This document shows, piece after piece, positions 1-64,000 of a stretch of 64,000 nucleotides of DNA (positions are counted from its first letter, which is position 1; every line of letters starts with the position of its first letter). The DNA lies in contig JAUJMV010000001.1 in NCBI GenBank assembly GCA_030446685.1, positions 18,273 to 82,272 on the forward strand. Direction: 5' to 3'. The notes beneath the pieces were generated by a model. That model made no database searches, was not told the DNA's origin, and saw nothing but the letters and a program-made list of their open reading frames with translations. This DNA is from Thermomicrobiales bacterium. Lineage in GTDB: Bacteria > Chloroflexota > Chloroflexia > Thermomicrobiales > CADCWN01. The position numbers and the translations under genes are program-made.

Positions 1-347
1 TCCGTGCCCTGACGCGGCGCGCGGACCAGCAGCAGGCGACCCAGCTCCGCGCCGGCGATCTGCGCGTCGATCTGCTGGCCCACCGTGTCTGGCGCGACGG
101 GGCGGTGGTCGATCTCTCGCGACGCGAGTTCGCCCTGCTCGAACACCTGATGCGCCACCCCGGCCAGGTCCTTTCCCGCCAGCAGTTGCTCTCCGCGATC
201 TGGGAGTACGACTTCGACCCCGAGTCGAACGTCGTCGATGTCTACATCCGCTATCTCCGCCGCAAGATCGACCGGCCCGGCCGGCCCTCGCTGATTACCA
301 CGGTGCGCGGCGTCGGCTACCGCTTCGAGCCCCCGGCGGGGGACTGA
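1..347 (+). CDS. OmpR/PhoB-family response regulator, C-terminal part (cut by window edge)
   Basis: Only the winged-helix DNA-binding domain is inside the window; the receiver domain lies upstream. The frame is open from base 3. It shows the classic order: a beta-strand entry (RVWRDGAVVDLS), the REFALLEHLMRHPGQVLSR helix region, then VVDVYIRYLRRKID (recognition helix) and the wing TTVRGVGYRFEP, ending at TGA. Proteins of this type bind tandem direct repeats next to promoters after phosphorylation by a histidine kinase. No partner kinase is visible here. It is one of the candidate regulators for the TTNAC arrays found later in the window, though nothing in the sequence links them directly. Confidence 0.93.
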   Translation, partial: RALTRRADQQQATQLRAGDLRVDLLAHRVWRDGAVVDLSRREFALLEHLMRHPGQVLSRQQLLSAIWEYDFDPESNVVDVYIRYLRRKIDRPGRPSLITTVRGVGYRFEPPAGD

Positions 348-494
348 CGGCGGAGGGCCGGGGGCCGAGGAGGCGCGGTGTGGGATCGGGCGCCTCTGCC
401 GTCGGGGGCCGGGGCCGGCCCTCGCCCGGCGCTCACCTAATCGTCGCCCTCCTCCCCGCCGTCCCCAGCATCTCCGCCGTCCTCGTCGTCATCG

Positions 495-1133
495 TCAGCC
501 GGGGGGGGGCGGCGCGGCCGGCGGCCCCGGTGCGGGTACCGGGATCGCCGTCGCGGCGGGCGCCGGGGATGCGGCCGGCGCGGTCGCGGGATTGGCTGTC
601 GCCGCTGGCGTGTCGACTGGCGCGGTCGTCGGGTCCGGGGTGGCGCGGGGTTCGCTCACCTCGATCGCGATCGCGGTCAGGGCGCCGCGCGGCGCCAGGG
701 TGACGTTCGCCTCCCGCGCGCCGGCGATCACGAAGAAACGCCGCCGACCCTGCGAGAAGTCGAGGTCGGCCTCGGTCCAGCCCTGGTTGTGGAAGACCTC
801 GCGGTAGAAGTCGTGGACCGCGTCGAGCGGGGCCGGGGTCAGGTAGTGGGCGTCGGTGAGCAGCAACTCGCCCTGGTCGGCACGCCGATAGTGCTCGCGG
901 ATAGCGCCCGGGTAGCGGGGGAGCCCGGCGATGTCGGCCCCCGGGACGTCGCTCCGCGGCAGGGTTGGGGGCGCGGCGCGCCCGGCGGTTGATGTCGGGG
1001 CGGGGCCGTTGCCGCTCGCCGGGCGGCGCGCGATCGCGAACCAGCCCGCGCCGAAGCTGAGCAGCGCCAGGAGGAGCGCGAGCGCCACCAGCCCGCCGTG
1101 CGATGTCGGCCTTCGCGGGGGCATAGGGCCCAT
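495..1133 (-). CDS. Membrane-anchored protein with Pro/Ala-rich C-terminus, unknown function
   Basis: From the ATG at 1133 (an alternative ATG lies at 1124) the product is about 212 residues. A short basic N-terminus (PPRRPTSHGG) precedes one hydrophobic helix, LVALALLLALLSFGAGWFA, so it looks like a signal anchor. A Pro/Ser/Thr linker follows, then a compact domain containing LPRYPGAIREHYRR, LLTDAHYLTPAPLDAVHDF and NQGWTEADLDFSQGRRRFF, which reads like a small extracytoplasmic alpha/beta fold. The tail is Ala/Pro/Thr repeats. The frame ends just after a run of nine C. One base fewer would instead continue for 19 acidic residues to a stop at 437-439. No function is assigned. Confidence 0.6.
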   Translation of the reverse strand: MGPMPPRRPTSHGGLVALALLLALLSFGAGWFAIARRPASGNGPAPTSTAGRAAPPTLPRSDVPGADIAGLPRYPGAIREHYRRADQGELLLTDAHYLTPAPLDAVHDFYREVFHNQGWTEADLDFSQGRRRFFVIAGAREANVTLAPRGALTAIAIEVSEPRATPDPTTAPVDTPAATANPATAPAASPAPAATAIPVPAPGPPAAPPPPG

Positions 1134-1361
1134 CACCGGCCGTTCCGACCGACGTGTCCGGGGGTCGCTCCGTCGCGCGTTACCCGTCGTTCTCGCCCAC
1201 CCACCTCCCGCCCCGCTCGGGCCGACGCGCGGGCGGGGGTGACGAAGTCGGGGTGTCCTGACGCCAGTATGGGCGGCAAGGATGAAAGGGGGATGAGGGC
1301 GCGATGAGAAGGTTCTCATGCTCCCGCCGGCGGCTGGTTTGTGAGAGTTTGCTCATCGGCC

Positions 1362-1394
1362 TTTAAGCGAACCTTAACGGAGCCCCGCTAGTGT
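1362..1394 (+). promoter_or_regulatory. Weak TTNAC-type activator promoter
   Basis: A TTAAC half-site at 1374 lies exactly 15 bp before TAGTGT (1389-1394), with a degenerate half-site 12 bp upstream at 1362. This matches the last two positions of the phased arrays found elsewhere in the window, but the outer half-sites are missing. It would serve the P-loop gene starting at 1547. Confidence 0.35.
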
Positions 1395-1546
1395 GGGTGG
1401 TGTCACCGGGAGTGGCGCCGGCCGTCACCGGCGCTCTTCCGCTGGCGAAGCGGCGATGGCCGTTGGATCCGGGACGATGCCCGCTGGAAGGCGGCGACAG
1501 ACGGCTGTTGCCGACAGTCGCCAGGGTCTTGAGGAGGAGGACTCCC

Positions 1547-2677
1547 GTGCAGTCGCTGAACCACGATGCCGTCAAGCAGACCTACGGCGCGCGCGTGGTG
1601 CCGCTGTCGGAGATGGTCGGGGTCGCGCCGCTCGCCCACGCGCCACGGGCCGGTGACCTGATCGTCGCGGAGGTGCTGACGACCGGCCGGCACGATAAGA
1701 TCGAGGGCCGCTCCGGGCTGACGACGACCATCTTCCCCGGCAGCCGGTTCGTCGGCGTGTTCGGCAACCGCTACGCCACCGATCAGTACGAGGGGTACGT
1801 GCCGCGCGAGCCGGTGGAGGAGTGCGACCTGCTCTCGGTCGGGGGGGTCTGCGGCGCGGTCGCCTCGCGGTTCGACGGGTTCGCCGCGCCGACCCGGCTC
1901 CGGGTCGTGGGGGCGGTCCGCGACCGGCAGGGGCGGCCGCTCAACTCGCGCCGGTTCGGCCTGCCCGCCGACGATCGTGCCGGCGGGCACGACGGCCGCC
2001 GGGAGGCCGGGGTGATCCTGGTTGTCGGGTCCGCGATGAACTCGGGGAAGACGACGACGGTCGGGACGCTGGCGCGGGCGCTGACCGCCGCGGGGCGGCG
2101 GGTGGCCGCGGCGAAGGTGACCGGCACGGCGGCCGGCAAGGATGTCCGTTACTACGGCGACTGCGGGGCGAGCCCGGTCCTCGACTTCACCGACGCCGGC
2201 CATCCCTCGACCTATCTGCTCGACCCGCAGGAGCTGCTGGCGCTCGCGGCCGCGCTGATCGCGCGGCTGCGGGCCGACGGTCCCGACTACATCGTCGTCG
2301 AGATCGCCGACGGTATCTTCCAGCGGGAGACGCGGCTGCTGCTGGAGAGCGCGGACTTCCGCGCCGGCGTCGATCACGCCTTCTTCGCGGCGACCGACAG
2401 CCTGTCCGCGGAGTGCGGCGCGCGCCGCCTGCGCGAGTACGGGCTGCCGTTGCGCGCCGTGGCCGGGACGGTGACGCGCAGCCCGCTGGCGACCCGCGAG
2501 GCCGAGGAGGCGACCGGGGTCGCCTGCCTGAGCATCGGGCGCATGCTGGCGGGCGAGCTGCTGCCGCTGCTCCAGGGCGCGCGCGCGCCGGGCCGGGATA
2601 GGCTGGTGGCGACGCTGCCGCGGACCGCGGGCCTGTACGCGTTCGACGGGGCGGTGGCGGCCTTGCCGGATCGCTGA
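1547..2677 (+). CDS. P-loop NTPase-like protein (DUF1611 type)
   Basis: The frame is open further upstream, but the GTG at 1547 has a strong GAGGAGGAGG ribosome site seven bases before it, giving 376 residues. The N-terminal half (about 1-140) contains GDLIVAEVLTTGRHDKIEGR and a conserved-looking GSRFVGVFGNRYATDQYEG. The C-terminal half begins with a Walker A-like VVGSAMNSGKTTTVG around residue 165, followed by AAKVTGTAAGKDVRYYGDCG and YIVVEIADGIFQRET, as in small nucleotide-binding P-loop proteins of the MobB/DUF1611 kind. The substrate is unknown. It stands alone, preceded by a weak activator-type promoter. The P-loop call is firm; the family name is less so. Confidence 0.75.
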   Translation: MQSLNHDAVKQTYGARVVPLSEMVGVAPLAHAPRAGDLIVAEVLTTGRHDKIEGRSGLTTTIFPGSRFVGVFGNRYATDQYEGYVPREPVEECDLLSVGGVCGAVASRFDGFAAPTRLRVVGAVRDRQGRPLNSRRFGLPADDRAGGHDGRREAGVILVVGSAMNSGKTTTVGTLARALTAAGRRVAAAKVTGTAAGKDVRYYGDCGASPVLDFTDAGHPSTYLLDPQELLALAAALIARLRADGPDYIVVEIADGIFQRETRLLLESADFRAGVDHAFFAATDSLSAECGARRLREYGLPLRAVAGTVTRSPLATREAEEATGVACLSIGRMLAGELLPLLQGARAPGRDRLVATLPRTAGLYAFDGAVAALPDR

Positions 2678-2766
2678 GGGGGGAGGGCGGCGGCCCGACC
2701 GTCGAGCAGGGGTCGGCACGGCCGCGCCGCCGGGAGGCGCGGGGGTAGGCAAGCGGAGATGAGGCG

Positions 2767-4194
2767 GTGAGCCGATTGGGAGCCCTGGCGACGGATGCTG
2801 GAGTGGCCGACGCGCGTGCGGACGGGCGCCGGGCCAGCGGCGTGATGGAGCGGGAAGGGGGTGGGCGTCCGGTCGTGACGGGGCTGGTCTATCCGGGGCT
2901 GCCGCAAAACCCGGTGGACGGTCGGACGGCCGACCGGATCGTCCCGCGGGTCGCGCGCCTGCCGCGGCTGGCCCCGACGCCGGGGCGGCCGCTGCGGCTG
3001 CGCGGCGCGCTGGTGGAGGTGGTCAACCGCGGGGTGCTGGTGGAGCGCGACCCGGCGACGGGCGGGTCGCGGGGCGTGCCGATGGGGGACGCCGCGATCG
3101 GGGGCGATCCGGCGGCGGGGTTCCACGCCCGCTACCGGCCGCGGAACGGCGGCGTGCGGCCGCGCGACAACGAGCGGCTCGCCGGCGCGGGGAACGAGCA
3201 GGCGCTGGAGGGCGCGCGCTTCGGCGAGGTCAACGCCTACTACCACGCCGACCGGACGCTGGCCTACGCCAACGGCCTGCTGGCCGAACTGGGCGCCGCG
3301 TTGCTGCCGCACCTGCGGATCGTGGTGGAGAGTCACCCCTGCTCGCGCCTGCCCGGCCACGGCCAGGGCGACTGCGACCGGCGCGGCCGCAAGCCCGTCA
3401 CCTCCAGCGGCGGGCACTACCGGCGGCCCGACACGCGCAACCGCGATCCCCGCTTCGATCACGACTGGGCGGGGATGAACCCGACCGGCGAGGTCCACCT
3501 CGGCCCCGGCAACGGCCCCATCCTCGACGCCGGCGGCGCGCCGCTGCTGGTGGACGGCGCGCCCTACAACCGGAAGCCGTCGCACAACGCGGGGATCATC
3601 ATCCACGAGGTCGGCCACCACATCGTCAGCCACGTCGCCGACTTCCGCTGCAACCGGGACCGCCCGCCCGACCAGACCAGCCACCGCAAGATCCACCTGG
3701 ACGAGGGGTTCTGCGACTACTGGGCGGCGACGATCCTCGGCACGCCCGCGATCTACGCCTGGCACCGCGCGGGGGAGCCGCTCGCCGCGCGCGGCAACCG
3801 CGATCTGTCCGGCCCGCGCACGACCGCCGATTTCGTGCAGGGCGGGGACCCGCACGAGAACGGGAACATCTGGGCGTCGGCGTTGTGGGACCTGCGATCC
3901 GCGCTGGGGGCGAGCCGGCGGGCCGATCTGCTGGCGATGCAGATGCTGGTCCTCTGCGGGCGGATCGGCCCGGACAATCCGGCGCGGGACCGGGCGATCC
4001 GGGCGCGGAAGGTCCGGCGGAAGGACGAGTTCCGCGAGGGGCTGGCCCTGCTGCTGGCGGCCGACGACCTCCTCTCCGGCGGCGCGCACCGGGCGCTGAT
4101 CCGCGAGGTCTTCGCGGCGCGCGGGATCGATCTCGAGACGCCGGACCGGGCCTTCGGCCAGCGCCCAGGTCGGCACGGCCCGCCGGGGGGGTGA
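2767..4194 (+). CDS. Zinc metalloprotease with HEVGHH motif
   Basis: GTG start at 2767 behind GGAGATGAGGCG; 475 residues. The catalytic signature GIIIHEVGHHIVSH sits near residue 282, and a downstream HLDEGFCDYWAA supplies the third zinc ligand (Glu) typical of gluzincins such as the M4/M36 group. There is no signal peptide or membrane helix, so it is either cytoplasmic or exported by another route. The gene stops three bases before the ABC exporter start and so begins a tightly packed four-gene cassette with an exporter, a small membrane protein and an HTTM protein. Maturation of an exported product is a reasonable guess, but no precursor peptide was found. Confidence 0.8.
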   Translation: MSRLGALATDAGVADARADGRRASGVMEREGGGRPVVTGLVYPGLPQNPVDGRTADRIVPRVARLPRLAPTPGRPLRLRGALVEVVNRGVLVERDPATGGSRGVPMGDAAIGGDPAAGFHARYRPRNGGVRPRDNERLAGAGNEQALEGARFGEVNAYYHADRTLAYANGLLAELGAALLPHLRIVVESHPCSRLPGHGQGDCDRRGRKPVTSSGGHYRRPDTRNRDPRFDHDWAGMNPTGEVHLGPGNGPILDAGGAPLLVDGAPYNRKPSHNAGIIIHEVGHHIVSHVADFRCNRDRPPDQTSHRKIHLDEGFCDYWAATILGTPAIYAWHRAGEPLAARGNRDLSGPRTTADFVQGGDPHENGNIWASALWDLRSALGASRRADLLAMQMLVLCGRIGPDNPARDRAIRARKVRRKDEFREGLALLLAADDLLSGGAHRALIREVFAARGIDLETPDRAFGQRPGRHGPPGG

Positions 4195-4196
4195 CG

Positions 4197-5966
4197 ATGC
4201 TGGCGAAGCTGCGACGGTCGAAGACGGTGGCGACGCTGGTCCACCTGTGGCCGTTCCTCAGGCCGGAGGGCCGCTACCTCGGCTACGCGGTGGCGGTCAC
4301 GCTGGGCCTGACCGGGATCGAGGTGCTGACCCCGGTCCTGGTGGGCCTCTTCGTCGACGCGCTGCTCGGCGAGCTGGGCGACCCGGTCGGGCGGCCCTTC
4401 GGGGGCTGGACGGAGTACCGGCTGCTGCTCGCCCTGGCGGCGGCGGCACTGGCGCGCGGGGCGCTGCTAGCCTGGCAGCGCGCGCTGATGGGGCGGATCG
4501 GCCAGCGGGTGGCGGCGCGGATGCGCCGCAAGCTCTGGAGCCACCTACAGCGGCTGCCGCTCGATTACCTGCGCCGCCGCGGGCCGGGCCGGCTCCTGCT
4601 GCGCTTCATCAGCGACGCCCGCGCCGTCCAGCGCCTGGTGACCAACGGCGTCGTGCGCGTGACCCAGGATCTGCTGGTCGCGCTCGGGGTGGCGGTGGTG
4701 ATGCTGGCGATCAACTGGCGGATGGGGCTGGGGATGCTGCTGCTGGCGCCGGCCTTCGGCCTGATCTTCTGGCAGATGAACCCGCGGCTGCAGGAGGCCA
4801 GCCGCGCGACCCGCCGCCGCCGCAGCCGCCTCTCGGCCTACCTGAACGACCGGCTGGCCGGGATCGCGATCGTGAAGGCCCGGGTCGGGCACGAGGACGA
4901 GGTGGCGCGCTTCGCGGGCAAGAACCGCACCCTGACGCGGCGCGGCATCCGCCAGGCCGCGGTCGCCGCGCGGCTGCAGGGGCTGGCCGCGACGGTCGTG
5001 GCGCTGGGCGCCGTCCTGGCGCTGGCGCTGGCCTCGCGCGAGCTGGCGGCGGGCCGGTTGACCGGCGGGCAACTGGTCACCTTCTACACGCTGGTCGGCC
5101 TGCTGGGGCCGATCCTCCAGCGGGTGACGACGGCCGACCGCAACCTGCAGGAGGCGCAGATCTCGGTCGAGCGGCTGGCGACGACCCTGGCGCAGCGGCC
5201 CGAGGCCCCGCAGGGGGACCAGCGCCCGCCGCTGGTCGTCACCGACGGCACGGTCGCGTTCGAGGAGGTGTCCTTCGCTTTCCCGGACGGGCCGGCGGTG
5301 CTGGAGGGGGTGTCGCTGCTGGCGCGGCGCGGCGAGATCGTGGCGGTCGCCGGCGACAACGGCGCGGGCAAGAGCACCCTGCTGGAACTGCTGCCGCGGT
5401 TCCGCACGCCGACCGGGGGGCGGATCGCGATCGACGGCCAGGACACCGGCCAGGTGTCGCTGGCCTCGCTGCGGGCGCAGATCGGCCTGGTCGCGCAGGA
5501 GGCGCCGCTGATCGACGGGACGCTGGCCGAGAATGTTGCCTACGGGAGCGACGAGGAGGCGACGGAGGAGGGGTTGACCCTGGCCGCGCGGCTGGCCGGG
5601 CTCGACCGGGTCGTCGCCGGCCTGCCCGACGGGTGGGAGACGAGGGTGAGCGAGGGGCGGCGGTCGCTCTCGCGCGGGCAGCGGCAGCGCGTCGCGCTCG
5701 CCCGCGCGCTGCTCGGCGATCCGCCGATCCTCCTGCTGGACGAGGCGACGGCGTCGCTCGACGCGGCGACGGAGGAGGCCTTCATGGAGGAGTTGCGCGC
5801 GCTGGCCCGGCGGAAGACCGTCATCATCGCCACCCACCGCCCGGCGACGCTGCTGGCGGCCGACCGGGCCTACCGGCTCGCAGGGGGGCGCGCCGTCGAG
5901 GTGCGCCCGGCGGCGGCGCGCCAGCCGGTGCGGGTGTCGGCCGGGGGGATCGGGGGGCAGCCATGA
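4197..5966 (+). CDS. ABC exporter, fused membrane and ATPase domains
   Basis: 589 residues from ATG 4197; a GTG at 4191 is also possible and would overlap the previous stop. The N-terminal ~310 residues form the six-helix exporter domain (GYAVAVTLGLTGIEVLTPVL, LLLALAAAALARGALLAWQ, ALGVAVVMLAINWRMGLG). The C-terminal nucleotide-binding domain has Walker A GDNGAGKST, Q-loop VAQEAPLI, signature LSRGQRQRVAL, Walker B ILLLDEATASLD and switch His in IIATHRPAT. It belongs to the lipid/peptide/drug half-transporter class and would work as a homodimer. It overlaps the next start by ATGA, so translation is probably coupled. The substrate cannot be read from sequence. Confidence 0.93.
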   Translation: MLAKLRRSKTVATLVHLWPFLRPEGRYLGYAVAVTLGLTGIEVLTPVLVGLFVDALLGELGDPVGRPFGGWTEYRLLLALAAAALARGALLAWQRALMGRIGQRVAARMRRKLWSHLQRLPLDYLRRRGPGRLLLRFISDARAVQRLVTNGVVRVTQDLLVALGVAVVMLAINWRMGLGMLLLAPAFGLIFWQMNPRLQEASRATRRRRSRLSAYLNDRLAGIAIVKARVGHEDEVARFAGKNRTLTRRGIRQAAVAARLQGLAATVVALGAVLALALASRELAAGRLTGGQLVTFYTLVGLLGPILQRVTTADRNLQEAQISVERLATTLAQRPEAPQGDQRPPLVVTDGTVAFEEVSFAFPDGPAVLEGVSLLARRGEIVAVAGDNGAGKSTLLELLPRFRTPTGGRIAIDGQDTGQVSLASLRAQIGLVAQEAPLIDGTLAENVAYGSDEEATEEGLTLAARLAGLDRVVAGLPDGWETRVSEGRRSLSRGQRQRVALARALLGDPPILLLDEATASLDAATEEAFMEELRALARRKTVIIATHRPATLLAADRAYRLAGGRAVEVRPAAARQPVRVSAGGIGGQP

Positions 5967-6445
5967 GCGACGCGGCCGGCGCCCCGACGGGGAAGGGGTT
6001 CGCCAGCGCCCTGAGCCTCGCGCTGATCGGGGCGGTGCTCCTGCCGATCGCGGAGAACTGGCGGCGGAAGCCGAAGGACAGCTTCCCGCTGTCCTACTAT
6101 CCGATGTTCTGCAAGCGGCGCGGCGAGTGCGAGCGCGTCACCTACCTGGTGGGGATCGACGCGCGGGGAGGGCGCCACCTCCTCTCCTACCACTGCGCCG
6201 GGTCGGGCGGGTTGAACCAGGTCCGCCGGCAGATCCGGCGGTTCGCGCGGCGGGACGGCGCCGCCGAGGAGCTGTGCGCGTCGGTCGCGACGCGGCTCGC
6301 CCGGCGGGGGGGGCGCCACGCCGACCTGGTCGCGATCCAGCTCGTCACCGGCAAGTACCGGCTGGATGACTTCTTCGCCGGGCGGCAGGAGCCGGAGTGG
6401 GAGCGGGTGCATGCCACCTGGCGGGCGCGCGGGGTGGGGCGATGA
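5963..6445 (+). CDS. Small membrane-anchored protein coupled to HTTM gene
   Basis: 160 residues; the ATG at 5963 overlaps the exporter stop and its TGA overlaps the next ATG, so it is translationally coupled on both sides. One N-terminal helix (ASALSLALIGAVLLPIAEN) is followed by a soluble part with SFPLSYYPMFCKRRGECERV, LVGIDARGG and GSGGLNQVRRQIRRF. The Pro-Met-Phe and GLNQVRRQ motifs look conserved and I recall similar short proteins beside HTTM genes in other bacteria, but I cannot name a family. The position suggests it is an accessory subunit of the HTTM protein. No enzymatic motif is visible. Confidence 0.7.
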   Translation: MSDAAGAPTGKGFASALSLALIGAVLLPIAENWRRKPKDSFPLSYYPMFCKRRGECERVTYLVGIDARGGRHLLSYHCAGSGGLNQVRRQIRRFARRDGAAEELCASVATRLARRGGRHADLVAIQLVTGKYRLDDFFAGRQEPEWERVHATWRARGVGR

Positions 6446-7415
6446 TGGGGCTGCTCCGGGCGCTCGATCGCTTCTGGTTCGCCGGCGCGCCCGCCGCGCG
6501 GCCGGCCCTCCTGCGGGTGCTGATCGGCGGCTACCTCCTCGTCTACCTGGGGCGGCGCTACGGGATGTTGTTGCGGGTGGCCCGTTCCGACCCGGCGCTG
6601 TTCAGGCCGGTCGGCGTGGTGACGGTCCTGGAGCGGCCGCTGCCGGTGGGGGTCTTCCGGGGCCTGCTGCGCGCGACGCTGCTGGTGAACGTGGCGTTCG
6701 TCCTCGGCTGGCGGCACCGCCAGACCGGGCCGCTCTTCGCCGGGCTGCTGCTCTGGGTCATGTCCTACCGCAATTCCTGGTCGATGATCTACCACAACGA
6801 CAACGTCCTGGTGTTGCACGGGATCATCCTGGGGCTGACGCCGGCGGCGGACGCGCTCTCGCTGGACGCCGCCCGCGGCCGCGGCCCCACCCCCGATCGG
6901 GGGGCGGGGGGCCGGCGGGCGACTGGCGGCACGGCTGGCCGGTGCGACTGATGACGACCGTGACGCTGCTGACCTATTTCCTGGCGGGGGTCGCGAAGCT
7001 GGCGGGGCCGCTCGGGTCGGGATGGGCCGGCGGCGAGGCGCTGCGGGGCCAGGTCGCGGTCGACGGCCTGCGCAAGGCGCTGCTGGGCGAGGGCGCGACG
7101 CCGCTGGCCCACGCTTTGTACGACAAGGTGTGGCTCTTCCGGCTGATGGGCGCCGGCTCGCTGGTGCTGGAGCTGGCGGCGCCGCTGGCGCTGGCGGACA
7201 GGCGGCTGGCGCGCTGCTGGGCGCTCGGGGCCTGGTTGCTGCACTGGGGCATCTATGCCGTGATGGGGATCACCTTCCGCTACCAGCTCTCGGGCCTGAT
7301 CTACGCCTCGTTCTTCGACCTCGAGCGCGCGCTGGCGAGCCTGGCTCCGCCCGCCCCGATAACGCGCGGTGCTACGGCCGGCGGGCGAGGACCCAGAGCC
7401 ACGTTTCGCCGCTGA
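6442..7415 (+). CDS. HTTM-domain membrane protein (gamma-carboxylase-like), frameshifted
   Basis: Reads from ATG 6442 (second ATG at 6445) as MMGLLRALDRFWFAG, RPALLRVLIGGYLLVYLG and SWSMIYHNDNVLVLHGIIL, then runs out of frame to a TGA at 6951. A shift near 6898-6912, inside G6-type runs, restores HGWPVRLMTTVTLLTYF, GITFRYQLSGLIYASFF and the rest to 7415. Adding one base joins the halves into roughly 320 residues with several membrane helices. This matches the HTTM family, related to the membrane part of vitamin-K-dependent gamma-glutamyl carboxylase. The end overlaps the convergent methyltransferase by 44 bp. The shift may be a sequencing undercount. Confidence 0.72.
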
Positions 7416-8001
7416 TAGCGAGCCTTTCGGCGCGCTCGATAGTGAATCCGGCGCGGCGCAGGAGGGTAAGGTTGGTGTCGGCGTCGTAATGGCTCCACCA
7501 CATCGGCGCGCCCCAGCCGAGCCAGTCGCGCTCCGCGCCCTCCCAGGCGCCGATCGCCCAGTTCGCCAGGAAGCGCCCGCCGGGGCGCAGCCAGCGGGCG
7601 ATCCGCTCGGCCAGCGCCGGGTGCTCCTCGCGCGGGACGTGGATGATCGAGTAACAGGCGACGACCGCGCTGAACGAGGCGGGCGGGAAGTCGACCGCCG
7701 TCATGTCGGCGCGGCGGAAGGTGGCGCCCGGGACGTGCCGGCGGGCCAGTTCGAGTTGCCGCGCGGAGAGGTCCACGCCGGTGACGGCGAAGCGTTCCGC
7801 CAGCCACTGCGTCACCGGCACGCCCGCGCCGCAGCCGAGGTCGAGGGCCGGGGCGCCGTCCGGGAGGTCGCGCGCCAGGTCTTCGAGCAGATCGAGCAAC
7901 GCCGGGTCGAGCGGACCCTTGCCGGCGAGGTAATGCTCGGCGATCCGGTCGTAGCCGGACTCGACGATCGCCCTCGGCGCCGGATCATCCCGTGAGGCCA
8001 T
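7372..8001 (-). CDS. Class I SAM-dependent methyltransferase
   Basis: 209 residues from ATG 8001. The SAM-binding motif ALDLGCGAGVPVTQWLAERF is near residue 52, followed by the acidic strand end VTGVDLSARQLELARR, then RADMTAVDFPPASFSAVVAC (motif III region) and LRPGGRFLANWAIG. This order is typical of small-molecule Rossmann methyltransferases of the Methyltransf_11/25 type. It starts three bases after the end of the HAD gene, so the two form a pair read on the minus strand. The substrate is unknown. Confidence 0.88.
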   Translation of the reverse strand: MASRDDPAPRAIVESGYDRIAEHYLAGKGPLDPALLDLLEDLARDLPDGAPALDLGCGAGVPVTQWLAERFAVTGVDLSARQLELARRHVPGATFRRADMTAVDFPPASFSAVVACYSIIHVPREEHPALAERIARWLRPGGRFLANWAIGAWEGAERDWLGWGAPMWWSHYDADTNLTLLRRAGFTIERAERLAISGETWLWVLARRP

Positions 8002-8004
8002 CGC

Positions 8005-8652
8005 TCATCGCCCGGCGATCAGCGCCGGTAGGCCGCCCAAGTCGTCCACGACGGTGGCGGCCTCCGCGCCGGGCGGGAGCGGCAGGCCGAGGCGGTTGGC
8101 CCAGACGACCGGCATCCCGGCGCCCAGCGCCCCGCCCACGTCGAAGGGGGAGCCGGCGACGAAGAGGACGCGCTCCGGCGGGAGGCCGAGCCCGGCGAGG
8201 GCCAGGCGATAGGGTCGCGGATCGGGCTTGTAGGCGCCGGCCCGCTCGGCGGTCGCCACCACGGCGAAGGCCGCTTCGAGCGTCGCCACCGCCACGCCCG
8301 CGAGGGCCTCCGAGCAGTTGGTGGCGATGGCGAGCGGCAGCCGCAGCGCGCGGAGGGTCGCCGGCACCTCCGGCCAGGGGGTCAGCTCGCCCCAGCGGGC
8401 CAGCAACCGCCCGGCCAGCGCCGGGGGCAGACCGGCCTCGCGCGCCGCCTCGGCGATGATCCCCTCGTAGGGCCGGTAGTCGCCCGCCGCCGACGTGCCG
8501 CGGAGATAGGCCTGCCGCCAGGCCCGCCCCCGGCCGCCGTACCCCGCCTCCGCCGCGACCGCGTCCCACAGCGACCAGGAGTCGAGCAGCGCCGTCAGCA
8601 GATCGAAGCAGACCGCCTCCACGGCGAAGGGCGGCCCGGCCTCCTCATCCAT
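8005..8652 (-). CDS. HAD-superfamily hydrolase, haloacid-dehalogenase-like
   Basis: From ATG 8652 (GAGAGG ribosome site; an ATG at 8676 is also possible) the product is 215 residues. The motif I Asp lies in AVCFDLLTALLDSW; the usual second Asp is replaced, as in dehalogenase-type rather than phosphatase-type HADs. Motif II is LAIATNCSEAL, motif III Lys is in AGAYKPDPRPY, and motif IV is VAGSPFDVGGALGAGM, the SPxDVxGA form of type II haloacid dehalogenases. The neighbours do not indicate a halogenated substrate, so the enzyme class is inferred from motifs alone. Confidence 0.82.
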   Translation of the reverse strand: MDEEAGPPFAVEAVCFDLLTALLDSWSLWDAVAAEAGYGGRGRAWRQAYLRGTSAAGDYRPYEGIIAEAAREAGLPPALAGRLLARWGELTPWPEVPATLRALRLPLAIATNCSEALAGVAVATLEAAFAVVATAERAGAYKPDPRPYRLALAGLGLPPERVLFVAGSPFDVGGALGAGMPVVWANRLGLPLPPGAEAATVVDDLGGLPALIAGR

Positions 8653-8697
8653 CCCGCTCAACCTCTCTCCCCGCATCGCGCCAGGATCCGATGGTCG

Positions 8698-9264
8698 TCA
8701 AGAAGGGGCGCATGTAGATGGCGCGGCCACAGCCTCATCGGCCACTGACCGTTCCACCCACCCCGGCCGCACTGGGATGCCACCGTCCTGGTACACCGCC
8801 ACCTGCGGCACATAGAAGAAGAGCTTGCGTTGGTCGCGCCCGAACCAGGAGCGTACCAGCGCCGCTGGCCAGAGACGGGCGGTCTCCTCAAGGGTGGAGG
8901 GTGTGAGTGGCAGCACGACTCGCCGGCCGTCGAGCTCGTAGGTCAGGGCGGCGTCCCGGCACGGCACGACTGACAGGGGGAGGACGATCCGGGCAACGGT
9001 CGCCAGCGGCAAGTCCGGCAGGCGCCGGAAGTCGATCGGGGTGAGGAACACGACGGAGTGGCGGTACGGCCGCTGGAGTGCCGGCTGCGCGAACGTCGCG
9101 TAAATCGCGCGGTAGAACCCCGGCTGCTCCTGCTCGATCCGCCGCCAGCGCGCGCTCCCGGGTATGGCGCTGAGGGGCAGCAGCCCGCGCTCGAGGATCG
9201 CCTCAAGCGCGCCCTCGCCGTTGAGTAGGTAGTGGAACAGGTGATCCGTGCTGCAGACGTTCAC
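8698..9264 (-). CDS. Hypothetical protein
   Basis: 188 residues. I do not recognise the family. It begins with STDHLFHYLLNGEGALEAILERGLLPLS-type sequence, followed by FYRAIYATFAQPALQRPY, SVVFLTPIDFRRLPDLPLA and KLFFYVPQVAVYQDGGIPV. The alternating beta and loop pattern suggests a soluble mixed fold. The opening, a short helix then 'RGLLPLS', loosely recalls ADP-ribosyl-fold proteins, but no catalytic triad could be confirmed. It lies upstream of the HAD gene on the same strand with a 45-base gap. Confidence 0.6.
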   Translation of the reverse strand: MNVCSTDHLFHYLLNGEGALEAILERGLLPLSAIPGSARWRRIEQEQPGFYRAIYATFAQPALQRPYRHSVVFLTPIDFRRLPDLPLATVARIVLPLSVVPCRDAALTYELDGRRVVLPLTPSTLEETARLWPAALVRSWFGRDQRKLFFYVPQVAVYQDGGIPVRPGWVERSVADEAVAAPSTCAPS

Positions 9265-9298
9265 GCCCTGGCTCCTCCCACGCCCCTTGCCCCGCGCC

Positions 9299-11290
9299 CT
9301 ACTGCGCCCGGCCGATCGCCTCGACGGCGGCGGGGTCCTCGAGCGCGGTGAGGTCGCCGAGGGGCTGGTCGAGGAAGCGGGCGCGGATGACGCGCCGCAT
9401 GATCTTGGCGTTGCGCGTCTTCGGGAGGTCGGTGACGAAGCGGACCGCCTCGGGCTTGAGGGCGCGGCCGAGCTGGGCGATGATGCGCCCCTCGACCTCG
9501 GCGCGCAGGGCGTCGTCCGGCGCGTGGCCGGGGCGCGGGACGACGAAGACGACGATCGTGTCCCCCTTGACCGGGTGCGGGACGGCGATCGCCGCGGCCT
9601 CGCGCACCGCCGGGTGGGCGACGGCGGCCGACTCGACCTCGGCCGGGCCGACGCGCTTGCCGGCGACCTTGATCGTGTCGTCGGAGCGGCCGAGGATGTA
9701 CCAGAAGCCGTCGGGGTCGATCCGGGCGAAGTCGCCGTGGACCCACAGGCCGGGGAGGCGCGACCAGTAGGCGTCGAGGTAGCGGTCCGGGTCGTTCCAG
9801 AAGCCGCGGGTCATGCCGGGCCAGGCCCCCCGGATCACCAGCTCGCCGACCGCGCCGCGCACCGGCCGGCCGGCGTCGTCCACCACATCCACCGCCATGC
9901 CCGGCACCGGCGCGGCGAAGCAGGTCGGCTTGAGCGGCAGGATCGTGTAGGAGCTGAGGATGCCGCCGGAGATCTCGGTGCCGCCGGAGTAGTTGATGAT
10001 CGGGCAGCGCCCGCCGCCGACCCGCTCGAAGAACCAGGTCCAGGGGTCGGGGTTCCAAGCCTCGCCGCTCGAGCCGAGGACGCGCAAGGAGGAGAAGTCG
10101 CGCCCGCGCGGCCACTCGTCCCCCTGCGCCATCAGCGCGCGGACGACGGTCGGGGCGACGCCGAGCGTCGTCACCCGGTGCCGCTCGACCAATTCCCAGA
10201 GGCGGTCGGGCTGGGGCCAGTCGGGGGTGCCCTCGAAGATGACTAGCGTCGCGCCGAGGGTGAGCGTGCCGATGATCGCCCACGGCCCCATCATCCAGCC
10301 GAGGTCGGTGACCCAGAGGAGCCGGTCGTCGGCCTGCAGGTCGAAGCAGTGCGCCAGGTCCTGGGTCGCCTTGATCGGGAAGCCGTCGTGGGTGTGGAGC
10401 GCGCCCTTCGGCCGGCCGGTGGTGCCGCTGGTGTAGATGATCATGAAGGGGTCCTCGGCGGCGGTGCGCGCGGTCTCGCGCTCGGCCGGCTGCCCGACCA
10501 CGATCTCGTCCCACCAGTGGTCGCGCCCCGGCCGCATCGCCACGTCGAGCGCGCCCCCGGTGCGGCGGCAGACGACGACGTGCTCGATCGCCTCCACGCC
10601 CGCGACCGCCTCGTCGGCGGTCGCCTTGAGCGGCACGAACTTGCCGCGGCGGTTCGCGCCGTCGGCGGTGATCAGCACCTTCGCCCCGGCGTCCCGGAGG
10701 CGGGTGGCGACCGACTCGGCCCCGTAGCCGGAGAAGATCGGGATGTAGATCGCGCCGAGCTTGGAGACGGCGAGGGTGGCGATCGCCGTCTCGGCGAGCA
10801 TCGGCATGAAGATGCCGACGCGGTCGCCCCGGCCGACGCCGAGCGCGGCGAGCGCGCCGGCCAGCCGGTTGGTCTCCTCCCACAGCTCGCGGTAGGTGAG
10901 GGCGCGGGTCGCGCCGTCGGTCCCCTCCCAGACGACCGCCTCCTTGGCGGCGGTGGAGCCGGCGGCGTGCTTGTCGAGCGCGTTGTGGACGTAGTTGTAG
11001 CGCCCGCCGGGGAACCAGGTGGCCCAGGGGAGGCCCCGCGAGAGATCGACGACCTCCCGGTACGGCTCGTAGAACTGGAGGTCGAGATCCTTGACCGTGG
11101 CGTCCCAGAACCATTCGACGTCGTCCGCCGCGCGGGCCAGCAGCTCCTCGAAGGAGCCGATGCCGTGGTGGGCCATGAAGCGGCGCAGGCGGCTGCGCTC
11201 GAGATAGGCGTCGCCGGGCCGCCAGACGATCTCCGCGCCGCCGTCGCGCCCGACCGGCATCGGCCCCGCCCCCTGCTCCTCCCCGGTCAT
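9299..11290 (-). CDS. Acetyl-/acyl-CoA synthetase (AMP-forming)
   Basis: The ATG at 11290 with GGAGGGGGCGACC before it gives 663 residues, the usual length of acetyl-CoA synthetases. The phosphate loop is YTSGTTGRPKGALHTH near residue 265; adenine contacts are in GSSGEAWNPDPWTW and NYSGGTEISGGIL; the hinge and Asp are in HGDFARIDPDGFWYILGRSD; and the catalytic Lys region is LPKTRNAKIMRRVIRA, the site often acetylated in Acs. It activates a short carboxylic acid to acyl-CoA with ATP. Several features (long N-terminal region with WFPGGRYNYVHNALDKH) favour acetate or propionate, but acetoacetyl- or related acids cannot be excluded. Confidence 0.9.
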   Translation of the reverse strand: MTGEEQGAGPMPVGRDGGAEIVWRPGDAYLERSRLRRFMAHHGIGSFEELLARAADDVEWFWDATVKDLDLQFYEPYREVVDLSRGLPWATWFPGGRYNYVHNALDKHAAGSTAAKEAVVWEGTDGATRALTYRELWEETNRLAGALAALGVGRGDRVGIFMPMLAETAIATLAVSKLGAIYIPIFSGYGAESVATRLRDAGAKVLITADGANRRGKFVPLKATADEAVAGVEAIEHVVVCRRTGGALDVAMRPGRDHWWDEIVVGQPAERETARTAAEDPFMIIYTSGTTGRPKGALHTHDGFPIKATQDLAHCFDLQADDRLLWVTDLGWMMGPWAIIGTLTLGATLVIFEGTPDWPQPDRLWELVERHRVTTLGVAPTVVRALMAQGDEWPRGRDFSSLRVLGSSGEAWNPDPWTWFFERVGGGRCPIINYSGGTEISGGILSSYTILPLKPTCFAAPVPGMAVDVVDDAGRPVRGAVGELVIRGAWPGMTRGFWNDPDRYLDAYWSRLPGLWVHGDFARIDPDGFWYILGRSDDTIKVAGKRVGPAEVESAAVAHPAVREAAAIAVPHPVKGDTIVVFVVPRPGHAPDDALRAEVEGRIIAQLGRALKPEAVRFVTDLPKTRNAKIMRRVIRARFLDQPLGDLTALEDPAAVEAIGRAQ

Positions 11291-11625
11291 GGTCGCCCCC
11301 CTCCACCCTGAACGAGACGTCTCGCGCGGCGCCGCACCCGCCGGGCGAGGATAGCGCCCGCCGCGCGGCGGCGTCAAGCGGCGGGGAGCGTGGGGCGTGG
11401 GGCGGTGGTCAACAGGCAGCAAGCGGAAGGAGCGGAGGCTGATCCCGTGGACCCGGCCAAGGAGCCTTTCCGTTCGCCGCCCCCTGCCTGCCGCCGCACG
11501 CGCACCGCGCGGCAAGTAGACAGAACGGGGCGGCGCTGCACCGCCGTTGGCGCGGCAGAGCGCCTACAATCGTTGCTTACGACTTGACGCGCGCGCGCCG
11601 CGGGCGTGCGGGGAGGGGAGAGGGT

Positions 11626-12288
11626 ATGGCAGCGGGATCGTCCACGGAGACCAATCTCTGGCTCGCGCAGGCGCTCTTCGATCTGGGCGGGCTGCGGTTC
11701 GGCGACTTCACGATCGGGCGCAGCACGCGCAATTCGCCGGTCTACGTCAACCCGCGGGTGCTGATCAGCAATCCGGAGGTGCTGCGGCGCGTGGCGCGGC
11801 TGATCGACCGCGAGGTGCAGACCGGGATGTCGCGCAAGCGCGACCCGATCGAGCCGTTCGACCTCGTCGCGGGGGTGCCGTTCGGCGGCCTGCACCTCTC
11901 GACCGCCTACGCGCTGAGCACCAACACGCCGATGATCTACGCCCGCCCGCCGGGCAGCGGTTCCAGCGTCGCGAACGGGCACGGCATCGAGGGGCGCTTC
12001 CAGCCGGGCCAGCGCGTCCTGCTGGTGGACGACCTAATCACGACCGGCGGCAGCATCATCGAGACGACCGGCCTCCTGGAGGGCGCGGGGCTGAGCGTCC
12101 GCACCGTGGTCGTCCTGATCGACCGGGAGCAGGGCGCGCACGAGCGCCTGCGCCACAAGGGCTACGATCTGCTGCCGATCATCTCCCTGCGCGCGATGCT
12201 GACCTATTACGTGAACACCGGGCGGATCGGCGAGGCGGAGTTCGAGCGCTGCATGGCCTACTTCGCCGAGCAGAACCGGGAGCAGTAG
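11626..12288 (+). CDS. Orotate-phosphoribosyltransferase-like protein
   Basis: 220 residues from ATG 11626, with GGGAGGGGAGAGG as ribosome site and a TACAAT -10 at 11565-11570. The PRPP-binding motif is RVLLVDDLITTGGSIIET near residue 130. Upstream are DFTIGRSTRNSPVYVNPR and LVAGVPFGGLHLSTAYALS, matching the OPRT order of substrate loop, then flexible loop, then PRPP motif. It would transfer a phosphoribosyl group to orotate or another base. Other pyrimidine genes are absent nearby, so a salvage or regulatory role is possible. A 46-residue membrane peptide follows seven bases later. Confidence 0.82.
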   Translation: MAAGSSTETNLWLAQALFDLGGLRFGDFTIGRSTRNSPVYVNPRVLISNPEVLRRVARLIDREVQTGMSRKRDPIEPFDLVAGVPFGGLHLSTAYALSTNTPMIYARPPGSGSSVANGHGIEGRFQPGQRVLLVDDLITTGGSIIETTGLLEGAGLSVRTVVVLIDREQGAHERLRHKGYDLLPIISLRAMLTYYVNTGRIGEAEFERCMAYFAEQNREQ

Positions 12289-12294
12289 GGCGGG

Positions 12295-12435
12295 ATGGCG
12301 CCCGATGAGCCGCCCCGCCCGCCGGCCGCGGACGCCGCCCGGCGTGAGATCGCGCGCACGCTCCGCCTGCTGGTGGCGCTGCTGCTGCTGACTGTGCTGG
12401 TCGTCATGCTGCTGGAAGGGCTCGGGCTCCTGTAG
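12295..12435 (+). CDS. Small single-pass membrane protein, 46 residues
   Basis: The ATG at 12295 follows the phosphoribosyltransferase stop with a GGGCGGG ribosome site. The product starts MAPDEPPRPPAADAARREIA, followed by the helix LRLLVALLLLTVLVVMLLEG and a stop at TAG 12433-12435. A basic/polar N-terminus plus one long leucine-rich helix is typical of small membrane proteins. The tight spacing implies cotranscription with the upstream gene. Function unknown. Confidence 0.6.
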   Translation: MAPDEPPRPPAADAARREIARTLRLLVALLLLTVLVVMLLEGLGLL

Positions 12436-12674
12436 CCCCCGCGCGCCGCGTCGCCGCGCCGCAGCCCTTGCCGCGACCGGCGGCTCGCCGTACACTTCTC
12501 AGGCGAGGCGGCACGCGGCTTGCGTCTGCCCGGCGGGTGGGTGGCCGCCCCGAGGCTATCCCGGTATCGTTGCGCCACCGGCGGGGAGCCGGGATCGTCT
12601 TCCCGCACCGCGGTGTGACACCCAGGGCGTGGCGGCGGCCCGGCGACAGCGTGAACGGACAAGGTGAACCAACC

Positions 12675-13163
12675 GTGCGAGACCGGTATGTCCTGCACCG
12701 CTACCAGTTAGCGGCCACCACGCGCCCCTCGGATGTCGGCGACATCTTCGCGATCAACCCGATCCGCCGCTCCCTGGCGGCGATCCTGATCTCCCTCGGC
12801 CTGATCGTCGGCCCGCTGACCTTCATGCGGGGCGACGCGCAGGTGGCGGTGCTCCTGGCGACCTCCTGGTTTTCCTTCAGCACGCTGGTGATGTGCATCC
12901 CGGTGCTGCTGATCTCGCTGCTCGAGGAGGGGTGGAACCAGCTCCAGCGGCGGGTCTGGCCGACGATCGACGAACTCGATCTCAGCCCGCGCGCGCGCCA
13001 CCTCCTCCACCGCCACGGCTTCGTGACGATCGGCAAGGTCGAGCGGACGCCGGACGGCGTGCTGCTCCTGCTGTCCAACATGGACAGCCAGACCCTGCAC
13101 GAGATCCGCCGCAGCGTCAACCTCTACCGCTACCAGAAGTGGCAGGAAAACGGCTTCCGGTAA
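12675..13163 (+). CDS. Two-helix membrane protein with RNA polymerase alpha-CTD-like domain
   Basis: The GTG at 12675 has AAGGTGA eight bases before it; a GTG at 12651 is also in frame. The 162-residue product has two membrane helices (SLAAILISLGLIVGPLTF and TSWFSFSTLVMCIPVLLI), then a C-terminal helix-hairpin-helix domain, IDELDLSPRARHLLHRHGF ... SNMDSQTLHEIRRSV. This closely follows the RNA polymerase alpha C-terminal domain pattern (IEELDLSVRSYNCLKRAGI ... LGRKSLEEV). The domain would face the cytoplasm. Whether it binds DNA or protein is unknown. The stop codon is the first base of a long inverted repeat. Confidence 0.7.
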   Translation: MRDRYVLHRYQLAATTRPSDVGDIFAINPIRRSLAAILISLGLIVGPLTFMRGDAQVAVLLATSWFSFSTLVMCIPVLLISLLEEGWNQLQRRVWPTIDELDLSPRARHLLHRHGFVTIGKVERTPDGVLLLLSNMDSQTLHEIRRSVNLYRYQKWQENGFR

Positions 13164-13295
13164 GTACGAAGTACGAGGTACGAAGTACGAACAATACCGG
13201 CCCCGGCTGTGCTATAACCTCCGCATCGTGCGTGAGGGCGGGCACCGATGGGGCTGCGGCGCCTGTTCGTACTTCGTACCTCGTACTTCGTACTT
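13162..13295. repeat. 30-bp perfect inverted repeat around a 74-bp loop
   Basis: The left arm 13162-13191 is the exact reverse complement of the right arm 13266-13295. Each arm is built from near-identical 7-mers (TTCGTAC, TTCGTAC, CTCGTAC, TTCGTAC, TT). The left arm begins inside the TAA of the preceding gene and the right arm ends 17 bases before the beta-lactamase-like start. The loop holds a TATAAC -10-like box. A second element of the same design, with a different 7-mer, is at 43210-43319. Confidence 0.9.
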
Positions 13296-13312
13296 CACGC
13301 AGGGGGTGCAGG

Positions 13313-14257
13313 GTGGACGCGTCGGGGGTGCGGGCGCTGCAGGGGCGGGTCGAGGCGATCGCCGGGCGGGTCGACGGGGTCGTGGGGGTGGCGGCGAAGG
13401 ACCTCGCGAGCGGCGCGGAGGTGCTGGTCAACGCGGATGTGGCCTTCCCGACCGCCAGCGTGATGAAGGTCCCGATCCTCGTCGCGCTCTACCGCGAGGC
13501 CGAGGCGGGGCGGATCGACCTCGACCGACGGCTCGCGTTCGAGGAGCGGCATCTGGTGCCGGGTTCCGGTGTGTTGCAGGACCTGACGTTCGGGCTGGCG
13601 CCGACGATCAAGGATCTGGCGACGCTGATGATCACCGTCAGCGACAACGCCGCGACCGACATGCTCCTCGACCTGCTCGGCCCCGACGCGCTCGCGGCGA
13701 CGCTGCGCGACCACGGGCTCACCCGCACGACGCTGCCGCTGACCGTGCGCGGGCTCCTCTACAGCATGGTCGGGCTGGATCCCGCCGATCCGGCGCACAC
13801 CTACGCGCTCTTCAAGGAGCGGTCGCGGGCCGGGCGGATCGACTGGGGGAGCCGGGCGCTGGCCGACGCGGACAACAATCTCACGACGCCGCGCGACCTC
13901 AACCGGCTGCTGGAGGACCTCGCCACGGGGCGCGCGCTCGGCGCGGCCTCGAACGCGGCGATCATCGACATCATGAAGCGGCAGAAGTACAACACGATTA
14001 TTCCCCTGCACCTGCCGGCGGAGACGGAGGTGGCGCACAAGACCGGCAGCATCCGGGGCGTGCGCAACGACGCCGGGATCGTCTACGCGCCGCGCGGCCC
14101 CTACCTGCTCTCCCTCTTCTCCAAGCGGCTGGGCGACCAGGTCGCTGGGGCGGCGGCGCTGGCGGAGATCAGCAAGGTCGTCTGGGAGGGGTTCGTCGGC
14201 CCGATTCCCGCGCCGCGCTACGGCCCCGATCCCAGCGCCGAGGCACGGATCGTGTAG
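13313..14257 (+). CDS. Class A beta-lactamase-like serine hydrolase
   Basis: 314 residues from GTG 13313. It has the three class A motifs in order: the nucleophile and general base in FPTASVMKVPI (SxxK), the SDN triad in TVSDNAATDMLLD, and AHKTGSIRGVRND (KTG). An omega-loop Glu comparable to E166 is not obvious. There is no signal peptide or lipobox, which is unusual, since true beta-lactamases act outside the membrane. It may be a cytoplasmic esterase/peptidase of the same fold, or the start may be misplaced, although the inverted repeat directly upstream limits extension. Confidence 0.82.
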   Translation: MDASGVRALQGRVEAIAGRVDGVVGVAAKDLASGAEVLVNADVAFPTASVMKVPILVALYREAEAGRIDLDRRLAFEERHLVPGSGVLQDLTFGLAPTIKDLATLMITVSDNAATDMLLDLLGPDALAATLRDHGLTRTTLPLTVRGLLYSMVGLDPADPAHTYALFKERSRAGRIDWGSRALADADNNLTTPRDLNRLLEDLATGRALGAASNAAIIDIMKRQKYNTIIPLHLPAETEVAHKTGSIRGVRNDAGIVYAPRGPYLLSLFSKRLGDQVAGAAALAEISKVVWEGFVGPIPAPRYGPDPSAEARIV

Positions 14258-14562
14258 CCGAGGCAGGAGATAACGGTCGCAATTCGAGTGGGTGGGGGAG
14301 CAGGGGCGCTCACCGGCGGCTCGCGCCTGGGGCCGCGCCGGCGCCCGGCGGCCGCGCGCCGTGGGACACCCCGCCGGGCCGGGGTGGGCCGACCCCTTCG
14401 CCGACCCCCGACGGCACGGGGGAACGGCTTGCAGTCCCGCGAACTACTGCGAATGCATTTTGGTTCCTGTCTACATCGGTGACCCAGGCTGGGAAAGGCG
14501 CGCTTCGAGCGCGGCCGAGAGGCCTCGCCGTCCGGGTGGCGGGGCGCCGGATGGCCGTGTCG

Positions 14563-14636
14563 TTCACGGTTATTCACCGATGTTGATGAAACCGTTGACC
14601 CGCTTGACGCGCACGTTGACCCCCGCACGCTAGGCT
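14563..14636 (+). promoter_or_regulatory. TTNAC phased-array promoter, copy 1
   Basis: Half-sites TTCAC 14563, TTCAC 14573, TTGAT 14583, TTGAC 14595, TTGAC 14604 and TTGAC 14616 are spaced 10, 10, 12, 9 and 12 bp. A TAGGCT -10 box starts 15 bp after the last one, at 14631. There is no -35 at 17 bp. It faces the 62-residue gene at 14898, leaving a leader of about 255 bases with nothing else recognisable. Confidence 0.75.
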
Positions 14637-14897
14637 GGGTCGAAGAAGCCCGGTCGCCGGTGAGCCGTGATCGGCCCGGCTTCGCCGGGTACGGTTACCC
14701 GAGTCGTTGCCGGGCGGCCCTGGTGGAACCACGACGGTCGGCAACCGCGATGCAGGAAGGGTGCGGTACGGCGGGGAGGCCCGCGCGGCAACGGCGGCGC
14801 GGGGGCTGATCGACTTCGGGTATCGCCGTCCGCCCCCAGCCAATCCGAGGACGACGGTTCAGGGTCGGGTTGCCCTCGATCAGGAAGGAGCAGGACG

Positions 14898-15086
14898 ATG
14901 TCCAGGCAGGATTGGCGCGAGGCGCCGATGCAGACGGCCGCGCAGCGGCACGCATTCATCCCCGCGGCGGCGGAAGACGCATGGCTGCGGCTGGCCGGCT
15001 TTGCCCCGGCCGAACGGCGGCGGCTGATCTTCCTGCGCTGGCTCTACCGACAGGGCCGGTTGACCGAGTTCCCGCGGGACCAGTAA
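14898..15086 (+). CDS. Small protein with AERRRLIFLRWLY motif, 62 residues
   Basis: ATG 14898 with AGGAAGGAGCAGG ahead. The product is charged, with AWLRLAGFAPAERRRLIFLR then WLYRQGRLTEFPRDQ at the C-terminus. The same C-terminal block ([16 protein letters not shown], then ELTEFPRQR after a one-base shift) occurs in the gene at 32803-33188, so this is a small paralogous family. Both lie downstream of TTNAC-array promoters. There are no membrane helices. Basic and aromatic content could suit nucleic acid or membrane-surface binding, but no function is known. Confidence 0.7.
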   Translation: MSRQDWREAPMQTAAQRHAFIPAAAEDAWLRLAGFAPAERRRLIFLRWLYRQGRLTEFPRDQ

Positions 15087-15297
15087 GCGCCGGGCGCGCG
15101 GCTACGCCGGCGGTTGTCCCCGTCGGCCAAGCTCCAGCGGAAGGATTGGGCGTTACCTTCGCCGTCAGCGCTGCGATTGAGCGACGGGCGCCAGGCACTA
15201 TTCGCGGTTGACGCTCTTCGTACTGCCGCGACGTGGAAGAACGCCCGGCCGATGGGTAGGCCGGCGCGTCGTACGCCCTCGGCAGGGGTAGGGATGG

Positions 15298-16533
15298 ATG
15301 ATGAGGACGACGATAGCGGGGAGGGACGTTGCCGGTCGTAGGACGCAGCCGGGGTGGCGCCGGCGCGTCCTCGTCGGGCTGGGCGTGCTCGCGGCCGGCG
15401 CGGGCGCGCTGGCGGTCGCGGCCTCCGCCGCGCTGGCGCACGTCATCACGGCCCCGCGCCGGCTGCGCGCCATCGCCGCCCGTGAGATCGATCGCACCGT
15501 CGAGGCGGTGGCGTTCCGCCTCGACGACGGCCCGACGCTGCACGGCTGGTACCTCCGCCCGCCGGACCCGCGCGACGCGATCGTCATCGGCCACGGCTTC
15601 GCGATGAGCCGCCACGAGCTGCTCGACCTGGCGCAGGGGCTGCGCGCGCGCGGCCACGCGGTCCTGCTCTTCGACTTCCGCGCGCACGGCGCCAGCGAGG
15701 GCGACCGCTCGACGTTCGGCTACCGCGAGGCCGACGACCTCGGCGCCGCGGTCACCTTCCTGGCCGCGCGGCCGGAGCTGGCCGGGCGGCGGCTCGGGGT
15801 GGCGGGCATCTCGATGGGCGCCGCCGCGGCGATCCTGGTCGCGGCGCGCGACCGGCGGATTGCCGCCGTCTGCGCCGACAGCGCCTTCGCCACGCTGCGC
15901 GGCGTCGCCGTCAGTGGTCTGCGCCTCTTCTACCGCCTGCCGGCCATCCCCTTCGCGCCGCTGACCGTCCGGTTCGGCGAACTCCTCACGGGGGCCAGCA
16001 TCGGCGCCACCCGCCCGATCGACGCGATCGCCGCCCTCGCGCCGCGCCCGGTCCTGATCGTCCACAACGCCGAGGACTGGCTGATCCCGGTGGCCGACGC
16101 CCACGCGCTCTACGCGGCGGCGGGCGGGCCGAAGGAGCTGTGGATCGTGCCCGACGCCGGCCACGCCGCCGCCTTCCTCGCGGCCCGCGAGGAGTACGTC
16201 CGCCGCCTCGACGACTTCTTCACGCGGGCGCTGGCGGCGGGGGCGGCGGGGCCGGCGACGCTCGGCGCGGCGGGGGGGCCGCGGGCGGGAGTGGCGACGC
16301 CGCCGGCGGCGGGCGCCGGGGAGACGGGCGGCAAGGCGATGATCGCGCCTACCGGCGCCGATGACGGCGCGGGCCTGGCGGTGGAGATGGTCACGCGCGC
16401 CCTGCTGGCGCTCCTCCCGCGCGCGCTCGTCCGCGCCGTGACGGCGGGTTTCGGCGACCGGGCGACCGGTTCGGCGGCCGCGGGCGGCGCCGGGGGGCGG
16501 GCGTGGCGCGTTTCTGGCGGGGAGATCGCCTAG
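15298..16533 (+). CDS. Alpha/beta hydrolase with N-terminal membrane anchor
   Basis: 411 residues. One N-terminal helix (VLVGLGVLAAGAGALAVAAS) is followed by an alpha/beta hydrolase fold: IVIGHGFAMSRHELLDLAQG, LLFDFRAHGASEGDRSTFGY, the nucleophile elbow GVAGISMGAAAAI near residue 177, an acid in VLIVHNAEDWLIPV, and the His in IVPDAGHAAAF. This resembles the BAAT/DUF-type hydrolases of the FrsA/YfhR kind. The C-terminal ~100 residues are Gly/Ala-rich and lack obvious structure. It probably acts at the cytoplasmic or outer membrane face; the substrate is unknown. Confidence 0.85.
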   Translation: MMRTTIAGRDVAGRRTQPGWRRRVLVGLGVLAAGAGALAVAASAALAHVITAPRRLRAIAAREIDRTVEAVAFRLDDGPTLHGWYLRPPDPRDAIVIGHGFAMSRHELLDLAQGLRARGHAVLLFDFRAHGASEGDRSTFGYREADDLGAAVTFLAARPELAGRRLGVAGISMGAAAAILVAARDRRIAAVCADSAFATLRGVAVSGLRLFYRLPAIPFAPLTVRFGELLTGASIGATRPIDAIAALAPRPVLIVHNAEDWLIPVADAHALYAAAGGPKELWIVPDAGHAAAFLAAREEYVRRLDDFFTRALAAGAAGPATLGAAGGPRAGVATPPAAGAGETGGKAMIAPTGADDGAGLAVEMVTRALLALLPRALVRAVTAGFGDRATGSAAAGGAGGRAWRVSGGEIA

Positions 16534-16589
16534 GGACGGCGGCATGGCCGGTCCCGGTACGCCCGGTGCGCGGAGGGCAGGACAGGGGT

Positions 16590-17405
16590 ATGGGTACGCG
16601 AGCAGGAAAGATGGAGAGCGTTTGGATCGACGTGAACGGCCTCTCCTGGCACGTCCGCAAGTCGTTCAACGTCGCCCTGGTGGACCCGCCGCCCGTGGTG
16701 ATGGTCCATGGGCTCGGGGTCGCCAGCCACCACATGGTCCCGACCGCCCGGCGGCTCGCGGCCGACTACCAAGTCTACGCGCCCGATCTGCCCGGCTTCG
16801 GCGCGAGCGAGCACCCGCCCCGCGCGCTCACGGTCCCGGAGCTGGCCGATCGCCTGGACGCCTGGCTGGGGGTGATGGGGCTAGCGCGCGTGCCGCTGAT
16901 CGCCGACTCCTTCGGCTGCCAGGTGGTGGTAGACCTGGCGTTGCGCTACCCGGCGCGGGTGGAGCGGCTGGTGCTGGTCTCGCCGACGATCGATCGGCAC
17001 GCGCGCACGGCGCGGCAGCAGCTGTGGCGGGCCTGGCGCGACCAGCCGCGCGAGGCGCGGTCGGAGTCGGGCCGGGTCTGCCGCGCGTACTTCGTCGAGA
17101 TGGGACCGCGCCGCGCGATCCAGACCTTGCGGTACGCGCTGCGGGACCGCATCGAGGAGAAGCTGCCCCACCTGCGCCAGCCGGCGCTCGTCGTGCGCGG
17201 CTCGCGCGACCCGATCGTGCCGCGGTACTGGGCGGAGGAGGTCGCGCGGCTCCTGCCTTGCGGCCGGCTGGTGGTCATCCCGGGCGCGGCGCACAAGCTG
17301 AACTACGGGGCATCGCGGCAACTGGCGCGCGTGGCGCGCCCCTTCCTCCGACACGCGGGGGACGGCGCGCCCGCGCCGCCGGCCGGCGAGCGAATGGCGC
17401 GTTGA
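16590..17405 (+). CDS. Alpha/beta hydrolase
   Basis: 271 residues from ATG 16590 (ATG 16611 also has a ribosome site). It shows the oxyanion loop VMVHGLGVASHHMV, YAPDLPGFGASEHP, a nucleophile elbow in LIADSFGCQVVVDLALRYP (Ala replaces the first Gly), VRGSRDPIVPRYWAEEV (acid) and IPGAAHKLNYGASR (His). The order fits the epoxide-hydrolase/lactonase/MhpC branch. It is followed after 12 bases by a HAD gene on the same strand, so the two are probably cotranscribed. The substrate is not predictable. Confidence 0.87.
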   Translation: MGTRAGKMESVWIDVNGLSWHVRKSFNVALVDPPPVVMVHGLGVASHHMVPTARRLAADYQVYAPDLPGFGASEHPPRALTVPELADRLDAWLGVMGLARVPLIADSFGCQVVVDLALRYPARVERLVLVSPTIDRHARTARQQLWRAWRDQPREARSESGRVCRAYFVEMGPRRAIQTLRYALRDRIEEKLPHLRQPALVVRGSRDPIVPRYWAEEVARLLPCGRLVVIPGAAHKLNYGASRQLARVARPFLRHAGDGAPAPPAGERMAR

Positions 17406-17417
17406 GAGGAGGAGGCG

Positions 17418-18290
17418 ATGGCGAACGCGACCAAACCGCTGGCGAACCGCCTGGCGGTGGTCTTCGATTTCGACGACACGCTGGCGCCGGACAGCATCGA
17501 CGGGTTCGTCGCCAGTTGCGGCCTGGACCCCGACGCCTTCCAGCGGGAGCGGGTGCAGCCCCGCGTCGCCGACGGCTGGAATAAGATGCTGGCGACGTTC
17601 TACGCCCTGGTGGAGGAGTCGCAGCGGCGCGATCATCACCGGGACAAGATCACGCGCGAGCGGCTGGTCGCCTACGGCCGCGAGTTGGCGCCCTTCGAGG
17701 GGGTGCCGGCGATGTTCGAGCGGCTCCGGCGGCGCGTCCGCGAGCTGACCCCCGAGGTGGAGGTCGAGTTCTACCTGCTCAGCAGCGGCATCGCCGAGAT
17801 CGCCCGCCACAACCGCGTCGCCGGCGAGTTCAAGGTGCTGTGGGGCTGCGAGTTCCACTACCACGACGACGGGACGATCGCCTTCGTCAAGCAGTTCATC
17901 AGCCACACCGAGAAGACCCGCTACCTCTACCAGATCGCGACCGGGCTCGACCGCGAGGAGGAGTCGGGCCGGCCGCAGGCGGTCTACGACGAGGTGCCGC
18001 CGGAGGAGCTGCATGTGCCGCTGACGCAGGTCGTCTACGTCGGCGACGGGTCGTCCGATGTTCCCTGTTTCGCGGTGCTGAACGCGGGGGGCGGCGTGGC
18101 GCTCGGCCTCTACAAGGGCGACAAGGCGCAGAACTGGGAGCCGGCGAAGCAGGTCAGCGCCGGGGAGCGGGTCGCCAACCTGGCCCCGGTGGACTTCCGC
18201 GAGGGGTCGGAGCTGATGCGCTCCCTGATCCTCGCGGTGGAGAAGATCTGCAAGCAGATCGCCCTGCGGCAACTGAGCGTGGACGAGTAG
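17418..18290 (+). CDS. HAD-family phosphatase
   Basis: 290 residues; ATG 17418 behind GAGAGGAGGAGG. Motif I is complete, VVFDFDDTLAPDSIDGF, with both Asp residues, so phosphatase chemistry is expected. Motif II is FYLLSSGIAEIA, and motif IV is VVYVGDGSSDVPCFAVLNAGG, the GDGxxD form. The cap insertion follows motif I. The long stretch HDDGTIAFVKQFISHTEKTR between motifs looks specific to a subfamily that I cannot name. A strong hairpin directly after the gene suggests that the operon with the preceding hydrolase ends here. Confidence 0.87.
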   Translation: MANATKPLANRLAVVFDFDDTLAPDSIDGFVASCGLDPDAFQRERVQPRVADGWNKMLATFYALVEESQRRDHHRDKITRERLVAYGRELAPFEGVPAMFERLRRRVRELTPEVEVEFYLLSSGIAEIARHNRVAGEFKVLWGCEFHYHDDGTIAFVKQFISHTEKTRYLYQIATGLDREEESGRPQAVYDEVPPEELHVPLTQVVYVGDGSSDVPCFAVLNAGGGVALGLYKGDKAQNWEPAKQVSAGERVANLAPVDFREGSELMRSLILAVEKICKQIALRQLSVDE

Positions 18291-18302
18291 GGCGCGGAGG
18301 GT

Positions 18303-18328
18303 GTCCCCGCCCCGTCCGGGGCGGGGAC
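18303..18328 (+). terminator. GC-rich hairpin terminator
   Basis: Eleven-base perfect stem (18303-18313 with 18318-18328) around a GTCC loop, 12 bases after the HAD stop. There is no T-run, as is common in this GC-rich sequence, so termination is inferred from position. Confidence 0.5.
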
Positions 18329-18407
18329 GCCGTCACCAGCCGGCGGGGGCGCGGGGGCGATGCCGGCCACGGGCTGCCGCGGCCGCACCCGCTCGCCGGG
18401 CGCATCC

Positions 18408-18878
18408 TCATTCGTCGGCGGCCCCGGCGCGGCGGTCGAGCGCCAGCCCCATGGTCCAGCCGAAGACCCAGTGGGCCACCAGCATGTAGCGCGGGCGTCC
18501 GGGCCGGTCGCGCGGGGGCGGCGGCATGATCCCGAGCGCGGGGACCCAGCCCCAGTAGCTCACCAACCAGACGAGGCTGCCGAAGAGGAGGCCGAACGCG
18601 GGCGCGCCGACGGGGGGCCGGAGGCGGCGGTAGAGGACGCCGAAGAGCGCGCCGGCCACCAGGCCGAAGCCGAAGTGCAGCGCCAGCGTCACCGCCTCCT
18701 CGGCCGGCTCCTCCCCATGCACGTCGAGCGCGTCCAGCGCCTCCTCGGTCACGATCCGCGGCGGCAAGAACCCCAGCCGGTCCACCCCCTGCGCGGCGAG
18801 CATCACCGCGCTCATCGGCGCCGTGGCGATCGTCCCGGCGAGCCCCCCGTCGATCATCGCCCGTAGGTCGCGCTGCAT
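18408..18878 (-). CDS. Integral membrane protein, DUF1440/DUF6789-like
   Basis: 157 residues from ATG 18878, with GGGGGCTGG upstream. It opens MQRDLRAMIDGGLAGTIATA, a pattern seen in YagU-type (DUF1440) and DUF6789 membrane proteins, and has about four helices (GLAGTIATAPMSAVMLAA, HFGFGLVAGALFGVLY, GLLFGSLVWLVSYWG, LVAHWVFGWTMGLAL). It carries no catalytic residues. Neighbours are unrelated and it appears monocistronic. The family name is from memory of the pattern and is tentative. Confidence 0.65.
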   Translation of the reverse strand: MQRDLRAMIDGGLAGTIATAPMSAVMLAAQGVDRLGFLPPRIVTEEALDALDVHGEEPAEEAVTLALHFGFGLVAGALFGVLYRRLRPPVGAPAFGLLFGSLVWLVSYWGWVPALGIMPPPPRDRPGRPRYMLVAHWVFGWTMGLALDRRAGAADE

Positions 18879-19039
18879 CGGCCAGCCCCCTTTCTTGCAC
18901 AGGATCGGTGCGACGCCCGCTGGTGACCGACGGGGATGGCGCCGGGTTGCAGCCGATCCCCCGCCGGTCCCCGCCGCACGCCATGCGACACTGCTCAACG
19001 AATCCGCCGGTTCGTCGCGCTCGTCGCTCGTCGCTCCGG

Positions 19040-20053
19040 CTACCGCCGCCGCACCAGCGCCGCGGCGGCGGCGATCCCGGCGGCGCCCGCCCCGAGCAGC
19101 CAGCGGCGGTGGGTGCTGGCCCAGAGCTGCGGGCTGGCGGCGCGCGCGCGGTCGTCGAAGGCGCCGTGCGCGCCGTGGTCGCGCTCCCGGTCCACCGGCT
19201 CCCAGAGGTTGTGCGGGCGGGCGGGGTCGCGCGGCTCCCCGGTCTGCTGCCCCCCGTAGCCGGTCTTCGCCAGGTACCAGTCGCCCAGACCGGGGAAGAA
19301 CTTGTTGCCCCAGACGACGATCACCGAGGAGCGCCCCACCAGCAGCTCCCGCCGCTCGTGCGCCGCCGCCCAGACGATCGCCTCGGCGGCGACCTCCGGT
19401 TGGTAGATCGGCGGGACCGGCTGCGCCTGGTGGGGCAGGCGGCTCTTGACCCAGCCGAACTGCGGCGTGTTCAGCGCGGGCATCTGCACCATCGCCAGGC
19501 GCACCTTGCTCCCGTCGTGCAGCAGCTCCGCCCAGAGGGAGTCGCAGAAGCCCTGGATGGCGTGCTTGGCCCCGCAGTAGGCCGCCTGCAGGGGGATGCC
19601 GCGGTAGGCCAGCGCCGAGCCGACCTGCACGATGACGCCCCGGTCGCGCGGCAGCATCCGCTTCAGCGCCGCCAGGGTGCCGTAGACGTAGCCCAGGTAG
19701 GTCACCTCGGTGACCCGCTTGAATTCGTCGGGGGTCATCTCCTTGATCGGCGAGAAGACCGAGGCCATCGCATTGTTGACCCAGACGTCGATCGGGCCGA
19801 GTTGCTCCTCGACCGCCGCGGCCGCCGCCTCCACCGCCGCGGCGTCGGCCATGTCGGTCGGCAGGACCAGCGCCTGCCCGCCCGCCGCCTCCACGTCGCG
19901 CCGCGCGCCCTCCAGCCCCGCTTCTCCCCGCGCCAGCAGGGCGACCGCCGCCCCCTGCCGGGCGAAGGCCCGGGCCGTCGCCCGACCGACCCCCGCCGAC
20001 GCCCCGGTGACGACGACGACCTGCGGGCGGTGCGCGTCTCGCGTCTCGTTCAT
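19040..20053 (-). CDS. Short-chain dehydrogenase/reductase with C-terminal membrane helix
   Basis: 337 residues from ATG 20053 with GGAGG upstream. It has the NAD(P)-binding [17 protein letters not shown], the structural NNAMAS motif, the catalytic Ser in VGSALAYRG and the YCGAKHAI Tyr-Lys pair. After the ~250-residue core the protein continues with [20 protein letters not shown] and a final helix [16 protein letters not shown], so it is probably tethered to the membrane. This longer form is common in actinobacterial and Chloroflexota SDRs. The substrate is unknown. Confidence 0.9.
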
Positions 20054-20136
20054 CCGCAATCCCTCCTCCGCGAAAGTTCAGGGCCGCCGGCAGGCTGTCG
20101 CCCCGGCCCCTGCCGGGCGCGGGCGGCCCCTCGGCG

Positions 20137-21774
20137 TCAGTGGCGCATCGCGCCGACGCGGAACCAGCGATAGCCGTAGGCGCCTAGCCGGATCCCCCCC
20201 GCGTCGTCCGGGGCCGCCTCGTAGTCCCGGTCGCCCAGCAACTCGACCAGCGGCCCCTCCCCGAGATCCTGCCGGTCCAGGCTGACGGTGCATTCGTCGC
20301 CCGCCAGGTTGTGGAGGGCGAGCGCGCGGCCCCCCTTCCAGCGGCTCTCCTGCGCGAAGACGGCCGGCTCGCCCGTCTCCAGGACGCGCCAGGCCCCCCG
20401 GCCGAACTCGGGGCATTCCTTGCGCGCGCGGATCAGCCGCTCGATCCGGTTGAGCAGGGAGTCGGGGGCGCGACGCTGCCGCGCGACGTTGACCCGCTCG
20501 TACCCGTACTCGCCGCCGGCGATGACCGGGCGCACGAACCGGTCCGGGGGCGCGGTCGAGAAGCCGCCGCCGGCCTCGCCCGACCACTGCATCGGCGTGC
20601 GGACGCTCGTCCGCCCATCGAGCGACAGGTCGTCCCCCATGCCGATCTCCTCGCCGTAGCGCAGGACCGGCGTGCCGGGCAGGGTGAAGAGCAGGCTGTA
20701 GGCCAGGGCGACGCGGCGCGGGTCGCCCCCGACCATCGGCGGCAGGCGGCGGCGGATGCCGCGCCCGAAGATGCGCATGTCTTTGTCCGGCGCGAAGGCC
20801 CGGAAGACCTCCTCGCGCTCGGCGTCGCCGAGGCGTTCGAGGTCGAGTTCGTCGTGGTTGCGGACGAAGTTCGCCCATTGGCCGCCGGGGGGGATCGCCG
20901 GCAGCGCCCGGAGGCTGGCCGCAATCGGGGCGGCCCGCTCGCGCGCGAAGGCGAGGAAGAGGTGCGCGTTCACGATGAAGTTGAACAGCAGGTGCATCTC
21001 GTCCCCGTCGCCGAAGAAGGATCGCAATTCGTCCGGCGGGACGTCCGACTCGGCGAGGAGGATCGCGTCGCCGCGCTGGGCGGCGAGGAAGGCGCGCAGC
21101 TCGCGCAGGACCCGGTGGGGGTCGTCGATCGGCGCATCGGTGATGCCGAGTTGCTCGATCAGGTAGGGCGCGGCGTCGACCCGGAAGCCGGAGACGCCGA
21201 GTTCGAGCCAGAAGCCGACGATCCGGCGGATCTCCTCGCGCACCGCCGGGTTGGCGATGTTCAGGTCCGGCTGGTGCGTGTAGAAGCGGTGCAGGTAGTA
21301 GGCGCCGGCCGCGTCGTCATACTCCCACAGGCTGTCCTCCACCGTGGGGAAGACGAGCTTCGCCCGGGTGTCTTGCGGCGGCTCGTCGGTCCAGACGTAG
21401 TAGTCGCGGTAGCGCGAGTGCCGGTCCCGCCGCGCCGCCTGGAACCAGGGGTGCTGGTCCGAAGTGTGGTTGACGACGAGATCGACCAGGACGCGGATGC
21501 CGCGCTCCCGCGCCTCCTGCATGAAGACGACGAAGTCGCCCAGCGTGCCGAGGCGCGGGTCCACGCCGTAGTAGTCGGTGACGTCGTAGCCGTTGTCGCG
21601 GTTCGGCGAGGGGTAGAACGGGAGCAGCCAGAGGCAGGTGACACCGAGCCCGGCGAGATAGTCGAGGCGGCCGGTCAGGCCGGCGAAGTCGCCCACCCCG
21701 TCGCCGTCGCCGTCCTGGAAGGTCTCGACATCGAGCGAATAGACGATCGCCTGCTCGTACCAGCGCCCGCTCAT
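20137..21774 (-). CDS. GH13 enzyme, trehalose-synthase-like
   Basis: 545 residues from ATG 21774; a GTG at 21801 with GAGGAGG is an alternative. The GH13 regions are DLVVNHTSDQHPWF (I), GFRVDAAPYLIEQL with the nucleophile Asp (II), AILLAESDV with the acid Glu (III) and FVRNHDELDLERL (IV). The region IV form NHDELxLE and the later RIFGRGIRRRLPPMVGGD are typical of trehalose synthase (maltose to trehalose isomerase). The lack of a signal peptide fits a cytoplasmic enzyme. No maltokinase or glycogen genes are adjacent, so the precise substrate is inferred from motifs. Confidence 0.85.
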   Translation of the reverse strand: MSGRWYEQAIVYSLDVETFQDGDGDGVGDFAGLTGRLDYLAGLGVTCLWLLPFYPSPNRDNGYDVTDYYGVDPRLGTLGDFVVFMQEARERGIRVLVDLVVNHTSDQHPWFQAARRDRHSRYRDYYVWTDEPPQDTRAKLVFPTVEDSLWEYDDAAGAYYLHRFYTHQPDLNIANPAVREEIRRIVGFWLELGVSGFRVDAAPYLIEQLGITDAPIDDPHRVLRELRAFLAAQRGDAILLAESDVPPDELRSFFGDGDEMHLLFNFIVNAHLFLAFARERAAPIAASLRALPAIPPGGQWANFVRNHDELDLERLGDAEREEVFRAFAPDKDMRIFGRGIRRRLPPMVGGDPRRVALAYSLLFTLPGTPVLRYGEEIGMGDDLSLDGRTSVRTPMQWSGEAGGGFSTAPPDRFVRPVIAGGEYGYERVNVARQRRAPDSLLNRIERLIRARKECPEFGRGAWRVLETGEPAVFAQESRWKGGRALALHNLAGDECTVSLDRQDLGEGPLVELLGDRDYEAAPDDAGGIRLGAYGYRWFRVGAMRH

Positions 21775-21843
21775 CGCCTGCCCGCCCCAGTGCTGCTCCA
21801 CCCCCCCTCCTCTCCCCCGTGCCCGTCCGACCGGCCGCGCCGG

Positions 21844-22224
21844 CTACTCGTTGCCGGCGAAGGCGATCGTGCTTAGCAGGGCGTTCTCGGCCTGCCGCGA
21901 GTCGAGCCGGGTGTGCTGCACGACGATCGGCACGTCCGACTCGATCACGCTGGCGTAGTCGGTCCCGGCCGGGATCGGCTCGGGCTCGGTCAGGTCGTTG
22001 AAGCGGACGTGGCGGGTGCGCCGGGCCGGCACCGTCACCCGGTAGGGGCCGGCGGGCTCACGGTCGGCGAAGAAGAGGGTGATCGTCACCCGCGCGTCCC
22101 GGTCCCCGGCGTTGAGCAGGCAGGCCGTCTCGTGGCTGGTGAAGAGCGGCGCCGGGCCGTTGCTCCACTCCGGGATGTAGCCCTCCGCGATCGCCCAGCG
22201 CCTCCGCCCGATCGGCGCGCTCAT
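21844..22224 (-). CDS. Sensory-rhodopsin-transducer family protein (ASRT-like)
   Basis: 126 residues from ATG 22224 with GAGGAAAGGGTGGG upstream. AIAEGYIPEWSNGP, SHETACLLNAGD, GPYRVTVPARRTRHVRFNDL and VPIVVQHTRLDSRQAENA follow the Anabaena sensory rhodopsin transducer along its whole length as I recall it. ASRT is a soluble beta-sandwich tetramer that partners a rhodopsin in Anabaena. No rhodopsin gene is present here. The downstream neighbour on the same strand is a GH13 sugar enzyme, which fits proposals that this fold binds small ligands such as sugars. The family call is firm; the role is not. Confidence 0.85.
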   Translation of the reverse strand: MSAPIGRRRWAIAEGYIPEWSNGPAPLFTSHETACLLNAGDRDARVTITLFFADREPAGPYRVTVPARRTRHVRFNDLTEPEPIPAGTDYASVIESDVPIVVQHTRLDSRQAENALLSTIAFAGNE

Positions 22225-22329
22225 CGTTCCCACCCTTTCCTCTCGTTCCGCCGCCGGCCGGCCGATCGCGCCCCGCGTTCCGCGACCCCAGCCGGCGCCC
22301 AATCGGTCACGCCGTTGGCGAGACAGGCC

Positions 22330-22372
22330 GGACGGACACGCAGGTCCGCCCCTACGTCCCGGCGGCCGGGCG
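22330..22372. repeat. Short palindromic intergenic element
   Basis: GGACGGAC-ACGCA-GGTCCGCC forms a small hairpin flanked by CCCTACG. The 'GTAGGGGCGGACCTGCGTGTCC' type of intergenic element is widespread in bacteria. Only one copy is in this window, so its repeat nature is from general knowledge. Confidence 0.35.
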
Positions 22373-22401
22373 CCCCTGCGGCACGGCGGTCCGGGGTCGC
22401 C

Positions 22402-22782
22402 TCAGCGCGGCTCGCCGCCGGCCGGGTGTTCCTCCGGGACGGTGTGCGAGGGGAGGAGCGCCGACCAGCCGCCCCCGAACCGCTGCTCGACCGTGCCGCG
22501 CACCAGCGCGAACCCGATCAGCAGCGCGCCGACGACGAGGCTGTTGACCGTCGCCGCCGGCGCATGCCCGAGGATCCAGGGGGCGAGCAGGAGCCAGCCG
22601 CCGAGCGCCACGTTGACGAAGCGGACGGACCGCGTCACCTCCCAGATCGCGATCGTCGCGAAGGCGGCGGCGATCGGGCCGACGATCCGGTCGTTCGTGC
22701 GCGCCGCCCCGCCGTAGCCGAGGACCGCCGGCGCGGCCATCAGCCAGATCCCCAGCACCGCGTTGGCGATCCGCGCCCACAT
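22402..22782 (-). CDS. SPW-repeat membrane protein
   Basis: 126 residues with four hydrophobic helices in two similar halves. The first half has LGIWLMAAPAVLGYGG then RIVGPIAAAFATIA; the second has LGGWLLLAPWILGHAP then NSLVVGALLIGFAL. This duplicated [LG]xWLxxAPxxLG arrangement is the SPW repeat. It starts 34 bases after the VKOR-like gene ends, on the same strand, so the two are probably one unit. Function unknown. Confidence 0.75.
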   Translation of the reverse strand: MWARIANAVLGIWLMAAPAVLGYGGAARTNDRIVGPIAAAFATIAIWEVTRSVRFVNVALGGWLLLAPWILGHAPAATVNSLVVGALLIGFALVRGTVEQRFGGGWSALLPSHTVPEEHPAGGEPR

Positions 22783-22816
22783 CGCGCCCCCCCCGCAATC
22801 CCCGGCCCCGCCGGTG

Positions 22817-23392
22817 TCAGCCCTGCGCGGCCGTCCGGGGAGCCCCGCGCCGCTCGTCGTCGAGGCCCCAGAAGACGCGCCAGGCCGAGCGCCCGCGCGC
22901 CCGCTCCCGCTTGACCCACTGCAGGCTCGCCAGGAACTCGTCCATCGCCGGGCCGATCATCGCGACCGAGATCACCGCCGAGGCGAGGCAGAGCGTGCAG
23001 AACTCGCCGAAGAGGACCGGCTGGAGGATCACTAGCAGGATGCTGACCGCGCCGAGCGGGCCGACCGCCAGCCCGAAGAGGATCACGATCCAGGGCATCG
23101 TGCGCCAGCGCCCGCGCCGCCCGATCACGCCGGTCACCGCGTCGGCCAGATAGCCGAGCGCGCCGAGTGCCGCGTCCGGGATCGGCAGGATGCGCGAGAT
23201 GCTCGAATTGAGGATCACCCGGCTGCCGTCCCCGAAGAACGGCTCCCAGACGCCGGAGAAGATCCCCCACTGATAGAGCGCCAGGTACCCCGCGATCAGG
23301 AACCCGACGAGCGCCAGGCCGACAATCGGCAGGCGCTGCCCCCAGGTCGAGGGGTTGTAGCTCCACCCCGGCGGCGCGTCGCTCTCCGCCAT
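22817..23392 (-). CDS. Vitamin K epoxide reductase-family membrane protein
   Basis: 191 residues with about four membrane helices. The last helix carries FGEFCTLCLASAVISVAM, the CxxC-in-membrane motif of VKOR/DsbB-type oxidoreductases, and SRILPIPDAALGALGYL matches the loop before helix 2. A periplasmic cysteine pair, usual in bacterial VKOR, is not evident (the loop reads FGDGSRVILNSSISR), so full disulfide-generating activity is uncertain. It may be a related quinone-linked protein. An SPW-repeat gene follows. Confidence 0.7.
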   Translation of the reverse strand: MAESDAPPGWSYNPSTWGQRLPIVGLALVGFLIAGYLALYQWGIFSGVWEPFFGDGSRVILNSSISRILPIPDAALGALGYLADAVTGVIGRRGRWRTMPWIVILFGLAVGPLGAVSILLVILQPVLFGEFCTLCLASAVISVAMIGPAMDEFLASLQWVKRERARGRSAWRVFWGLDDERRGAPRTAAQG

Positions 23393-23411
23393 CCTCCCTC
23401 CCCTCCGCCCG

Positions 23412-23501
23412 TCAGTCGCGTCCGTCGTGGCGCCGGTCCCGCCGCTTGCGCCACCAGCGCCAGGCCGCCGGCAGCGCCACCGCCGCGATCTTCTTCCACA
23501 T
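23412..23501 (-). CDS. Very small basic, tryptophan-rich protein, 29 residues
   Basis: The ATG at 23501 has an excellent ribosome site (AAGGAGGAG). The product starts MWKKIAAVALPAAWRWWRKR and ends RRDRRHDGRD: a short hydrophobic segment followed by an Arg/Trp-rich tail. It could sit at the membrane surface. It lies between the PRC-barrel-like gene and the VKOR-like gene on the same strand. It is called from ribosome site and composition only. Confidence 0.4.
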   Translation of the reverse strand: MWKKIAAVALPAAWRWWRKRRDRRHDGRD

Positions 23502-23627
23502 GATCGGCTCCTCCTTGCCGTGAGGCATGATCCCGCCGCGTCGCGGCCCGCGCCCGCCTGGTCGCCGGCAGGGACCGGGCGGCCATCGTCGTCGTGTAGC
23601 CGGGGGGCGCATCGCGCCGCCCGGCCG

Positions 23628-24032
23628 CTACGCCTTCGGGAGATCGTCGCGCAGGACGCCGAGTCTGACCCCGTCCTCGGTGACGCCCGCGATCTGATCC
23701 GGGGCGGCGTAGCGGTCGCCGGAGAAGAGCCCGCCGTCGATCCGGATGAAGCCGGAGCGCAGCAGGCGCTGGCGCAGGGCCTCCGGGACCGTATCCTGGG
23801 GCAGGAACGCCTGGGCGATGTCCTCGATCAGCCCCCCGTCGGTCTCGCTGGCCGGCGAGACGGTCGCCGCGGCCTGGCCGGGGTCGGCATCCTTATTCGC
23901 CGCGCCCATGTAGACGCGCTCGACGGTGCCGATCTCCTCGCCCGCGTAATCGTAGACCCGCATCCCCTCCTCGATCAGGGTCAGGGGACCGTGCTGCTTG
24001 AACCGCCCGAACGGCTCGCTCGTTTCGGCCAT
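23628..24032 (-). CDS. PRC-barrel-like small protein
   Basis: 134 residues from ATG 24032 with GGAAGGAGGGTGACG before it. TLIEEGMRVYDYAGEEIGTV near the N-terminus and FIRIDGGLFSGDRYAAPDQI near the C-terminus follow the beta-barrel pattern of PRC/DUF2171 proteins (V-x-D-x-x-G-x-x-I-G-x-V). Such proteins are often stress-linked or serve as adaptor domains. It is driven by a clear TTNAC phased-array promoter 68 bases upstream, like the second PRC-barrel gene at 41288-41704. Confidence 0.65.
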   Translation of the reverse strand: MAETSEPFGRFKQHGPLTLIEEGMRVYDYAGEEIGTVERVYMGAANKDADPGQAAATVSPASETDGGLIEDIAQAFLPQDTVPEALRQRLLRSGFIRIDGGLFSGDRYAAPDQIAGVTEDGVRLGVLRDDLPKA

Positions 24033-24099
24033 CGTCACCCTCCTTCCGGCGGCGGCACGCGCGCCGGGGTCGGACACGCCCCGCCATCCGCCATACTGC

Positions 24100-24173
24100 A
24101 GTGTAGCAGCGCGGGGTCAACGGGCGCGTCAAAGGGGTAAACGGGAGGGTAAACAATGGTCAACAATGGTGAA
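24100..24173 (-). promoter_or_regulatory. TTNAC phased-array promoter, copy 2
   Basis: On the minus strand the half-sites start at 24173 (TTCAC), 24163 (TTGAC), 24153 (TTTAC), 24141 (TTTAC), 24132 (TTGAC) and 24120 (TTGAC): spacings 10, 10, 12, 9 and 12 bp. A TACACT -10 box starts 15 bp later, at 24105. The spacing is identical to copies 1, 4 and 5. Confidence 0.78.
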
Positions 24174-24278
24174 CGGGATGCGGGGACCCCCTGCCTGGGC
24201 GCCAACGCCCTGGGGCACACCGACCGGGGCGGCCAGGGGACTGGCGCCGGCACGGTCGAGGATCGCCCCGAGCCCGCG

Positions 24279-24978
24279 CTAGCGGGGTGGGATGAAGCGG
24301 TAGCCGGTGCCCCACTGGGTCTGGATGTAGCGCGGGCGCTCGGCGTCGTCGCCCAGCTTCTGGCGCAGGCGGCTGACGAAGACCTTGAGGTAGTGGACGT
24401 CGTGGGTGTAGTCGGCCCCCAGACCCGCTCCAGGAGGAGTTGGTGGGGCAGCGTCGTCCCGGCGTGGCGCACCAACTCCTCCAGGAGCAGGTACTCGGTG
24501 GGGGTCAGCTCGACCACCCGCCCCCCACGCGCACCTCGCGGGTGGCGAAGTCGAGGGTGAGGTCGCCCGCCGCGAAGTCGGGGGCGCCGGGGGCGGGGCC
24601 GGGGGCCGGGGCGGCGCGGCGGGCGAGGGCGCGCAGGCGGGCGAGCAGCAGCAGGTGGTCGAAGGGCTTGGTGAGGTAGTCGTCGGCCCCCAGGTCGAGC
24701 GCCTGCACCTCGTCCACGGTGGTGTCGCGCGCGGTGAGCATCAGGATCGGCACGCGGGAGGTCTGACGGATGCGCCGGCAGACCTCGAAGCCGTCGGGCG
24801 GCGGCATCGTCACGTCGAGGATCACCAGATCGGGCGCCTCCGCGGCGAAGCGGCGCAGCGCCTCCGCGCCGTCGGGGGCGATCGTCACCGCGCCGTCCGG
24901 CCAGAGGGTGCGCGCGCTCAGGGCGACCATCTGGGCCAGGTCGCGGTCGTCCTCCGCGATCAAGAGTTTCAGTGCCAT
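24279..24978 (-). CDS. OmpR-family response regulator, two frameshifts
   Basis: Starts at ATG 24978, overlapping the end of the kaiC-like gene. The receiver domain is complete: LLIAEDDRDLAQMV, the phosphoacceptor in DLVILDVTMPPPDGFE, the Thr in LMLTARD and the Lys in DDYLTKPFD. The winged-helix domain is split by two shifts: near 24527 (VRVGG to RVVELTPTEYLLLEELV) and near 24416 (LERVWG to ADYTHDVHYLKVFVSRLRQK), ending GTGYRFIPPR at TAG 24279-24281. Each is repaired by adding one G to a G run. As repaired it is a normal KdpE/PhoB-sized regulator of about 230 residues. Confidence 0.82.
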
Positions 24979-26530
24979 GGCCCCCCTCCCCGGTGGGCGT
25001 CCCGCTCGCCCCGCCCTCCGCGCCCCCGCCCGCCCCGACCGCGCCTCCGGCCGGATGTCGCCGGGCCGCCGGGGTCGGCCCCGCCGCCCGGCCCGGCCGC
25101 GGGCGCGGTGTGTACGACGATGCCTCCTTCCACAATATCATACGGGCGGAACTCTTTGCCATGCACGCTGCCGCGCATCTTGACCACGGCCAGGCTCTTG
25201 CTCAGCCGCCCGGGGGCCTCCTCGGCGTAGCGCAGCGCGATGATGTCGTCGGCCAGGATCGAGATGGCAAAGGGGCTGAAGCGCAGATCGGTGATCGCGT
25301 CCCCGCTGCTCTCGGCGGTCAGCAGGGCGGTGATGCCGCCGCCGGTCAGCGCCCCGACCAGCCGGTAGAGCGCCTCGCGGTACTCCTCCCCGCGGTAGGA
25401 GGGGGCCAGCGCCAGCTCGAAGCCGGACAGGGAGTCGATCACCACCCGCCGGGCGCCGATCCCGGCGGCCGCCTCGCGGATCGCCTCGAACGCCTCGCCG
25501 GGCGAGAGATCGAGCGCCCGCAGGTAGAGGAGCCGCAGCCGTCCCGCGCGCTGCAGCGCCGGCAGGTCGAACCCGAGGCCCGCCGCGCGGCGCAGGTAGG
25601 CCCCGGGGTGCTCGTCGAAGATGGCGATGACCCCCGGCTCGCCCGCCCGCGCCCCCGCGACGATGAATTGCAGCGCCAGGATCGACTTGCCCGCGCCGGT
25701 GGGGCCGCTGACCAGCACCGCGTCGCCGACCAGGATCCCCCCGCCGGTCAGCGCGTCCAGCCCCGGCACGCCGGCGTCGAGCCGGGTCGCCGGCAGCGGC
25801 CGGTCGGTCGGCTCCGGCGGCAACTGGACGCGCGGGAAGACCCGGAGGCCCGCCGCGCCGATGCGGAAGAGGTGCAGGCCGGGCCGCGTCGCCTGCCCGC
25901 GCAGCTTCAGCACCTGCAGCTTGCGCACGACGGCGTTGCGCTCGACGTCTTTGCTGAGCAGGAGGATGCCGTCGGCCACGGTGAAGGCGGGGTCGTCGCG
26001 CGCCTCGGCGTCGCCGTACTCGCCGACCAGGAAGGTGGTGGCCTGCGCGCCGGCCAGGCGCACCGCCAGCCGCTGGGTGAAATCCGCCAGTTCCAGCCGG
26101 CCGGCCCCGGCGCCGGCCGCCGCCCGTGCCAGGCCGCGGAAGGAGTCGACGACCACGAGGCCGGGATCGAGTTCCTCGACGCGCTGGGTGAGCGCCGCCA
26201 GCACCGCCGCCAGCCCCCGTCCAGCAGCGCGTCGCCGAGGTTGACGAAGTGGAGGCTCTCGCCCACCCTGGCCGGGTCGAAGAAGGTGAACTGCTGCTGG
26301 TAGCGCAGCAGCTTCAGCGCCGGCTCGCCGAGGACGGTGCAGTAGAGCGCGGGGCGCGCGGGGGAGGCCAGGGCGAAGACGATCTGCAGGGCCAGCGTCG
26401 TCTTGCCGGCGCCGGGCGGGCCGGCGATCAGGTTGAAGGAGTACTCCGGCAGGCCGCCCCCCAGCACCTCGTCGAGGCCGGGGACGCCGGTCGCCAGCGT
26501 GACGATGGGGACGGGTGGCTGCTCGCTCAT
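24969..26530 (-). CDS. KaiC-like dual-domain ATPase, one frameshift
   Basis: Two RecA-type domains. The first has GLDEVLGGGLPEYSFNLIAG and Walker A GPPGAGKTTLALQ, starting at ATG 26530. The second has GLDALTGGGILVGDAVLVSG, Walker A GPTGAGKSILALQF and a Walker B-like RRVVIDSLSGFELAL. A shift near 26213 (GDALLDGG to LAAVLAALTQRVEELDPG) is repaired by one extra G in a run of five. The C-terminus is a basic GRRRGRGGRGRG tail. KaiC-like proteins outside cyanobacteria often act with sensor kinases. Here the gene overlaps a helical protein upstream and a response regulator downstream, with a large histidine kinase next door. kaiA/kaiB are absent. Confidence 0.83.
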
Positions 26531-26976
26531 GGGGGCGTCTCCGGATGCGGGTCCGACTCGTCGCCGGCCAGGTCGGGCCAGGCCCGCCGCACCAGGCCGG
26601 CGGTGAGATCCTCGCCGATGAGGGTGTGCAGCAGGTGGAAGAGGTGGGCGAAGGCGGCCGCCAGCCCGGCCGCGACCTCCGCGGGCTCGCGGCCGGCGGC
26701 GAACGCGCGCGCCCCCTCCAGGCAGCGCTCCGGCCCTTCCGCCAGCGCGAGGGGCGCGAGGGCGGGATCATCGGCCCGCGCCAGCCGCAGGGCGCGGTCG
26801 AAGAGGGCCGCGAAGCCCACCGCCCCGATCAGCGGCGCCAGTTGCCCGCGCAGCCCCGCGCAGGCGCGCTCGGCGGCCGCCGCCAGGGACTCCGCCCCCT
26901 GACCGTCCCCGGTCTCGTGGCGCAGCACCCGGCGCGCCAACTCCCGGGCCAGTGGTGTGGGCAGGCTCTGGCTCAT
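26527..26976 (-). CDS. Helical protein preceding kaiC-like gene, unknown
   Basis: 149 residues from ATG 26976, stopping in an ATGA overlap with the kaiC-like start. Almost entirely alpha-helical and Ala/Leu-rich: LPTPLARELARRVLRHETGD, ESLAAAAERACAGLRGQLAP, EVAAGLAAAFAHLFHLLHTL and LTAGLVRRAWPDLAGD. There are no catalytic motifs. The helical bundle with His/Glu residues could be an input or histidine-phosphotransfer-like module, but no clear HPt motif is present. Translational coupling strongly suggests that it works with the ATPase. Confidence 0.65.
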   Translation of the reverse strand: MSQSLPTPLARELARRVLRHETGDGQGAESLAAAAERACAGLRGQLAPLIGAVGFAALFDRALRLARADDPALAPLALAEGPERCLEGARAFAAGREPAEVAAGLAAAFAHLFHLLHTLIGEDLTAGLVRRAWPDLAGDESDPHPETPP

Positions 26977-27038
26977 CTGCTCCACGGCGGTGAAGTACAA
27001 GAAAGTGCGGCAAAGCACGGAAAAGCCCCGTCCGCAGT

Positions 27039-30000
27039 TTACCAGCGCGCGCGCCGGGCGGCAAGGAACTGGCGCGGCCCCCCCCGGCCCCCAACTTTGG
27101 GGGAGAAGGAGGGGCGCGGGCGGCGGAACACCTCCCCCGCGGTCACGCCCCGGCGCCGTCGCCCCCCGCGGGGGGCGGCGCGCGGCAGGGCGACGTGGAA
27201 GGCGGCGCCCGCGTCCGGCGCGCTCTCCGCCCAGACGCGCCCGCCGTGCAGCTCGACGATGCTGCGGGTGACGGCCAGCCCCAGCCCCGAGCCGCCCCCT
27301 TCCGCGCCGACGCGGTGGAACCGCTCGAAGATCCGCCCCAGGTGCGCCGCCGGGATGCCGGGGCCGTCGTCGCGCACGGTGACGCGCACCGCCGCGCCCT
27401 CGTCCCGCCCGGTCACGACGATGCGCGTGCCGGCCGGCGTGTGCTCGTGGGCGTTCCCCAGCAGGTTGACGAAGATCTGCTCCAGCCGCCGCGCGTCGCC
27501 GACGACCGGCAGCGCCTCCGGCAGCTCGACCTCCAGCGCCTGCCCCTTGTCCGCGATCAGGGGGTGGAGCGCGCCGACGGCGTCGCCGACGACGGCGCGC
27601 AGGTCGAGCGGCGCGCGGCGGATCTCCAGCACCCCGGCCTCGAGCTGGTTGATCGTCAGCAGGTCGTCGACGTAGAGCGTCAGCCGCTCGATGTTCCGCC
27701 GCACCGCGGTGATCACCTCCCGCTCGACCGGCTCCAGCCGGTCGGCCGCGCGGAACTCCAGCATGCCCACCCCGACCCGCGCCGAGGTCAGCGGGGTGCG
27801 GAACTCGTGCGAGACCGAGGAGATGAACTCGCGCCGCAGCCGGTCGAGCTCCGCCAGGCGGGCCGCCTCGGCGCGCTCCGCCTCCGCCGCCTCCCGCTCG
27901 CGCAGGCTGGCGAGGAGGAGCCGCTCGTTGATCGCGCGGGCGGCCAGGGTCGCCGCCTCCTCCTCCGCCAGCCGTCGCTCGAACGCCCGGCGCTCGAGCG
28001 CGGCGGCGATCACGTTGGCGACGGCCTGGAGGAAGTTGCTGTCGTCCGGGGTGAACCGGCGCGGCGTGGCGCTGTCCGCCTGGAGGACGCCGAACGGGCG
28101 CTCCGTGCCGGGGATGAGCACACTCATGCTGCTGACGATCCCGTGGTCGCGCAGCAGGGGCGGCCGGATGAAGCGGGGGTCGGCGGCGAAGTCCTCGACG
28201 ATCACCGGCTCGCGCCGCGTGAGGCTGTAGCCCCCCTGGGTCTCCGGGCCGGCGCTGACGGTCGCCCGGCCGACGTACCCCTCCCGCCAGCCGGCGCCGG
28301 CCTGCAGCAGCAGCGCGTCGCCGTCCGGCGGCAGCTCCAGCACCTTGCTGTATCCCACGTCCAGCGTCGCGGCGACGAGCTGGGCCGCCTCGTCCAGGAT
28401 CGCGTCGAGGTCGGGCGTCGCCAGGGCGCGCCGGCCGAACGCGGCGACCGCCGCCTGCTGGCGGGCGCGCGCGGCGAGCTGCTCCTCCGCCCGCTTGCGC
28501 TCGGTGATGTCGTGGATCGTGCCGACGAGCCGGAGCGGCCGGCCGGCACGGTCGCGGGCGATCTCGGCCTCCTCATGCACCGTGCGGACCTCGCCGTCCG
28601 GGCGGACGATGCGGAAGTCGAGGCCGAGGGGCGCCCCCCCCGCGAACGCATCCTCGATCGCGCCCTGGACGGCCGCGCGATCGTCCGGGTGGACCGACTC
28701 GTAGAAGAACTCCTGGGTCGGGGTGATCGCCCCCGGCGCGTGGCCGAGGATGCGGTAGACCTCCGCGGACCAGTGGCCCTCGCCGCTCTCCGAGGCGTAC
28801 TCCCAGTGGCCGAGGTGGGCGATCCGCTGCGCCTCGGCGAGGCTGGCCTCGCTGCGCCGTAGCGCCGCCTCGGCCCGCCTGCGCTCGACGAACTGCCCGA
28901 TCTGGCCGCCGAGCGACCCGAGCACCGCGAGCGCGGCCGGGTCGGCCTCCCGCGGCTGGCGGCTGAGGAACTCCAGCACCCCGAGCACTTGCCCGTCGAG
29001 GCGGATCGGCAGGCCGGCGCCGGCGCGCAGCCCCTCGGCGGCGGCCACGCGCAGGCGCGGGAACCGCTCCTCGTCGACGGCCTCGGCGACCCAGCGCGGC
29101 TCGCCCGTGGCCCAGACGCTCCCCGGCAGCCCCTCGCCCGGCGCGAAGGCGGTCCGCCGACTGAGCGCGATGAACTCGGGGAAGTCCGCCGCCGGGGTGT
29201 GCCAGGCGGCGACGCAGCGCAGCACGTTGTCCCGCCGGTCGACGGTCCAGAGGGCGCCGTAGTCCCAGGCCAGCCCCTCGCCGATCGCCCGGAGGATGCG
29301 GGGGGTCGCCTCGTCGAGATCGGTGGCCTCCGCCAGGGCACGGCCCACCTCGTACTGGGTCGCCAGCCGGCGCTCGTGCCACTTGCGCTCTGTCACGTCG
29401 AGCGCCAGGCCGAGGCAGCCGACGACGCGGCCCGCCGCGTCCCGGAGCGGCTCGACGCGGCAGGCGAAGGTCCGGCCGCCGCTGTGCCGCTCGTACTCCG
29501 CGAGTTCCCCCGCCAACGCCCGGCGGTGGGCGACGAATCCGGGTGTATCCGCGCCCTCATCCTGGAAGAACTCGTCGAGCGTCCGCCCCACGAACATGCT
29601 CGGATCGCGCCCGAGGCGTGCGAGGCCGGCCCCCAGGACGGAGGTTACGCACAGGTCGGCGTCGGTCGTCCAGATGTGCGCGGGGATCTGCGCGTTGATC
29701 AGGCGCAGCGTGGCCTCGCTCTCGCGCAGCGCCGCCTCCGCCCGCCGGCGCGCGGTGACGTCGCGGAGGTTGAGGACGATGCCGCCGACGCTGGGGTCGT
29801 GCAGCAGGTTCTTGACGGTCACCTCCAGGGTGCGCCAGGTGCCGTCGGCGTGGCGCTGGCGCACCTCGATCGTGACCTCGCGGGCGGGGGTGTCGAGGAA
29901 GTCGGCGAAGAGCGGGCGCACCCGGTCAAAGTCGTCGGGATGGGGCGGCATCGCCTCCAGCGCCCTGGCGCCGACCAGGCCCGCGGGCGGGTAGCCCAGG

Positions 30001-30878
30001 ACCCGCTCGATCGCCGGGCTGATATAGAGGATGGCGCCGCGCGCGTCGACGACCGCGATCACGTCCGACGAGTTCCGCACCAGCGCGCTGAAACGCTCCT
30101 CGCTGCGGCGCAGCGCCTCTGCCGCCCGCCGGCGCTCGCCGATGTCGCGGAAGGCGACCACCGCGCCTTCGACGCGGCCGTCCCGCAGGAGCGGCGCCGA
30201 GGAGTAGGCGACCGGGAGGAACGTGCCGTCCTTGCGGATGAAGGCGTCGTCTTCGGTCCGGTAGATCGCGCCCGAGCGGAGCACCTGCAGGCCGTCGCAC
30301 TCCTCGCGCGGGTACGGCGTGCCGTCCGGGCGCCGGTAGTGGATCGCGTCGTGCATGACCCGGCCGAGCAACTCGGCGCTGGTCCAGCCGAGCAGCCGCT
30401 CGGCGGCGGGGTTCACGAAGGTCGCGCGGCCCTCGCGGTCGATCGCGTAGACCCCCTCCGCCAGGCTGTCGTCAATCGCGCGGCTGAACTCGAGCCGGCG
30501 GCGCAGATCGTCCTCGCGCGCCCGGACGGCGGCGCGCAGCGAGCCGACCAGCAGCGCGACGATGACCGCGGTCACCGGCAGCGAGGCGAGGCGCAGGGCG
30601 TTCTCGGGGGTGTAGGTGAGGGACGGGACGGGGGTGGCGAGGTAGTAGACGCCGTACAGGCTCACGATCCCGGCGCTGATCAGCCCGGCCCGCTGGCCGT
30701 ACTGGAAGGCGACGTAGGCGACGATCGCCAGGAAGGGGGTGAGAGTCGGCAGGCGGAAGGCCGCGCGCGAGAAGACCTCGACGGCCGCGACGGCGGCCAG
30801 CGTGACGAGCAGGGCCGGCACGGGGCGCTGGAAGGGGCGATCCCGGGGGTCGGCCGGGGCGCGTGACATGGCGCGCAT
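27039..30878 (-). CDS. Large membrane sensor histidine kinase with PAS and GAF domains
   Basis: 1279 residues from ATG 30878 (GGGGGAC upstream). In order: about four membrane helices (residues ~19-125); several PAS domains (IDREGRATFVNPAAERLLGW, VDARGAILYISPAIERVLGY, an INAQIPAHIWTTDADLC block, and AQRIAHLGHWEYASESGEG); GAF domains both between PAS units and after them (EFLSRQPREADPAALAVLGS, PFGVLQADSATPRRFTPDD); a coiled segment; HisKA with SSVSHEFRTPLTSARVG near residue 1010; and HATPase with NLLGNAHEHTPAGT, RDDGPGIPAAHLGRIFERF and GSGLGLAVTRSIVE. It is the likely kinase for the adjacent response regulator and kaiC-like genes. Confidence 0.92.
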   Translation of the reverse strand: MRAMSRAPADPRDRPFQRPVPALLVTLAAVAAVEVFSRAAFRLPTLTPFLAIVAYVAFQYGQRAGLISAGIVSLYGVYYLATPVPSLTYTPENALRLASLPVTAVIVALLVGSLRAAVRAREDDLRRRLEFSRAIDDSLAEGVYAIDREGRATFVNPAAERLLGWTSAELLGRVMHDAIHYRRPDGTPYPREECDGLQVLRSGAIYRTEDDAFIRKDGTFLPVAYSSAPLLRDGRVEGAVVAFRDIGERRRAAEALRRSEERFSALVRNSSDVIAVVDARGAILYISPAIERVLGYPPAGLVGARALEAMPPHPDDFDRVRPLFADFLDTPAREVTIEVRQRHADGTWRTLEVTVKNLLHDPSVGGIVLNLRDVTARRRAEAALRESEATLRLINAQIPAHIWTTDADLCVTSVLGAGLARLGRDPSMFVGRTLDEFFQDEGADTPGFVAHRRALAGELAEYERHSGGRTFACRVEPLRDAAGRVVGCLGLALDVTERKWHERRLATQYEVGRALAEATDLDEATPRILRAIGEGLAWDYGALWTVDRRDNVLRCVAAWHTPAADFPEFIALSRRTAFAPGEGLPGSVWATGEPRWVAEAVDEERFPRLRVAAAEGLRAGAGLPIRLDGQVLGVLEFLSRQPREADPAALAVLGSLGGQIGQFVERRRAEAALRRSEASLAEAQRIAHLGHWEYASESGEGHWSAEVYRILGHAPGAITPTQEFFYESVHPDDRAAVQGAIEDAFAGGAPLGLDFRIVRPDGEVRTVHEEAEIARDRAGRPLRLVGTIHDITERKRAEEQLAARARQQAAVAAFGRRALATPDLDAILDEAAQLVAATLDVGYSKVLELPPDGDALLLQAGAGWREGYVGRATVSAGPETQGGYSLTRREPVIVEDFAADPRFIRPPLLRDHGIVSSMSVLIPGTERPFGVLQADSATPRRFTPDDSNFLQAVANVIAAALERRAFERRLAEEEAATLAARAINERLLLASLREREAAEAERAEAARLAELDRLRREFISSVSHEFRTPLTSARVGVGMLEFRAADRLEPVEREVITAVRRNIERLTLYVDDLLTINQLEAGVLEIRRAPLDLRAVVGDAVGALHPLIADKGQALEVELPEALPVVGDARRLEQIFVNLLGNAHEHTPAGTRIVVTGRDEGAAVRVTVRDDGPGIPAAHLGRIFERFHRVGAEGGGSGLGLAVTRSIVELHGGRVWAESAPDAGAAFHVALPRAAPRGGRRRRGVTAGEVFRRPRPSFSPKVGGRGGPRQFLAARRARW

Positions 30879-31060
30879 GGTGTCCCCCAAGACCCCGCTT
30901 ACAGCGCCGCGGGACGGGCGGCGCGGCTGGTCGGGCGTTGTGAGGAAGGCGGCGCCGGCGCGCGACCGATCGCGGCTGAGCCGTCCACGGTGGCCCCCGC
31001 GATGGCGCCGCGACCCGACGAGAGAACGGCGCGGTGGGTCAAATATTGCCCACGTTCCAG

Positions 31061-31077
31061 TGTAACAAAGTGCTACA
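31061..31077. promoter_or_regulatory. Imperfect 17-bp dyad between divergent genes
   Basis: TGTAACA-AAG-TGCTACA is a dyad with one mismatch, lying between the histidine kinase (minus strand, start 30878) and the HTH-MEDS regulator (plus strand). It may be an operator for the latter. A TAGAAT -10-like box for the plus-strand gene lies at 31161-31166. Confidence 0.35.
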
Positions 31078-31230
31078 AAGAACACAACCGTGCCGGGACC
31101 GCGTCCGGGGCGTCGCGCCGGGAGCGCCGCCTGGGCGCGGAGCCCGCCGGGCGGCGTGTAGTAGAATGGGTGGGCAATGGGGCCGTTTGTCCCATCGGGA
31201 CCGCGTCGCCGGCAGGGAAGGCAGCCAACC

Positions 31231-31986
31231 GTGGATGAAGGAGGCGCCGCGAACCGGGAGCTGCTGGGGGTCGAGGACGTCGCCCGCTACCTGGGCGTGC
31301 GCCCGACCACTGTCTACCGCTGGTGCCGCGAGGGGCGCCTGCCCTGCCTGAAGATCGGCAAGGGCTGGCGCATCCGCCGCTCCGCCCTGGAGGACTTCCT
31401 GCAGCGCGGCGAGCGCCGGCAGCGGCTGGTGGACCACCTGCGCCCCTTCTTCACCGTGCCCGACCACGTCATCGGCGTCGCCGAGGACCTGGAACTGCTG
31501 GACCGCCTCGACGCCGCCTTCTTCCAGGTCGGGGAGGCGCGCGACGGCCTGCTGATCAAGTACCACGCCGCCGACCCCCGCCCGCCCGCCGATCTGCGCC
31601 GCGCGCTGACGCGGCACGGGCTGGAGGTCGCGCGGCTGGAGCGTGAAGGGCGCTTCGCCTTCCGCGACGACCCCGATCCGGTGCGGGGGCGGGTCGAGTC
31701 GCTGCGGCGGCTCCTCACGGAGGAGGCCAGCGGGGGCCGGACGGTCTGGGTGACCTATGAGTGGGTGGAGTCGATCGATCTGGAGGCCGCGCTGGGGCAG
31801 CAGGAGGCGCTGGCGGCGGCGATCGACGCCCACCCGTGCGTGGTCAAGACGTCGGTGCTGCAGCCGGTGGCGGACCAGTGGCCGCCGCCGCTCCAGCGGC
31901 GGGTGCAGCGCCACTACCGCGGGCAGATCTGGCTCGCGCGCGCCGGCCTCTTCCTAACCCGCTCGGCCCCGCTGCCGGCGGCGTGA
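31231..31986 (+). CDS. HTH regulator with MEDS sensory domain
   Basis: The frame is open from 31177, but a TAGAAT box at 31161 makes the GTG at 31231 the likelier start (251 residues). The N-terminal HTH_17/excisionase-type domain reads LLGVEDVARYLGVRPTTVYR then GRLPCLKIGKGWRIRRSALE. After a linker comes a MEDS-like domain (methanogen/methylotroph DcmR sensory): HVIGVAEDLELLDRLDAAFF, GLLIKYHAADPRPP and RTVWVTYEWVESIDLEAAL. Proteins of this type regulate transcription in response to small signals. A near-perfect dyad lies upstream and the histidine kinase is divergent. Confidence 0.82.
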   Translation: MDEGGAANRELLGVEDVARYLGVRPTTVYRWCREGRLPCLKIGKGWRIRRSALEDFLQRGERRQRLVDHLRPFFTVPDHVIGVAEDLELLDRLDAAFFQVGEARDGLLIKYHAADPRPPADLRRALTRHGLEVARLEREGRFAFRDDPDPVRGRVESLRRLLTEEASGGRTVWVTYEWVESIDLEAALGQQEALAAAIDAHPCVVKTSVLQPVADQWPPPLQRRVQRHYRGQIWLARAGLFLTRSAPLPAA

Positions 31987-32031
31987 TCCCGACCCCGCCC
32001 GGATGGGCGCGACCCCGCGACGGCCAATCCA

Positions 32032-32126
32032 TTAACCCCCATTAACCCCCGTTGACCCCCTCCTTAACCATCTTTACCGATGCCGCAACGCTCTTAACGC
32101 GCACGTTGACCCCTCCCCGGTAGGCT
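32032..32126 (+). promoter_or_regulatory. TTNAC phased-array promoter, copy 3 (longest)
   Basis: Eight positions: TTAAC 32032, TTAAC 32042, TTGAC 32052, TTAAC 32064, TTTAC 32073, a degenerate GCAAC 32085, TTAAC 32094 and TTGAC 32106. The steps are 10, 10, 12, 9, 12, 9 and 12 bp, so this copy has one extra 9+12 unit. TAGGCT starts 15 bp after the last, at 32121. Confidence 0.78.
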
Positions 32127-32186
32127 GGGATGCAAGAGCGGCGCCCGAGCGGGCCGCGGCCTACGGCAAACAAGGGAGGGCTGGCG

Positions 32187-32360
32187 ATGCTGGAACGACT
32201 GCGACACCTGCTGCGACACCTGGAACGCGCCGGTTGGCGGGACAACCGGATCGGGCGGGCCTGGACGGCCCCCGCCCCCGCGCCGGCCCTGGCGACCGTG
32301 GTGGCGCGCAACCCGCGCCCCGTCCGCCGCGCCGCGCGCGCGCGAGTGACCTACAAGTAG
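32187..32360 (+). CDS. Small basic protein, 57 residues
   Basis: ATG 32187 with GGGAGGG ahead, about 60 bases after a TTNAC-array promoter. MLERLRHLLRHLERAGWRDN forms an amphipathic helix. A proline/alanine stretch (APAPAPALATVVARNPRP) and a basic end (VRRAARARVTYK) follow. No family is recognised. The high Arg content suggests nucleic acid or acidic-membrane binding. Confidence 0.5.
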   Translation: MLERLRHLLRHLERAGWRDNRIGRAWTAPAPAPALATVVARNPRPVRRAARARVTYK

Positions 32361-32425
32361 CCGGGGCGCCGGCGGGCGCCGGTGTGGTGACGGCTGCGTA
32401 GGCGCGTCGTGTGGTTAAGGAGGGC

Positions 32426-32609
32426 ATGATGGTTTTCCCACCGCGCGGACCGTACCCGGCGGGAACGCCCGGCTACCGGCGGTACTGGGGCTACTACAAC
32501 CGCCCCCGCGGCGGCTGCGGCTGCCTGTACACCCTGCTGATCATGCATCCTGCTGCTCTGGGCGCTCTTCTCCTGGCTGATCTCCCCGCTCCCCTTCTGG
32601 TACTGGTGA
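32426..32609 (+). CDS. Small membrane protein with Gly/Tyr/Pro-rich head, frameshifted
   Basis: ATG 32426 (and 32429) just after TTAAGGAGGG. The head is MMVFPPRGPYPAGTPGYRR, then YWGYYNRPRGGCGCLYTLLI. Around 32545 the frame breaks. Removing one base gives LLLWALFSWLISPLPFWYW and a stop at 32607-32609, an obvious membrane helix with an aromatic end. The repaired protein is about 60 residues. Similar short G-Y-R-rich heads followed by a single helix occur in many genomes, without known function. Confidence 0.5.
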
Positions 32610-32802
32610 GCGGCCACCGGGCCCCCGCATCGCCTGACCCCGCGCCGGGGCGGCGGGCGAGCGGGGCGCATTGACCGGGATTGGTCGGCGCTGACCGCGC
32701 CGTTCACCCGGTTCCCCGCCCGCGCCCGCCCATCAACCGGTCTGCGCTGTGCCGCGGCCGGGGGGACGCCGCGGCCCGTGGCGCGGCAGAGGAAGGTGTG
32801 GT

Positions 32803-33188
32803 ATGGCTGCCTCGCCCGCCGGACGCCCGCCGGATCGGCCCTGGTGGCCCTCCTGGCTGGCTTCTGGCTCCACCGGCTGTGCTTCCCATCCCAGTCCGGG
32901 GGAGGAGGGGTTGACCGCGCCGCCCCCCGACCCGCCCGGCCGGACGCCCGCCGGGGGCGCGCCCCGGCCCCGCCCCCGGCCCCGTCAGCCGGCCCCGCCG
33001 CGCCCGCGGCGGGGGCGCGGCAGGCGGCGGCGACGCTCGTCGCCGAGCGGTGGGGGCCGCCGGCGCCGGCCGGCCCCGCGCCCGACGCGTTCACGGCGGC
33101 CGTTCACGGCGGCCGAGCGGCGACGGCTGCTCTTCATGCGCTGGCTCTACCACCGGGGGAACTGACGGAATTCCCGCGCCAGCGCTAG
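32803..33188 (+). CDS. Pro/Arg-rich small protein sharing [13 protein letters not shown] motif, frameshifted
   Basis: ATG 32803 behind GAGGAAGG. The first ~95 residues are low-complexity Pro/Arg/Gly. The end, [20 protein letters not shown], matches the C-terminus of the 62-residue protein at 14898-15086. As written the frame stops at TGA 33163-33165 right after WLYHRGN. One extra G in the GGGGG just before gives [11 protein letters not shown] and a stop at 33188, again matching the paralogue (RLTEFPRDQ). The shift is therefore recent or a base-call error. It ends 46 bases before ftsH. Confidence 0.55.
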
Positions 33189-33234
33189 CCCCCGTCGGCC
33201 CGGGACGACGAGCGAGGAGTTGCGAGGACCACCG

Positions 33235-35245
<2,011 letters not shown>

Positions 35246-35274
35246 CCGCGCCCGGCAGCGCGGCGGAGGCGCCA

Positions 35275-35348
35275 TTTACCGGCGTTGACCAACGTTGAGA
35301 CAGTCGTTGACGGCGTTTACCCGCACGTTGACCCAAGCCGGCTAGAGT
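35275..35348 (+). promoter_or_regulatory. TTNAC phased-array promoter, copy 4
   Basis: TTTAC 35275, TTGAC 35285, TTGAG 35295, TTGAC 35307, TTTAC 35316 and TTGAC 35328 (10, 10, 12, 9 and 12 bp), then TAGAGT at 35343, 15 bp after the last. It serves the holin-like/DUF3618 pair. Confidence 0.78.
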
Positions 35349-35468
35349 AAGGCGGAGGGCGGAGGGCGCCGCGCCCCCGCAGTGAACGCACCGCCCGTCC
35401 CCGGCGGGGCGGGCGACGGACAGAGAGCGGTCCCCGACCGGGTGGATCGTGGTGATGGAGAAGGAGCG

Positions 35469-35864
35469 ATGCAAGAGCGGAAAGACGAGCGCTCGCTCCC
35501 CGAACTCTTCGGGGAACTCGCGGGGGAGATGAGCGTCCTGGTGCGCCAGGAGATCGAACTCGCCAGGACGGAGGTGACGCAGAAGGCCAAGAGCGTCGTG
35601 AAGGACGTCGCGATGCTGGTCATCGGGGGCGTGCTGGCCTTCGCGGGCCTCCTGGTGCTGCTGGTGGCGATCGCCATCGGGATCGCGCAACTGGGGCTCA
35701 CCCCCTGGCTGGCGTTCCTGCTGGTCGCGGTGGCGACCCTGGCGATCGGGGCCATCCTGGCGCAGCAGGGCCTCAAGCAGCTCAAGCAGCAGGATCTGAA
35801 GCCGACGCGGACGATCGAGTCGTTGAAGGAGGACAAGGAATGGGCAAAAGCGCAGACGAAATGA
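35469..35864 (+). CDS. Phage-holin-family/DUF1469 (YqjE-like) membrane protein
   Basis: 131 residues from ATG 35469 (GAGAAGGAGCG). The N-terminal amphipathic helix LPELFGELAGEMSVLVRQEI ELARTEVTQKAK is followed by two membrane helices, VAMLVIGGVLAFAGLLVLLV and LTPWLAFLLVAVATLAIGA, the standard layout of holin-X/YqjE proteins. In enterobacteria YqjE is encoded with YqjD, a ribosome-associated inner membrane protein. Here too the next gene is a DUF3618 protein of the same general kind. The pair is behind a TTNAC-array promoter. Confidence 0.82.
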   Translation: MQERKDERSLPELFGELAGEMSVLVRQEIELARTEVTQKAKSVVKDVAMLVIGGVLAFAGLLVLLVAIAIGIAQLGLTPWLAFLLVAVATLAIGAILAQQGLKQLKQQDLKPTRTIESLKEDKEWAKAQTK

Positions 35865-36457
35865 GGCGGGACCCGCGCGTCGTCGCGGCGCCGGCCGACG
35901 CGCCGGAGACGGTGCGGCTCGAGGCCGAGATCGCCGAGACGCGCGCGGAGATGGGCGAGACGATCGGCGCGATCCAGCAGCAGCTCGCGTCGCAGCAACT
36001 GCAGGAGCAGGCGAAGCAACTGGGCGAGCAGGCCAAGGAGAACGCCCGCGAGGTCGCCCAGGAGGTGATGCAGGAGGCGAAGGCGCACGCGCTCGATGTG
36101 GTCGAGCAGGCCAAGGCGCAGGCGCAGGAGACCGTCGAGCAGGCGAAGGGGCAGGCCCGGGCCGCGACCGTCGGCCGGGCCGAGCAGGCCATGCAGCGCG
36201 CGCGCGAGATGGCGCAGCAGGCCAAGCAGCACCCGCGCCAGACGGCGCAGCAGGCCTGGTCCACCGCGCGCACGACCGTCAAGCAGCACCCGACCGCGTC
36301 GGCGGTGACCGGGGCGGGGATCGGGCTGCTCTTCCTGCGGCGGCGGCTCAAGGCGCGGAAGGACCACCGGGAGGCCGCCCGCATCGTCGACCTGTACGCC
36401 ATCTACGACGCGGAGGATGCGCGCGACCTGCGCGACCTGCGCGACCTGCGGGCCTGA
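35840..36457 (+). CDS. DUF3618 membrane-tethered coiled-coil protein
   Basis: 205 residues, overlapping the previous gene by 25 bp with its own AAGGAGGACAAGG site. ETVRLEAEIAETRAEMGETI is the DUF3618 signature. A long Ala/Gln/Glu heptad region (KQLGEQAKENAREVAQEVMQ onward, residues ~55-150) should form an extended coiled coil. A short hydrophobic segment (ASAVTGAGIGLLFL) and a basic stretch follow. The C-terminus contains three direct 9-bp repeats encoding RDLRDLRDL. It is comparable in layout to YqjD/ElaB ribosome-tethering proteins, though homology is not shown. Confidence 0.78.
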   Translation: MGKSADEMRRDPRVVAAPADAPETVRLEAEIAETRAEMGETIGAIQQQLASQQLQEQAKQLGEQAKENAREVAQEVMQEAKAHALDVVEQAKAQAQETVEQAKGQARAATVGRAEQAMQRAREMAQQAKQHPRQTAQQAWSTARTTVKQHPTASAVTGAGIGLLFLRRRLKARKDHREAARIVDLYAIYDAEDARDLRDLRDLRA

Positions 36458-36536
36458 CGCCGCGCGCCGGCGCCCCTCGCCCGGCGGCGATTGGGTGGGT
36501 GCCTTGGCCGGGCCGCCCGGCCCGGCCAAGGCGCCG

Positions 36537-36610
36537 TTTACTTTCGTTCACCGTCGTTGATACCTTCGTTTACCGCTATTACCGGCACATTGACCCGCGG
36601 CGCGTACGAT
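36537..36610 (+). promoter_or_regulatory. TTNAC phased-array promoter, copy 5
   Basis: TTTAC 36537, TTCAC 36547, TTGAT 36557, TTTAC 36569, ATTAC 36578 (one mismatch) and TTGAC 36590 (10, 10, 12, 9 and 12 bp), then TACGAT at 36605, 15 bp after the last. A leader of about 210 bases with no recognised element separates it from the substrate-binding protein gene. Confidence 0.75.
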
Positions 36611-36823
36611 GAAGAATGCCCGCGCTCCCGGCGCGGGACACGGAGCCTGGATCGAGGGACGCGCGAGGAACACGGGAGGTGTGCCAGGGGAACGCAGCGA
36701 GACCGAGCGCACTGGTGCGGCCGGCGCGCGAGGTGGGGGTGGCAGGGGCGGCGGCCCGGTTCCGCTGGGGGGCGGATCCGGCGGCGCGGCGCCTCGCGGG
36801 GCATTCCTGAAGGAGAGACAGCG

Positions 36824-38785
36824 ATGACTGCACTGGAACAGGGCCGCGAGGACTACACGCCGCTGCTGGAGGAGTGGGAACGCCGGGGGCTCAACCGGCG
36901 GCACTTCCTGCGCCTGCTGCTGGCCGGGGCCAGCACCGCCACCATCGCCGGCGTCCTGGCCGCCTGCGGCGACGCGACGCCGACCGCCGGCGTCGGGACG
37001 ACCGGGGGCGCCGCCACCGGGATGACGACCACCACCGCGGCCGGCACGACGAGCGCGGCCGGCACGACGGCGGCGTCCACCACCGCCGCCGCCGCCGCGG
37101 CCACGGCGACGAGCGGCCCTGGGGCCGGCGCCATCCGCGTCGGCAGCCCGTCTGCCTCGCCGATCGGCAGCCCGGTCGCCGGGCAGGTCGACTACCCCGG
37201 CGCCGGCAAGTTCAGCACGCTGGAGCCGGTCGGCAAGCCGGGCGGGCTGATCATCGAGGTCTCCTTCGCCGACGGCAAGACGACCAACCCGATGCTCTCC
37301 AGTGATTCCGCCTCCGCCTCCTACATCGCGATGATGTTCACCCCGGTGATCGGCGTCAACCCGGATACGGGGCTGCCCTTCGCCAACCTGGCGACCAAGG
37401 TGCCGACGCGGGAGAACGGCCTCGTCTCGCCCGACGGCCTGACCTACACCTTCCCGCTGCGCAACGACGTCAAGTGGCACGACGGCCGGCCCTTCACCGC
37501 CGCCGACGTGAAGTTCACCTACGAGACGATGATGAACAAGGCGCTCGGCTCGCCGCGCACCAGCGAGCTGGTCGACCGGATCGAGTCGGTGACGACGCCG
37601 GACGACTACACCGCCGTCTTCAAGCTGAAGAAGGTCGTCGCCCCCTTCCTGGTCGACAACATGGTCTACGGCGTCGTGCCGAAGCACATCCTCGAGAAGG
37701 TGTCGGTGAACGACATCAAGACGCACCCCTTCAGCACCGGCTCGCCGCAGACGATCGGGACCGGCCCCTTCAAGTTCAAGGAGTGGGTCAAGGACGATCA
37801 CTTCACCGTGGTGCGCTTCGACGACTACTTCCGCGGCAAGCCGGCGCTCGACGAGTACGTCTTCAAGGTCGTCCGCGACGCCAACGTGGTGGTGGCGCAG
37901 CTCAAGACCGGCGAGGCGGACTACGGCAGCGTCACCGAGTCGTTCTACGCCGAGCTGAACCAGCAGCCGAACCTCAACCTCCTCAAGTACGACACCTACT
38001 CCTTCACCTACTACGCCTACCAGCTCGATCCGACCAAGACGACCCTCTTCCAGGACAAGAAGGTGCGCCAGGCGCTCGCCTACGGCCTCGACCGCCAGGC
38101 GATGATCAAGTCGATCCGCTTCGGCATCGGCGAGGTGGCGACCGGGACCGAGCCGGTCCTCTCCTGGGCCTACGCCCCGGACAAGATGAACACCACCTAC
38201 TCCTACAACCCGCAGAAGGCCCAGCAACTGCTGGAGGAGGCGGGCTGGACGAAGGGGCCGGACGGCATCCGCACCAAGGACGGGCGGCGCCTCGCCTTCA
38301 CCCTCTGGACCAACGCGGGCAACAAGGTCCGCGAGCAGTACGTCACCGTCATGCAGCAGTTCTGGAAGAACATCGGCGTGGAGGCGACCCCCAAGACCGA
38401 GGAGTGGAACGCCATCCTGACGCGGATCACCGAGACGCACGACTTCGACATGTTCCTGATCGGCTTCGGCTGGGGGGTCGACCCCGACCAGAGTACCATG
38501 TGGCAGACCGACGCCTACGAGGGCGGCTTCAACATGAACAAGTACTCCAACGAGCGGGTCGACCGCATCCTGGCCGAGGCGCTCAGCACGCTCGACCAGG
38601 AGAAGCGCAAGCAGCTCTACATCGAGATGCAGAACATCATCATGGACGAGCTGCCGAGCTTCATCATGGACTTCCCGCAGGCGCTGGTGGGGGTCAACAA
38701 GCGGATCCACAACCTCAAGCCGAACGCGATCAACACCCGCTGGAACGCCCACACCTGGTGGGTGGACAATCCGGGCGGGCGGTAA
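36824..38785 (+). CDS. Tat-exported lipoprotein, peptide/oligopeptide ABC substrate-binding protein
   Basis: 653 residues from ATG 36824 (AAGGAGAGACAG). The leader has the twin-arginine LNRRHFLRLLLAGAS and a lipobox ending VLAAC, so it should be exported folded and lipidated. A ~70-residue Thr/Ala linker follows. The SBP_bac_5 domain contains PDGLTYTFPLRNDVKWHDGR, FTAADVKFTYETMM, GTGPFKFKEWVKDD, KKVRQALAYGLDRQAMIKSI and WTNAGNKVREQYVTVMQQFW. No permease or ATPase genes are adjacent, so it may feed a transporter encoded elsewhere. Strong hairpins follow the gene. Confidence 0.93.
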   Translation: MTALEQGREDYTPLLEEWERRGLNRRHFLRLLLAGASTATIAGVLAACGDATPTAGVGTTGGAATGMTTTTAAGTTSAAGTTAASTTAAAAAATATSGPGAGAIRVGSPSASPIGSPVAGQVDYPGAGKFSTLEPVGKPGGLIIEVSFADGKTTNPMLSSDSASASYIAMMFTPVIGVNPDTGLPFANLATKVPTRENGLVSPDGLTYTFPLRNDVKWHDGRPFTAADVKFTYETMMNKALGSPRTSELVDRIESVTTPDDYTAVFKLKKVVAPFLVDNMVYGVVPKHILEKVSVNDIKTHPFSTGSPQTIGTGPFKFKEWVKDDHFTVVRFDDYFRGKPALDEYVFKVVRDANVVVAQLKTGEADYGSVTESFYAELNQQPNLNLLKYDTYSFTYYAYQLDPTKTTLFQDKKVRQALAYGLDRQAMIKSIRFGIGEVATGTEPVLSWAYAPDKMNTTYSYNPQKAQQLLEEAGWTKGPDGIRTKDGRRLAFTLWTNAGNKVREQYVTVMQQFWKNIGVEATPKTEEWNAILTRITETHDFDMFLIGFGWGVDPDQSTMWQTDAYEGGFNMNKYSNERVDRILAEALSTLDQEKRKQLYIEMQNIIMDELPSFIMDFPQALVGVNKRIHNLKPNAINTRWNAHTWWVDNPGGR

Positions 38786-38802
38786 TCCGAGGGACGCGGA
38801 CG

Positions 38803-38835
38803 GGGTCCGGGCGCGCGATCCGCGCGCCCGGACCC
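38803..38835 (+). terminator. Strong GC hairpin after the binding-protein gene
   Basis: Fifteen-base perfect stem (38803-38817 with 38821-38835) around a three-base loop, 17 bases after the stop codon. No T-run. Confidence 0.5.
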
Positions 38836-38860
38836 TCGTCGATCGCGCGCAGTCCGCCCC

Positions 38861-38892
38861 CGCTCCCGCGCCCAATGGCGGGCGCGGGAGCG
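38861..38892. terminator. Second GC hairpin
   Basis: Thirteen-base perfect stem (38861-38873 with 38880-38892), loop AATGGC. It may back up the first hairpin. Confidence 0.4.
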
Positions 38893-39045
38893 CGATCGAA
38901 GCCTTCGCGACCCGATATACTGCCGCGGTCGGACAATCCGCGCCGGGGGCGGCAGGCGATGCGCCGAATCACCCGCGGCCCGCCGGGGCGCCCGCGCCCA
39001 TGCCGGGCACAGGCGACGGCGGCTGGATTCAAGAGCAGGGAGCAG

Positions 39046-39809
39046 GTGGAGAAGGTACGCAAGCACGCCGCCAGGAGCTTACCGATCGGGCCGGAGAAGG
39101 CCCGCCACTGCGACGGGCTGCGGCGCGGCCGCGCGCCGCTGGCCCTCGCGCTCGGCGCCGTGCTCGGCCTCGCGGTCGTGCTGCTGGCCCTGGTCGCGCT
39201 CGGCGCGCTGCGGGACGCCGACCTCTGGCTGGCGCGCGGCGCGCGCGCCCTGGCCGCGCCGTGGCTCACGCAACTGCTGTGGGCGGTGAGCTGGCTCGGC
39301 TGGCAGCCGCAGGTGGCGCTCATCGGCGTGGCGGTCGCCGGCGGTCTCTTCTGGCGGCGCCTCGTCCTCGAGAGCGGCTTCGCGCTCCTCACGCTGGTCG
39401 GCGGCACCCCCATCTACCTCTTCATGACCCTGCTCGGCTTCCGCCCGCGGCCGGTCCACACCCTGGGCGGCTTCCCGGGGGAGCGGACCCTGGAAGGGAC
39501 CAGCTTCCCCAGCGGCCACGTCATCACCTACACCCTGTTCTGCGGTTTCCTCGCCTACCTCGCCTACACGCTCGCGCGGCGGGGTGGATGCGCTGGATCG
39601 GCGTGGCGCTCGCGCTGACGGTGCTGCTCTCGATCGGGCCGTCGCGCGTCTACCTGGGCCAGCACTGGTTCTCGGACGTGCTGGCCTCGTACCTCCTCGG
39701 CGCCGCGCTGCTGGTCGCGACGCTCGTCGCGTACCGCGCGGCGAAGCGTCGGCAACTGGCCCGCATCCCGGTCCTGGCGGTCGCGGCGCCGCGGGGGGGC
39801 GACGACTGA
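39046..39809 (+). CDS. PAP2-family membrane phosphatase, one frameshift
   Basis: GTG 39046 with GCAGGGAGCAG; an ATG at 38959 is an alternative. Helices include LALALGAVLGLAVVLLALVA and LVLESGFALLTLVGGTPIYL. The three phosphatase motifs are present: FRPRPVHTLGG, the His in TSFPSGHVITYT, and SRVYLGQHWFSDVLASYL with the nucleophile His and its Asp. Near 39585 the frame breaks after LARRG and resumes as WMRWIGVALALTVLLSIG; one extra G repairs it. PAP2 proteins dephosphorylate undecaprenyl pyrophosphate or lipid phosphates at the membrane. It ends just before a convergent receiver gene. Confidence 0.83.
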
Positions 39810-39906
39810 CGCCATCGCCGGGGCGGCGCGCGCCGCCACGATCGTCCCATGCGGGCCGAGGCGTGGCCGCGGTCCGGCCGCCCGCCCGATCCGCCCGGAG
39901 GCCGGG

Positions 39907-40290
39907 TCAGCGGAGGTAGCGCCGCACCAGCGCGAGGAGGGCGTCCGCCTCGAACGGCTTGGTCAGGATATCCTCGTAGGGCTCGCCGTCGAGTTGAGCG
40001 ACCAGATCGTCGGGCGCTTCGGCGGTGACGAAGACCACCGGCACCCGGCGGGTCCGCGGGTCCGCCTTCAGCCGGCGGCAGACCTCGATCCCGTTCAGGC
40101 CCGGCATCCGCACGTTCAGCAGCACCAGCCCCGGCGGATCGGCCGCGGCGGCGAGCGTGCTGGGGCCGTCACCGCAGACGGTGACCCGATAGCCCGCATT
40201 CTTCAGCAGGACGCTCAGGATCGTCGCCATCGAAGGGTCATCCTCGGCGACCAGCACGCGGCTATCGCCGTCCTGTGTCCGGGCAGTCAT
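39907..40290 (-). CDS. Receiver-only response regulator with Asn at the phosphorylation site
   Basis: 127 residues from ATG 40290. It has the acidic pair in VLVAEDDPSMATIL, the conserved Thr in VVFVTAEAPDD and the Lys in EDILTKPFEADAL, but the phosphoacceptor position reads GLVLLNVRMPGLNG, with AAC coding Asn in place of Asp. It has no output domain. Such pseudo-receivers cannot be phosphorylated normally and often act by protein contact. The 5' leader of about 125 bases begins at a TTNAC-array promoter (copy 6). It may be a decoy or adaptor in the regulon defined by those arrays. Confidence 0.87.
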   Translation of the reverse strand: MTARTQDGDSRVLVAEDDPSMATILSVLLKNAGYRVTVCGDGPSTLAAAADPPGLVLLNVRMPGLNGIEVCRRLKADPRTRRVPVVFVTAEAPDDLVAQLDGEPYEDILTKPFEADALLALVRRYLR

Positions 40291-40418
40291 CGCTTTACCG
40301 TCCTCTCCGCGCTCCGTCGGGTCGTTATCGCCCGGTCGCCCAACGCGCGCCCCGGCGTGCCGCGCCGTTGTGGCGCGGGGGCGGGCGATCAGGCACCCGC
40401 TCCCGCATTCCACCCCCA

Positions 40419-40493
40419 AGTGTACCAGGGGCGCGTCAACGCCGGTGTTGTATCCGTAAATAATTGGGTTACAAGGAAGTCAATAACCGTCAA
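40419..40493 (-). promoter_or_regulatory. TTNAC phased-array promoter, copy 6 (minus strand)
   Basis: On the minus strand: TTGAC 40493, TTGAC 40483, GTAAC 40472, TTTAC 40460, a degenerate position at 40451 and TTGAC 40439 (10, 11, 12, 9 and 12 bp), with TACACT starting at 40424, 15 bp after the last. Faces the receiver-only gene and is back to back with copy 7. Confidence 0.68.
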
Positions 40494-40536
40494 CGACCGG
40501 CGGGAAGGCGGGCCGCGCGCCGCGCGGCGGCGCCCG

Positions 40537-40590
40537 TTGACGCACCCGTTGACGATCTTAACGGGTACGTTGACCGCTCCCCGTTAGATC
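40537..40590 (+). promoter_or_regulatory. TTNAC phased-array promoter, copy 7
   Basis: TTGAC 40537, TTGAC 40549, TTAAC 40558 and TTGAC 40570 (12, 9 and 12 bp), with TAGATC starting at 40585, 15 bp after the last. The two outermost half-sites are replaced by a GC-rich stretch. Divergent from copy 6. Confidence 0.7.
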
Positions 40591-40675
40591 AAGAGCAGGG
40601 AGGTCGCGCGGCAGTGGACCGCCGCGGCCTCGCGGCGGCGCTCGGGTCCGGATTCGCAGTGAGGAGGAGGGCATC

Positions 40676-41089
40676 ATGGCCACGACGATCGGCAACCGTA
40701 TCATCGCCTGGGGGCTGCTGGCGATCGCCGTGCTGGCGAACATCGCCGGCTACGTCTTCAACCTGTACCGGCAGTTCGTCTGGTTCGACGAGGTGGTGCA
40801 TGCCTACACGATCTTCGCCATCACGCTGGTGCTGGCGTTGTTCCTGTACGGCGCCGCGCTGACGGGGGCGGGCGACCACACCCTGCTCCTGGTGCTGGTG
40901 ATCGCCAGCGTCGGCCTGGCGATCGGCGCGCTCTGGGAGGTCGCGGAATGGGCCTACGACCAGGTGGTGAGCGGCAACGCGATCAAGGGCAAGACCGATA
41001 CGATCATCGACATGATCGTGGATACGCTCGGCGCGCTGGTGGCCGGTTGGCTGGCGTCGTGGATGGTGCGCCGGAAGCGCGGGTTCTAA
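40676..41089 (+). CDS. DUF2238-like membrane protein
   Basis: 137 residues from ATG 40676 (GTGAGGAGGAGGGC). Four helices: IIAWGLLAIAVLANIAGYVF, AYTIFAITLVLALFLYGAAL, TLLLVLVIASVGLAIGALWE and MIVDTLGALVAGWLASWMV. The conserved polar residues WFDEVVHAYT, WEVAEWAYD and KGKTDTIIDMIVD match the YjdF/DUF2238 family, whose function is unknown. Transcribed from a TTNAC-array promoter 86 bases upstream and followed by two large hairpins. Confidence 0.75.
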   Translation: MATTIGNRIIAWGLLAIAVLANIAGYVFNLYRQFVWFDEVVHAYTIFAITLVLALFLYGAALTGAGDHTLLLVLVIASVGLAIGALWEVAEWAYDQVVSGNAIKGKTDTIIDMIVDTLGALVAGWLASWMVRRKRGF

Positions 41090-41107
41090 TCGCTCCCGCG
41101 GCGCCAG

Positions 41108-41192
41108 GCGACAGCCGCGCCGCGCGCCTGGCGGCTGTCGCCGGCGCGTGAAGAAGAGGGGCCGGCGTTCCTCCTCGGAACGCCGGCCCCTC
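41108..41192. terminator. Two hairpins forming a bidirectional terminator
   Basis: Hairpin one: eleven-base stem 41108-41118 with 41131-41141. Hairpin two: fifteen-base perfect stem 41156-41170 with 41178-41192, loop of seven. They lie between convergent genes ending at 41089 (plus) and 41288 (minus). Confidence 0.6.
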
Positions 41193-41287
41193 CAGAGAAG
41201 GGGGATGGGGGAAGGGGAAAGGGGTAGGGAAGAAGTGAACGAGGGTGGGTGCCTCGCCGCGGCCGCCCGGCCGGCGGGGCGCGGCGC

Positions 41288-41704
41288 CTACACGTAGTAG
41301 GGGTAGGCGGGATAGGCGTAGCCCGGCGCCCAGTAGGGGCTGTAGCCGTAGTAGCCGTAGACGTCGTTGAAGTAGGTCTCGTCCGCCAGCTCGGGATCGT
41401 AGCGCGGCCCGCCGGCGACCCGCTCGCGAGTCTGATTGATGTAGACGGTGTCGTCCGCGATCCGGGTGATGGCGTCCACCGGGATCATGAACTTGGTCTC
41501 GCCGATCCCGAGGAACCCGCCGCTGCCGGCGAGCAGGAAGCGGACCTTCGCCTCGCGGTCGTCGATCAGCAGATCCTCGACCTTGCCGATCTCCTCGCCT
41601 GCGCGGTCCACGATCGCCCGGCCGCGGATGTCCTCGGCGGGGTCGGCGACCGTCAAGTCCGAGTCGCTCAGCTTGTAGACGTTCGCTCGCGCATCGATCG
41701 TCAT
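41288..41704 (-). CDS. PRC-barrel protein with Tyr/Pro-rich tail
   Basis: 138 residues from ATG 41704 with GGAGGAGAAAG upstream. A short N-terminal segment leads into the PRC-barrel core: DIRGRAIVDRAGEEIGKVED, LIDDREAKVRFLLAGSGG and KFMIPVDAITRIADDTVYIN. The tail is aromatic (YFNDVYGYYGYSPYWAPGYA). PRC-barrel proteins of this size are often stress- or envelope-associated. Its promoter is TTNAC-array copy 8, about 60 bases upstream, as for the other PRC-like gene at 23628-24032. Confidence 0.85.
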   Translation of the reverse strand: MTIDARANVYKLSDSDLTVADPAEDIRGRAIVDRAGEEIGKVEDLLIDDREAKVRFLLAGSGGFLGIGETKFMIPVDAITRIADDTVYINQTRERVAGGPRYDPELADETYFNDVYGYYGYSPYWAPGYAYPAYPYYV

Positions 41705-41763
41705 GCTCTTTCTCCTCCGGGCTCGGGCGGGTCCGCGCCCGCCTCCGTCATCCGTTGGGTACT

Positions 41764-41837
41764 ACGATAGCGGGCAAGGGTCAACGTGCGCGTTAAGGGA
41801 GTAAACAGGGGTGTCAACGTCGGTCAACGTTGGTTGA
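41764..41837 (-). promoter_or_regulatory. TTNAC phased-array promoter, copy 8 (minus strand)
   Basis: On the minus strand: a degenerate position at 41837, then TTGAC 41827, TTGAC 41817, TTTAC 41805, TTAAC 41796 and TTGAC 41784 (10, 10, 12, 9 and 12 bp), with TATCGT starting at 41769, 15 bp after the last. Confidence 0.77.
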
Positions 41838-41839
41838 CG

Positions 41840-42169
41840 GATGGGGGCGGTCGCGGGGCAACCCCGGGGTACGGCGCGCGGCACGCCGCGCGGGCCGACG
41901 CGCCGGCCGGGTTCCAGGCGACCGGGAGCGGCGGGCGAGGTCGCCCGGGTCCTGCTGACCGCACCGGATCGGCCGGCGCGCAACTCTGTCCACCAGGCGC
42001 GGGTGTTGGAAGGGACGCTGCCCACCCTCGTGCCGTCGGGGGCGGGTGCTGCCCGGCGCGGCCGCACCCACCCCGCCCGAATTGCGCCTGTTATCTCGTG
42101 GTGAGTGTCGGCCAGGATGCCGCCCGCATCAGCAGCGCTCGTCGCGGCCTACTCGGCACGCGGGACCCA
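41840..42169. other. Intergenic, no gene seen
   Basis: About 330 bases between the array promoter and the end of the riboflavin-binding gene. No coding frame with a ribosome site, no strong hairpin and no repeat was found. Confidence 0.5.
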
Positions 42170-43192
42170 TCATTTCGATACGAAGCGGTTGGTGTAGACC
42201 TTGTCCAGATCGACCTCGCCGCCGAGCAAGTTGAGGCGGCGCAGGAGATCGCGCGAGGCGGTCCAGACCGCGGGGTCGCTGTAGCCGATGCCGCGCTGCG
42301 CGGTCTGCTCGCTCTGCCAGAGCGGGAGCGAGACCTGGACGACCTGGCGCAGGATCTCGCGCCTGGGGGCCGCCTCGGGCGTGTACTTCGGCAGGACGGT
42401 GTCGAGCGCCTCGTCCGGGCGCGCGATCACGTCTTCGATGCCGCGCAGGCTGGCGCGCACCAGCTTCTCGACCAGTTCGGGGCGCTCGCGCAGCGTCTTC
42501 TCATTGGTGACGATGCCGTTGGAGGCGAGCGTTACGTGATCGAAGACCTCAATTGTCGTGATCGCCTGGCCGAGGGCGCGCAACTGGACCGGCTCGTTGT
42601 TGGTGTAGCCGACGACCGCTTCGACCTGCCCCTCCGTCAGCGCCTGGACCTGCTTGAAGCCGATCTCGCGGATCTGCACATCGGACTCGCTCAGGCCGGC
42701 GCTGAGCAGCAGGGCGCGCAGGCCGACGTAGGTCGCGCCGAAGCGGCCCGGCACGCCGATCGTGCGCCCCTTCAGGTCCCCGACCCGCCGGATGCCCGCC
42801 TTTTCCAGCGCGATCACGCTGATCGGGAACTTCTGGAACCAGGCGCCGACGTAGACCAGCGGCACCCCCTGCGAGCGCGCGACCAGCACCTCGTCGCCGC
42901 TGGCGACGCCGAAGCTGAGCTCGCCGGTCCCGATCAGTTTCAAGAGGTCGGTCGAGGTGGTGTGCCTGAACTCGACGTCGAGCCCCTCCGCCCCGTAGAA
43001 GCCGCGCTCCTGCGCCATGTAGAAGGGGGCGAACTGGACATCGGGGATGTAGCCGAGCGCCAGTGCGACCTTGGTCGGCCCCGGCGTGGCGCCGGCCGGG
43101 GCGCCGCCGGACGCCGGCGCCGCCGGACCGCCGCAGGCGGCGATGGTCAGCGCGATCAGTAGCGTCAAGATGGGGATCGTGAGCCGCTGCAT
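42170..43192 (-). CDS. ribY: Riboflavin ABC transporter, substrate-binding lipoprotein (RibY type)
   Basis: 340 residues. The signal peptide ends in the lipobox LTIAAC. The mature part is an NMT1/THI5-like binding protein: VALALGYIPDVQFAPFYMAQ, GLDVEFRHTTSTDLLKLIGT, ELSFGVASGDEVLVARSQGV, GRTIGVPGRFGATYVGLRAL and EAVVGYTNNEPVQLRALGQ. This family includes pyrimidine and riboflavin binders. It is the second gene after an FMN riboswitch, with a permease in between, so riboflavin uptake is the natural assignment (RibXY, described from Chloroflexota). A 26-bp inverted repeat separates it from the permease. Confidence 0.87.
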   Translation of the reverse strand: MQRLTIPILTLLIALTIAACGGPAAPASGGAPAGATPGPTKVALALGYIPDVQFAPFYMAQERGFYGAEGLDVEFRHTTSTDLLKLIGTGELSFGVASGDEVLVARSQGVPLVYVGAWFQKFPISVIALEKAGIRRVGDLKGRTIGVPGRFGATYVGLRALLLSAGLSESDVQIREIGFKQVQALTEGQVEAVVGYTNNEPVQLRALGQAITTIEVFDHVTLASNGIVTNEKTLRERPELVEKLVRASLRGIEDVIARPDEALDTVLPKYTPEAAPRREILRQVVQVSLPLWQSEQTAQRGIGYSDPAVWTASRDLLRRLNLLGGEVDLDKVYTNRFVSK

Positions 43193-43209
43193 GATTCCTC
43201 CCGTTGGGT

Positions 43210-43319
43210 GGTCGAAGGTCTGAAGGTCGAAGGTCTCTCATTCCGCGGCGTTGCCTTCACGGAATCGCCTTCGCCGATCCCCGAGGGACCTTCGACCTTC
43301 GACCTTCAGACCTTCGACC
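43210..43319. repeat. 26-bp perfect inverted repeat around a 58-bp loop
   Basis: Left arm 43210-43235 and right arm 43294-43319 are exact reverse complements, made of TTCGACC-type 7-mers (one 8-mer, TTCAGACC). The right side carries one extra 7-mer inside the loop (43287-43293). The element lies between the permease stop (TAA at 43323-43325) and the ribY start at 43192. Same architecture as 13162-13295, different unit. Confidence 0.9.
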
Positions 43320-43322
43320 CCG

Positions 43323-44075
43323 TTACCAGCGTATCAGCGCCCGCTCCAGCGCCGTCACCAGGCCGTAGGCCAGCATCGCGAGGCCGACCAGGGTCAGGAG
43401 GGCGACGAAGAGGAGCGGCGTGTCGAAGAGGCCGTTCGAGATGTTCAGCAGGACGCCGAGGCCGCGGTCGGCGCCGATGAACTCGGCGACGGTCGCGCCG
43501 GTGATCGCCAGGGTGAAGCCGATCTTGACGCCGCTGAGGAGCGTCGGCAGCGCCAGGGGCAGCTCGACGAGGGTGAAGAGCTGCCGCCGCGTCGCGCCGA
43601 AGACCAGCGCCACGTCGCGCAGGGCCGGGTCGATCTGGCGCAGGCCGCTGACGGTATTGATCAGGATCGGGAAGAAGACGACCAGCGCGGCGATCAGCAC
43701 CTTCGGCAGCAGGCCGAACCCGAACCAGAGGAGCAGCAGCGGCGCGATCGCGACGACCGGCAGCGCCTGGCTGGCCGCGAGGTACGGCGCGACGACGCGC
43801 TCGAGCGGCGGCGACTTCGCCAGCAGGTAGCCGAGCACGGTGGCGATCGCGAAGCCGAGCGCGAACCCCGCCAGGCTCTCGACCAGCGTGGCCTCGGTGT
43901 GCCGCCACCAGGTGCCGTCGCGCAGGGCCAGCAGGAAGCGCGCGGCGACCCGCTCGGGCGCGGGCAGGACGAAGGCGGGGTAGTCGCGCGCCACGACCAG
44001 TAGCTTCCAGGCGAGCAGGCCGCCCAGGAGCGAGAGCGGCACGGTCAGCGCGCCGGGCCACGGGCGGCGTGCCAT
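43323..44075 (-). CDS. ribX: Riboflavin ABC transporter, permease (RibX type)
   Basis: 250 residues from ATG 44075 (GGGAG upstream). An ATG at 44186 would add a low-complexity Arg/Glu stretch that looks non-coding. Six helices: TVPLSLLGGLLAWKLLVV, GFALGFAIATVLGYLLA, SQALPVVAIAPLLLLWFG, VLIAALVVFFPILINTV, VKIGFTLAITGATVAEFIG and LLFVALLTLVGLAMLAYGL. The ABC-permease EAA loop is in LRDVALVFGATRRQLFTLVE. It is first after the FMN riboswitch. No ATPase gene is present in this operon, so the energising subunit must be shared or encoded elsewhere. Confidence 0.87.
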   Translation of the reverse strand: MARRPWPGALTVPLSLLGGLLAWKLLVVARDYPAFVLPAPERVAARFLLALRDGTWWRHTEATLVESLAGFALGFAIATVLGYLLAKSPPLERVVAPYLAASQALPVVAIAPLLLLWFGFGLLPKVLIAALVVFFPILINTVSGLRQIDPALRDVALVFGATRRQLFTLVELPLALPTLLSGVKIGFTLAITGATVAEFIGADRGLGVLLNISNGLFDTPLLFVALLTLVGLAMLAYGLVTALERALIRW

Positions 44076-44267
44076 CCCGCGCCGCTCCCGCCGCTCTCTC
44101 CCCTGGGCCGTCGCCCGTTCCTCGGAGCGCGCCGGCCCCCCGCCCCGCTCCTCGCGCACCCTCGATGTTCCGGCAGCACTCACCATCGCCCCCACCCTGT
44201 CACACGCCGTCAGGTCGGCAGAGGCCGCGCCCCGGATCCCGCCGCCGCGACCGGCCGATCGCGGGCA

Positions 44268-44297
44268 ACAAAAAACCCGAAGGCGGCGCCTTCGGGG
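44268..44297 (-). terminator. Intrinsic terminator of the FMN riboswitch
   Basis: Read on the minus strand: nine-base stem CCCGAAGGC / GCCTTCGGG (44276-44284 with 44288-44296), then a run of T to 44270. It lies between the riboswitch aptamer and ribX, the place of an expression platform. It is the only T-tailed terminator noticed in the window. Confidence 0.85.
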
Positions 44298-44394
44298 CAT
44301 TCGCGACACCGCGCGTGGCATCAGTCCGCGCACGGCCGTACGCACCGTGCGAGAGGACGCCAACGCGCTCGGCGTTGTCGCGACGACCTTCTCC

Positions 44395-44513
44395 CATCCG
44401 GACTGTCACCGTCGGCCCCGGCATCGCACCGGGTCAACCGCCAGAGGCGGGTCGCGGGCTCGGCGCTCGCGCGCCATACCGCCGGTAGGGAATTGCACCC
44501 TGCCCCGAAGGTC
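44395..44513 (-). ncRNA. FMN riboswitch (RFN element)
   Basis: On the minus strand the aptamer opens with GACCTTCGGGGCAGGGTG, continues with CAATTCCCTACCGGCGGT, GAGCCCGCGAGC, GACCCGGTGCGATGCCGG and GCCGACGGTGACAGTCCGG, and closes with ATGGGAGAAGGTC. These are the conserved blocks of the RFN element in the right order. P1 pairs GACCTTC with GAAGGTC (44507-44513 with 44395-44401). FMN binding should favour the downstream terminator and shut off ribXY. Confidence 0.95.
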
Positions 44514-44529
44514 TCTCTATTGCTTCCCA

Positions 44530-44558
44530 ATGTAAAGCATCGGGCGGGTTGCTGTCAA
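44530..44558 (-). promoter_or_regulatory. Canonical sigma-70 promoter for the riboswitch operon
   Basis: Minus strand: TTGACA (44558-44553), 17-base spacer, TTACAT (44535-44530), about 17 bases before the aptamer. Its normal 17-bp spacing contrasts with the TTNAC-array promoters. Confidence 0.8.
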
Positions 44559-44680
44559 TAGCGGGGGGAGGCCGCTCCCCGCCAGGGTCTAGCGCCAAGG
44601 CCGGGGGGCGCACCGCGACGGATGGTGGTGCGCGTCTCGATTGGCCCGGGCGTTGGGCCATATAGGCGGGATCGATCCTT

Positions 44681-44781
44681 GTCATCCTGAGCCGTCGAGC
44701 AGGCGCGGCGAAGGATCGGTTTACGGGGCACCGGACGGAGCCATCCGTCACGGGGGCTAGCGCGACCCTTCGCCGCGGCTC
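44681..44781. repeat. Inverted copies of a CATCCTGAGC...GAAGGATC-type element
   Basis: TCATCCTGAGCCG ... CGGCGAAGGATC (44683-44717) and, inverted, GACCCTTCGCCGCGGCTCA (44763-44781). The two differ by an 11-base insertion. This type of intergenic sequence is widespread in many phyla. The surrounding 44559-44881 contains no gene that I can support. Confidence 0.45.
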
Positions 44782-44881
44782 ATGCAGCACCGGGCAAGCA
44801 TCCTTGCAACTCGGGAACAGACGGCGGCGGGAACTGCAGGATGTATACAGCGCCGTGCGGATCGAACGGGTGGTCGCCGGG

Positions 44882-45430
44882 TTAGACGAGGGTGATCTGC
44901 TCGACCAGGCCGCTCTCGCGGACCTTGAGCGGGCCGGAGGGGGTGGTCAGGACGAGCGGCTGGCCGGCGATCGCCGCGCCGTAGATGTTGTAGATGCCGG
45001 CGAGCTGGCGGCGGTAGATGCGCGGCGGCACCAGGAGGTAGAGGGCCGGGGCGCCGGTCTCGTCGTGGAGGCGGGCGCCCGCCTCCACGATGAAGCGTTC
45101 GAGGCCCTGCTTGGTCAGCTTGCCGCGATACTCCAGCAGCCCGAGGGTCTGGTGCGAGCGGTAGAGGGCCGAGCGGATGCGCGCCGTCTCGCGCCCCTCG
45201 TTGAGCCGGCGGGCCAGCTCGCCCCGCAGCGGCTCGGCATCGTCCGCCGGGGCTTCCCGCGCGCGCAGCCCGACGCTGGCGAGGAGGGCGTCGACCGCGG
45301 CGTCGGTCGCCACCGGGGCCGGCGCGACGGGGGGCGCCGCCCGCGCCTCGGCCTCGCGCCGGGCGATCAGCCGGTGCAGGACGTCGAGCGGCAGGTGCTT
45401 GAGCGGAATCTTGTCCTGTGGCGTCGCCAT
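44882..45430 (-). CDS. Hypothetical soluble protein
   Basis: 182 residues from ATG 45430 (AGAGAGGCGCGGAG). The N-terminus, KIPLKHLPLDVLHRLIARRE, is helical and charged; a Pro/Ala linker follows. The C-terminal half (RIRSALYRSHQTLGLLEYRG, GLERFIVEAGARLHDETGAP, ALYLLVPPRIYRRQLAGIYN) looks like a compact alpha/beta domain. I do not recognise the family. It is divergent from the ECF sigma factor gene at 45614. Confidence 0.65.
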   Translation of the reverse strand: MATPQDKIPLKHLPLDVLHRLIARREAEARAAPPVAPAPVATDAAVDALLASVGLRAREAPADDAEPLRGELARRLNEGRETARIRSALYRSHQTLGLLEYRGKLTKQGLERFIVEAGARLHDETGAPALYLLVPPRIYRRQLAGIYNIYGAAIAGQPLVLTTPSGPLKVRESGLVEQITLV

Positions 45431-45613
45431 CTCCGCGCCTCTCTCGTCAGTCGCCGCCAGGGCTCACGTTGCTATGATACCACCGCGCACCGGGAGCGCC
45501 CGGTGGCGGGAAAACGATGTAACCCTTCCGGTGTTCCACCCGACTATCAGACAGAAGGCGCACGACAGAAGGCGCGCGAGTGGCGCGCCGGGTCCTGCGG
45601 GAGGGGGGCATCC

Positions 45614-46795
45614 GTGGTTATGAGATCGCTGGACGAGACGACTCCCACGCCGGATCCTACCGCCGTCGAGCGGCGCCGGCTCGTCCATCTGTGCGCCTGG
45701 CTCACCAAAGACGCGGACGCGGCGGAGGATCTGGCCCAGGAGACGCTGCTGGAAGCCTGGCGGCACGAATCGGCGCTACGCGACCCGCGGAAGCGGCCAC
45801 AATGGCTCGCCGGCATCGCCCGCAATGTCTGCCTGCGCTGGGGCCAGCGCCGCGGGCGGGAACGCGTCTTGCTCGCGCGCCTCCACGCGGGGCAGGGCAA
45901 CCCCGCGCCGATGGACGAAGAACCGGCGACGGATGCCTTCGCGCCCGAGGTCGAGCTGGAGCGGGACGAACTGGCCGACCTGCTGGACCGGGCGCTGGCG
46001 CTGCTGCCGCCCACAACCCGTGACGTGCTGGTGGCGCGCTACGTCGAGGAGGCCCCGCACGTCGCGATCGCCGCGCGGCTGCGCCTGAGCGAGGGCGCGG
46101 TCAAGGTGCGGCTGCACCGCGGGCGGCTCGCACTCCAGCGGGTGCTCGCCACCGAGTTGCGTCAGGAGGCTGCCGCCTACGGTCTCCGCGCGACCGGCGC
46201 CGCCGGGTGGCGGGAGACGCGCATCTGGTGCCCGATCTGCGGCGAACGCCGGTTGGTCGGCGACTTCGACACCGCCGCCGGCCGGCTGCTGCTGCGCTGC
46301 CCCGGCTGTTACCCCACCAGGGCCGACGGCTTCAACTCGCGGACCCACGATCCGGCGTTGTTCGCGGGTGTCAAGGGTTATAAGCCCGCGTTCTCGCGCG
46401 TGCTGGCCGCCGCGAACGAGTATTTCGGCGCGGCGATGGCAACACGCGCCGCGCCCTGCCTCCACTGCGGCCGCGAGATGCCGTTGCGGGAGGGGTCGCC
46501 GACCTCGCTCGAGCCGTGGCGGCGGACACCGTTTGCCCTCCACGTTACCTGCGACCGTTGTCGGGCGACGACGGACTGCTGCCTCGTCGGGCTGGCATAC
46601 GGGCTGCCCGAGGCGCGCCGCTTCTGGCGGCGGCACCCCCGGATCAGGACGCTGCCGATTCGTCGGGTGGAGTATGGCGGGGTGGCCGCGCTCGTGATCA
46701 CCGTCGAGAGCGTGACGGAGCGGGCGACGCTCGACGTCATCGCCGCGCGGGACACCTTCCGGCCCCTCGACGTGCATGGCGCGCCCGGTGCGTAG
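45614..46795 (+). CDS. ECF RNA polymerase sigma factor with C-terminal zinc-binding extension
   Basis: 393 residues from GTG 45614 (GGGAGGGGGG upstream; ATG at 45620 also possible). Region 2 spans LVHLCAWLTKDADAAEDLAQ ETLLEAWRHES to RPQWLAGIARNVCLRW; region 4 is LALLPPTTRDVLVARYVEEA ... RLSEGAVKVRLHRGRLAL. The following ~200 residues carry four cysteine pairs (WCPICGE, RCPGCYP, PCLHCGR, CDRCRATTDCC) and a small domain with ERATLDVIAARDTFRPLDV. No anti-sigma gene is adjacent, so the extension may sense or regulate. GTAACC-N17-GACTAT upstream (from about 45518) could be an autoregulated ECF promoter, and a 12-bp direct repeat (45550, 45564) follows it. Confidence 0.86.
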   Translation: MVMRSLDETTPTPDPTAVERRRLVHLCAWLTKDADAAEDLAQETLLEAWRHESALRDPRKRPQWLAGIARNVCLRWGQRRGRERVLLARLHAGQGNPAPMDEEPATDAFAPEVELERDELADLLDRALALLPPTTRDVLVARYVEEAPHVAIAARLRLSEGAVKVRLHRGRLALQRVLATELRQEAAAYGLRATGAAGWRETRIWCPICGERRLVGDFDTAAGRLLLRCPGCYPTRADGFNSRTHDPALFAGVKGYKPAFSRVLAAANEYFGAAMATRAAPCLHCGREMPLREGSPTSLEPWRRTPFALHVTCDRCRATTDCCLVGLAYGLPEARRFWRRHPRIRTLPIRRVEYGGVAALVITVESVTERATLDVIAARDTFRPLDVHGAPGA

Positions 46796-46822
46796 GCCGA
46801 GACGAGCGGCCGGGGGCTGACG

Positions 46823-48085
46823 ATGCTCGCCGTGCTGCGGCAGCGCGACTTCGCCCTCCTCTGGTTCGGCGGCCTCGTCTCGCTGACGGGCGACTGGGTG
46901 CTGATCACCGCCCTCCCCTTCTTCCTGTACGAGCGCACCGGCTCCGCACTCGCCACGAGCGCCTGGCTGACGGCCTACCTCGTGCCGTCGGTCCTCCTCG
47001 GCTCGGTCGCCGGCGTCTTCGTGGACCGCTGGGACCGGCGGCGCACGATGATCGCCTGCGGCCTGGCCCGCGGGGTGTTGCTGCTCCTGCTCCTCCTGGT
47101 GGACGGGGAGGACCGGCTCTGGCTGGCCTACGCGGTGGCCGCGCTCGAGGCAACCCTCACCGCGTTCTTCGGCCCGGCGGAGAACGCGCTCCTCCCGACA
47201 CTCGTCGGCGAGGAGCATCTGGCGCCGGCCAACGCGCTCAACGCGCTCAACAACAACCTGGCCCGCCTGATCGGCCCGCCGCTCGGCGGGACGCTGGTCG
47301 GACTGGCCGGCTTACCGGCCGTGGTCCTCGTGGACAGCGCCTCGTACTTCATCGGCGCGGCGCTGATCGCCGCGATGGCGGCGCGGCCGGCGCGGGCTGG
47401 TGGGCTTGTCGCGCCGGCCGCGCGTGCGGGCGCGACTTGGGACGCTGTCCGGCGGGACTGGCGGGAGGGGCTGGGGCTGATCCGGCGCGCCCGGCTGGTC
47501 GCCGTGGTCTTCGCGGTCGTCGGTGTCTCCACCTTCGCCGATAGCATGAACAGCGCCCTGCTGGTGCCGTTCGTGGACACGGTCCTGCGCGCCGGCGCGC
47601 AGGGCTTCGGCTGGCTGCTGACCGTCCAGGCCGTCGGCGGGCTCCTCGCCAGCGCAGTCATCGGGCGGGCCGGGCGGGCGCTGTCGCCGGCCCGGCTCCT
47701 GACGCTCAGTTGCCTCGGCACCGGCCTGATGTCCCTGGTCCTGGTCACGTTCCCCTCGCTGGCGCTGGCACTGGTCTTCTCGGCGATCGGCGGTGTTCCC
47801 GCGGTCGGCTACCAGGTCGGCACACAAACCCTCTTGCAGCGTGGCGTGGCGGACGCCTACCGCGGGCGGGTTTTCGGGGCGCTGGACACGACCAATGCGC
47901 TGCTCCGGCTGGCGGGGCTGGCGCTGGCCGGCGGCCTGGGCGATGTCGTCGGCATCCTGCCGATGCTGTACGTGATGGGCGGGCTCCGGTTCCTGTCCGG
48001 CGTCGTGGCGCTGGTGGCCGTGCCAACTGGTAGGGCGAGCGAGGCGGCAACTGCCGACCCGCCGCCGATTGCTCGGAAGTCATGA
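46823..48085 (+). CDS. MFS transporter
   Basis: 420 residues with about 12 helices, from ATG 46823, 27 bases after the sigma factor gene. It opens MLAVLRQRDFALLWFGGLVS LTGDWVLITALPFF; the conserved cytoplasmic loop after helix 2 is VFVDRWDRRRTMIACGLARG; the loop between halves is GATWDAVRRDWREGLGLIRR. The order and the ALNNNLARLIGPPLGGTLV motif fit the DHA3/macrolide-type efflux branch of MFS. Close linkage suggests control by the ECF sigma factor. The substrate is unknown. Confidence 0.87.
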   Translation: MLAVLRQRDFALLWFGGLVSLTGDWVLITALPFFLYERTGSALATSAWLTAYLVPSVLLGSVAGVFVDRWDRRRTMIACGLARGVLLLLLLLVDGEDRLWLAYAVAALEATLTAFFGPAENALLPTLVGEEHLAPANALNALNNNLARLIGPPLGGTLVGLAGLPAVVLVDSASYFIGAALIAAMAARPARAGGLVAPAARAGATWDAVRRDWREGLGLIRRARLVAVVFAVVGVSTFADSMNSALLVPFVDTVLRAGAQGFGWLLTVQAVGGLLASAVIGRAGRALSPARLLTLSCLGTGLMSLVLVTFPSLALALVFSAIGGVPAVGYQVGTQTLLQRGVADAYRGRVFGALDTTNALLRLAGLALAGGLGDVVGILPMLYVMGGLRFLSGVVALVAVPTGRASEAATADPPPIARKS

Positions 48086-48257
48086 GCCAACGCCGGTTGA
48101 GCCACACCGGATCGGGACGAGCATTAGCCGCTGTACCGATCCCTCCTCGCCGTGAGTACCCCTCGTCGACAAGTGAGGATGTGTTATAAGGGGGCGGAGC
48201 AACGCCGCGCGGCGTGGCCGTGGCCAATCAATGCTGGCGTTTTTCGCGGGAGGATGA

Positions 48258-49067
48258 GTGGAGAGCGGCGCGATCGACCAGTTCCGCGCGGCGGCGATCG
48301 AGGCCGCGCGCCTGGCGGGGGCGATCCAGTTGGCGAGCCTGGGGCGGGTGGAGCGGATCGAGTTCAAGGGCCGCGTCGACCTGGTCACCGAGGTCGACAA
48401 GCGGTCGGAGGCGGCGATCGTCGGCCTGCTGGCGGGGCGCTTCCCCGACCATCGGATCGTCGCCGAGGAGGGGACCGGCGAGGCGGCGGGGGCGTCGCCC
48501 TACCGCTGGCTGATCGACCCGCTCGACGGGACGACCAACTACGCGCACGCCTTCCCCTATTTCGGAGTGTCGCTGGCGCTGCAGCGGGCGGGCGAGCTGA
48601 TCCTCGGTGTCGTCTACGACCCGGTGAAGGACGAGCTCTTTCGCGCCGAGCGAGGCGGCGGGGCCTTCCTCAACGACCGGCCGCTCGCGGTCTCGGCGAC
48701 GACGGAGATCCTGCGGAGCCTGCTGGCGACCGGCTTCCCGTACGACATGACCAAACGCCCGACCACGCTGGCCCACTGGACGGCGTTCAGCTACGCCGCG
48801 CAGGGGATCCGGCGCAACGGGGCCGCCGCGCTCGACCTGTGCTACGTCGCGGCGGGGCGGCTCGACGGCTTCTATGAGGCGCACCTCGGCCCGTGGGACT
48901 GCGGCGCGGGCGGGCTGATCGTCGCGGAGGCGGGCGGGCGGATCAGCGACTACGCGGGCGGGCCGTTCGATCCGTTCCGGGGCGAGATCGTCGCCAGCAA
49001 CGGCCACCTGCACGACGCCATGCTCGCGATCATCGCGGCGGCGACGCCGCGCCCGACGGCGACCTGA
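48258..49067 (+). CDS. Inositol-1-monophosphatase family protein
   Basis: 269 residues from GTG 48258 (GGGAGGATGA). The metal and substrate motifs are in order: RVDLVTEVDKRSEAAIVGLL, IVAEEGTGEA, LIDPLDGTTNYAHAFPYFGV (DPLDGT) and GPWDCGAGGLIVAEAGGRIS (WDxxAG). It removes phosphate from inositol monophosphate or a related sugar phosphate using magnesium. A TTATAA-type box at about 48184 may be its -10. The next gene follows after 73 bases. Confidence 0.92.
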   Translation: MESGAIDQFRAAAIEAARLAGAIQLASLGRVERIEFKGRVDLVTEVDKRSEAAIVGLLAGRFPDHRIVAEEGTGEAAGASPYRWLIDPLDGTTNYAHAFPYFGVSLALQRAGELILGVVYDPVKDELFRAERGGGAFLNDRPLAVSATTEILRSLLATGFPYDMTKRPTTLAHWTAFSYAAQGIRRNGAAALDLCYVAAGRLDGFYEAHLGPWDCGAGGLIVAEAGGRISDYAGGPFDPFRGEIVASNGHLHDAMLAIIAAATPRPTAT

Positions 49068-49140
49068 AGGCGACCGGCAGGCGGCCCGCGAGGCGTGCCG
49101 CGGGCGCGGCGAGACGAGCGAGCGAGCGGGGAACGCGCTG

Positions 49141-49584
49141 ATGGATAACCCCTACGACCTCGGCGGCGACCGCCTGGTCCGCGCGATCGGGCGGGTCGAG
49201 GTGTTGAACGTCTTCTTCCCGCGCCTGCGCCACTCGCTGATCCTCGATACGCGCCACGACCGGGACCGGGCCGTGCCGCCGGCGATCATCGTGGACGGGA
49301 TGGTCGGGTCGCCGGAGGAGCGGATGCGCTCGTTCGCCCGCCTGCGGCCCGAACTGCCGATCCCCGCGCGGATCGCGGTCGCCTCCTGGCTCGGCTCGAT
49401 CCGCGCGCTGGTGGAGGCGGGCGTCTACGCGGCGATCCTCGAGCGCTGGCTGGCGCTGGGCTATCCCCGTGGCGAGCGGGACGCCGAGCGCGCCTTCCGC
49501 CAGCTCGCGCGCCTCGAACGGGCGGCCCTGCGCGATCTCCTCACCGGCGCGACCAGCAAGGCGATCTGGGAGCGGCCGGAGTAG
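49141..49584 (+). CDS. Conserved-looking hypothetical protein
   Basis: 147 residues. MDNPYDLGGDRLVRAIGRVE VLNVFFPRLRHSLILDTRHD begins a beta-rich N-terminal part. The C-terminal half is helical (MRSFARLRPELPIPARIAVA, SIRALVEAGVYAAILERWLA, RDAERAFRQLARLERAALRD). No family is recognised and there are no catalytic motifs. It lies on the same strand as the inositol phosphatase and is possibly cotranscribed. Confidence 0.65.
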   Translation: MDNPYDLGGDRLVRAIGRVEVLNVFFPRLRHSLILDTRHDRDRAVPPAIIVDGMVGSPEERMRSFARLRPELPIPARIAVASWLGSIRALVEAGVYAAILERWLALGYPRGERDAERAFRQLARLERAALRDLLTGATSKAIWERPE

Positions 49585-49668
49585 GCGCGGGGACGCGGGG
49601 CGGAGAGTGTGGGGCGTGGAGGCGAAGGCGGGGGGCGCAGGGCGGCGCGCTCGGGGGTGACAGATCGG

Positions 49669-50232
49669 ATGTGCCGGGGTGATGCTGCTGAAACGGCGTT
49701 GGTCCTGGAGACGGAGCGGCTGGTATTGCACCCCTTCCGCCCGGAGGACGCCCCCGCGATCTTCGCCTATGCCGCGGACCCCGAGGTCGCGCGGTACACC
49801 GGCTGGGCGCCGCACCGGTCCCTCGACGACACCGGGGCCTTCCTGCGCCGGGTGGCGGAGCGCCACCGCGACGAGGGCCTGCCCTCGTGGGCGATCTGGC
49901 ACCGGGGCGATGGCGTGTTGATCGGCCAGTGCGAGTTCCTGCGGCGGTCGTCGCGCGATGGGTGGGCCGAGATCGGCTACGCGCTGTCGAGGGCGCGTTG
50001 GGGGCGGGGCTACACCGCCGAGGCGCTGCGGGCCGTCGTCACCTTCGGGTTCTCGCGGCTGGGGCTGAACCGGGTGCAGGGGACCTGCCAGGCGACCAAC
50101 AGGGCGTCCGCGCGCGTGATGGAGAAGGCCGGGATGACGCTCGAAGGGACCCTGCGGGAGAGCTGGTTCGCCGACGGCGCCTACCGCGATCGGCTACTCT
50201 ACGCCGTCCTGCGCCGCGAGTGGCCCGGCTGA
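49669..50232 (+). CDS. GNAT acetyltransferase, RimJ/RimL type
   Basis: 187 residues from ATG 49669 (GGGGGTGA ahead; GTG 49657 possible). LVLETERLVLHPFRPEDAPA opens the RimJ-like fold; IGQCEFLRRSSRDGWAEIGY is followed by the acetyl-CoA-binding ARWGRGYTAEALRAVVTFGF and NRVQGTCQATNRASARVMEK AGM, the hallmark of Acetyltransf_3. It N-acetylates a protein N-terminus, antibiotic or other amine; the target is unknown. Confidence 0.9.
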   Translation: MCRGDAAETALVLETERLVLHPFRPEDAPAIFAYAADPEVARYTGWAPHRSLDDTGAFLRRVAERHRDEGLPSWAIWHRGDGVLIGQCEFLRRSSRDGWAEIGYALSRARWGRGYTAEALRAVVTFGFSRLGLNRVQGTCQATNRASARVMEKAGMTLEGTLRESWFADGAYRDRLLYAVLRREWPG

Positions 50233-50314
50233 TCCGGCGCCCGGCCCACCCGCCGAACAAGGGCGGGCAAGGATTCGGTAACGCCCGGTTGCACCCCGGT
50301 TCATATATCGCGGC

Positions 50315-51044
50315 TCAGGTCGCTACCGACCACGGCACGGCGTGACGAACGAAGTGGGAAATCTCACGCAGCATCGCTTCGAGGGCGTTCACGTCGTCCA
50401 GCGCCTGATCGGCGCGCAGATAGGAATCCAGCGGCGCGAGGATTTCTCGGTACGCCTCGGTTCGGGTTCAGGAATCTTGGGATCACTGCTCGTTTGTCGA
50501 AACTGTACTCCCCATGGCGATCCCAGATGAAGAGACGCAGCTCGTAGAGGATGGTATTCACGACCGAATCCGCGTCCGCTCGGCCTCCGGCCTTTGGTCG
50601 ATGAGTTTGCGCGCAGCCAGGGATAGAACACCCGGACCTCCGCGCGAATATCCGCGGCGGATGGCGCGGGAAGCGCGCGCAAGTTGTACTCTCCCCAGAG
50701 GACCATCCCCTGCTGCTTCAGCCGCAGGACCTCGCTGGCAAGGCCGCGTTCGGGATCAAACGGAGCGATCAGCTCCCGCTCGCGAATGACCACCGCGCCG
50801 AAGTCCTTGGGGATGTGGTAGAGCATTCGGTAGTGCTCTGCCAGAGCGCGCGTCGATCGCGCCACTTCCACGGCATCGTCGCGAATGACGACTGCGTATC
50901 AATATCGCTCCTTCCGGGGAGGCGGCTCCCGTGGCGAGCGAGCCGATCAGCACTACCGCCAGCACGTCATCATCGAGCTGCGACGTCCCCGGCGAACTGC
51001 CGCACGATGGTCCAGGCACATTCTTGCGTAATTGTTCGGGGCAT
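50315..51044 (-). pseudogene. Nucleotidyltransferase remnant with several frameshifts
   Basis: From ATG 51044 (PRTITQECAWTIVRQFAGDV) the frame must shift at least four times to read VLAVVLIGSLATGAASPEG, SDIDT, VVIRDDAVEVARSTRALAEH, then YHIPKDFGAVVIRERELIAP, NTILYELRLFIWDRHGEYSF and finally EISHFVRHAVPWSVAT to TGA at 50315-50317. GSxATGxxSPxSDID is the nucleotidyltransferase metal-binding motif of minimal/aminoglycoside-type enzymes. Base composition is visibly less GC-rich than the neighbours, which suggests acquired DNA. Real decay is more likely here than in the single-shift genes. Confidence 0.65.
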
Positions 51045-51071
51045 CCTGGTCACCTTCCCCGCGCCAAGAGG

Positions 51072-51388
51072 TCAGTCGGGTAGTTGCCGGCGCGCCTGCC
51101 GCACCGCGTCGGCCAGCAGCGCGGCGAGGGCGTCGCCGATGGCGTCGAGGGCGGCGGGTCGTCCGCGAGGATGGCGGCGAGCGGCGGATCGCCGGTCAGG
51201 GCGGTGACGATCACCTTCAGCCCTTCGGGCGGCAGGGGGCGGTCGCCGGGTTCCACGGCGGCGTAGATGGCGTCGTAGAGGCGGCGGTCGAGGACCTCCT
51301 GCGCCGGTTCGGGTAGTCCCGGCTCGTAGCTGAACTGGAGATCGCTCGTCAGGTTGACGCAGGGATCGCCCGGCGATTCCAGGCGCAC
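51072..51388 (-). CDS. Hypothetical protein, frameshifted, start uncertain
   Basis: Reads [60 protein letters not shown] and LAAILADD, then a shift near 51155 gives [26 protein letters not shown] and a stop at 51072. The sense of the sequence continues upstream of the GTG at 51388, so the start is unclear and overlaps the end of the CoA-transferase frame. It could be a small independent protein. No family is recognised. Confidence 0.4.
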
Positions 51389-52626
51389 GGCGAGGTGGAA
51401 CCTGATTGCGGGGGTCGCGCGCGACGCGTCCCGCTCGGTCGCGCGACCGCCCCCGCTTCGCGCAGCCGCGCGATCTCCCCGGCGTCGTAGCCGAGTTCGG
51501 CGAGAACCTCGTCGGTGTGCTGGCCGAGCAGCGGCGGCGCCTGGCGCGCGGCCGCGGGGTCGCGCTGAGGCGGTAGGGGAAGCCGGGGACGTGGAGGTCG
51601 GGGATCGTCGGGTGGGGGAGGGGCTGCTTCAGGCCGAGGTGGAGCGTCTGCGGCTCGGCGAAGACCTGATCGACCGTGGCGATCGGCCCCGCCGGCACCC
51701 CGGCCGCGTCGAGCCGTGCCATCACCTCGGCCGTGGTGTGGCGCGACAGCGCGCCCTCGATCACCGCGTAGAGCGGCTCGCGGTGGGCCATCCGCAGGGC
51801 GTTGGAGGCGAAGCGGGGGTCGGCGGCGGCCTCCGGCAGATCGAACGCCGCGCAGAAGCGCGCCCAGAGGGCCTCGTTGCCGATCGGTAGGTTGACGTAA
51901 CCATCGGCGGTGGTGAAGGTGTCGTAGGGGACGACGGTCTGGTGGCGGTTGCCCTGGCGCTGGGGGACCTCGCCGGTGGCGAAGTAGCCGACGGCGTAGT
52001 AGACGAGGAGCGCCACCTGGCTGCCGAGCATCGAGGTGTCGATGTACTGCCCCTCGCCGGTGCGCTCGCGGTGGAGCAGGGCGCTGGCGATGGCGAAGGC
52101 GGCGAACATGCCGGTCGTCATGTCGGCGATCGGCACGCCCATCTTGGTCGGCGGGCCGTCCGCCTCGCCGGTCAGGCTCATCATGCCGGACATCCCCTGG
52201 ACGACGAGGTCGTAGGCGGGGCGCCGGTGGCCCGGCCCGTCCTGGCCGAAGCCGGAGATCGAGCAGTAGACGAGGTCGGGCTTGATCGCGCGCAGGTTGT
52301 CGTAGCCGAGGCCGAGGCGGGCGGCGGTGCCGGGGCTGAAGTTCTCGACGACGACATCGGCCCGGCGGGCGAGGCGGCGCGCGATCTCCTTGCCGGCCGG
52401 GTCCTTCAGGTTGACGGTGACGCTGCGCTTGTTGCGGTTGATGCTCAGGTAGTAGGCGCTCTCCCCTCCAGGAAGGGGGGACCCCAGGGGCGGGTGTCGT
52501 CCCCCTGCCCGGCTGCTCGATCTTGACCACATCGGCGCCCATGTCGCCGAGCATCATCGTGCAGTACGGCCCGGCCATCACCCGCGTCAGGTCGAGGACC
52601 CGCATCCCGGTCAGCGGTTGCGCCAT
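51349..52626 (-). CDS. Class III CoA-transferase (CaiB/BaiF), three frameshifts
   Basis: ATG 52626 (GGGGAG ahead). [34 protein letters not shown] is the family N-terminus. Shifts near 52490 and 52465 are each repaired by one G and give [34 protein letters not shown]. The active-site Asp is in [18 protein letters not shown] third shift near 51560 gives [35 protein letters not shown]. It transfers CoA between carboxylic acids. The C-terminus beyond LREAGAV is longer than usual and its end is uncertain. A TACAAT box at 52715-52720 (minus strand) is a likely -10. Confidence 0.83.
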
Positions 52627-52729
52627 GCCCAGACTCCCCACCCCATCCGATCCGACGGTACGGCGCGCCGACGCAGCGACGGCGCCGCCGCCGGCCCACG
52701 CTCAAACGGACGCGATTGTAGCACAGCCG

Positions 52730-53060
52730 GGCGAGCGGGCCGTGGGTAGACCGGCCTTGCCGCCGGGCGTCGGCGGGACCGGGGGCGCCGCCGCGCCGCG
52801 TGGGGGCGATGCCGAACGGGGCGCCGCGCGCCGCTATTGGGCCGCGGCGCCTCGGGGAGGGGAGGGGAGAGGGCGAGCCTGTGGCAATGGAGGGCGTGGG
52901 CCGCAACGAGCCAGGCTCACAGGACGGGGGAATACGGAGCGCGGACGGGGCTCCCGGGGGAGCGCCCGGTAATGGCAAGAGTAAGGTCGGGAGGGTCGGC
53001 ATTGGGATGCGCCAGGGGAACCGATCTCATTCAATTGTTACCGGCCCTCCCGAACCTTGT
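52730..53060 (-). ncRNA. Candidate noncoding transcript or long leader
   Basis: A strong minus-strand promoter at 53065-53093 points into a gene-free stretch, while the CoA-transferase has its own -10 further down. The first ~90 bases can fold into a long imperfect hairpin: AAGGTTCGGGAGGGCCGG near 53037-53057 pairs with CCGACCCTCCCGACCTT near 52983-53000. No known RNA family is recognised. The 3' end is undefined. Confidence 0.3.
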
Positions 53061-53064
53061 CCCT

Positions 53065-53093
53065 ACTCTAGCACGCGCCGGCCCTCTTGTCAA
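53065..53093 (-). promoter_or_regulatory. Sigma-70 promoter, minus strand
   Basis: Minus strand TTGACA (53093-53088), 17-base spacer, TAGAGT (53070-53065). A palindrome CTTTGCAAAG lies just upstream (53096-53105), between this and the selD promoter. Confidence 0.65.
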
Positions 53094-53156
53094 TACTTTG
53101 CAAAGCATTTGTTGGGTAGTCGCGCAGAAAGAGAGTCGGCGCCCGGCGAGGTTGTG

Positions 53157-53186
53157 TTGACAAGCGGGGTGGCGGGTGAGTACGAT
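53157..53186 (+). promoter_or_regulatory. selD promoter
   Basis: TTGACA (53157-53162), 18-base spacer, TACGAT (53181-53186), about 70 bases before the selD ATG. Confidence 0.7.
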
Positions 53187-53255
53187 CATCGGGGACGGCC
53201 CTACCGCTGGGCGTGCCGGCCCCTGGCGAGATGACCGGCAGCACGGGAGCGCGAG

Positions 53256-54302
53256 ATGCAGACACGCGACGAGATTCGCCTGACCACCCTGGCCTCCTGC
53301 GCCGGTTGAGCGTCGAAGATGGGCCCCGGGGCCCTGGCGCAGGTGCTGCGCCCCCTGACGCTGCTGACGCACCCCGATCTGCTGGTCGGCCTGCAGACGA
53401 GCGACGACGCCGCGGTCTTCCGCCTGAGCGCCGAGCAGGCGCTGATCCAGACGGTCGACTTCTTCCCGCCCGTCGTCGACGACCCGTACACCTACGGGGC
53501 GATCGCGGCGGCGAACGCGATGAGCGATGTCTACGCGATGGGCGGCGAGGTGCTGCTCGGGCTGAATATCGCCGCCTGGCCGGAGGACCTGCCGGGCGAG
53601 ATGCTCGGGCGCATCTTCGCGGGCGGCGCGGACAAGCTGGCCGAGGTCGGCGCGGTGATCGCCGGCGGGCACACCGTCACCGACGACGAGCCGAAGTACG
53701 GCGTCTGCGTCACCGGCACGATCCACCCCGACCGCATCCTCACCAAGGCGGGCGCGCGGCCCGGCGACCGCCTCTACCTGACCAAGCCGATCGGCACCGG
53801 GATCGTGCTGACCGCGCTCAAGCGGGAGGCGGTCGCCGCGGGCCACCTCGACGAGGCGGTGGCGGGGATGCTGCGCCTCAACCGGGTGGCGTCGCACCTG
53901 GCGCGGGAGGTCGGCGTCAACGCCTGCACCGACATCACCGGCTTCGGGCTGGCCGGGCACACCAGTGAGATGGCCGAGAAGAGCGACGTCGGCATCAGGA
54001 TCGCGGCCGGGGCGACGCCGTTCCTGGCCGGCGCGGTCGAGTACGCCGAGCGGGGAATGGTGCCGGGCGGCGTCGGGCGCAACCGCGCGCACTTCACCGC
54101 GGAGGGGCGCGTGCGCCTCCCCGCGGACCTGCCCCGGGCGCTGGACGATCTGCTCTTCGATCCGCAGACCTCCGGCGGGCTGCTGCTCGCCGTCCCCGTC
54201 GACCGCGCCGCCGCGCTCGAAGCGGCCTTCGCGCGCGAGGGGCAGCCCCTCTGGCCGCTCGGCGAGGTCGTCGAGGGGCGAGGGGTCGAGATCGTGCGGT
54301 AG
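53256..54302 (+). CDS. selD: Selenide, water dikinase with selenocysteine at the active site
   Basis: 348 residues from ATG 53256 (GGGAG six bases before). An in-frame TGA at 53307-53309 falls at residue 18 in LASCAG-U-ASKMGPGALAQV, exactly where SelD has catalytic Cys or Sec, and the frame is open and homologous on both sides. A hairpin GGGCC-CCGG-GGCCC (53321-53334) lies about 12 bases after the TGA, where a bacterial SECIS is expected. The rest is typical: SDDAAVFRLS, AANAMSDVYAMGG, GGHTVTDDEPKYG, TDITGFGLAGH and FDPQTSGGLL. It makes selenophosphate from selenide and ATP. A Sec start region is often miscalled; an ATG at 53319 would miss the active site. Confidence 0.94.
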
Positions 54303-54322
54303 CGGTGGGGGCGGCCCCGTCC

Positions 54323-54354
54323 CCGGCTCCCCAATACCTGGGAAGGGGAGCCGG
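54323..54354 (+). terminator. Hairpin after selD
   Basis: Ten-base perfect stem CCGGCTCCCC / GGGGAGCCGG (54323-54332 with 54345-54354), 20 bases after the selD stop. Confidence 0.5.
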
Positions 54355-54440
54355 ACGCGATACTACCTTGCGCGCAGGCCCGCGCAGGCGTGAGGCGGCA
54401 ACGGCGGCATGGCGGCGACCGGTTCGACCGGGAGGTGACC

Positions 54441-54794
54441 GTGAACGCGACTCTGCGGCGCACCGGCATGGTCCTGATCGGTGTGGAAGCCTTCATGCTG
54501 GTCTGGTACGCGCTCGCCCTGCTGCTGCGCGCGGTCGTGGCGGCGCTGACCGGCGTCGACCCGACCGGGACGTTCCCGACCAGTTTCCTCCTCGTCGCCA
54601 CGGCGCTCGCCGCGACGCTGCTCGTCGCGGCGGTGGGGGCGGCGCTCGTGGCGATGGGCGTGCGGGCGCGCCTCGCGGCCGAACGACGCGCGGCGATCGA
54701 ATGGTCGCTGGCCCGCAGGGCCTGCGCCGCCGGGCGGCGGTGGTCGCCCTACGCCGCCGAGGGGCAGGCCACCGGCGAGCGCTGGCCCTACTGA
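54441..54794 (+). CDS. Two-helix membrane protein, unknown
   Basis: 117 residues from GTG 54441 with GGGAGGTGACC. Helices GMVLIGVEAFMLVWYALALL and TSFLLVATALAATLLVAAVG flank a short outside loop (TGVDPTGTFP). The C-terminus is a basic, Trp/Tyr-containing cytoplasmic tail (ACAAGRRWSPYAAEGQATGE RWPY). No family is recognised. It converges on the methyltransferase gene at 54808 with only 13 bases between. Confidence 0.65.
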   Translation: MNATLRRTGMVLIGVEAFMLVWYALALLLRAVVAALTGVDPTGTFPTSFLLVATALAATLLVAAVGAALVAMGVRARLAAERRAAIEWSLARRACAAGRRWSPYAAEGQATGERWPY

Positions 54795-54807
54795 GCCGCG
54801 GGCGGTC

Positions 54808-55629
54808 TCAGCGCTCCGCGATGAAGAGCCCGGTCGACTTGGTGACGCGGATAGCCCCGGCGCGCTCGATCTCCTCCCGTACCGCCGCGATCAACCGGGC
54901 GCGGGCGGCGCCCCGAGGGAGCCCGCGCCGGCCAGCCATACCGCCCATCGAGAGCAGGTAGTCCACCAGCGGCGCCGCCTCCGTGACGACCAGGCCGTCG
55001 TCGTAGCGGCGCAACTCGACGCGGGTGAAGACGCGGGCCAGCTCCTCCCCGCCCTGTTCGAGGTTGAACCCGAGCGCCTGCCGCGAGTCGCGTGCCTCCG
55101 GGTAGTCGTCGGGCGCGAGGCGGCGGCCCAGGTCGTCGAGTTCGCGCATGTGCCCCAGGCCGTTCGTCGCGGCGTAGAGGCGCCCGCCGGGGCGGAGGAC
55201 GCGGCGGATCTCCGCCAGCGCCCGCGCCCGATCCGGCACATGGTAGAGCATGTGGTTCGCGACGACCGCGTCGAAGCCGGCGTCGACGAACGGGAGCGCC
55301 TGCGCGTCGGCAACCTCGAAGGCGGCGAAGGCGGGGTGGCTGCCGAGGCGGGCGCGGGCCTCCTCCACCATGCCCGGCGAGAGGTCGGACAGGGTGACGC
55401 GCCAGCCGTCGGGGACGCGCCCCAGGTTCTCGATCCAGAGGGCGCCGGGGCCGCAGCCGAGTTCGAGGACGCGGCCGTGGGGGGGGATGTCGAATTGGTC
55501 GAAGACCCAGCGCGGCCAGCCGTAGGGATTCGTGCTGAAGTGCTCGTGCAACGTCATCCGCGACCGGAGGTTGGTGGCATCGCGATACTGGTCATCCCGC
55601 AGATACCCCCGGTCGGTCAACCTCGACAT
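54808..55629 (-). CDS. SAM-dependent methyltransferase (UbiE-like)
   Basis: 273 residues. VLELGCGPGALWIENLGRVP is motif I near residue 54, then VTLSDLSPGMVEEARARLGS, EVADAQALPFVDAGFDAVVA NHMLYHV and EIRRVLRPGGRLYAATNGLG, the sequence of a Methyltransf_11 domain. The N-terminal LHEHFSTNPYGWPRWVFDQF and the helical C-terminal lid are subfamily features. The substrate is unknown. Confidence 0.9.
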   Translation of the reverse strand: MSRLTDRGYLRDDQYRDATNLRSRMTLHEHFSTNPYGWPRWVFDQFDIPPHGRVLELGCGPGALWIENLGRVPDGWRVTLSDLSPGMVEEARARLGSHPAFAAFEVADAQALPFVDAGFDAVVANHMLYHVPDRARALAEIRRVLRPGGRLYAATNGLGHMRELDDLGRRLAPDDYPEARDSRQALGFNLEQGGEELARVFTRVELRRYDDGLVVTEAAPLVDYLLSMGGMAGRRGLPRGAARARLIAAVREEIERAGAIRVTKSTGLFIAER

Positions 55630-55720
55630 CGCGCGCCCCCTTTCCGCCCCGCCGCCACCCCGATCGCCGCCGTCCCTGGAACGGTTGCTGCGCCGCTCCG
55701 GTCGCGCGCGGCGGCCGGCG

Positions 55721-55915
55721 TCACAATGACCGGGCGTTGCGGCTGAACCAGACGAACGCGATGATGCCGGCGACCAGTCCCGCCACCATCGCCGCGATCG
55801 TGAGCCAGCCCGGCGCCGCCAGGCCGAAGACGACCGTGGCGACGAGGAAGATCCAGACGACGATCAGCACCGCCACCGCGATCGGCAGCGCGATCCGCTT
55901 CGCAACATCTTTCAT
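55721..55915 (-). CDS. Small two-helix membrane protein
   Basis: 64 residues from ATG 55915: LPIAVAVLIVVWIFLVATVV and LTIAAMVAGLVAGIIAFVWF, ending with a short basic tail (SRNARSL). No family is named. It is bounded upstream by a strong T/A-flanked hairpin (56007-56038). Confidence 0.6.
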   Translation of the reverse strand: MKDVAKRIALPIAVAVLIVVWIFLVATVVFGLAAPGWLTIAAMVAGLVAGIIAFVWFSRNARSL

Positions 55916-56006
55916 GGGCCGATCATCATCCTCTCATCCCGCCCGGCCGAGGGGTGCCGCTCCCGGCCGGTGTCGTGCCCTCATTCTCGCCGACGGCGGG
56001 CAGATA

Positions 56007-56038
56007 AAAGCCCGCCACGAGGGTTCGTGGCGGGCTTT
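56007..56038. terminator. Bidirectional hairpin terminator
   Basis: Fourteen-base perfect stem AAAGCCCGCCACGA / TCGTGGCGGGCTTT (56007-56020 with 56025-56038), loop GGGT. The A/T ends allow function on both strands. It follows the cold-shock gene on the minus strand. Confidence 0.75.
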
Positions 56039-56164
56039 CCGGTGAAGGGAGCGGTTTGGCTCTGCGTGTTTTCCGGTTTGTCTCCCGCCGCCGCGACGTG
56101 CGGCGCCGGGGCTATGGCGCGCGACCGACACGCGGTCGCGGCGTCTGAATCTATCGGGAGGTGA

Positions 56165-56383
56165 CTACTCCTCGATCAGCCGGACGTTCTCCGCGCGGGT
56201 GCGCCCGGGGTTGCGCGGGTCCTCGCCAACCTCGAACTCCACTCGCTGGCCCTCGCGCAACTGGTCGAAGACGCGCCCCTCAACAGCGCTGCTGTGGAAG
56301 AAGACGTCCTTGTTGGCGTCGTCCGGTGCGATAAAGCCGAACCCTCGGTCATCGCGGATGCTCTTGATCGTTCCCTGTGCCAT
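56165..56383 (-). CDS. csp: Cold-shock protein
   Basis: 72 residues from ATG 56383 with AAAGGACAGC ahead. The RNA-binding motifs are DRGFGFIAPDD (RNP1) and KDVFFHSSAVEG (RNP2), then LREGQRVEFEVGEDPRNPGR. It is a single-stranded nucleic acid chaperone. A TACGAT box on the minus strand about 40 bases upstream is the likely -10. A hairpin terminator lies about 125 bases downstream of its stop. Confidence 0.95.
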   Translation of the reverse strand: MAQGTIKSIRDDRGFGFIAPDDANKDVFFHSSAVEGRVFDQLREGQRVEFEVGEDPRNPGRTRAENVRLIEE

Positions 56384-56424
56384 GGCTGCTGTCCTTTCTG
56401 CCCCTCACGCAGGTATCATCGTAC

Positions 56425-56904
56425 CATATTTCCCGCGATTGGTCATCCCAATCCCCCGAGCGCACCGCACCGGGACGGACGCGCTCTCCCGGGAACGTGG
56501 TCGGGGTTCGATGAGCGGCCCTCCTTCGTCGGGATTTGCGCGTTCGACGCGCCGCCCGCGCGCGACGGAGGGCCGCATGGGGTGTACGCGCGCGGTCGCC
56601 GCCGCGCCATCTGCGCTGCCGCTCGCTCCAGGCTAACACTTGATCCCTGTCTCGCCGTGGGGGTAGAATCGGGCGCGGCAAGATTCCCGGCGTGTTGCCC
56701 CCCGGTCTTCTCGCTGGCTTGGCCTGGAGCCAGGGGCGATTCGAGCGATGGGGTGAGACGCCGCCGGCGGGGCGGCCCCTTCGTCGTCGGTCGGCTGGGG
56801 ATGTCGCCCTCGGCCTCCGGCAGTTGCCCGACGCGCCGCCCCGCGCGCCCTTGCCGCGCCCGATGCCGGCTTGTCGGGGCCTCGCCTCCGGGGGAGCCCA
56901 TCCA
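56425..56904. other. Intergenic, no gene seen
   Basis: About 480 bases between the cold-shock promoter and the gene at 56905. Long open frames exist in several phases because of the base composition, but none has a ribosome site together with a sensible composition. Confidence 0.4.
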
Positions 56905-57216
56905 ATGCTCGACACGTTCACGGTCGCGACCTTCGCCGATCACCTCGGCGAGCCCTTCCGGATCCACCCGGATGCCGGAGACCCCCTCGTGGCGGAGTTG
57001 ATCGCCGCGACCCCCTTCGCGGGCGCCGCCGCTGGGGCCGCGCCCAGTTCCGGTGGGCGCGCGCCCTTCTCGATCGTCTTCCGCGGCCCGCGCGCCCCCC
57101 TGCTGCCGCAGCGCATCTACCGGATCGCGCACGATGCGCTCGGCAGCTTCGAACTGTTCCTCGTCCCGCTCGGCCCGGACGGGGTGGGGCTGCGCTACGA
57201 GGCAGTCTTCGCCTAA
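56905..57216 (+). CDS. DUF6916-like small protein
   Basis: 103 residues from ATG 56905 (GGGGGAG upstream). MLDTFTVATFADHLGEPFRI HPDAG, APFSIVFRGPRAPLLPQRIY and FELFLVPLGPDGVGLRYEAV FA give a small all-beta protein matching the pattern of DUF6916, whose members are often found near phage-tail-like or envelope genes. No such genes are visible here. Function unknown. Confidence 0.65.
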   Translation: MLDTFTVATFADHLGEPFRIHPDAGDPLVAELIAATPFAGAAAGAAPSSGGRAPFSIVFRGPRAPLLPQRIYRIAHDALGSFELFLVPLGPDGVGLRYEAVFA

Positions 57217-57229
57217 CCTGCCGCCGGAC

Positions 57230-57400
57230 CCGCCGTGGCCGGTGGGGACCATTCCAGAAGTGGAGTGGACCCAGTCGCCCCCGGCGTAGCCGAGCGCGCC
57301 GTCGCTGTCGTTGACCGTGACGGCGCGCAGCGTCACGGTGATCGCTGCCTTCGACGTAACGCTACCGGCGGCGAGGGCTTCACACCGGCCGCACAGGCCC
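57230..57400 (-). other. Possible gene fragment
   Basis: On the minus strand the frame reads KAAITVTLRAVTVNDSDGAL GYAGGDWVHSTSG, which looks like part of an extracellular beta-sandwich protein, but it has no start, ribosome site or continuation. It may be a remnant. Confidence 0.25.
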
Positions 57401-57405
57401 CTCGC

Positions 57406-57960
57406 TCACCTGACGACGCGGAAGTGGAGATCCGTCGCCAGGGGCGACTCTGTGACCGCGATGGGCTCCAATGCGATGGGCGCGACCTCCAACCGCTCGA
57501 ACAGGCGGAGGCCCGCACCGAGGAGTACAGGCCGGATGGCGACCTCGATCTCATCGACCAGCCCGGCATTGAGGCACTGCCGGGCGATACTGGCGCCGCC
57601 GATGACCGCGACGTCCTTGTCGCCGGCGGCGGCCTTCGCCCGCGCGATGGCGCTCGCGATGCCGTCCGTGACGAAGTGAAACTTCAACTTGTCGTTCTCT
57701 CCTCTGGTCGCCGTCTGGGGGGCCTGGTGGGTGAGGACGAAGATGGGGGTCTGGAATTCGTAGCCGGTGAAGTCGCCCCCCGCCATGTCGTAGGCGCGCC
57801 GGCCCATGACGACGGCGCCCGTGGTGCGTATCGCTTCCCGCAGCGCCGCGGTCTCCCGCAAGGCCGCGAGATCGGGGTACAGCCGCTCGACGCTGCCGTC
57901 CCGATCGTTGATGAACCCGTCCAGCGACATGGTCATGCCCAAGACGACTTTCGCCGGCAT
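57406..57960 (-). CDS. Dihydrofolate reductase/RibD C-terminal family protein
   Basis: 184 residues from ATG 57960 (GGGAGGAGGGG). KVVLGMTMSLDGFINDRDGS opens the fold, GAVVMGRRAYDMAGGD binds NADPH, and DVAVIGGASIARQCLNAGLV DEIEVAIRPVLLGAG is the RibD_C signature. Family members reduce pteridine- or pyrimidine-like substrates, and many have unknown targets. It precedes nothing related; the riboflavin uptake operon is 13 kb away. Confidence 0.9.
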   Translation of the reverse strand: MPAKVVLGMTMSLDGFINDRDGSVERLYPDLAALRETAALREAIRTTGAVVMGRRAYDMAGGDFTGYEFQTPIFVLTHQAPQTATRGENDKLKFHFVTDGIASAIARAKAAAGDKDVAVIGGASIARQCLNAGLVDEIEVAIRPVLLGAGLRLFERLEVAPIALEPIAVTESPLATDLHFRVVR

Positions 57961-58054
57961 ACCCCTCCTCCCTTTGCTGCCCGTCCGCAGCCGCGCGTGA
58001 CGTCTCCCCCGCGAAGCGAGGCTGCCCACGGCCCAGGATTACGGAGGGGCCGCT

Positions 58055-58495
58055 TCAGGCGTTCCGGCCGTTGTCCACCTGGAACATCCAGCTGATGCCG
58101 TATCGGTCCGTCAGGTCGCCGTAGGTGCCGAAGTATTCCTCTTTCAGCGGGTTCGTCACGTTAGCGCCCACCGAGAGGTTGTCGAAGAAGGATCGCGTTT
58201 GGGCCAGATCGTCGGAGTTGACGCACAGCGCGATGGCGCCGCCCTGGCCGGCGTGCCCTGATCCGCCCATACCGGACGCCATGACGGTGATGCCGTCCGC
58301 GACCAGCACCGCGTGCAGCACCCGGTCATGGGTTTCCGCCGGCATGGCGGCGGCCATGGGGGATTCGCCGACGGTCTGGATCTCGAGCGCCCCGCTGAGG
58401 CAGTCCCGGTAGAAGGTCATCGCCGCGCGGCATTCGCCGTTGAAGTGGATGTACGGTGTCAGTCGTGCCCTGGTATCGCTCCTCCAGCCGTTCAA
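58055..58495 (-). CDS. VOC/PhnB-like protein, start uncertain
   Basis: About 146 residues if a TTG at 58495 is used; no ATG or GTG lies close to the domain start. The core is LTPYIHFNGECRAAMTFYRD, VLHAVLVADGITVMASGMGG, ALCVNSDDLAQTRSFFDNLS and TYGDLTDRYGISWMFQVDNG, the PhnB/3-demethylubiquinone-like glyoxalase fold. A GGAGGAGCG site lies 20-28 bases before the conserved region, next to ATA, so the true start codon may be altered by a base error. Activity is unknown. Confidence 0.72.
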   Translation of the reverse strand: MNGWRSDTRARLTPYIHFNGECRAAMTFYRDCLSGALEIQTVGESPMAAAMPAETHDRVLHAVLVADGITVMASGMGGSGHAGQGGAIALCVNSDDLAQTRSFFDNLSVGANVTNPLKEEYFGTYGDLTDRYGISWMFQVDNGRNA

Positions 58496-58989
58496 TCGCC
58501 CGCCACCAGGGGTGTGGCGTTGAGTAGTCGCTCGGGCTGGGCCGAGATCGACAACCGCGTCGAATGAACGCGGCAATGATACGGCGGGACCGTCCGCCGG
58601 TATGCGGCCCTGATGATCCTGGTGGAGCGGCAGGCGGTGGTCCGGACGGTGCCGGCCCGACTGCGCCGACGAGCGAGCACCCATCAACACGATGCGCCCG
58701 CGCCCGCCACCCTCCCGGATAGGTCGCCACGGCGAGGGCGGAGCCCGTCGGGTTGCTGGGTGGCGGCAGGCGAGCCGGGCGAGGCAACGGCCTGCCCGAC
58801 GGGGCGGTGGGTGAGGCGCGCAGACCCTGTTGGTCCGTCCGCCGAGCCCGCCGCCTGCTGCGTCGTGGTATCGGCAGGCGCTCGACCCCGCGGCGCGGCG
58901 CCGCACGATCCGCTCGGCGCGGCCCTCGACCAGCCCCCGCGCGACATCCCGCCGCGTCAGGCGCGGCCCGCGCCTCCCGCCCGCGCCCC
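58496..58989. other. Intergenic, no gene supported
   Basis: About 490 bases. On the minus strand STPHPWWRAIERLEERYQG near 58480-58560 looks protein-like but has no start or full domain, so it may be a remnant ahead of the PhnB-like gene. Nothing else is recognised. Confidence 0.35.
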
Positions 58990-59331
58990 CTACTGGCGCC
59001 CGCCCCCGCGGTTGGCGCGGTGGTCGCGGCCCAGGTGGTCCTTGTGCTCGAGCACCTGCCGCCGAAGATCCTTGAACGCCTTGTTCACCGCCGGCTCGAA
59101 CGCCCCCGCCTCGTGCGCGTTCAGCAGGCGCTGCGGCAGCGCGAGGCGCAGCTTGACCTCGATGGCGTTCCCCCGCCCCGCCTCGTCGTCGACGATCACC
59201 CGCAGATGTACCTCGTCGCCGGCGAAGGAAGCCAGCAGCGGATCGAGCTGCCCCGCGTGCTCGGTGACGAGATCCTGCTGGGCCGGGGAGAGGGTGAAGT
59301 CGCGCGCATTATTGGTGACGGTGTAGTCCAT
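58990..59331 (-). CDS. HPF/RaiA-like ribosome hibernation factor
   Basis: 113 residues from ATG 59331 (AAGAGGAGG). MDYTVTNNARDFTLSPAQQD LVTEHAGQLDPLL, VHLRVIVDDEAGRGNAIEVK and FEPAVNKAFKDLRRQVLEHK DHL follow the sigma-54-modulation/S30AE N-terminal domain. The C-terminal dimerisation domain of long HPF is absent and a basic RANRGGGR end replaces it. It probably binds the 30S subunit under stress. It follows the baeRF gene with 50 bases between. Confidence 0.8.
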   Translation of the reverse strand: MDYTVTNNARDFTLSPAQQDLVTEHAGQLDPLLASFAGDEVHLRVIVDDEAGRGNAIEVKLRLALPQRLLNAHEAGAFEPAVNKAFKDLRRQVLEHKDHLGRDHRANRGGGRQ

Positions 59332-59381
59332 CGAGCCTCCTCTTGCCCCCACCGGCGGAACCGGGAGGGTCCGGGCATACC

Positions 59382-60506
59382 TCAGGCTGGGAGCGGGAAG
59401 CGCAGCAGCGCGCCCAGTCCCTCCCCCGCCTCGCGCAGGCGGGCGGCGGGATCGCCGTGGATCAGCTCCACGTCGCCCCCCTGCTGGAAGGTGCGCTCGA
59501 CCGCCCACTCGACCAGATCGCCGACCGGTCGCGTCGCCCCTCCGCAGAGGGTACACGCCGCGGCGTCGCCGGCGAGCAGCCGCCCGCAGTTGGTGCATTC
59601 GGCGCCCGACAAGCGCACCCCGTCGGCGACGACCAGCGTCCGCACCGCGGCCTGGAAGAGGGCGTCGAGGGTCGGGGTGACGCCGCGCACCGCCCGGCCC
59701 CCTGGCGCCGCCAGGTCGAGCAGTTCGTCCAGCAGGCGCGCCTCGGCCTCGCGCTCGGCCCGCTCCGCGAGCGGCTGCGTCCGCGCGAGGAGTTCCGGCC
59801 CGGTCAGGTCGACCGTGGCGTTGAAGGTGTCGGCCAGGCGCGCGGCGAGCGGCGGCGGGAGGAGCCGCTGGAGCGCGCTCGCGGCCTCCGTCAGCCCGCC
59901 GACGAAGAGGCGGTCGAAGGGGCGCCGGCGCTGGAGCCGCTCCAGGCGCGCCACGGTCTCCTTGAGGTGCCGCTGGACGAGCGCGTCGTGCTGCCGCTCG
60001 TACTTCCCCTCGTCCCAGCCGGTGTGCGACTCGTCGATGTAGACGTCGTCGTGGGCGTACCGCTCCTCCTCGATCTGGTTCAGGCGGACCGTGAAGAGCC
60101 GTGCCTGCTCCTTGTCCACCAGGACGACGGCGTAGCGCGCGTGTTCCTCCAGCAGATCGAGGAGCGGCGTCAGGTGCGGCGCGGCCTCGTAGGCGACGTG
60201 GTCGGCGACGACGATCGGGAGGAAATGCGCCTGCCAGAGCCCGGCGGGCTGGCAGGAGAAGATGGCGAGCCCTAGCCCTTGGGGCGGCTCGCGGTCGAGC
60301 CAAGCCTGCACCGCGGCGGCCTCGGCGTCGAGCCGCGCCCGCCCGTCGTCGTCCAGCCCGCCGCGCAGGCCATGGACCAGGCCCTTGAACGCGGTCTGGT
60401 GGGCCGCCTCCGGCTGCCGCCCCGGCTCCAGGCTGAGGTAGACGCTGAGGACTGGCGCGCTCCCGTCGAACCCCTGCAGTTGCTTCAATTGCTCTTCGGC
60501 GATCAT
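59382..60506 (-). CDS. Bacterial archaeo-eukaryotic release-factor-like protein (baeRF10 type)
   Basis: 374 residues. The N-terminal LQGFDGSAPVLSVYLSLEPG R and the following helical part, RYAVVLVDKEQARLFTVRLN QIEEE (an RNase-H-like eRF1 domain 2 pattern), RRPFDRLFVGGLTEAASALQ RLLP and a final Zn-ribbon-like ECTNCGRLL ... ACTLCGG followed by GDVELIHGDPAARLREAGEG are the domains of baeRF proteins related to eRF1/Vms1. These are predicted to act on stalled ribosomes or peptidyl-tRNA. Being paired with an HPF-type factor supports a ribosome stress role. Confidence 0.82.
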   Translation of the reverse strand: MIAEEQLKQLQGFDGSAPVLSVYLSLEPGRQPEAAHQTAFKGLVHGLRGGLDDDGRARLDAEAAAVQAWLDREPPQGLGLAIFSCQPAGLWQAHFLPIVVADHVAYEAAPHLTPLLDLLEEHARYAVVLVDKEQARLFTVRLNQIEEERYAHDDVYIDESHTGWDEGKYERQHDALVQRHLKETVARLERLQRRRPFDRLFVGGLTEAASALQRLLPPPLAARLADTFNATVDLTGPELLARTQPLAERAEREAEARLLDELLDLAAPGGRAVRGVTPTLDALFQAAVRTLVVADGVRLSGAECTNCGRLLAGDAAACTLCGGATRPVGDLVEWAVERTFQQGGDVELIHGDPAARLREAGEGLGALLRFPLPA

Positions 60507-60746
60507 CCCTCACCCCCGCTCATGCCCTCGTCCGGTCTGCCGAGCCGCCCGGCGGCGCCTCGGCGACAGGCCCTCCCGTGCAATTACCGTGCCGCGTGAG
60601 CACATGTGTACGCTTCTTGCTCACACCCGGCGCTGCCGTGTCGTGCATGGGAGGGCAGCGCCCGGTCTCGGTGCGGGTAGTGGCTGCCCGGCGAGATCGG
60701 CGGCGGATAGCGGACCCGCGCCGCCGGCGGTGGGTGATCGAAGGGG

Positions 60747-60775
60747 TTGCGTCGATCCGGCAGTCCCCCTACAAT
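60747..60775 (+). promoter_or_regulatory. Promoter of the cox operon
   Basis: TTGCGT (60747-60752), 17-base spacer, TACAAT (60770-60775), about 98 bases before coxB. The rest of 60507-60872 holds no gene. Confidence 0.65.
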
Positions 60776-60872
60776 GCGGCCCGAGCAGCACCACGCAATG
60801 CCACCCGAGGCCGGCACTCGCCGGATCGGGCAAGGGCACGCCGGGGCAGGGCGGTGAGACTGGAGGGCGCGC

Positions 60873-61832
60873 ATGGGCGATACCCCCTCGTTCGATCCCA
60901 GTTCGCTCGATGAACTGGTCGACATCAATTCGATCCCCTGGTCGCCCCTGTTCATCTTCATCATGGTCGTGGCGGTGGCGATCAGCCTGCTGGTGGCGGG
61001 GCTGGTCGCCTACAGCGTCCGGCGGTTCCGCGCGCGGCCGGGGGGCGGGGTGCCGCGGCAGGACTTCGGCAACCGCAACCTGGAGATCGCCTGGACGGCG
61101 GCGCCCGCCGCGCTGGTCATCTTCGTCTTCGGGTGGACGTTCCTCACCATGCGCACCACGCCGACGCCGGGCAGCGACCTGCCCGACGGGCGGCGGCCGG
61201 ACATCGTGGCGGTCGGGCAGCGGTGGTGGTGGTCCTTCCACTATCCCGAGTCGGGCGTCACGGTCGCCAACGAAATCCACATCCCGGCCGGGCGCCGGGT
61301 GCTGGTGCAGCTCACCTCGGACGAGGTGCAGCACAACTTCTGGATCCCGGAACTCGGCCAGAAGATGGACATGTACCCGGGCAAGACCAACTATCTCTGG
61401 CTGGAGGCGAAGGAGCCGGGCATCTACCACGGGGTCTGCGCCGAGTACTGTGGGACGCAGCACGCCTGGATGCGGCTGATCGCGGTGGCCCAGCCGGAGG
61501 CCGAGTACGCCGCCTGGGTCCGCGACCAGCAGACGGCGCCCTTGCCGGTGGCCGAGCCGCTGCCCCAACTGGGCCGGGCGATCTACATCGCGCGCAACTG
61601 CGGGAGCTGCCACGCGATCGCCACCGTGTCCGAGGGGCAGGCGGGGCCGAACCTGACCCACTTCGGCAGCCGCCTGACGATCTCCGCCGGGGTGCTGACC
61701 AACACGCCGGAGAACCTGGCGATCTACCTGCGCAACCCGCAGGCGGTCAAGCCGGGGATTTTCATGCCGAACTTCCGCCTGAGCGAAGAGGAAATCGCCG
61801 CCCTGGTGGCCTACCTGGAGAGCCTGCGATGA
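60873..61832 (+). CDS. coxB: Cytochrome c oxidase subunit II with fused cytochrome c domain
   Basis: 319 residues. Two N-terminal helices (PLFIFIMVVAVAISLLVAGL, AWTAAPAALVIFVFGWTFLT) anchor the protein. The cupredoxin domain has GQRWWWSFHYPE and the CuA ligands in HGVCAEYCGTQHAWM. A C-terminal class I cytochrome c domain follows, with the heme site NCGSCHAIAT and axial Met in GIFMPNFRL. Electrons enter at the heme or CuA and pass to subunit I. The stop overlaps the coxA start (ATGA). Confidence 0.96.
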   Translation: MGDTPSFDPSSLDELVDINSIPWSPLFIFIMVVAVAISLLVAGLVAYSVRRFRARPGGGVPRQDFGNRNLEIAWTAAPAALVIFVFGWTFLTMRTTPTPGSDLPDGRRPDIVAVGQRWWWSFHYPESGVTVANEIHIPAGRRVLVQLTSDEVQHNFWIPELGQKMDMYPGKTNYLWLEAKEPGIYHGVCAEYCGTQHAWMRLIAVAQPEAEYAAWVRDQQTAPLPVAEPLPQLGRAIYIARNCGSCHAIATVSEGQAGPNLTHFGSRLTISAGVLTNTPENLAIYLRNPQAVKPGIFMPNFRLSEEEIAALVAYLESLR

Positions 61833-63550
61833 CCGCCAAGACCGCGCGCGACGTGCCGCTGGTGCCGGAGCCGACGGTCGCCCTGCCGTCGCTGCGCTCG
61901 ACCGAGGGGCGGCTGCTCTGGCTCTCGTCGGTCGACCACAAGCAGATCGGGATCATGTACATCTTGGCGGCACTGGTCTTCTTCCTGATCGGCGGGATCG
62001 AGGCGCTGCTGATGCGCGTCCAGCTCGCCACCCCCAATGGCACGTTCCTCTCGCCCCAGCTCTACAACCAGCTCTTCACGATGCACGGGACGACGATGGT
62101 CTTCCTCGTCGGCATGCCCCTGGTGGCGGGGCTGGGCAACTACCTGGTGCCGCTGATGATCGGGGCGAACGATGTCGCCTTCCCGCGCCTCAACGCCCTG
62201 AGCCTGTGGACGCTGGTCTTCGGGGGGCTGCTCCTCCACTTCAGCTTCATCGCCGGCGGGGCGCCGGCGGCCGGCTGGTTCGCCTACCCGCCGCTGAGCC
62301 AGCGGACCTTCCTGTCGGATAGCGGGGTCGACTACTGGGGGATCGCGCTCCTGATCACCGGGATCGGCTCGGTGGGCGGGGCGATCAACCTGATCGTCAC
62401 GATCGTGACGCTGCGCGCCCCCGGGATGACCTACCGGCGGATGCCCCCCTTCGTCTGGCTGACCCTGCTGACCTCGTTCATCATCCTCTTCGCGCTGCCG
62501 ACCCTGAACGCGACGGTGGCGATGCTGCTGCTGGACCGGCAGCTCGGGGCGCACTTCTTCACGCCCTACGCCGGGGCCAACCCGATCCTCTACCAGCACT
62601 ACTTCTGGTCGTTCGGGCACCCCGAGGTCTACATCCTGGTGCTGCCCTTCTTCGGGATCATCTCCGAGGTGATCCCCGTCTTCTCGCGCAAGCCGCTCTA
62701 CGGCTACGCCTTCGTGGTCGGCTCGTCGATCGCGATCTTCTTCTACTCCTTCGCGGTCTGGGGCCACCACATGTGGGCGGTGGGGATGGGCTTCTGGCTC
62801 GACCTCTTCTTCGCGATCGGCACCTTCCTGATCGCGGTGCCGACCGGGGTGAAGATCTTCAACTGGCTGGCGACGCTGTGGGGCGGGCAGATCCGCTTCG
62901 CCACCCCGATGCTCTTCGCGCTGGCCTTCCTGGTGCAGTTCACCATCGGCGGCGTCACCGGCGTCCAGTTCGCGGTGATCCCCTTCGACCGCCAGGTGAC
63001 CGACACCTACTACGTGGTGGCGCACCTGCACTACGTCCTCTACGGCGGGTCGATCTTCGCCTTCTTCGCCGGCTTCTACTACTGGTTCCCGAAGGTGACC
63101 GGCAGGATGTTCTCCGAGCGGCTCGGCAAGCTGACCTTCTGGCTGATGGTGATCGGCTTCAACCTGACCTTCTTCATCCAGCACGTCCTCGGCTGGGTCG
63201 GGATGCCGCGCCGGGTCTACACCTACCTCGACCTGCCCGGCCTGGCGGTGATGAACCTGATCTCGACGCTCGGCTCGTTCGTCCTGGCCCTCTCGATCCT
63301 CACCTTCCTGGTCAGCATCGTCCACGCGCTGCTGCGCGGCGCGCCGGCCGGCGACAACCCCTGGGACGCCTACACGCTGGAATGGGCGACCTCCTCGCCC
63401 CCGGCCCTGCACAACTTCGCGCAGGTGCCGCCGATCCGCGGCCGCCGGCCGCTCTGGGACCTCAACCACCCCGAGCTGGCCGACTACCGGCGGGCCGGCG
63501 ACGCGGTCGGCGAGGGGACCGGCTCGCGCAAGGAGGCGCGGACCCCATGA
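61829..63550 (+). CDS. coxA: Cytochrome c oxidase subunit I
   Basis: 573 residues from ATG 61829, overlapping coxB. Twelve-helix heme-copper oxidase core: FTMHGTTMVFLVGMPLVAGL (heme ligand His), WSFGHPEVYILVLPFFGIIS with the CuB His and cross-linked Tyr, AVWGHHMWAVGM (two CuB His), and TYYVVAHLHYVLYGG (heme a3 and heme a ligands). The HPEVY form and the GFN-type regions suggest an A-type oxidase. It reduces oxygen to water and pumps protons. Its stop overlaps coxC (ATGA). Confidence 0.97.
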   Translation: MTAKTARDVPLVPEPTVALPSLRSTEGRLLWLSSVDHKQIGIMYILAALVFFLIGGIEALLMRVQLATPNGTFLSPQLYNQLFTMHGTTMVFLVGMPLVAGLGNYLVPLMIGANDVAFPRLNALSLWTLVFGGLLLHFSFIAGGAPAAGWFAYPPLSQRTFLSDSGVDYWGIALLITGIGSVGGAINLIVTIVTLRAPGMTYRRMPPFVWLTLLTSFIILFALPTLNATVAMLLLDRQLGAHFFTPYAGANPILYQHYFWSFGHPEVYILVLPFFGIISEVIPVFSRKPLYGYAFVVGSSIAIFFYSFAVWGHHMWAVGMGFWLDLFFAIGTFLIAVPTGVKIFNWLATLWGGQIRFATPMLFALAFLVQFTIGGVTGVQFAVIPFDRQVTDTYYVVAHLHYVLYGGSIFAFFAGFYYWFPKVTGRMFSERLGKLTFWLMVIGFNLTFFIQHVLGWVGMPRRVYTYLDLPGLAVMNLISTLGSFVLALSILTFLVSIVHALLRGAPAGDNPWDAYTLEWATSSPPALHNFAQVPPIRGRRPLWDLNHPELADYRRAGDAVGEGTGSRKEARTP

Positions 63551-64000
63551 TCGAGGTGGGCAAGCGGCGGGTCTCGCGGCTGGAGGCGGCCGACCCGAAC
63601 CTGATCGGCATGGTCCTCTTCCTGGCCGGGGAGGTAATCTTCTTCGGGCTGCTGATCCTCGCCTACCTGTACTACCGCGGCCAGTGGGCCGCGACCGGCG
63701 GCCCGACCGACGACGTGCTGGACGTGCCCCTGACCGCCCTCTTCACCGCCCTGCTGCTGGCGAGCAGCGTGACCTACTGGCTGGCGGAGCGGAGCCTGGC
63801 GCGCGGGCAGCGGCGGGGGGTCTGGGGCTGGCTCCTGGTCACCCTGCTCCTCGGCGTGGCGTTCCTGATCGGGCAGGCGGTGGAGTGGATGACCCTCTTC
63901 GCGGAGGGGATCACCATCGGCAGCGGGCTCTTCGGGACGACCTTCTTCACGCTGACCGGCTTCCACGGCTTCCACGTCCTGATGGGCCTGGTGGCGATCG
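63547..64000 (+). CDS. coxC: Cytochrome c oxidase subunit III, cut by window end
   Basis: Starts at ATG 63547 in an ATGA overlap with coxA and stays open to the window end (151 codons). LIGMVLFLAGEVIFFGLLIL AYLYYRG, LTALFTALLLASSVTYWLAE and TTFFTLTGFHGFHVLMGLVA are the standard helices of subunit III, including the GFHGxHV motif. It stabilises the oxidase core. The remaining helices lie beyond the window. Confidence 0.95.
   Translation, partial: MIEVGKRRVSRLEAADPNLIGMVLFLAGEVIFFGLLILAYLYYRGQWAATGGPTDDVLDVPLTALFTALLLASSVTYWLAERSLARGQRRGVWGWLLVTLLLGVAFLIGQAVEWMTLFAEGITIGSGLFGTTFFTLTGFHGFHVLMGLVAI

What the first reader, a model, noticed from the sequence alone, without database searches (positions are those of the whole stretch)
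2767..7415. Tightly coupled cassette: zinc metalloprotease, ABC exporter, small anchor protein, HTTM protein
The four genes overlap or are separated by two bases. HTTM is related to the gamma-glutamyl carboxylase membrane domain; with an exporter and a protease the set resembles a system that modifies, trims and exports a product. No precursor peptide was found near by. I am not aware of a description of this combination.
Basis: inference. Interest (0 to 1): 0.6.

Follow-up and report, generated by a model that had tools for sequence, protein, structure and literature searches.

The report
Conserved protease-exporter-split carboxylase-like gene cassette
A set of five tightly packed bacterial genes, found in variants in at least five phyla, pairs an ATPase, a zinc protease and an exporter with a two-piece membrane enzyme related to the human vitamin K-dependent carboxylase that activates blood-clotting proteins; what it acts on is unknown.

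Summary
It has a fifth gene upstream, N (1391-2677), a P-loop NTPase. The HTTM gene H is frameshifted between about 6877 and 6927. The order is N, P (M36-like zinc protease), A (MsbA-type exporter), S (small protein), H.

Among 53 HTTM loci, S lies directly upstream of H in 49 of 50 testable cases. The exporter or N lies within 5.5 kb in 25 of 53, in five phyla. All six clear P relatives found sit beside N/A or S-H. In Acidobacteria and one planctomycete the protease slot holds an unrelated M14-type zinc peptidase.

H's predicted structure matches only human GGCX in the PDB. Profile alignment puts GGCX's catalytic base K218 on a lysine invariant in all 31 H sequences. S matches no Pfam family. 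It resembles GGCX's detached TM9 plus lumenal domain, but that match is not statistically established.

Best reading: a two-subunit, quinone-dependent, GGCX-like membrane enzyme (S-H) coupled to a cytosolic ATPase-protease-exporter module that trims and exports a product. No conserved precursor peptide was found. Substrate and reaction are unknown.

The parts
1391..2677 (+).
   Evidence: weak CbiA/DUF1611/MobB; 19 relatives, P-loop GxxMxxGKTT and ADGxxQxET conserved
2767..4194 (+). P: M36-like gluzincin zinc protease, no signal peptide seen; probable start ATG 2845
   Evidence: M36 23.1 bits, cut-off 23.3; HExGHH and DEGxCD invariant in 4 relatives; N-P-A order in two other Chloroflexota
4197..5966 (+). 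A: MsbA-type ABC exporter half-transporter, no peptidase domain
   Evidence: (60% identity to the exporter next to S-H in a genome of another class)
5963..6445 (+). S: 160-aa protein, one N-terminal membrane helix, conserved DxFPLSYYPMF and GGxNQVRRQ; near-constant partner of H
   Evidence: no Pfam family in 33 members; model, pLDDT 87.5; 49 of 50 loci
6442..6951 (+). H, first half: HTTM domain TM1-4, YRNSWSMIYHND; the frame is lost before the end of this stretch
6927..7415 (+). H, second half, other frame: TM5-8 with the lysine equivalent to GGCX K218 (YFLAGVAK) and LLHWGI
6877..6927 (+). stretch in which the reading frame of H is lost (G/C runs in a variable linker)

Best explanation
A recurrent two-module system. 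Module 1 (S-H) is a two-subunit membrane enzyme of the vitamin K-dependent carboxylase (GGCX) superfamily. H is the quinone-binding transmembrane part with the catalytic lysine. S supplies one membrane helix and the extracytoplasmic domain that in GGCX is fused after TM8 (hypothesis). A DCC-type thiol-disulfide protein, fused or adjacent in many genomes, may recycle the quinone. Module 2 (N, zinc protease, A) is a cytosolic P-loop ATPase and a trimming peptidase feeding an MsbA-type exporter. Together they would trim, export and, on the outer face, modify a product by quinone-driven proton abstraction: carboxylation or another carbanion reaction. Shown: gene linkage, families, predicted fold of H, invariance of the active-site lysine. 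Inferred: quinone use, S as the missing GGCX domain, order of steps, chemistry, substrate. In this genome the H gene is interrupted by a frameshift or an assembly error.
For: S is directly upstream of H in 49 of 50 loci. N/A are linked to S-H in 25 of 53 loci in five phyla, with only 3 comparable exporters farther out in 289 kb of flank. P occurs in only 3 of 400 Chloroflexota genomes, each beside N and A, and in three Pseudonocardia loci beside S-H or in N-P-A order. An M14-type zinc peptidase fills the slot in L024, L056 and L030. The H model hits only GGCX with E below 0.001. H profile vs VKGC profile: probability 97.6%, E 4e-12. K218, W223, H287 and F299 map to residues invariant in 31 H sequences. 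K218 is the catalytic base (PMC12589487). DCC is fused or adjacent.
Against: S vs the GGCX lumenal domain is not significant beyond the membrane helix, and the S model has no significant PDB match. GGCX H160 has no unambiguous counterpart, and F286/F294 are Met in H. Many S-H pairs lack N/A nearby (Brachybacterium, Agrococcus, others), and N-protease-A occurs without S-H. No conserved precursor was found. H is frameshifted here.
Confidence: 0.5

Rival explanations
1. Two independent modules that travel together: S-H is a quinone redox or modification enzyme of cell-envelope glycans or lipids, and N-protease-A is a separate exporter; they share no substrate.
For: S-like/HTTM pairs occur in polysaccharide loci: a second pair in this genome at contig C76 and Novosphingobium plasmid pLA5. 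N-A occurs with TPR-CHAT and S8 subtilase without any S-H relative in the genome.
Against: Repeated adjacency of N/A with S-H in five phyla, often with overlapping genes.
Confidence: 0.25
2. A RiPP cluster related to linaridins (which carry an HTTM gene and no leader protease), with a precursor encoded elsewhere or too divergent to be seen.
For: Linaridin loci contain an HTTM-domain gene (PMC9927463); exporter and protease would fit leader removal and export.
Against: No conserved short ORF around the loci; no linaridin family among the scanned window proteins; linaridin clusters are reported to lack a leader protease gene.
Confidence: 0.1
3. Synthesis and export of a glutamate-rich polymer, such as a poly-gamma-glutamate-like capsule, that S-H carboxylates.
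For: In one genome P is fused to a PGA_cap (CapA/PgsA-like) domain; AstE/AspA-like enzymes act on acidic acyl amino acids and GGCX acts on Glu (general knowledge of these families).
Against: Single fusion; no polymer synthase seen in the cassette.
Confidence: 0.08
4. Chance operon of one genome.
For: Only a minority of Chloroflexota carry it.
Against: Linkage recurs in five phyla.
Confidence: 0.02

Closest known systems
Vitamin K-dependent gamma-glutamyl carboxylase (GGCX/VKGC; Pfam HTTM PF05090 + VKGC_lumenal_dom PF22777)
   Same: H has the HTTM fold, aligns with GGCX TM1-8 along its whole length, and keeps the K218, W223, H287 and F299 equivalents
   Different: H lacks the lumenal domain; a separate small protein S stands beside it; H160 equivalent unclear; two pocket Phe replaced by Met; linked to an exporter and a protease. 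Full-length VKGC proteins also exist in bacteria, some in the same genomes
Linaridin RiPP clusters
   Same: An HTTM gene is present (PMC9927463)
   Different: No precursor found here; a protease gene is present here
M36 fungalysin proteases
   Same: HExxH and a downstream DEG motif as zinc ligands
   Different: Just below the Pfam cut-off in the window; no signal peptide or prodomain seen; linked to N and A
MsbA / type I exporters
   Same: Membrane domain + ATPase half-transporter
   Different: Far below the MsbA equivalog cut-off (327.7 vs 602); no peptidase domain
DUF1611 / MobB / BioD P-loop proteins
   Same: P-loop, weak profile similarity
   Different: All below family cut-offs; own conserved motifs

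Membership tests
VKGC/GGCX | HTTM transmembrane domain | tested here: met
   Pfam HTTM over cut-off in an intact relative and E <= 0.01 in 21 of 31; fold match only to GGCX
VKGC/GGCX | Catalytic base K218 | tested here: met
   K194 invariant in 31 of 31, aligned to K218; present in the window's second half of H
VKGC/GGCX | Quinone-pocket residues W223, F286, F294, F299 | tested here: inconclusive
   W223 and F299 kept (and H287); F286 and F294 mostly or always Met
VKGC/GGCX | H160 that positions the Glu | tested here: inconclusive
   Region gapped in the alignment; an invariant His lies nearby
VKGC/GGCX | Lumenal propeptide-binding domain in the same chain (PF22777) | tested here: not met
   H ends after TM8; no S or H member hits PF22777, although human GGCX does
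VKGC/GGCX | Lumenal domain supplied in trans by S | tested here: inconclusive
   Collinear hhalign alignment, SYYPMF on SWDMMV, but not above a TM-preserving null
VKGC/GGCX | Quinone-dependent carboxylation | not testable with these tools
   needs biochemistry
Linaridin RiPP cluster | Precursor peptide gene | tested here: not met
   no conserved short ORF; a divergent or distant precursor would be missed
Linaridin RiPP cluster | LinL homologue | tested here: inconclusive
   no such family among scanned window proteins; presence of a LinL model in the libraries not checked
M36 peptidase | Pfam score over cut-off | tested here: inconclusive
   23.1 vs 23.3 in the window; 31.4 in L103
M36 peptidase | Zinc ligands HExxH...E | tested here: met
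   invariant in 4 relatives
MsbA equivalog | NCBIfam cut-off | tested here: not met
   327.7 vs 602
DUF1611 / MobB / CbiA | Pfam cut-offs | tested here: not met

The most novel reading that the evidence does not exclude
S-H is a split vitamin K carboxylase: H carries TM1-8 and the catalytic lysine, S carries the detached TM9, gate methionine and substrate-binding domain. Several bacterial phyla use it to modify a product that a dedicated ATPase-protease-exporter module trims and secretes, giving a bacterial counterpart of the blood-clotting modification with its own secretion line.
Probability: 0.35. Interest if true: 0.85.

Novelty: new variant of a known kind. Interest (0 to 1): 0.62.

Why it matters
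I found no described function for the bacterial short HTTM proteins outside linaridin clusters in the held literature, and the small partner S belongs to no Pfam family. If S-H is a two-chain relative of GGCX, cultured carriers (Agaribacillus, Pseudonocardia, Agrococcus, Brachybacterium) could show what the bacterial quinone-driven reaction acts on and how the lumenal domain is used. The linked protease and exporter point to where a substrate may be sought.

Tried and rejected
Viral contigs and plasmids for S or H: nothing in viral contigs, one distant plasmid hit. The PDB by sequence with H profiles did not reach GGCX; fold search did. HMMER and hhalign with shuffled controls did not make S = lumenal domain significant. 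The fold search with S gave only weak T-fold-like matches of low TM-score. Short-ORF search for a precursor gave no conserved family, but it did reveal what looks by eye like a DCC-type gene downstream in some loci. A CHAT gene like those of other carriers was not found near the window (CHAT only on other contigs). P by sequence had no PDB relative. The four-copy weak S hits in G146 and G481 were not followed up; I treated them as probable chance. A motif scan for S-like partners of distant HTTM genes used a faulty pattern and says nothing.

Full report
Observation. The window holds, on the + strand, N (1391-2677), P (2767-4194, probable start ATG 2845), A (4197-5966), S (5963-6445) and H (from 6442). 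P to A is 2 bases; A/S and S/H overlap as ATGA. H is not a single frame: its first half is in the frame 6442-6951, its second half in the frame ending at 7415. Both halves are 59% identical to an intact relative and both score about 228 bits against the H profile as separate places. The frame is lost in a variable, G/C-rich linker between TM4 and TM5. I cannot tell a mutation from an assembly error.

Families. P: M36-like, 23.1 bits with a cut-off of 23.3; A: ABC_membrane and ABC_tran; H: weak HTTM for the first half; N: weak P-loop (CbiA, DUF1611, MobB); S: nothing. An alignment of P with three relatives keeps HExGHH and DEGxCD, read here as the gluzincin zinc ligands. Thirty-three S proteins match no Pfam family, while DxFPLSYYPMF and GGxNQVRRQ are conserved. 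N forms a family of its own with a conserved P-loop GxxMxxGKTT and ADGxxQxET.

Relatives of the pair. S relatives were found in two genomes of the order and, next to a 60%-identical exporter and an intact H, in a genome of another class. A scan of 84,980 species genomes with the H alignment gave 53 loci; three of these (L018, L025, L027) carry S-H sequences that appear to be the same as those first met as L009, L003 and L004. S lies directly upstream of H in 49 of 50 loci with enough upstream sequence; the exception is L053.

Linkage of the rest. Gene maps show N-A-S-H in Chloroflexota (L020), an actinobacterial MAG (L022) and Acidobacteria (L024 with M14 inserted, L030); N-A-[M14]-S-H in a planctomycete (L056); N-A-[FAD oxidoreductase]-S-H in Geodermatophilaceae (L032); S-H, DUF2490, N-A in Bacteroidota (L029, L036, L043, L045); and S-H then N-P-A in Pseudonocardia (L041). 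Counting only hits over fixed scores, the exporter or N lies within 5.5 kb in 25 of 53 loci, although many contigs end early. Beyond 5.5 kb only 3 comparable exporters occur in 289 kb. Exporters cut by contig ends (L021, L023, L068) fell below the score and are not counted. Taxon names are those of the record titles.

The protease. P relatives are rare: 3 of 400 Chloroflexota genomes (this one, G296, G361), all beside N and A, and three Pseudonocardia loci. In G296 P is fused to a PGA_cap domain. In three other loci from Acidobacteria and Planctomycetes the same neighbourhood has an M14/AstE-like zinc peptidase. In G071 and G088 N-A goes with TPR-CHAT and S8 subtilase, as in L022. A slot filled by unrelated peptidases is the best support for a trimming role, but it is inference.

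Two modules. G071, G088 and G361 (96-99% complete) have N-A but no H relative anywhere. Conversely many actinobacterial S-H pairs have no N/A near. The cassette is therefore a frequent union of two modules rather than an obligate unit.

H and GGCX. An AlphaFold model of an intact H (pLDDT 88.5) has GGCX as its only convincing PDB match: 14 entries with E below 0.001 and a fifteenth at 0.0018, TM-score over the query 0.56-0.63. Bacterial full-length VKGC proteins were collected with PF22777. H profile against VKGC profile gives probability 97.6% and E 4e-12. GGCX K218, the base that deprotonates the vitamin K hydroquinone (PMC12589487), falls on K194, invariant in 31 H sequences; W223, H287 and F299 also fall on invariant positions, while F286 and F294 correspond to Met; H160 cannot be placed.

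S and the lumenal domain. In GGCX the transmembrane domain ends with TM9, followed by a linker with M401/M402 that separates the two pockets, and the propeptide-binding domain. S has one helix, then SYYPMF, then a predicted beta-beta-alpha-alpha-beta-beta domain. hhalign aligns S with this segment and puts SYYPMF on SWDMMV, both against single GGCX and against the VKGC profile. The score does not exceed a null that keeps the membrane helix, HMMER shows no excess over shuffles, and the S model has no significant PDB match. I treat this as a hypothesis at about even odds. Divergent HTTM genes also have an S-like partner with the same kind of motif: contig C76 of this genome (HWPFSHYPMYS) and plasmid pLA5 (FPFMWYPMYA).

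DCC. A DCC-type thiol-disulfide domain is fused to H in four of the aligned Bacteroidota sequences, lies next to H in L024, L023, L025 and L068, and DUF393 follows HTTM on pLA5. By analogy with VKOR it could recycle the quinone; this is inference.

Precursor. No conserved short ORF family was found around the loci. Linaridin clusters also use an HTTM protein (PMC9927463), so a peptide product remains possible.

Verdict. The finding is real, extended by one gene, corrected for a broken H, and given a specific enzymatic reading for S-H. Substrate and reaction remain open.

Noticed in passing
G000 contig C76 near 69 kb (L001 1204-2840, - strand): A second HTTM gene in the same genome with its own S-like partner (motif HWPFSHYPMYS), beside a flippase-like and a methyltransferase-like gene.
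   Followed up: partly
L102, L108, L022, L030, L054, L024: Recurrent company of TPR-CHAT, often with S8 subtilase or an ECF sigma factor, next to N-A; a literature search for CHAT domain + subtilase + TPR found nothing.
   Followed up: partly
L105 7958-9067 and L106 7490-8572: A distant N relative sits directly before what look by eye like pyrB-carA-carB pyrimidine genes in two other Chloroflexota genomes.
   Followed up: no
L103 2927-5401: P domain fused to a PGA_cap (CapA-like) domain in one open frame.
   Followed up: no
L104 4867-5250: Small protein of peptidase-inhibitor family I36, with an apparent signal peptide, directly after the exporter of an N-P-A set.
   Followed up: no
window 12893-14257: Open frame that by eye carries serine beta-lactamase-like motifs (SVMK, SDN, KTG); not scanned.
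   Followed up: no
window 7372-8001, - strand: Class I methyltransferase gene overlapping the 3' end of H in convergent orientation.
   Followed up: no

Follow-up and report, generated by a model that had tools for sequence, protein, structure and literature searches.

Eight arrays of directly repeated TTNAC half-sites lie in the 64,000-nucleotide stretch analysed here (the window; G000:C25:18273-82272, from the 7.04-Mb genome G000 of 111 contigs), and in their complete form they combine six half-sites at a fixed, uneven spacing with a -10-like box at a fixed distance. We consider it likely that these six-site arrays are activator-dependent promoters of an OmpR/PhoB-type regulator that controls an envelope regulon. 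Two of the arrays stand back to back between a gene for a stand-alone receiver and a gene for a small membrane protein, and probably bring both genes under the same control.

Six-site arrays and their constant distance to the -10 box

The window has a GC content of 72.7% and contains eight arrays of at least three same-strand TTNAC half-sites, compared with 0.005 expected from 200 order-1 shuffles, none of which produced an array of at least four half-sites. Six of the eight are listed here and the divergent pair formed by copies 6 and 7 is described below:

14563..14620, plus strand, array copy 1, -10 TAGGCT
24116..24173, minus strand, array copy 2, six perfect half-sites, -10 TACACT
32032..32110, plus strand, array copy 3, -10 TAGGCT
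35275..35332, plus strand, array copy 4, -10 TAGAGT
36537..36594, plus strand, array copy 5, -10 TACGAT
41780..41837, minus strand, array copy 8, -10 TATCGT, 76 bp ahead of a PRC-barrel gene

A complete copy consists of half-sites at offsets 0, 10, 20, 32, 41 and 53, a 10-10-12-9-12 spacing whose five steps span 53 bp or about five helical turns. Counts across G000 are based on pattern searches and fetched stretches, and the exact core TTNAC-N4-TTNAC-N7-TTNAC occurs 12 times in this genome (seven times on C25, three times on C52, the others on C10 and C102) with no match to the reversed-pattern control. Allowing one mismatch gave 20 matches against 10 in the control, and because this control is not nil, weak one-mismatch matches were not trusted by themselves. 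A scan by half-sites only, chosen to avoid bias towards the -10 box, recovered 13 arrays in ten G000 stretches and none in the reversed sequence. A TAnnnT motif lies at offset 10 past the last half-site in 12 of these 13 arrays and at no other offset between 0 and 29. A flexible scan that also scored the -10 box returned 52 arrays scoring at least 9 in 602,828 bp and none in the reversed sequence or in five order-2 shuffles; the sequence covered came from the surroundings of arrays, regulators or receiver homologues, many of these stretches having been picked for their arrays or regulators, and the scan serves as a specificity check, not as a survey.

The spacing is preserved unevenly along the array. 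The 10-10-12-9-12 form accounts for 14 of 17 G000 arrays, and 10-10-12-10-12 is dominant in relatives. Steps 1 to 2 (10 bp) and 5 to 6 (12 bp) are almost invariant, step 3 to 4 is mostly 12 bp with 11 or 13 bp in some arrays of the relatives G029 and G039, step 2 to 3 is 10 bp and at times 11 bp, and step 4 to 5 is 9 bp in nearly all G000 arrays and in G001 and 10 bp in most others. This pattern of variation suggests three dimers occupying sites 1-2, 3-4 and 5-6. At the sequence level the arrays have the layout of a class II activator site, with the operator standing where a -35 box would be and keeping a constant distance to the -10 box, and they look like promoters for an activator that substitutes for the -35 box.

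Linkage to an OmpR/PhoB-family regulator

The reference copy of the candidate regulator lies beside arrays on contig C52, where L025:9263-9973 encodes a protein matching PF00072 (Response_reg) and PF00486 (Trans_reg_C) and thus belonging to the OmpR/PhoB family. An adjacent gene, L025:9970-11313, encodes a histidine kinase (HisKA, HATPase_c), and an array at L025:11578 stands divergent from it. The window holds a second copy:

24505..24978, minus strand, start of a frame-broken OmpR/PhoB-family regulator, 82% identical to the C52 regulator, with array 2 directly downstream

This regulator copy (24270-24978, minus) and an FtsH-like gene (32110-35245, plus) are both frame-broken through assembly indels or decay, and frame breaks in the window resemble assembly indels. 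Beside the regulator copy, 24969-31986 forms a dense signalling cluster with a KaiC-like ATPase, a 1279-aa PAS/GAF histidine kinase and an HTH_17 protein.

Relatives were searched in a panel of 101 genomes (G000 and 100 others) for the 9-bp core and of 61 genomes for the 10-bp pattern. The 9-bp core with its -10 box clearly exceeded the control in G000 alone (14 against 0), with several other genomes near control, and by itself would point to a system private to G000. The 10-bp variant corrects this view: at the relatives' regulator loci, sites 4 and 5 of the arrays are 10 bp apart and half-sites often read GTTCAC, and the 10-bp pattern occurs in 11 of the 61 genomes, including 11 matches in G029, 10 in G039, 4 in G023 and 3 in G017, against one control match in total. 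A tree built from 36 rows groups the regulators of 11 genomes in a single clade with support of 100/100; close to it, the G039 regulator and another copy from G000 (C79) make up a supported set of their own. Matches to the 12-10-12 pattern were found in 8 of the 11 clade genomes compared with 3 of 50 others (Fisher 8e-6), the three being G019, G052 and G039, of which G039 has its regulator in the neighbouring supported set. G039 also holds variant GTAAC-TTAAC-TTGAC arrays (L136, L178, L180) together with this neighbouring-set regulator, possibly a parallel system.

Physical linkage points the same way. At 8 of 14 regulator loci a same-strand array lies no more than about 350 bp 3′ of the regulator gene (G000 C25, G000 C39, G001, G011, G021, G023 C69, G033 and G057; the C39 array is weak, scoring 7.5). 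No array lies directly downstream of the regulator at G000 C52, G017 or G023 C152, the G053 locus has three half-sites and no scored array, and the G029 and G031 loci stop at contig ends. Weak arrays with two to four good half-sites occur in G001, G053, G031, G056 and by C39. Those on C39 (L123 10453, 14142 and 14797) have two or three good half-sites, partly GTTCAC, and adjoin a 68%-identical paralogous regulator, perhaps as a separate sub-regulon. A plasmid search for the regulator gave distant matches only. From linkage and co-occurrence together we infer that the arrays are recognised by this OmpR/PhoB-type regulator.

Several regulatory genes lie near the window arrays, among them the HTH_17, KaiC-like and PAS/GAF kinase genes, and it could be some other DNA-binding protein that binds the arrays, its genes simply accompanying the regulator; the HTH_17 protein at 31231-31986 or a non-OmpR factor would be examples. 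We regard this as rather unlikely, as head-to-tail, TTNAC-like repeats about one turn apart are typical of OmpR-family sites (PMC4832192, PMC4415409, PMC12802237), and the arrays are linked to and co-occur with the OmpR-type clade across genera.

Read from the arrays, their spacing, the -10 position, the conservation of the operator class and the regulator linkage, binding, dimer grouping, activation and stimulus would take the following form. Six copies of the OmpR/PhoB-family regulator would bind in head-to-tail order, forming three dimers (sites 1-2, 3-4 and 5-6) on the same face of the DNA, with the last half-site replacing the -35 box and ending 10 bp before the TAnnnT -10 box. With the last half-site in the -35 place next to the -10 box, the bound regulator would recruit RNA polymerase. 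Cell-envelope or general stress is the probable signal for the kinase, and most members of the regulon would be envelope proteins. With the -10 box so near the array, a bound protein could equally block polymerase, and the arrays might then be repressor operators or sites of mixed function. We give this a low probability: the sole TTGAC near the -10 box is the last half-site itself, which at 10 bp is too close to act as a normal -35 box, and the fixed -10 distance in 12 of 13 arrays fits contact with polymerase. An operator that replaces the -35 box close to the -10 box is the layout of PhoB-type activation.

The divergent pair and the predicted regulon

Copies 6 and 7 and their presumed target genes are arranged as follows, and the interval 40419-40590 runs from the outer end of one -10-like box to that of the other:

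39907..40290, minus strand, stand-alone receiver of 127 aa, Asp replaced by Asn (Pfam Response_reg, alignment), copy 6 target
40424-40419, minus strand, copy 6 -10-like box TACACT, 10 bp past the last half-site
40435..40493, minus strand, array copy 6, spacing 10-11-12-9-12, directed towards the receiver gene 39907-40290
40494..40536, no strand, GC-rich spacer between the divergent arrays, 43 bp between the outermost half-sites
40537..40574, plus strand, array copy 7, four TTNAC half-sites at 12-9-12 (sites 3-6), directed towards 40676-41089
40585..40590, plus strand, copy 7 -10-like box TAGATC, imperfect, 10 bp past the last half-site
40676..41089, plus strand, membrane protein of 137 aa with a weak DUF2238 match (21 bits against a cut-off of 26.4), copy 7 target

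The initial annotation had described two back-to-back TTNAC arrays here, and both are confirmed against the chance expectation of 0.005 arrays for the eight present; coordinates and strands also agree with its claim that copy 6 faces the receiver gene and copy 7 the DUF2238-like gene. Copy 6 combines four perfect TTNAC half-sites with degenerate GTAAC and ACAAC in register, copy 7 has GC-rich sequence where sites 1-2 are missing, and both are weaker than the best arrays. Each array has its own -10-like box, and on this sequence evidence the two are divergent promoters, not one shared operator. The proposal that a regulator bound here would control both genes holds in that the same operator class stands at each, and gives way in that there are two promoters in place of a single site. 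With a separate array of this operator class standing in promoter position before each gene, the two are probably under one regulator and their co-regulation is likely; feedback by the Asn-substituted receiver is hypothetical.

The label of pseudo-receiver was correct, as the phospho-acceptor position reads LVLLN, not LVLLD, with Asp at this position in the five closest stand-alone homologues (two on C95 and one on C81 of G000, two in G001). No array scoring at least 8.5 was found near these five in the fetched stretches (L171-L174). The label of DUF2238 is weaker: the product is a membrane protein, its match falls below the cut-off, and similar genes occur in 2 of 61 genomes, the second at only 28% identity. 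The initial annotation had named conservation of the arrays beside either gene as a check, and this fails in part, with the DUF2238-like gene in two genomes and the closest receiver homologues lacking arrays in the stretches fetched around them. The pair appears to be lineage-specific, and with its conservation partly contradicted, it is the two arrays that place it in the regulon. Through copies 6 and 7 the regulon would gain a receiver with an Asn substitution and a membrane protein that is DUF2238-like.

GADDY-type residues of the α4-β5-α5 face mediate dimerisation in OmpR-family regulators. Lacking these residues in our alignment, the receiver is not a favoured candidate for pairing directly with the regulator. 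The same observation bears on the idea that copies 6 and 7 form one shared operator, held in a looped or joined complex, with strictly interdependent genes and the receiver acting as a feedback inhibitor. The arrays are merely 43 bp apart, and G039 has a back-to-back pair too (L137, 431-490 minus, score 8, and 522-579 plus, score 10.5); set against this are a separate -10 box and at least four half-sites on each side, a receiver with neither the OmpR-type interface residues nor the phospho-acceptor Asp, and the poor conservation of the pair, and we judge a shared operator improbable. The plus-side array of the G039 pair precedes a gene judged PRC-barrel-like by eye.

Two independent promoters of a wider regulon remain our preferred reading of the pair, and copies 2, 3, 4, 5 and 8 face these genes:

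23628..24032, minus strand, weak PRC-barrel match, copy 2 target
33866-35245, plus strand, frame-broken FtsH-like gene with a small membrane ORF, downstream of copy 3
35469-36457, Phage_holin_3_6 and DUF3618-like genes behind copy 4
36824-38785, SBP_bac_5 gene starting 230 bp past copy 5
41288..41704, minus strand, PRC-barrel protein, copy 8 target

Also downstream of array 2, an Anabaena sensory rhodopsin transducer (ASRT) family gene (21844-22224) lies near VKOR and SPW membrane genes. Gene distances in G000 were taken from the first gene caller or ORF listings, the second gene caller being poorer on this genome. Further G000 targets are an MscS-type channel, a calcineurin-like phosphoesterase, an AI-2E-type transporter and a DUF5670 membrane protein; DUF308 and HtrA-like genes follow at a greater distance from a G000 array. 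In G029 an HtrA-type protease and a secreted Cu/Zn superoxide dismutase lie 98 bp and 137 bp from arrays, and in G039 (L178) a PRC-barrel protein similar to the copy 8 target lies 124 bp from one. The recurrence of PRC-barrel, HtrA, channel and small membrane proteins suggests an envelope or general stress regulon; some targets are unlike stress genes, such as the peptide ABC solute-binding protein behind array 5 and a hydrolase cluster. Predicted exported proteins with similar-looking motifs also stand behind arrays in four genomes (L127:13035-14000, L182:4324-5196, L187:1443-2249 and L185:4646-5575), those at L127 and L182 having no Pfam match.

The clearest conserved target, and a putative signature of the regulon, is a protein of about 89 aa with no credible Pfam match. 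Ten of 61 genomes encode it, in 14 genes altogether, and 9 of the ten belong to the regulator clade (Fisher 3e-8); an array scoring 7 to 27 lies 62-86 bp upstream of 12 of the 14 genes, the two exceptions being a divergent copy and a gene at a contig end. Family members include L024:6569-6838, L025:14398-14619 (= G000:C52:29397-29618) and relatives at L146-L158. Outside the order (G174, G286 and G314) no arrays lie upstream of this protein, so the module looks order-specific. An exact five-site pattern run against 84,980 species returned four stretches, three of which were discounted as resembling coding or simple-repeat chance matches. The fourth, from a contig end of a Dehalococcoidia UBA2777 metagenome-assembled genome, holds an array of six TTAAC sites (L061:19-77, minus) followed by TATACT at offset 10, and this genome was set aside as a further carrier, with one clear array only and the rest at control level. 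An origin of the arrays in chance, repeat elements or faulty assembly is extremely improbable despite the indel-like frame breaks in the window, given near-zero controls and a layout shared with relatives of other genera.

Comparison with known systems

OmpR-family operators are usually described as uniformly spaced repeats, and we found no published description of the present operator in the open-licence literature. By sequence the closest solved relatives of the regulator are KdpE, MtrA and RegX3, a likeness at family level only (E-values 1e-41 to 1e-44). A tentative extension of our model, which we find conceivable and on present evidence doubtful, is a fixed six-subunit OmpR-family complex on an uneven 10-10-12-9/10-12 operator, in which the spacing hardly changes within dimers (10, 12, 12) and shifts by 1 bp between dimers from one family to the next, and which would govern the envelope-stress regulon of one order, including an Asn-receiver that tunes its own kinase. 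The layout recurs with base-pair exactness over the genome and across genera, which makes regulator stacking on DNA directly testable, and the genes behind the arrays, as predicted members, supply a ready-made regulon map of an uncharacterised stress-like system.

For the receiver, the nearest parallel is the class of aspartate-less receivers such as RitR, which carries Asn53 at the phosphorylation site; Asn is the second commonest substitution in this class and can deamidate to Asp (PMC4395418). In contrast to RitR-type proteins, the receiver described here stands alone and has no output domain.

For the operator, the literature cited here describes OmpR/PhoB-family regulators as binding direct repeats in tandem dimers, with Mycobacterium tuberculosis PhoP requiring a strict 11-bp spacing, stacking as trimer and tetramer, and losing cooperative binding on a 1-bp spacing change (PMC4832192). 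The PHO box of Streptomyces PhoP, and PhoB/PhoP sites more generally, share with our arrays a regulator of this family, tandem direct repeats and complex multi-unit operators, and the PHO unit, GTTCACC in 11-nt repeats, is identical to the GTTCACC half-sites of relatives' arrays (PMC4415409). The 10-10-12-9/10-12 spacing departs from that 11-nt unit (7 conserved positions plus 4), and no phosphate-uptake gene is among the examined targets, which do include a calcineurin-like phosphoesterase. The CpxR box is given as GTAAA-N5-GTAAA, with GTCAA variants selected by Pseudomonas aeruginosa CpxR (PMC12802237). Read on the other strand it becomes TTTAC-N5-TTTAC and fits sites 1-2 and 2-3 but not sites 3-6, and its consensus is one half-site pair, compared with six half-sites at mixed spacing here; HtrA-type proteases and other envelope genes among the targets recall the Cpx envelope stress response. 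The operators appear to share half-site and layout with known OmpR-family sites but not their uniform spacing; the system is ordinary in principle, and what sets it apart is the exact, uneven six-site layout and the clean mapping of its regulon.
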